Source: an uncultured Bacilli bacterium (lineage in GTDB: Bacteria > Bacillota_I > Bacilli_A > RF39 > UBA660). Taken from it: a stretch of DNA of 12,365 bases. Of this stretch, positions 1 to 12,365 are shown in pieces. The position numbers and the translations under genes are program-made. How positions within the stretch are numbered: position 1 is the stretch's first letter; each line of letters begins with the position of its first letter. The notes beneath the pieces are model-generated. The model was given only the letters and a program-made list of their open reading frames with translations, was not told the origin of the DNA and ran no database searches. The stretch is from contig CALVVD010000015.1 in assembly GCA_944363745.1 (NCBI GenBank), positions 1 through 12,365 on the forward strand, read 5' to 3'.

Positions 1-67
1 TACAAAGGCTAGTCCTCAAAGGATTTATGTGACTGAAAGTCAATGGATATTATCCGCCAGTGCCTAG
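1..67. other. G+C-richer sliver, possible end of an unidentified element
   Basis: This stretch is visibly richer in G and C than the next several kilobases. On the plus strand one frame is open from base 2 to a TAG at 65-67, about 21 residues ending TESQWILSASA, which could be the C-terminus of a gene entering from the left. It contains an 11-base palindrome, GGATATTATCC, and a small GACT/AGTC hairpin. It lies exactly where the neighbouring HAD gene loses its second half, so it may be the end of an inserted element or a rearrangement junction. I do not recognise the product. Confidence 0.3.
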
Positions 68-378
68 CATATTATAATAGTATCTCTAGTATTAGGATAT
101 AATGTTCCTCCTTCTTTTAACAAGTTATCTACATTTTTATTAAAAGCTTCATTAGCATACTCTTTCCCTTTTTCTCTTGGAAGATATCCATAATATATAT
201 TAACAATCGCATCTGATGTTTTACCCATTGCCGATTCAATTTGTTCCTTTGTAACGTCTCTAGTAATATCACTATGTTCTTCTTTTACAAAGCTAGTCGC
301 TTTAAGACAACTATCAACAGTATTCCACAAAGTACCATCTAAATCAAATATTATTGCATCTATTTCTTTATTTTTCAT
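64..378 (-). pseudogene. HAD-family phosphatase, N-terminal half only
   Basis: The product starts MKNKEIDAIIFDLDGTLWNT. The DLDGT loop carries the nucleophile Asp and the acid/base Asp of haloacid-dehalogenase-type phosphatases, and the cap-domain stretch with MGKTSDAI follows the usual layout of phosphoglycolate-phosphatase-like HADs. These are normally about 210 residues; here the frame stops at 104, just after the conserved LYPNTRDTI stretch. The motif II Ser/Thr, the motif III Lys and the motif IV acidic residues are therefore missing. The C-terminal end meets the G+C-richer sliver at the window edge, so truncation by an insertion or rearrangement is likely. The start is the ATG at 378 with only a weak GAGTG ribosome site. 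Activity is not expected. Confidence 0.75.
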
Positions 379-467
379 GCTATCACTCTTTTCAAAAGTT
401 TTATTATTTTTCTTCTTTACTCATTTCTTCTAACAACAAATAAAAACAGCATCTAAATTATAATATT

Positions 468-695
468 TTAATTTTCTATTAACTTCTCTATGCCCTCTTT
501 TTGAACTACCGAGAAATCCTCGGTAGTTGAATTTTTATCAAGTTCCAAATCAGCATAAATATTCTTTAAATGCAACCCTATATTATCAGAAGAACAATTA
601 TAAAGTTCAGCCATCGCTTTTTGTGTTAACCACAAGTCTCCTTCCTCGAATCTAACTTGAATACCTTGACTATGACTTTGCCTTTCAAAAATCAA
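468..695 (-). pseudogene. RhuM-family (virulence/abortive-type) protein remnant
   Basis: The readable part contains GDLWLTQKAMAELYNCSSDN, then a stretch matching HLKNIY.D.ELD..STTEDFSVVQKEG. This is the conserved N-terminal signature of RhuM-family proteins, a family of uncertain function common in accessory regions. Full members run to about 300 residues and continue after VVQKEG into a long conserved region. Here seven unrelated residues follow and then a stop, so most of the protein is absent. The 5' end is also broken: the only start in frame is a TTG at 695 without a ribosome site, directly preceded by an in-frame TAG. An orphan AGGAGG at about 748-754 followed by stops suggests the original start was lost. 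I call it a remnant. Confidence 0.75.
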
Positions 696-798
696 AAACT
701 AGAGCACTGCTGCTTCTAACAACTAAATTTTTCTACAAGAGTATCTCCTCCTAACTTATTATTAAATTTTACTATTCATTATTATGATATACCATCTC

Positions 799-822
799 TT
801 AAAATTTTTTTTAAAATTTTAA
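799..822. repeat. A+T-only inverted repeat downstream of dgkA
   Basis: Two perfectly complementary 10-base arms, TTAAAATTTT and AAAATTTTAA, are separated by TTTT. The hairpin contains no G or C, so it is a poor terminator. The gap 696-853 around it holds no gene that I can support. Confidence 0.35.
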
Positions 823-853
823 AAAAACTTCAATACTCTTAGATTTATAATTA

Positions 854-1246
854 TTAAAGTAAATCTATAAGCTTAGGAACAAAAATCATTAAAGCTATAA
901 TTGCACTAGTAACACTAAGTACAAACTCTGCTGCACTTGCTGTATCTTTAGCAACTTTAGCAAGAGGATGAAACTCTTTAGTAACAAGATCAACTGTACT
1001 TTCTATCGCTGTATTTATAAGTTCAACTACTAAAGTTAAGCCAATAATTGCAATTATGATTAACCATTGTGTCATTGATATTTTTAAGAAAAAACTAAAT
1101 AATAGTAAAATAATTGTACATATTAAATGAATATACATACTCTGTTCATTTTTATATGCAACTTTTAAGCCATTACAAGAATTTTTAACACTGGAAATAA
1201 TTCTTTTAAATCCAAATTGTTTATTATTTCTCTCTAGTGATGCCAT
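854..1246 (-). CDS. dgkA: diacylglycerol/undecaprenol kinase family protein
   Basis: A 130-residue integral membrane kinase of the DgkA family. In Bacillota this family phosphorylates undecaprenol (or diacylglycerol) with ATP and so feeds the lipid carrier used for cell-wall synthesis. Visible family signatures are the NE pair at residues 33-34, ELINTAIE at 75-82 and the conserved K97/K100-D101 stretch before the last helix. Three hydrophobic segments lie at about 38-55, 58-80 and 104-127, the expected trimeric-kinase topology. The ATG at 1246 lies inside the end of ybeY, giving a 23-base overlap. The nearest AGGAGG is 12 bases upstream, rather far, so translational coupling to ybeY is likely. 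Gene order ybeY-dgkA is standard in Bacillota. Confidence 0.93.
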   Translation of the reverse strand: MASLERNNKQFGFKRIISSVKNSCNGLKVAYKNEQSMYIHLICTIILLLFSFFLKISMTQWLIIIAIIGLTLVVELINTAIESTVDLVTKEFHPLAKVAKDTASAAEFVLSVTSAIIALMIFVPKLIDLL

Positions 1247-1691
1247 ATTTAATCAAAACCTCCTCTTGTTTTTTAAACATAATTTCCTCTTCTTCTTTAG
1301 TTTCATGATCATAACCTAGTAGATGATAAAGACCATGAACTGCCAAAAAACATAATTCTCGCTCAATTGAATGTCCATACTCCTTCGCTTGTTCTTTTGC
1401 TTTATCTAAACAAATATAAATATCACCTAATAACCTTGTCCCATCAGGAATAACCATACTTTTCTCATCTTCTAGAGCAAAACTAATTACATCAGTTACT
1501 CTATCAATACCTCTATATTCTTTATTTAATTTATGAATATAAGCATTATCTACAATTATTATACTACAACTAGCTTTTTCTAATCTTTCAATTTCGAAAG
1601 CCTTATTAATTACTTTTTCAATTATATCACTATAAGGAAACTCTTTATCTGTCTCATTATAGATAGTAACCTCATTCACAGTTTTAATCAC
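1224..1691 (-). CDS. ybeY: endoribonuclease YbeY (16S rRNA maturation factor)
   Basis: A 155-residue zinc-dependent endoribonuclease of the YbeY family, involved in 16S rRNA 3'-end maturation and ribosome quality control. The metal-binding H3 motif HGLYHLLGYDH is at residues 119-129, with the three zinc-ligand histidines at 119, 123 and 129. The conserved LNKEYRGIDRVTDVISF segment is at about 55-70. Length is typical. The first in-frame start is a GTG at 1691, only two bases after AAGGAA; the ATT at 1688 would sit at a more usual distance, so the start is slightly uncertain. The gene follows the VanZ-like gene and overlaps dgkA. Its product and RpsU, encoded at the head of this cluster, both act on the small ribosomal subunit. 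Confidence 0.95.
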   Translation of the reverse strand: MIKTVNEVTIYNETDKEFPYSDIIEKVINKAFEIERLEKASCSIIIVDNAYIHKLNKEYRGIDRVTDVISFALEDEKSMVIPDGTRLLGDIYICLDKAKEQAKEYGHSIERELCFLAVHGLYHLLGYDHETKEEEEIMFKKQEEVLIKYGITREK

Positions 1692-1734
1692 GTTCCTTTC
1701 TAATGCCTATAATATATCATAAAAAAAGAAGTTT

Positions 1735-2346
1735 TTAAAGTAATGTTATTAAACCGACTAAAAGAATAATAGACACTAAATTTAAAAACCACTCTGCTTG
1801 AAAGACTTTAGGACACATATTTCCTATCTTTAAAATAATAATATATAAATAATGTCCTAATATGCCACCAATTATATTTAATAATATATCATCAATATCA
1901 AAAACTCTACCTATCATTAACTGTGTTGTTTCAATTGTTAAAGATGCCACTGCTGTTAGTATGAATATTGGCAATAATTTTTTTTCTTTTAAAAAGTAAC
2001 TTGTAAAAAATCCATATGGTAAAAACATAATGATATTACCTAAAACATTCTTTAAAAATAATCTACTACCTAAATTATATCTAAACATCTCTCTAAAAGG
2101 GATTAAATTATTACTAGAGATATTATTATTATCTTGAAAAGTAACTACTTGGAACAAACATAATATATAAATAATAAAAGATAAAGCGATAAGTTCTTTA
2201 TATAAACAAAATTCTTTTTTATTTTTTATAATATCTGCAACTCTTAAAGTAATTGCAACAACAACTGAAATAATTACCATCGGTAAGCTGAAAGAAAAAA
2301 CATTTCCTATAGTTTCACCAATACTAGAAAACATTACATCACCCAC
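1735..2346 (-). CDS. VanZ-like membrane protein
   Basis: About 200 residues with four or five hydrophobic helices. It carries the VanZ-family pattern: NLIPF at 80-84, then LGNIIMFLPYGF at 102-113, E139 with Q142, and GRVFDIDDILLNIIGG at 146-161. VanZ confers low-level teicoplanin resistance in enterococci, but most VanZ-like proteins have no known role; a cell-envelope function is the usual inference. The first in-frame start is the GTG at 2346 inside the end of yqfD. I prefer the ATG at 2334, because GTGGGTGA lies a suitable distance before it and the yqfD stop is at 2339-2341. The gene occupies the place where phoH and yqfF are usually found between yqfD and ybeY. Confidence 0.85.
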   Translation of the reverse strand: MGDVMFSSIGETIGNVFSFSLPMVIISVVVAITLRVADIIKNKKEFCLYKELIALSFIIYILCLFQVVTFQDNNNISSNNLIPFREMFRYNLGSRLFLKNVLGNIIMFLPYGFFTSYFLKEKKLLPIFILTAVASLTIETTQLMIGRVFDIDDILLNIIGGILGHYLYIIILKIGNMCPKVFQAEWFLNLVSIILLVGLITLL

Positions 2347-3514
2347 TTTCTAAAGCTTGTTTCTTATTTTCTTCTTCTATATTAAAATCTTTTAAAGAAC
2401 TATAACTTGTAATATCTTCTTCTATTTTATAAAAGATTTCTATATCTATTCTATCAGTATTTCTTTCTTTTTTCAAAACATTTCTATCAATTACTTTAAT
2501 ATCTGAGCCTAATTTATTTTTTAATTTTTCTAAAGCTAGATCATAAACACTATCCAAATCATTTTCAAAATTTATATTTATTAATTCTACTTCACTTTTC
2601 TTAGTATAACTTAAACTAAGTGGTAACAAATTATGTTTCCAAATAATATTCTTTTTGCTCTTATAATTTTTATAATGATTTAACGATGTTAATTCTATAT
2701 CATTATTTAAAAAATTTATTTCTAAAACATTTTTACTATTATTTGTTCTTTTTTCTTCTTTATAACTAAGTGGTAAACTTAAAGAAACTTTATACCAAAC
2801 TTCTGCAAAAGCCTTCCCTTTCGCACTAACTTTACTAACAATATTATCATTATTTTTAATTAAACCACTAATTAAAACATCTCCCTTATTAACATAAGCA
2901 TATTTTTTAGTAACTACTTCACCACTATCTGCCTCTATCCTTGTAATCATACCACTTTTAGATGCTATTATATTACGAGGTTCATTTTCTTTAACTTCTT
3001 CATTCTTAACTCTTTTTATAACATTAACATTATAACTAACCCCATCTTCTTCAATTTCAATCCACTCTAACAAATCTTTTTCTTTATCTAATATTTTACT
3101 TTCTATCTTTTCTTTCTCATCATAACTAACTTTAAATTTATATTTAGAAATTCCTAACTCTTTTAAATCAGTTAAAATAATATCACTTAACTCTTCATCA
3201 TCTAAAACTACTTTAACATCAAAAATTATATTAGTTAATAATGTTAAAAAAAGAAATCCCAAAATTAAAGATATAATAAAAAGTTTTCTTACTTTAAAGA
3301 AATTTATAAAATAAATTAATCCTTTTCTTTTAACTATCTCTATTTTATAAGTAGTTTTAAGTTTCTTTAACTTTTCATAATCTTCTTCTAATACTTCTAT
3401 AATAATATAATCTCTACTACTTTTTATCTTTCTAAAACAAATATTAAATCTAACTAAAAACATTATAAAAGTATCTATTCTTTTACCTGTAATTTTTAAT
3501 ATATATCTACTCAT
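2339..3514 (-). CDS. yqfD: YqfD family protein (sporulation-associated)
   Basis: A 391-residue protein with one transmembrane helix at about 77-98 and a long following domain containing KSGMITRIEADSGE and VNKGDVLISG, the signature segment of the YqfD family. In Bacillus subtilis yqfD lies next to yqfC, is transcribed in the mother cell, and its loss affects sporulation at a middle stage. The biochemical role is unknown. The start overlaps the end of yqfC by 8 bases, so the two are almost certainly co-translated. The Lys/Glu/Ile-rich composition fits the A+T-rich genome. Presence of the pair does not prove that the organism sporulates, since it also persists in some lineages not known to form spores. 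Confidence 0.88.
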   Translation of the reverse strand: MSRYILKITGKRIDTFIMFLVRFNICFRKIKSSRDYIIIEVLEEDYEKLKKLKTTYKIEIVKRKGLIYFINFFKVRKLFIISLILGFLFLTLLTNIIFDVKVVLDDEELSDIILTDLKELGISKYKFKVSYDEKEKIESKILDKEKDLLEWIEIEEDGVSYNVNVIKRVKNEEVKENEPRNIIASKSGMITRIEADSGEVVTKKYAYVNKGDVLISGLIKNNDNIVSKVSAKGKAFAEVWYKVSLSLPLSYKEEKRTNNSKNVLEINFLNNDIELTSLNHYKNYKSKKNIIWKHNLLPLSLSYTKKSEVELININFENDLDSVYDLALEKLKNKLGSDIKVIDRNVLKKERNTDRIDIEIFYKIEEDITSYSSLKDFNIEEENKKQALESG

Positions 3515-3749
3515 CTTTTATCTCTAAACTCTCTAAATTTCCTATTATTAATATTTCTTTATCTGCAAGTTTATTTAAAGAAAATTCTCTGCCTATTAAA
3601 GATACTTTTTTATCATTAGTTTTAATAGTTATCTTAGAACTACCTAAAGAAATAATTCTTTTGTAATTACAAATATGTATTTTATTATCATAAATATCAA
3701 TATGAAATAAAGAAGGATCAAGAAAATTACGTAATTTATCACTTAACAT
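3507..3749 (-). CDS. yqfC: YqfC family sporulation-associated protein
   Basis: An 80-residue protein in the yqfC position between rpsU and yqfD. It has the family pattern: hydrophobic strands around a central YKRIISLGSSKITIKT stretch, then VSLIGREFSLNKLADKEILI. YqfC is a small protein of unknown mechanism required for efficient sporulation in B. subtilis. A GTG at 3758 is also in frame. I choose the ATG at 3749, because AGGTGA lies five bases before it and overlaps that GTG. The last codons overlap yqfD. The identification rests as much on position as on sequence. Confidence 0.78.
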   Translation of the reverse strand: MLSDKLRNFLDPSLFHIDIYDNKIHICNYKRIISLGSSKITIKTNDKKVSLIGREFSLNKLADKEILIIGNLESLEIKDE

Positions 3750-3783
3750 AGCTTTCACCTAATAAAGTGTATGATATTTACAA

Positions 3784-3812
3784 AGAAAAAAGAAACTAAA
3801 TTAATTAGTCTC
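3784..3812 (-). terminator. rho-independent terminator or attenuator after rpsU
   Basis: On the minus strand GAGACTAA pairs with TTAGTTTC (8 bp with one G-U pair) around a five-base loop, followed by TTTTTTC. The left arm includes the last rpsU codons and the stop codon. It lies between rpsU and yqfC, so it probably reduces read-through and lets rpsU be expressed above the downstream genes. Confidence 0.75.
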
Positions 3813-4008
3813 TTTCTCTTCTTCTTTTACGTTCATTCTTACGAGCATTCTTAATAGCTTCTTTCTTAGCCTTTCTTCTTCTAACTCCTGGTTTATCATA
3901 AGCATCGTGTTTTTTCGCTTCAGAAGGGACACCACTTTTTGCAAGCTTTTGTTTATATCTTTTAATAGCATAATCTAGATTACCATTTTTAACTTGAACT
4001 TGTGCCAT
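3805..4008 (-). CDS. rpsU: 30S ribosomal protein S21
   Basis: A 67-residue, strongly basic protein of the bS21 family, a small-subunit protein near the platform that helps initiation on mRNAs with Shine-Dalgarno sequences. It has the family N-terminus with LDYAIKRYKQKLAKSGV, followed by a conserved basic stretch (KPGVRRRKAKKEAIKNARK) and a final RKRRRERD tail. The ATG at 4008 is preceded by GGGAGGG at good spacing. It has its own consensus-like promoter and a hairpin right at its stop codon. It heads the yqfC-yqfD-ybeY-dgkA cluster, as in other Bacillota. Confidence 0.96.
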   Translation of the reverse strand: MAQVQVKNGNLDYAIKRYKQKLAKSGVPSEAKKHDAYDKPGVRRRKAKKEAIKNARKNERKRRRERD

Positions 4009-4044
4009 AACTACTATCCCTCCCTTCGCTTTTTTCTACAACTG

Positions 4045-4073
4045 ATTATAACACCTTAAAGCTTGATATACAA
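4045..4073 (-). promoter_or_regulatory. sigma-A-type promoter for rpsU
   Basis: On the minus strand TTGTAT (4073-4068) and a perfect TATAAT (4050-4045) are separated by exactly 17 bases. Transcription would begin near 4038, followed by the GGGAGGG ribosome site and the rpsU ATG at 4008. Confidence 0.85.
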
Positions 4074-4098
4074 CATTTTTTTACGTTTTTTTACGAAT

Positions 4099-4221
4099 TT
4101 AGAGCAAAGAAGTTAACATTTCTCCTAAAAATATTCCAAAATTATAGACTAAGATAACAAATAAAGTCTCTAAAATAACAAATGATATTTTTTTAAAAAT
4201 ACTTTTTAATCTAAGGGACAA
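4099..4221 (-). CDS. possible 40-aa hydrophobic peptide, bacteriocin immunity candidate
   Basis: An open frame of 40 codons starting with TTG at 4221 and ending TAA at 4099. It overlaps the last 16 bases of the second precursor peptide. The start follows GGAAGTGG by six bases, which could serve as a ribosome site. The N-terminus is basic (R4, K6, K10, K11) and is followed by one long hydrophobic stretch at about 12-33, so it would insert in the membrane. Position directly after the two precursors is where cognate immunity genes of class II bacteriocins usually sit, and small membrane immunity peptides are known. The TTG start and short length make it uncertain that the frame is translated. 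The rpsU promoter begins about 25 bases downstream. Confidence 0.45.
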   Translation of the reverse strand: MSLRLKSIFKKISFVILETLFVILVYNFGIFLGEMLTSLL

Positions 4222-4379
4222 GTATTACCACTTCCTATTCTTCTAATAGATGAACCTAACTTTCTTCCTGCTGATATTAAAATATCAATTAAATCACCAA
4301 TATAGTTAATCATAGAACTAGTTAGGCTACTACTTCCTCCCTTTATATTCTTTAATTCTTTATTATTTAACCTTTTCAT
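4206..4379 (-). CDS. double-glycine precursor peptide B (putative two-peptide bacteriocin)
   Basis: A 57-residue precursor beginning MKRLNNKELKNIKGG. The 15-residue leader has the consensus of substrates cleaved after Gly-Gly by C39-peptidase exporters and shares NKELKNIKGG with the peptide encoded just upstream. The mature part (42 aa) starts SSSLTSSM, contains the GxxxG motif G38-RKL-G42 and four basic residues (R39, K40, R46, R47) in a likely amphipathic helix, and ends SGNTCPLD with a single cysteine at 54. The ATG shares its A with the stop of peptide A (TAATG), and GGAGGTG in the end of the A gene is the ribosome site, so translation is coupled. A class IIb bacteriocin partner is the best reading; a signalling peptide is possible but less likely. 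Confidence 0.85.
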   Translation of the reverse strand: MKRLNNKELKNIKGGSSSLTSSMINYIGDLIDILISAGRKLGSSIRRIGSGNTCPLD

Positions 4380-4525
4380 TATTCACCTCCACATGGTTCT
4401 GGATTAGTAATACCACTAATAACACCTACTAAGAAAGCAACTAAAGCAGATATACCTATCACTAACCCTAATGATGCTTCTCCACCTTTAATATTCTTTA
4501 ATTCCTTATTTGTCAATTCTTTCAT
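4379..4525 (-). CDS. double-glycine precursor peptide A (putative two-peptide bacteriocin)
   Basis: A 48-residue precursor, MKELTNKELKNIKGG followed by a 33-residue mature part. The leader matches double-glycine leaders and its twin in peptide B. The mature peptide is very hydrophobic, with G20xxxG24 and G34xxxG38 motifs of the kind through which helices of two-peptide bacteriocins associate, and ends in NPEPCGGE with a single cysteine at 44. The Pro-x-Cys ending recalls, from memory, class IIb-like peptides of gut Bacillota; the exact family is unchecked. GGAGGG lies five bases before the ATG at 4525, which overlaps the stop of the preceding gene as ATGA. It is followed, with a one-base overlap, by peptide B. 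Confidence 0.87.
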   Translation of the reverse strand: MKELTNKELKNIKGGEASLGLVIGISALVAFLVGVISGITNPEPCGGE

Positions 4526-4905
4526 TTTTCCCTCCAACAATCAATAATCAAACTAAATAAAGTTCTTTTAGTATCTTGAATTATTATAGTCTCTATATTA
4601 TTAGTAGTTTTTAATTTCTTAGAAAATTCTAAAGTAAAGATAATATTTTTATCTACTTTATTAAAGTCTTTAATTTTATAAGTATATTTATCATCATTAA
4701 AATATAAATAACTATTATCAAAAAATAAATTCTTAGAAGCTTTATCTACAATTACTTGATAAATATAATCTGTATCTTTAATAATAGAGTAAGATTTATA
4801 AGTCCATATTTTAAATCTTAAAAGATAATATAAAAATAATATAATTAAAATTAATATAAAGAATGTAAAAAAATTAAGTAAATTATTTCTATTAAAATTT
4901 CTCAT
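4522..4905 (-). CDS. one-helix membrane protein of the bacteriocin operon
   Basis: A 127-residue protein with a basic N-terminus, one hydrophobic helix at about 10-30, and a roughly 95-residue domain predicted to lie outside the membrane, alternating in strand-like pattern and rich in Lys, Asn and Ile. I do not recognise a named family with certainty. Size, topology and position between exporter and precursors fit a shortened HlyD-like accessory protein (such exporters often need a membrane-fusion partner) or an immunity protein. The start at 4905 overlaps the end of the exporter gene by 14 bases, and its TGA overlaps the ATG of peptide A, so it is an integral member of the operon. Confidence 0.75.
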   Translation of the reverse strand: MRNFNRNNLLNFFTFFILILIILFLYYLLRFKIWTYKSYSIIKDTDYIYQVIVDKASKNLFFDNSYLYFNDDKYTYKIKDFNKVDKNIIFTLEFSKKLKTTNNIETIIIQDTKRTLFSLIIDCWREK

Positions 4906-6976
4906 AACATTTCCCCTTATCTAGATAAAAGATTCTATTAAATAAATTTTTATTTGTAAGACGATGAGAAATATAAATAACAATTTTATCTTTATAATAT
5001 TTTAAAATATTTTCTAATATCTCTTTTTCTAATTTAGTATCTACATTACTAAGACATTCATCTAAAATTAAAACTTCACTAGGTTTAAACAACCCCTGTG
5101 CTAGACTTATTCTACTTCTTTCTCCTTTACTTAAATTTTCACCATTATCATAAATAACTGTATCTAAATCATAATTTTTATCGTGTAATAATTTATTGAC
5201 ACCAGTCATTTTTAAGAGTTGATCTAAATTAATAAATGGTTTTCTATCAAGATAAATGTTATCTTTTAAATTACCATTACTTAACATTTCATCATTTGGT
5301 ATATAAGTAATTAAATTTCTAAGATCTGCTAAATTATAATGTGTTATATCTATATTACCTATTTTAATGTGATTATAATTAACTGGTAAATATCTACCTA
5401 ATAGTTTTACTAAAGTACTTTTACCACTTCCAGAATTTCCATATATAAATACTTTATCTTTAGAATTTATCTTAATATTAATATTATCTAATATAAGATT
5501 ATCAGTATATTTAAAAGATAAGTTTTTAATAACAATAGATAAATTATGATTAGAATAATTATAGTTTAAAGGAAGTAATACTTCTCCTTGTAAAGAGAAT
5601 ATATCCTCTAATCTTTCTTTTATTTTAAAACATTCTTGGTATTTAAAAACTACTAAAATTATCGCTTCTATATTTTTTAAGGCCATAAAGATAAAGCTTT
5701 CTATTAAAATAAAAGTAGCAAGACTAATTGTATTAGTAGTAATTAATAAAACACCTGTTACTCCTAAAATAAAAAGATAAGAAAATCCTTCAAAAAGATT
5801 AAGAATATTACTTATAAAGTATTTATATCTATTAACACTATAACTAGCTTCTATATTATTTCCCATTGCTTTTGAAAAACTTTTAGCCATTACTTTCTCT
5901 AAGTTTAAACCCTTAATTTTTTCATTATTATTAATTACTTGTTGAACTTTATTATCATATTTATTTTTCGTTTGATAATACCTTTCTAAATTATAGATAC
6001 TTATTTTTCTTTGTAACCATATAAATATAAATAACAAAATATTACTTATAAATAAGATTATTACCATAATACTATTTAAGTAACAAAAGAAAATATAAAT
6101 AAATAATAAGATGAAAATACTATTTATAATAGTTAAAAATGATGAAATAAAATACTCTGAAAAGATATCAATATCATTAAATAAAGATATAATAACTCCC
6201 CTTTCTTTAGTTTGATAATATATATTTGGAAGTGTTAATAAGTGATTAATTAGAGTCAATTTAAGATTATAACTGAATTTGGCATTTAATTTACTTATAT
6301 GTAAATTAATAATGAAAGTAAGAATATTTTTTAATATTAAGAGTATTAAAAAAGTAAATAATAGAACAAGTAAATTATATAGTGACTTATTAATAATAGA
6401 ATTATTTAAGATTACTTTTAAGGAAAATAGATTTAAAAGTTCTAAACAAAGAGAAAAACAAATTAAAATAATGATAACTATTATGGTTTTCTTTCTTTTT
6501 TTGATAAGATTAGTTAAAACATTTTTAATAATATTAATTTTATTAATCTTTTTTATGTTACTAGTCTTTTCAATAAAAAGATAATTATGGGTGGTGATAT
6601 TGTTAAATTCCTCTAAAGTCAACTCTTTAATTCCAATACTAGGATCTTTAATAATTATTTTTTTAGGAGTTATCTTTATAATTATTACATAATGAAATCC
6701 ACCATCATTAAGTTTTAGATGAGCAATAAAAGGGGTATTTTTATTATTTACAGTTGTAATAATACCATTAACTCCATAACTATTAAATCCCAAATTTCTA
6801 GCTGCCATCATAAGTCCATACATACTACTACCTTCTTTAGTAGTGTAACTAATTTTTTCTAAATAACTTCTTGTTACATTACACTTATAATACTTTAATA
6901 TTGATAATAATGAACTTACTCCACAGTCATAATTACTTTGCTGAAATTCTAATTTTAATCTTTTTATTATTAACAC
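4892..6976 (-). CDS. peptidase-containing ABC exporter for double-glycine peptides
   Basis: A 694-residue half-transporter of the bacteriocin-processing (PCAT/SunT-like) type. Residues 1-135 form a C39 peptidase with Q12, C18 in NYDCG, H95 in GGFHYV and D111 in KDPSIG, the expected catalytic set. Six hydrophobic helices span about 163-440. The nucleotide-binding domain has Walker A GNSGSGKST at 513-521, signature LSKGE at 615-619, Walker B VLILDE at 635-640 and H-loop H671. The usual Q-loop glutamine appears to be Asn (YIPND, N561). It should remove the leaders of peptides A and B after Gly-Gly and export the mature parts. The listed GTG start overlaps AGGAGGTG; initiation may be at a nearby ATA codon. 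It heads a four- or five-gene operon. Confidence 0.93.
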   Translation of the reverse strand: MLIIKRLKLEFQQSNYDCGVSSLLSILKYYKCNVTRSYLEKISYTTKEGSSMYGLMMAARNLGFNSYGVNGIITTVNNKNTPFIAHLKLNDGGFHYVIIIKITPKKIIIKDPSIGIKELTLEEFNNITTHNYLFIEKTSNIKKINKINIIKNVLTNLIKKRKKTIIVIIILICFSLCLELLNLFSLKVILNNSIINKSLYNLLVLLFTFLILLILKNILTFIINLHISKLNAKFSYNLKLTLINHLLTLPNIYYQTKERGVIISLFNDIDIFSEYFISSFLTIINSIFILLFIYIFFCYLNSIMVIILFISNILLFIFIWLQRKISIYNLERYYQTKNKYDNKVQQVINNNEKIKGLNLEKVMAKSFSKAMGNNIEASYSVNRYKYFISNILNLFEGFSYLFILGVTGVLLITTNTISLATFILIESFIFMALKNIEAIILVVFKYQECFKIKERLEDIFSLQGEVLLPLNYNYSNHNLSIVIKNLSFKYTDNLILDNINIKINSKDKVFIYGNSGSGKSTLVKLLGRYLPVNYNHIKIGNIDITHYNLADLRNLITYIPNDEMLSNGNLKDNIYLDRKPFINLDQLLKMTGVNKLLHDKNYDLDTVIYDNGENLSKGERSRISLAQGLFKPSEVLILDECLSNVDTKLEKEILENILKYYKDKIVIYISHRLTNKNLFNRIFYLDKGKCYEKF

Positions 6977-7020
6977 CTCCTACTATAATAATTAACAATA
7001 ACTTTTTTTTTGCTCTAAAA

Positions 7021-7049
7021 ATTATTTTATTTATCAGTTATCTTGACAA
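7021..7049 (-). promoter_or_regulatory. putative promoter of the bacteriocin operon, facing the regulator gene
   Basis: On the minus strand TTGTCA (7049-7044) is followed after 17 bases by AATAAT (7026-7021), about 45 bases before the exporter start. On the plus strand the same bases read TTGACA (7043-7048), a perfect -35 toward the regulator, though no good -10 follows at 17 bases. Direct repeats GATAA-CT-GATAA lie within the spacer and could be an operator. The overlap of opposed -35 elements is seen; regulation is inferred. Confidence 0.45.
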
Positions 7050-7099
7050 ATCTCTTTATATTTCAATGACTGTAATAAAATAAGGTTAAGGTGGTAAAG

Positions 7100-7558
7100 A
7101 TGCAGTTTGGGAAAATTAGAGATTTAAGAGAAGATCATGATTTAAAACAATATCAAGTTGCTAAATTTCTAGGTGTTAAAAGAACCACTTATGCAATGTG
7201 GGAATTAGGCGATGTCAACTTTCCAATTGAAAAAGTAGTTAAACTAGCCAAGTTTTTCCATACTAATGTTGAATATATGCTAGAATTAACTCCAGATAAA
7301 AGAGAATTTATTTATGATAAAGATATAACAAAAGAATTTATTGGACAACAGTTAAAAAGATATCGCTTAAAATTAAAGAAAACACAAAAAGAATTTGCAG
7401 ATGTTTTAAATATTAGACAATCAAGTTATTCATATTATGAAGATGGTAAGACAAGAATACCAACAAACAAGTTAGTTATTCTTACTAAGAAATACCATAT
7501 TCCATTAAATTTAATTTGTGGTGGTAAGAGAAAAGAAAATATAACTATAAAAATGTAA
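7100..7558 (+). CDS. transcriptional regulator with two Cro/CI-type HTH domains
   Basis: A 152-residue protein with two tandem XRE-family helix-turn-helix domains, at about residues 1-62 (LREDHDLKQYQVAKFLGVKR, then WELGDVNFP) and 78-140 (RYRLKLKKTQKEFADVLNIR, then YEDGKTRIP). There is no sensor or peptidase domain. A GTG at 7091 is in frame, but AAGGTGG (7088-7094) overlaps it and fits the ATG at 7100. The gene is divergent from the bacteriocin operon, with 124 bases between, so it is a natural candidate for its regulator. Two HTH domains in one chain would allow binding of two half-sites without dimerisation. It could also act on the tRNA promoter immediately downstream. The target is inferred, not shown. 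Confidence 0.88.
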   Translation: MQFGKIRDLREDHDLKQYQVAKFLGVKRTTYAMWELGDVNFPIEKVVKLAKFFHTNVEYMLELTPDKREFIYDKDITKEFIGQQLKRYRLKLKKTQKEFADVLNIRQSSYSYYEDGKTRIPTNKLVILTKKYHIPLNLICGGKRKENITIKM

Positions 7559-7565
7559 AAAAAGC

Positions 7566-7608
7566 ATTGACATTTATCAATTCTTTTCATATAATTATAA
7601 CTGTCAAT
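7566..7608 (+). promoter_or_regulatory. consensus promoter for the tRNA-like gene, within an inverted repeat
   Basis: TTGACA (7567-7572) and TATAAT (7590-7595) are both perfect, separated by exactly 17 bases. Transcription would start near 7602. The heptamers ATTGACA (7566-7572) and TGTCAAT (7602-7608) form a perfect inverted repeat that covers the -35 and the start site, a possible operator. The promoter begins eight bases after the regulator gene ends. Confidence 0.9.
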
Positions 7609-7627
7609 ATTAATTAAACGACATTTT

Positions 7628-7701
7628 TCGGAAGTATTTTAATAGTAGAACCTCAGCCTTCCAAGCTGACTACGGGAGTTCGATTCTCCTCATCCGCTCC
7701 A
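7628..7701 (+). tRNA. tRNA-Gly(UCC)-like gene with degenerate 5' half
   Basis: The 74 bases fold as a tRNA with encoded CCA (7699-7701). Anticodon stem TCAGC/GCTGA, loop CTTCCAA with anticodon TCC at 7660-7662, T-stem GGGAG/CTCCT and loop TTCGATT are all intact and match bacterial tRNA-Gly. The 5' half is abnormal: position 1 is T opposite C72, position 6 is A opposite A67, position 10 is T opposite C25, and the first G of the D-loop GG pair is A. A perfect promoter lies upstream and a strong terminator downstream, so it is probably transcribed. It may be a decaying tRNA, or a specialised glycine tRNA: cell-wall tRNA-Gly of staphylococci also lacks the D-loop GG pair. The acceptor mismatches argue against normal function. 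Confidence 0.7.
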
Positions 7702-7770
7702 ATTGATAACTAAAAGAGCTTAGCTATGTACTAAGTTCTTTTTTATTATCTCCCGTAGTCAGTTTGGAAG
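7658..7770. repeat. 21-base inverted repeat between tRNA and downstream remnant
   Basis: Bases 7658-7678 (anticodon loop, 3' anticodon stem, variable region and 5' T-stem of the tRNA) are the reverse complement of 7750-7770 at 20 of 21 positions. The one difference (G7665 against T7763) would be a G-U pair in RNA. The tRNA terminator lies between the arms. Confidence 0.85.
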
Positions 7771-7797
7771 AAAAATACTTTCTATTCCTATAAAAAG
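7699..7797. repeat. 99-bp direct repeat, copy 1 (tRNA 3' end side)
   Basis: Aligned without gaps to 9730-9828, about 86 of 99 bases are identical; the first 57 bases differ at only three or four positions. It begins at the CCA end of the tRNA, contains the terminator hairpin and continues into sequence homologous to the coding tail of the nuclease-like gene. Confidence 0.9.
7712..7746 (+). terminator. rho-independent terminator of the tRNA-like gene
   Basis: AAAAGAGCTTAG (7712-7723) pairs with CTAAGTTCTTTT (7731-7742) with one G-U pair, around the loop CTATGTA; the 3' arm runs into TTTTTTATTAT. On the minus strand the hairpin is also followed by a T-rich stretch, so it can act in both directions. 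Confidence 0.85.
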
Positions 7798-7814
7798 TTT
7801 CTACAATACCTTAG
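7724..7814 (-). pseudogene. remnant of the nuclease-like gene C-terminus
   Basis: On the minus strand the tail reads GIVETFYRNRKYFSSKLTTG and then DNKKELST with a TAG at 7726-7724. The intact gene at 9755-10567 ends IIEVMAFYRQKKYLFSKFTT and then EYNKKELST. The two align residue for residue over the last 28 or so positions. Just upstream an in-frame TAA and a long hairpin interrupt the similarity, so only the tail survives. It reaches the tRNA terminator exactly as the intact copy reaches its own terminator copy. It is best read as the debris of a duplication that accompanied insertion of the HD gene. Confidence 0.75.
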
Positions 7815-7858
7815 GTAGTTTAAATAGAACAATTACACTATCTAAAGTATTGTAGAAA
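7798..7858. repeat. long hairpin with 22-bp arms
   Basis: The arms 7798-7819 (TTTCTACAATACCTTAGGTA...) and 7837-7858 pair over 22 positions, with two that can only pair as wobble. The loop is 17 bases. There is no T-run directly after the plus-strand arm; on the minus strand CTTTTTA follows after four bases. It lies at the point where similarity to the nuclease tail ends, suggesting a junction or a small mobile-element relic. Confidence 0.75.
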
Positions 7859-7944
7859 ATCTTACCAAAAATAATAAAGCATTTAATTTAAGAGTTGAAT
7901 ATTTAAATAATATCATTAAAGAAAAAGATGACTTTGAGAAATAA
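7846..7944 (+). pseudogene. C-terminal fragment of an unidentified plus-strand protein
   Basis: After an in-frame TAA at 7843 the frame is open to TAA at 7942-7944 and reads SIVENLTKNNKAFNLRVEYL, then NNIIKEKDDFEK. Composition and helical pattern look like the end of a real protein of this genome, but there is no start codon or ribosome site. I do not recognise the family. It overlaps one arm of the long hairpin and the terminator of the HD gene. Confidence 0.35.
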
Positions 7945-7962
7945 CCCCATTGCCATCTTTTA
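7923..7962. terminator. terminator at the end of the HD-domain gene
   Basis: On the minus strand AAAAGATG follows the HD stop codon and pairs with CATCTTTT, with a 20-odd-base spacer containing GGGG, then more T residues. The plus strand also offers AAAAGATG/CATCTTTT followed by ATTTG, so it may work both ways. The large loop makes it weaker than the other terminators here. Confidence 0.5.
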
Positions 7963-9555
7963 TTTGTTTATTTTAACTAATTTACGTGAAATTGTTTCAT
8001 CAACTGGTGGCACATAATCAACTAAATAGAATCCATATAAATGACCATATTTTTTCATTACTTCTTGTACTCTACTTAGCTTTCCAGTTTTATCAAATAA
8101 TATTTTAGATTCTACAAGTTGTTCAACTCTATGAACTTCACTAGGATTAATAGCAGTTGTCGAATATCTATTCTCATAGTCATAATCAAATGCAACATTA
8201 ACACCTGTCTTATTATTTTTGGCAATTTTATAATTTAATTTTTCCATTAATCTGTCATAAGTATAATAATCTGCTCTTGATTCTAATAAAACTACTATAT
8301 TTAATGTTCCTTTACTATACTTTGAATCTTGATAATTTGTTAAATAAACAGCATCTATATTATCATCTTTGTATAACTCTTTAATAGTATCAGTCAATTT
8401 TTCTGATAAAAATGAATGCTCATCATCTGTAAGATTTATTCTTTCTCTTACTACTTTGTCTAAATATAGTAAATTATTTGCTCTAGCAATTTTTAATATA
8501 TTCGCAAATTCTGGAAATTGATTATCACTTGCATATATATTTTTATCCCATTCATACCATATATCAAATGCATCTTTTGCACCATCTTTTACCATTTGTT
8601 GAACTCTTGAACTATTAAAAACAACATTATTTTTTTGATCATCTAATGAGTGATGCATTCCTTTATCTTGATAAATCTTTGCTTGTAAATCGGCTTCAAT
8701 TTTATCGCAATAATGTGAATATTTAGCTTCTGGTGTTCCTTGCTCATCAAACTCAAATAATAAAGTTAGTAAACTATCTTTTTCTTTTAAATTACCTAAT
8801 GCATCTCTCATAGCGTGATGTTCAATTTCTTTTTTCTTCTCTGGTGTTATTCCATCAAATGGTGTAATATCACCAATTAATGTTTCTCCAGTTTCGTGTA
8901 TAGTTAGTATTTTTAACACTTTATCAATATCTAAATTATATTCAAATTCAGAATTAAACACCATTGCCAAACTTAAAGTTCCAATTATATGTTCAGATAT
9001 TGTTTCAATTCTATTAGACTTAATATTCCAATGTTTACTGTCCCAACCAGTTCTTACTTTATTTTTCAATCTAAAGTTAAGATAATAAAATTTAAAGATT
9101 TCTTCACATTCAGAAGGTTGTTTACTACATAGTGAAGATATAATTGTATTTCCTTCTTTAATTAATTCTGATGGCGAAATATTATTTTCTTTATCTTTAA
9201 TTAATTTAGTTAATAAAAGGTCTAGCATTTTATATTTGAATACTAATTTACCATCTTCAGTACTTATATCTCTTGATTCTAATATTTCACTAGCATATTG
9301 CTTTCCTAACCTTAAACTTTCAAAATCATAATTAGGATACAAAATACTAAATTCAGAAAGAAGTAACATCCTATATATTTTTGCTAAATTATTTGTTTCC
9401 TTAAATTCAGAATCAATAGCAGTTGCTAATATCATACTGCCAAATAAGTGATCAGCTACACTATAATTATTTAGTTCATCAATAATTTTATTTTTTAACT
9501 CATTTGAACAAACATAAAAGTCTAATGATTTTCTTATTTCTTCTAATTTTTCCAT
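7960..9555 (-). CDS. double HD-domain protein with C-terminal nucleotidyltransferase-like domain
   Basis: 531 residues from the ATG at 9555, preceded by GGGGGA; a GTG at 9567 is less likely. Counting from that GTG, the central HD domain (about 175-310) follows the YfbR/HDDC2 nucleotidase pattern: H193 in ISEH, H224-E225 in IHETGE where HD is usual, GDITPFDG at 232-239 and D288 in CDKIEADLQAK. The N-terminal part (about 35-85) repeats its start (SVADHLFGSMILA against TISEHIIGTLSLA) but lacks HD and GD, so it is a degenerate copy. The last 140 residues, with SKGTLNIVVLL and ILFDKTGKL, resemble minimal nucleotidyltransferases without a clear DxD. It may hydrolyse nucleotides; the role is unknown. 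It lies between the two copies of a 99-bp direct repeat. Confidence 0.8.
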   Translation of the reverse strand: MEKLEEIRKSLDFYVCSNELKNKIIDELNNYSVADHLFGSMILATAIDSEFKETNNLAKIYRMLLLSEFSILYPNYDFESLRLGKQYASEILESRDISTEDGKLVFKYKMLDLLLTKLIKDKENNISPSELIKEGNTIISSLCSKQPSECEEIFKFYYLNFRLKNKVRTGWDSKHWNIKSNRIETISEHIIGTLSLAMVFNSEFEYNLDIDKVLKILTIHETGETLIGDITPFDGITPEKKKEIEHHAMRDALGNLKEKDSLLTLLFEFDEQGTPEAKYSHYCDKIEADLQAKIYQDKGMHHSLDDQKNNVVFNSSRVQQMVKDGAKDAFDIWYEWDKNIYASDNQFPEFANILKIARANNLLYLDKVVRERINLTDDEHSFLSEKLTDTIKELYKDDNIDAVYLTNYQDSKYSKGTLNIVVLLESRADYYTYDRLMEKLNYKIAKNNKTGVNVAFDYDYENRYSTTAINPSEVHRVEQLVESKILFDKTGKLSRVQEVMKKYGHLYGFYLVDYVPPVDETISRKLVKINK

Positions 9556-9575
9556 ATTATCCCCCACAAATAAGT

Positions 9576-9627
9576 AATTAGGTAATATTATAGCACATAT
9601 TTATGTTATTTTTACAAAAAAACATAA
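9576..9627 (-). promoter_or_regulatory. promoter of the HD-domain gene with inverted repeat upstream
   Basis: On the minus strand TGCTATAAT is an extended -10 about 25-30 bases before the ATG. A TTGTAA lies 19 bases upstream of it. This -35 region is flanked by TTATGTT and AACATAA (9601-9607 and 9621-9627), a 7-base inverted repeat that might be an operator. Confidence 0.5.
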
Positions 9628-9729
9628 ATTTACTTAATTATAATAAGATTTATTGTCTAAATATTTTTAGTGATTAGTTTTTTATCAAATTTTACTAGTA
9701 AGAGTTTCAAATAGCCTTTGTTATTGGCT

Positions 9730-9828
9730 CTAATTGATAACAAAAAGAGTTTAGCTATGTACTAAGTTCTTTTTTATTATATTCCGTAGTAAACTTGGAA
9801 AAAAGATACTTTTTCTGCCTATAAAAAG
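9730..9828. repeat. 99-bp direct repeat, copy 2 (nuclease gene 3' end)
   Basis: The partner of 7699-7797, same orientation, 2,031 bp away. It contains the terminator hairpin and the last 24 codons of the nuclease-like gene, but not the tRNA: upstream of it only GGCTCTAATTG resembles the tRNA end. Confidence 0.9.
9739..9773 (-). terminator. terminator overlapping the end of the nuclease-like gene
   Basis: AAAAGAGTTTAG (9743-9754) and CTAAGTTCTTTT (9762-9773) pair with two wobble positions around CTATGTA. On the minus strand the hairpin ends in CTCTTTTTG. The gene's TAG (9757-9755) lies in the loop, so its last codons form one arm. Confidence 0.7.
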
Positions 9829-10567
9829 CCATTACTTCTATAATATTATCAGATATATTATACCATTTTACTTGAACTTGATTTCTACAAGTTTCATATT
9901 TAGGATTATAATTAAGATTACGTGTCATAGGTTGTAATGTTAACAAAGATACGTGTAATGATGATATCTCATCTTTTAAATGCTTTCTCATAATATAGTA
10001 AACTTCTTCTTTAGTTATAAAGATAAAGTCTTCAACAACACCATATATAATAGCATCCACTTCATATTCAGACTTATTTCCTTGTAAAACAAAACGATTA
10101 ACAAAAGCATTAATATATTTTTCATCATTAAAAACCTTATTAATTTCATCAATATCTTTTTGATATTTTTCTCGGTAAAGAGAACTAGATATTCGTGTTT
10201 TACCAGTACCATTTATTGTTCCATCAGCATATTGATAATACAAGAATTTTTTTATTATATCTTCACTAATACCAAGTTTTCTAAAAAACGAAACCAAAGT
10301 ACCAATTGACTCAACATGAACGGAATTCTTAACACCCTTCTTGATACTAATACCTCTAACATAACCATTAATCTTAATATAAATATCTGCTTTTCTTTTA
10401 GATTTATTAACCCAACACTCTATATAGTCTTTATAATCAAGATAACCATACAATTTATTTAATAATTCTAAAAAATTAGGATAGACTCTCCCAACCTGCT
10501 TTCCATTGAGATAAGTTGCAAACTCTTCTTCATTTTCATACCCAGTATTTTTTTTATTAAAAAGCAT
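9755..10567 (-). CDS. uncharacterised PD-(D/E)XK-like nuclease candidate
   Basis: A 270-residue soluble protein. The N-terminal third has the outline of a restriction-endonuclease-like fold: an acidic helix ENEEEF (11-16), then KADIYIKINGYVRGISIKKG, with D61 and S74-I-K76 in the places of D and (D/E)xK, followed by NSVHVESIG (81-89). The usual Glu of the second motif is Ser, which some nuclease families tolerate. Conserved-looking YADGTINGTGKTRIS (113-127) and VDAIIYG (170-176) follow. I recall similar unannotated proteins in Bacillota, but no characterised member. The ATG at 10567 has a perfect AGGAGG. No methylase is nearby, so a standard restriction system is not supported here. A remnant of a second copy lies at 7724-7814. 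Confidence 0.6.
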   Translation of the reverse strand: MLFNKKNTGYENEEEFATYLNGKQVGRVYPNFLELLNKLYGYLDYKDYIECWVNKSKRKADIYIKINGYVRGISIKKGVKNSVHVESIGTLVSFFRKLGISEDIIKKFLYYQYADGTINGTGKTRISSSLYREKYQKDIDEINKVFNDEKYINAFVNRFVLQGNKSEYEVDAIIYGVVEDFIFITKEEVYYIMRKHLKDEISSLHVSLLTLQPMTRNLNYNPKYETCRNQVQVKWYNISDNIIEVMAFYRQKKYLFSKFTTEYNKKELST

Positions 10568-10621
10568 TAATACCTCCTTTTACTAATATTATTGCAATAA
10601 AAAGATATTTTTACACTTTTA

Positions 10622-10656
10622 TAAAAAAATGAGACAAAAAATAATTTTGTTGTCTC
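10622..10656 (-). terminator. strong terminator after the DUF2207 gene
   Basis: On the minus strand GAGACAA pairs with TTGTCTC, extended by AAAA/TTTT past a bulged C, followed by ATTTTTTT. It separates the DUF2207 gene from the nuclease-like gene. Confidence 0.88.
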
Positions 10657-10706
10657 TATAATATTAGCTTTACACCAATTCTCTAAAAAACATATGAAAA
10701 AGATGG

Positions 10707-12365
10707 CTACCAAGAGCCACCTCCTCCACCTCCAGATCCTCCACCACTGCTTCCTCCTCCAGAAGAAGAACCACCTGATGAAGATGATGAAGAACTAGAA
10801 GCCATAACAGATTGTGCCGATGTCATTGTAGAACCAATAAATGTACCAAATGCTACAACACTAAAAGCATCATGTCCATCATACCAAGATGGCGCTTGCA
10901 TATTTATTGTCTCAAACTTTTTAATCCATTTATCAGATACTCCTAAGACATAAGTAAATGGTAAAATATCATAAAAGTAAGTTGGATTAGAGTTAACCAT
11001 CACTTCTAATTTATCTTTTTCAGCAGTCTCTAAGAAGTTTTTAAAGCCTCTTATTTTACCTAAGATTTCATTACCATATGGAGTTCTTTTTGGCATGTAT
11101 TTAAAGCATAATATCATTCCTATTAAACATAATACACCAACTATAACCCCAATTAAATAAATAGGCTCACTAGTAACTGCATCCTTAATAGGCAAAGCAC
11201 TAAAGAAAACAGAAGAATGAAAAATAGTAAATCCTAACCAAACTATCCTAAATAATAAAGGAACTTTTGAATAAAACCCTACTGCATAAAAAGGGAAATA
11301 AAATAAACATAAGAACAAAGTTAGGGCAACTTCACTTGGTCCAGCATATTCAAGAGTAGGAATTACAACAATAGTAAGTAATGATATAAGTATTAGTATA
11401 ACAACTATTATCGACTTCCTAGAAGCTTTCTTCTCAAATATTTTATTTTTATTTTCTTTAGCATTTATATTATCTAATATTTTATTAGTCGTAACATAAA
11501 ACTTATCATACAACTCATCTTTAGTAACTTCATCTCTTACTGCTGTATCTTTAAATAATCCCCCTAAGAACAATCTCTCATTAGCATCATTACCATCATA
11601 ATCTTTAAGTTTAGTTATCTTAAAGCCATCTGCTTTAGAAAATAAAGACTCATCAGTATTATCAGATATCTTAATATATCCCTTATTCGCTAAATATATT
11701 AACAAAGAAACTACATCTTTACTATTCGCTTTACCTTTATATAAGAATCCCACTTCTAAACTATTAAATCCTTCAGGAGGATAAAACTCTACTGTCTCTA
11801 CTACTCTATTATCACGTCCAAAGATAAACCATAATAAGAAAGATATTATTAAAGCTGCTATCGGTATAATAAACATTAAATAAATATTAGAATTTACTGC
11901 AAGTCCTGCATCCACAAAATATCCTTCAGGAAGTTCACATCTAACAGTCAAAGCCTCGCCTTTATTTAAAACTCCATCATAACTTCCTGATATTGTATTA
12001 CCATTAACAGTATAATTAATACCATTATTATTAGTAGAACCTACTTCTCCTTTTGAAAAACCTAACTTACTAGCATCAAACTCTTTAGGCATCATTATAT
12101 TAAAAGTTAAATTACCTATTACTGTATCCCACTCACTACCTATAATATTGTAATATAACTCATCATAATCCTTAATAGGATCTTTCCCTAAATTATAAGT
12201 GTATTTAATTGTATATGTTTTTTCCCCAGTCAAGGTGCTACTAGCAGAACCTATCTGTATTTTATAATTACCATTTTCTCTCGATACCGAATATTCATCA
12301 CTTACACTTAAATTAGTAACCTGAGTTCTATTAGTAGAAGTACTACCATCAAGTCTTACTATTTT
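10707..12365 (-). CDS. DUF2207-family membrane protein, 5' end outside the window
   Basis: The frame is open to the right window edge, so at least 552 residues are encoded and the start is not seen; a TTG at 12233 is merely internal. Order: an extracellular N-terminal domain (RLDGSTSTN..., KTYTIKYTYNLG), a helix (IYLMFIIPIAALIISFLLWF) and the segment VEFYPPEGFNSLEVGFLYKG leading to LIYLANKGYIKISD, the hallmark of DUF2207. Four further helices, a cytoplasmic region with LPFTYVLGVSDKW, and a tail of about 30 Ser and Gly ending in SW follow. That Gly-rich end is usual for the family. Its function is unknown; a role at the envelope is the common guess. Confidence 0.9.
   Translation of the reverse strand, partial: KIVRLDGSTSTNRTQVTNLSVSDEYSVSRENGNYKIQIGSASSTLTGEKTYTIKYTYNLGKDPIKDYDELYYNIIGSEWDTVIGNLTFNIMMPKEFDASKLGFSKGEVGSTNNNGINYTVNGNTISGSYDGVLNKGEALTVRCELPEGYFVDAGLAVNSNIYLMFIIPIAALIISFLLWFIFGRDNRVVETVEFYPPEGFNSLEVGFLYKGKANSKDVVSLLIYLANKGYIKISDNTDESLFSKADGFKITKLKDYDGNDANERLFLGGLFKDTAVRDEVTKDELYDKFYVTTNKILDNINAKENKNKIFEKKASRKSIIVVILILISLLTIVVIPTLEYAGPSEVALTLFLCLFYFPFYAVGFYSKVPLLFRIVWLGFTIFHSSVFFSALPIKDAVTSEPIYLIGVIVGVLCLIGMILCFKYMPKRTPYGNEILGKIRGFKNFLETAEKDKLEVMVNSNPTYFYDILPFTYVLGVSDKWIKKFETINMQAPSWYDGHDAFSVVAFGTFIGSTMTSAQSVMASSSSSSSSGGSSSGGGSSGGGSGGGGGGSW

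Follow-up and report, generated by a model that had tools for sequence, protein, structure and literature searches.

A class IIb-like two-peptide locus that may form a mostly inherited core trait in one family of gut Bacilli with small genomes

Introduction

Bacteriocin loci are generally regarded as patchy accessory weapons. What, then, is to be made of a compact operon with the anatomy of a two-peptide bacteriocin that recurs in almost every sampled species of a single family? This question is raised by the window analysed here (the whole 12,365-nucleotide stretch of contig CALVVD010000015.1, from an uncultured Bacilli bacterium). An earlier note had read it as carrying a new class IIb-type pair: two genes of 48 and 57 codons with a common NKELKNIKGG leader and a TAATG junction, lying behind a C39 exporter and a one-helix protein with an overlap at each junction; all of these elements are present in the sequence. 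The locus runs along the minus strand from exporter to one-helix beta-barrel protein, peptide 1, peptide 2 and a third ORF, with overlaps, in order from the exporter, of 14, 4 and 1 nt, and of 16 nt between precursor 2 and the third ORF. The features of the window are as follows:

4892..6976, minus strand: C39-peptidase ABC exporter, predicted to cleave leaders and export (PF03412, 97.7 bits; PF00005; PF00664)
4522..4905, minus strand: accessory protein, 127 aa, with an N-terminal TM helix and a small beta barrel
4379..4525, minus strand: precursor 1, 48 aa, GG leader and hydrophobic mature part EASLGLVIGISALVAFLVGVISGITNPEPCGGE (TIGR03949; 14 homologues)
4206..4379, minus strand: precursor 2, 57 aa, GG leader and mature part SSSLTSSMINYIGDLIDILISAGRKLGSSIRRIGSGNTCPLD (TIGR01847 leader; 27 homologues, one identical to the window's own)
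4099..4221, minus strand: third ORF, 40 aa from a TTG start, leaderless, one hydrophobic helix with GxxxG, peptide 2-like; candidate immunity peptide
7091..7558, plus strand: divergent tandem-HTH gene, possible operon regulator (PF01381 twice)
3805..4008, minus strand: rpsU (S21), downstream neighbour, named by reading
1224..3758, minus strand: yabP-like, yqfD, VanZ-like and ybeY genes, syntenic markers (PF07873; VanZ-like and ybeY named by reading)

The third ORF, the single cysteines described below and the rpsU-yabP-yqfD-ybeY neighbourhood had been overlooked in the earlier note.

Results

The exporter (694 aa, counted from GTG) matches TIGR01193 at E 4.5e-86, yet remains under the model cut-off, and its best matches among solved structures are ComA and the ABC-type bacteriocin transporter 4ry2. 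Its catalytic residues, C18, H95 and D111, are invariant in 64/64 compared exporters, which also all keep the Walker A lysine, signature serine, Walker B DE and H-loop histidine; among 102 loci whose upstream sequence exceeds 1.5 kb, 101 have an exporter. Judged by its sequence, the accessory protein is related to the NF045999 (MAG1140) family but lies outside the model (22.2 bits, below the cut-off of 35; E 1.2e-4), and a Foldseek comparison of its model with structures returned zero matches at E <= 0.001.

Precursor 1 scores 27.2 bits against TIGR03949 (class IIb, lactobin A/cerein 7B; cut-off 21.5), a model that 40 of 52 aligned peptide 1 relatives match at E <= 0.01; precursor 2 reaches 12.6 bits, below the same cut-off. 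Compared with the double-glycine leader model TIGR01847, a check that the earlier note had proposed, both precursors exceed the cut-off (18.5 bits against 15.7 for the leader of precursor 2), and mature peptide 2 has zero matches among curated families. The description of the pair as ‘unlisted’ thus survives for mature peptide 2 and falls for peptide 1 and for the leaders; as peptide 1 exceeds the TIGR03949 cut-off, the pair can be called class IIb-like, and part of it is already covered by a curated model. A search of PDB sequences with the peptide profiles gave zero significant matches, the best bacteriocin chains matching the leader (E 0.13-0.41), and nothing on this locus appeared among the literature matches listed; the peptides may stand in IIBacFinder tables.

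Because peptides 1 and 2 merged via their leader in an iterative HMM, exclusive assignment was used instead. With this the peptide 2 set grew to 76 rows for 67 loci by taking in third ORFs; these were removed by motif, and a single peptide 2 row was kept per locus. The alignments used 53/54 (A3), 56/67 (A4) and 52/65 (A5) rows; A4 and A5 omit near-duplicates as well as two divergent loci, L099 and L120. Peptide 1 has G15 and G34 invariant, with G14, F31, G38, P42 and C45 at 90% or above (52 aligned of 65); in peptide 2, G15, G38 and G42 are invariant, and G14, R46, R47 and C54 reach the same level (56 aligned of 67). The two precursors, each with a double-glycine leader, stand side by side in 104/107 loci. 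As grounds for abandoning its reading, the earlier note had named frames that were unconserved or non-coding; since both frames have homologues and low mean pN/pS (0.34 and 0.36 over five species, against 0.38 for YqfD), we find the opposite.

Both mature parts carry GxxxG, as had been claimed (GLVIG and GVISG; GRKLG), and across relatives the motif occurs in 102/104 peptide 1 cores (shuffled mean 52, maximum 65) and 105/107 peptide 2 cores (shuffled mean 26, maximum 43). The supposed ‘cationic’ nature of one partner is weak in the window's own copy, where mature peptide 2 has a net charge of +1 and peptide 1 of -3; mean values across relatives are +2.8 (n=107) and +1.0 (n=104), respectively. 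The class IIb type of the pair is supported by its leaders, GxxxG motifs, pairing and a C39 exporter with invariant residues; its novelty stands only in part.

That the peptides instead serve as pheromones of the ComC/BlpC kind, secreted as signals to kin, strikes us as very improbable indeed. Their leaders do resemble ComC models, under the cut-off, and an HTH homologue adjoins the exporter in some copies (L042-L045, L047, L056, L059, L062 and L063, among 40 loci); but the pheromone-model matches span the leader, the mature products are a pair of hydrophobic GxxxG peptides, 33 and 42 residues long, and no receptor-kinase gene was seen among the ORFs of the window.

Each peptide of the class IIb-like pair also has one C-terminal cysteine that is almost fixed across relatives. 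Scored by position, both are present in 99/104 loci and both absent in five (L120 scored by eye). A simpler rule gives 99 with both, three with that of peptide 1 only and two with neither; co-loss is lower here because three losers hold another cysteine within the GxxxG segment. On the tree, joint loss occurred twice; one further case is a locus that the tree does not include. Co-conservation of this kind suggests a covalent heterodimer, in which peptides 1 and 2 are perhaps disulfide-linked.

Turning to distribution, peptide 2 was detected in 357/386 sampled genomes of one family, presumably UBA660/RF39, with one genome per species; in an uncultured, small-genome gut family, this frequency would make the locus a core trait. 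The count includes 17 carriers missed by alignment A1 and recovered with A4, and excludes G208 and G379, whose weak A1 matches failed A4; A1 matches in this sample were inspected in part. A check for rpsU in 27 genomes that neither profile had matched showed it to be missing as well in 18, and nine have rpsU yet no detected peptide 2. Among 120 family stretches, 14 are without the cluster at that place; eight of those genomes carry peptide 2 elsewhere and six show none. Of the 149 genomes in a class sample, 17 also belong to the family sample: peptide 2 was matched in 16 of these (the 17th matched later with A4) and in 1/132 of the others, by the leader only; another class sample gave 0/148 at E <= 1e-5, in a search without a positive control. 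Searching genome contigs with the exporter yielded 15 loci, all of them distant (best-segment identity 22-33%), with zero GG-leader peptides by one strict pattern. Viral contigs gave zero matches to A1, and of at least 5000 plasmid records matching the exporter, zero did so over 80% of its length. Four matches in a plasmid search with P0027 were chance-like and were set aside.

Could this simply be an ordinary lactobin A/cerein 7B-type cluster, its wide spread reflecting low diversity of the sampled genomes? The TIGR03949 match of peptide 1 and of its relatives would fit, but each species contributes one genome, YqfD differs on average at 60% of residues (20 loci), and this divergence of carriers, together with the 0/148 result (E <= 1e-5, no positive control), renders such an explanation improbable.

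The family-wide locus is mostly inherited and not patchy, a conclusion that follows from tree congruence together with peptide pN/pS close to that of YqfD: exporter and housekeeping trees have 15/17 splits in common (random maximum 2), a comparison that covers 20 syntenic loci only. An rpsU homologue lies within 1.5 kb downstream in 52/88 loci with enough sequence, and the yabP/yqfD/VanZ-like/ybeY block contains a TIGR02876 match (E 1e-58, under the model cut-off). A second locus set is near rpsU in only 7/33 testable loci, so the locus does move.

The third ORF has a counterpart at fixed overlap in 45/107 loci, under a rule that requires position, length and hydropathy and not GxxxG; the count depends on the rule (41/67, against 39 of the same 67 under that rule). 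GxxxG nevertheless occurs in 44 of the 45 (shuffled mean 5.7). A 41-row third-ORF profile finds a match in the mature part of peptide 2 (hhalign: 95.7%, score 36.9; 100 permutations, <=10.6), but seven short third ORFs, including the window's, score only 12.8 (reversed control 12.9) and link to peptide 2 only via other third ORFs (30.4). Mean pN/pS is 0.63. Being absent from 62/107 loci, and from 34/40 in the second set, the third ORF cannot be the sole protection.

Discussion

Synthesising these observations, we lean, with rather more confidence than doubt, towards a membrane-active system of two peptides, class IIb-like in type, that has become a core locus, passed on mostly by descent, in a single family of gut Bacilli with small genomes. 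We suggest that cleavage after GG by the C39 domain would free the two mature cores from their leaders for export by the ABC part, with help from the barrel protein; the two helices may then pair via GxxxG, perhaps locked by a disulfide, and insert into the membranes of neighbouring cells to cause leakage. Antimicrobial activity is here presumed. As to benefit, purF exceeds its cut-off in 0/30 family genomes (13/14 controls), and we speculate that cells without detected purF might scavenge from lysed neighbours.

Bacteriocin loci are usually patchy, and one that is near-universal, slowly evolving and largely inherited departs from that pattern; this counts against a weapon, and would also suit a function within the producing cell. 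A domesticated system, derived from a bacteriocin and now acting in the producer itself (controlled self-lysis, DNA release or an envelope function), would account for the near-universal presence, the congruence with housekeeping genes and purifying selection close to that on YqfD, as well as for the many loci without a third ORF. We nonetheless consider it unlikely, if still of some weight: secreted two-peptide bacteriocins usually have just this anatomy, two GxxxG peptides with GG leaders and a C39 exporter of their own, and a leaderless, peptide 2-like membrane peptide fits self-protection.

Such self-protection, for the membrane-active pair, might work by partner mimicry. Where present, the third peptide, a helix with a peptide 2-like GxxxG and no leader, would stay in the producer membrane and occupy peptide 1, so conferring immunity. 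The composite proposal, of a membrane-anchored copy of the peptide 2 GxxxG segment capturing peptide 1, within a disulfide-linked weapon kept by descent across a small-genome gut family, is tentative, and we regard it as possible rather than probable. Its appeal is that it gives a directly testable model for immunity to two-peptide bacteriocins, the mechanism of which, in the words of the introduction to PMC6957408, ‘remains a mystery’.

How does the locus compare with known systems? With the lactobin A/cerein 7B family it has in common a peptide 1 above the TIGR03949 cut-off, double-glycine leaders, GxxxG and a C39 ABC exporter; unlike that family, its peptide 2 fails the model with a mature part that matches none, each partner has a near-fixed C-terminal cysteine, and the locus is near-universal in one family. 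In the NF045998/NF045999 systems, which we take to belong to Mycoplasma, a C39 exporter likewise precedes a one-helix protein of this kind; those two genes lie directly upstream of ybeY in 7/7 inspected loci, and no precursor pair was found there between the accessory gene and ybeY.

CibAB/CibC of Streptococcus pneumoniae, in which two peptides are accompanied by a dedicated immunity protein, is described in PMC13059744 as universal in the species, with cibABC in 26.9% of 253 S. mitis genomes; going by that description, and not by sequence, it is alike in being a widely kept two-peptide system, but is fixed within one species. Finally, Gallocin A, by the account in PMC10100652, is a two-peptide bacteriocin that needs disulfide bonds for activity; its bonds are intramolecular, whereas here exactly one mature cysteine stands in each partner in 52/65 pairs.

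Operon organisation

The operon and its surroundings in the window are arranged as follows.

6976-4892, minus: C39-peptidase ABC exporter, overlapping the accessory gene
4905-4522, minus: accessory gene (one-helix protein, 127 aa), overlapping precursor 1
4525-4379, minus: precursor 1, 48 aa, overlapping precursor 2
4379-4206, minus: precursor 2, 57 aa, overlapped at its end by the third ORF
4221-4099, minus: third ORF, 40 aa, TTG start, overlapping the end of precursor 2
After the third ORF, minus, in order: rpsU, yabP-like, yqfD, VanZ-like, ybeY, dgkA
From 7091, divergent from the operon: tandem-HTH gene

The names rpsU, VanZ-like, ybeY and dgkA were assigned by reading, without a family search. 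On reading the sequence, GGAGGG precedes the start of precursor 1, and the GGAGGTG ahead of precursor 2 lies within the end of precursor 1. The GTG start of the exporter (6976) falls within AGGAGGTG, so translation may in fact begin slightly further downstream, at a rarer codon. Elsewhere in the window, a tRNA missed by ARAGORN sits at 7628-7698 (plus strand; Rfam 42.8 bits, gathering score 29; anticodon TCC, glycine, by eye), and a 102-nt direct repeat (87%), with copies at 7696-7797, beginning at the tRNA 3' end, and 9727-9828, encloses an HD-domain gene (7960-9567); the arrangement suggests insertion at a tRNA gene.

Relation to known peptides

The earlier note had proposed a new class IIb-type pair with unlisted precursors. 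Its anatomical part stands: double-glycine leaders, GxxxG motifs and a C39 exporter are all present and, by this anatomy, the pair would be of class IIb. ‘Unlisted’ does not hold for peptide 1, which passes TIGR03949 (27.2 bits, above 21.5), but largely survives for peptide 2, whose model matches are mostly limited to the leader; the leader model TIGR01847 is passed by both. At E <= 0.01, TIGR03949 matched 40/52 aligned peptide 1 relatives versus 14/56 for peptide 2; three of the same 52 matched the MPN313 family model at that threshold (best 4.2e-4). No locus-specific paper was found among the literature matches listed, and large gut catalogues exist (PMC12648078) that may include the peptides.

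Locus conservation and peptide anatomy

We drew 120 family-genome stretches, non-randomly, from the listed hits. Together with the window these gave 107 loci with peptide 2, of which 104 carry peptide 1 directly upstream, and the exporter is present in 101 of the 102 having more than 1.5 kb of upstream sequence. Of the 88 loci having more than 2.5 kb of downstream sequence, 52 have rpsU in the first 1.5 kb of it (45/55 in the first set, 7/33 in the second). The cluster is conserved, yet relocated in many lineages. As individual variants, a 227-aa ORF, methyltransferase-like by eye, separates the precursors in L054 (6008-6691), and an additional GG-leader peptide adjoins them in L120.

Positions conserved at 90% or more are M1, G14, G15, F31, G34, G38, P42 and C45 in peptide 1 (52 of 65 aligned) and M1, G14, G15, G38, G42, R46, R47 and C54 in peptide 2 (56 of 67 aligned). 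GxxxG occurs in 102/104 peptide 1 cores (shuffled mean 52) and 105/107 peptide 2 cores (shuffled mean 26). Scored by position relative to GxxxG, a C-terminal cysteine is found in both peptides at 98 loci and in neither at five (L096, L099, L161, L171 and L173), with L120 discordant by rule, though both its cysteines are seen on reading. A cruder rule gave 99 with both, three with peptide 1 only, these three having a Cys within the GxxxG segment instead, and two with neither. The four placeable losses amount to two events on the exporter tree, L171 being off that tree since its stretch has no exporter. Exactly one Cys per core is seen in 52/65 pairs, and the simplest reading of the sequences is a putative disulfide between peptides 1 and 2.

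A third ORF

A rule combining position, length (30-75 aa), hydropathy and absence of an early GG, and leaving GxxxG out, identified a third ORF in 45/107 loci. Its start precedes the end of the stop codon of precursor 2 by 7 to 23 nt, most often by 16 (22 loci) or 13 (15). GxxxG is nevertheless present in 44/45 (shuffled mean 5.7, maximum 10). A 41-row profile of the third ORF and mature peptide 2 could be aligned across 32 columns (95.7%; score 36.9, versus at most 10.6 for 100 column permutations and 12.9 reversed), and no alignment with peptide 1 was obtained in the same kind of comparison; seven short members, including the window's, scored 12.8 against peptide 2 and 30.4 against other third ORFs. 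To account for its presence, the exporter tree needs a minimum of 17 changes (42/101 tips; shuffled mean 32, minimum 25), so the ORF comes and goes. In our reading it is a candidate for an immunity peptide, one that would mimic peptide 2; it cannot be the sole protection.

Exporter and accessory protein

The C39 residues C18, H95 and D111 and the ATPase residues (Walker A lysine, signature serine, Walker B DE and H-loop histidine) are invariant in all 64 exporters compared. The accessory protein is confidently predicted to have a transmembrane helix and, after it, a small beta barrel. Its structural matches, to many small barrels with MFP adaptors included, favour no single assignment; it is a distant MAG1140 relative (15/53 members). 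A MAG1140 search of 296 class genomes matched 32, six above cut-off. In all seven best-matching genomes (L137-L143) the exporter and accessory gene lie immediately upstream of ybeY, and in none of the seven was a precursor pair found in between. We take these genomes for mycoplasmas, because MAG1140 is named from mycoplasmas and TGA is read through in some frames. PMC7301438 reports that RF39 neighbours Mycoplasmatales. Since the window operon, too, has ybeY downstream of it, the unit of exporter and accessory gene may be older than the split.

Distribution

Among 5.8 billion proteins searched, peptide 2 had 27 matches, including the window's own protein, and peptide 1 had 14. Kin were traced with YqfD (best 44% identity). 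In the family of genome G109, peptide 2 was found at E <= 0.1 in 342/386 genomes. The broader profile A4 recovered it in 17 of the 44 negatives and confirmed 56/58 low-scoring positives (exceptions G208 and G379), bringing the total, after these gains and removals, to 357/386; among the 27 of those 44 that stayed negative, whose genome completeness is not stated, rpsU was undetected in 18 and present in nine. A class sample of 149 genomes shares 17 with the family sample, of which 16 matched at E <= 0.001 and the seventeenth (G123) with A4; G008 alone matched among the other 132, at model positions 1-30. A class sample around G003, run without a positive control, gave 0/148 at E <= 1e-5.

Family genomes are mostly near 1.1 Mb, and purF was above cut-off in 0/30 tested (controls 13/14), weaker matches in 21/30 being mostly frames of about 600 aa that we take as other amidotransferases. 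Size and purF together suggest that the family fits UBA660 of order RF39, which PMC13155120 characterises as having reduced genomes; according to the same paper, genes for de novo nucleic-acid synthesis are missing in RF39.

Inheritance and function

For 20 loci with yqfD, ybeY and the VanZ-like gene, syntenic by construction, exporter and housekeeping trees have 15/17 splits in common (against a mean of 0.1 and a maximum of 2 in 1000 label shuffles). Mantel r values of 0.87 (exporter) and 0.88 (peptides) were matched by 0/2000 permutations.

Mean pN/pS values in five close species (ratios are rough, because pS approaches saturation)
Peptide 1: 0.209/0.574
Peptide 2: 0.199/0.590
YqfD: 0.203/0.540
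Exporter: 0.253/0.585
Accessory protein: 0.380/0.606
Third ORF: 0.338/0.536

Judged from sequence, the locus probably works as a two-peptide, GxxxG-paired, C39-exported, membrane-active system, for which killing of neighbours would be the default inference. The main rival, given how widely the locus occurs and how slowly it changes, is a role within the producer itself. CibAB, likewise a two-peptide system and according to PMC13059744 universal in S. pneumoniae, shows that two-peptide bacteriocins can reach fixation within a species.
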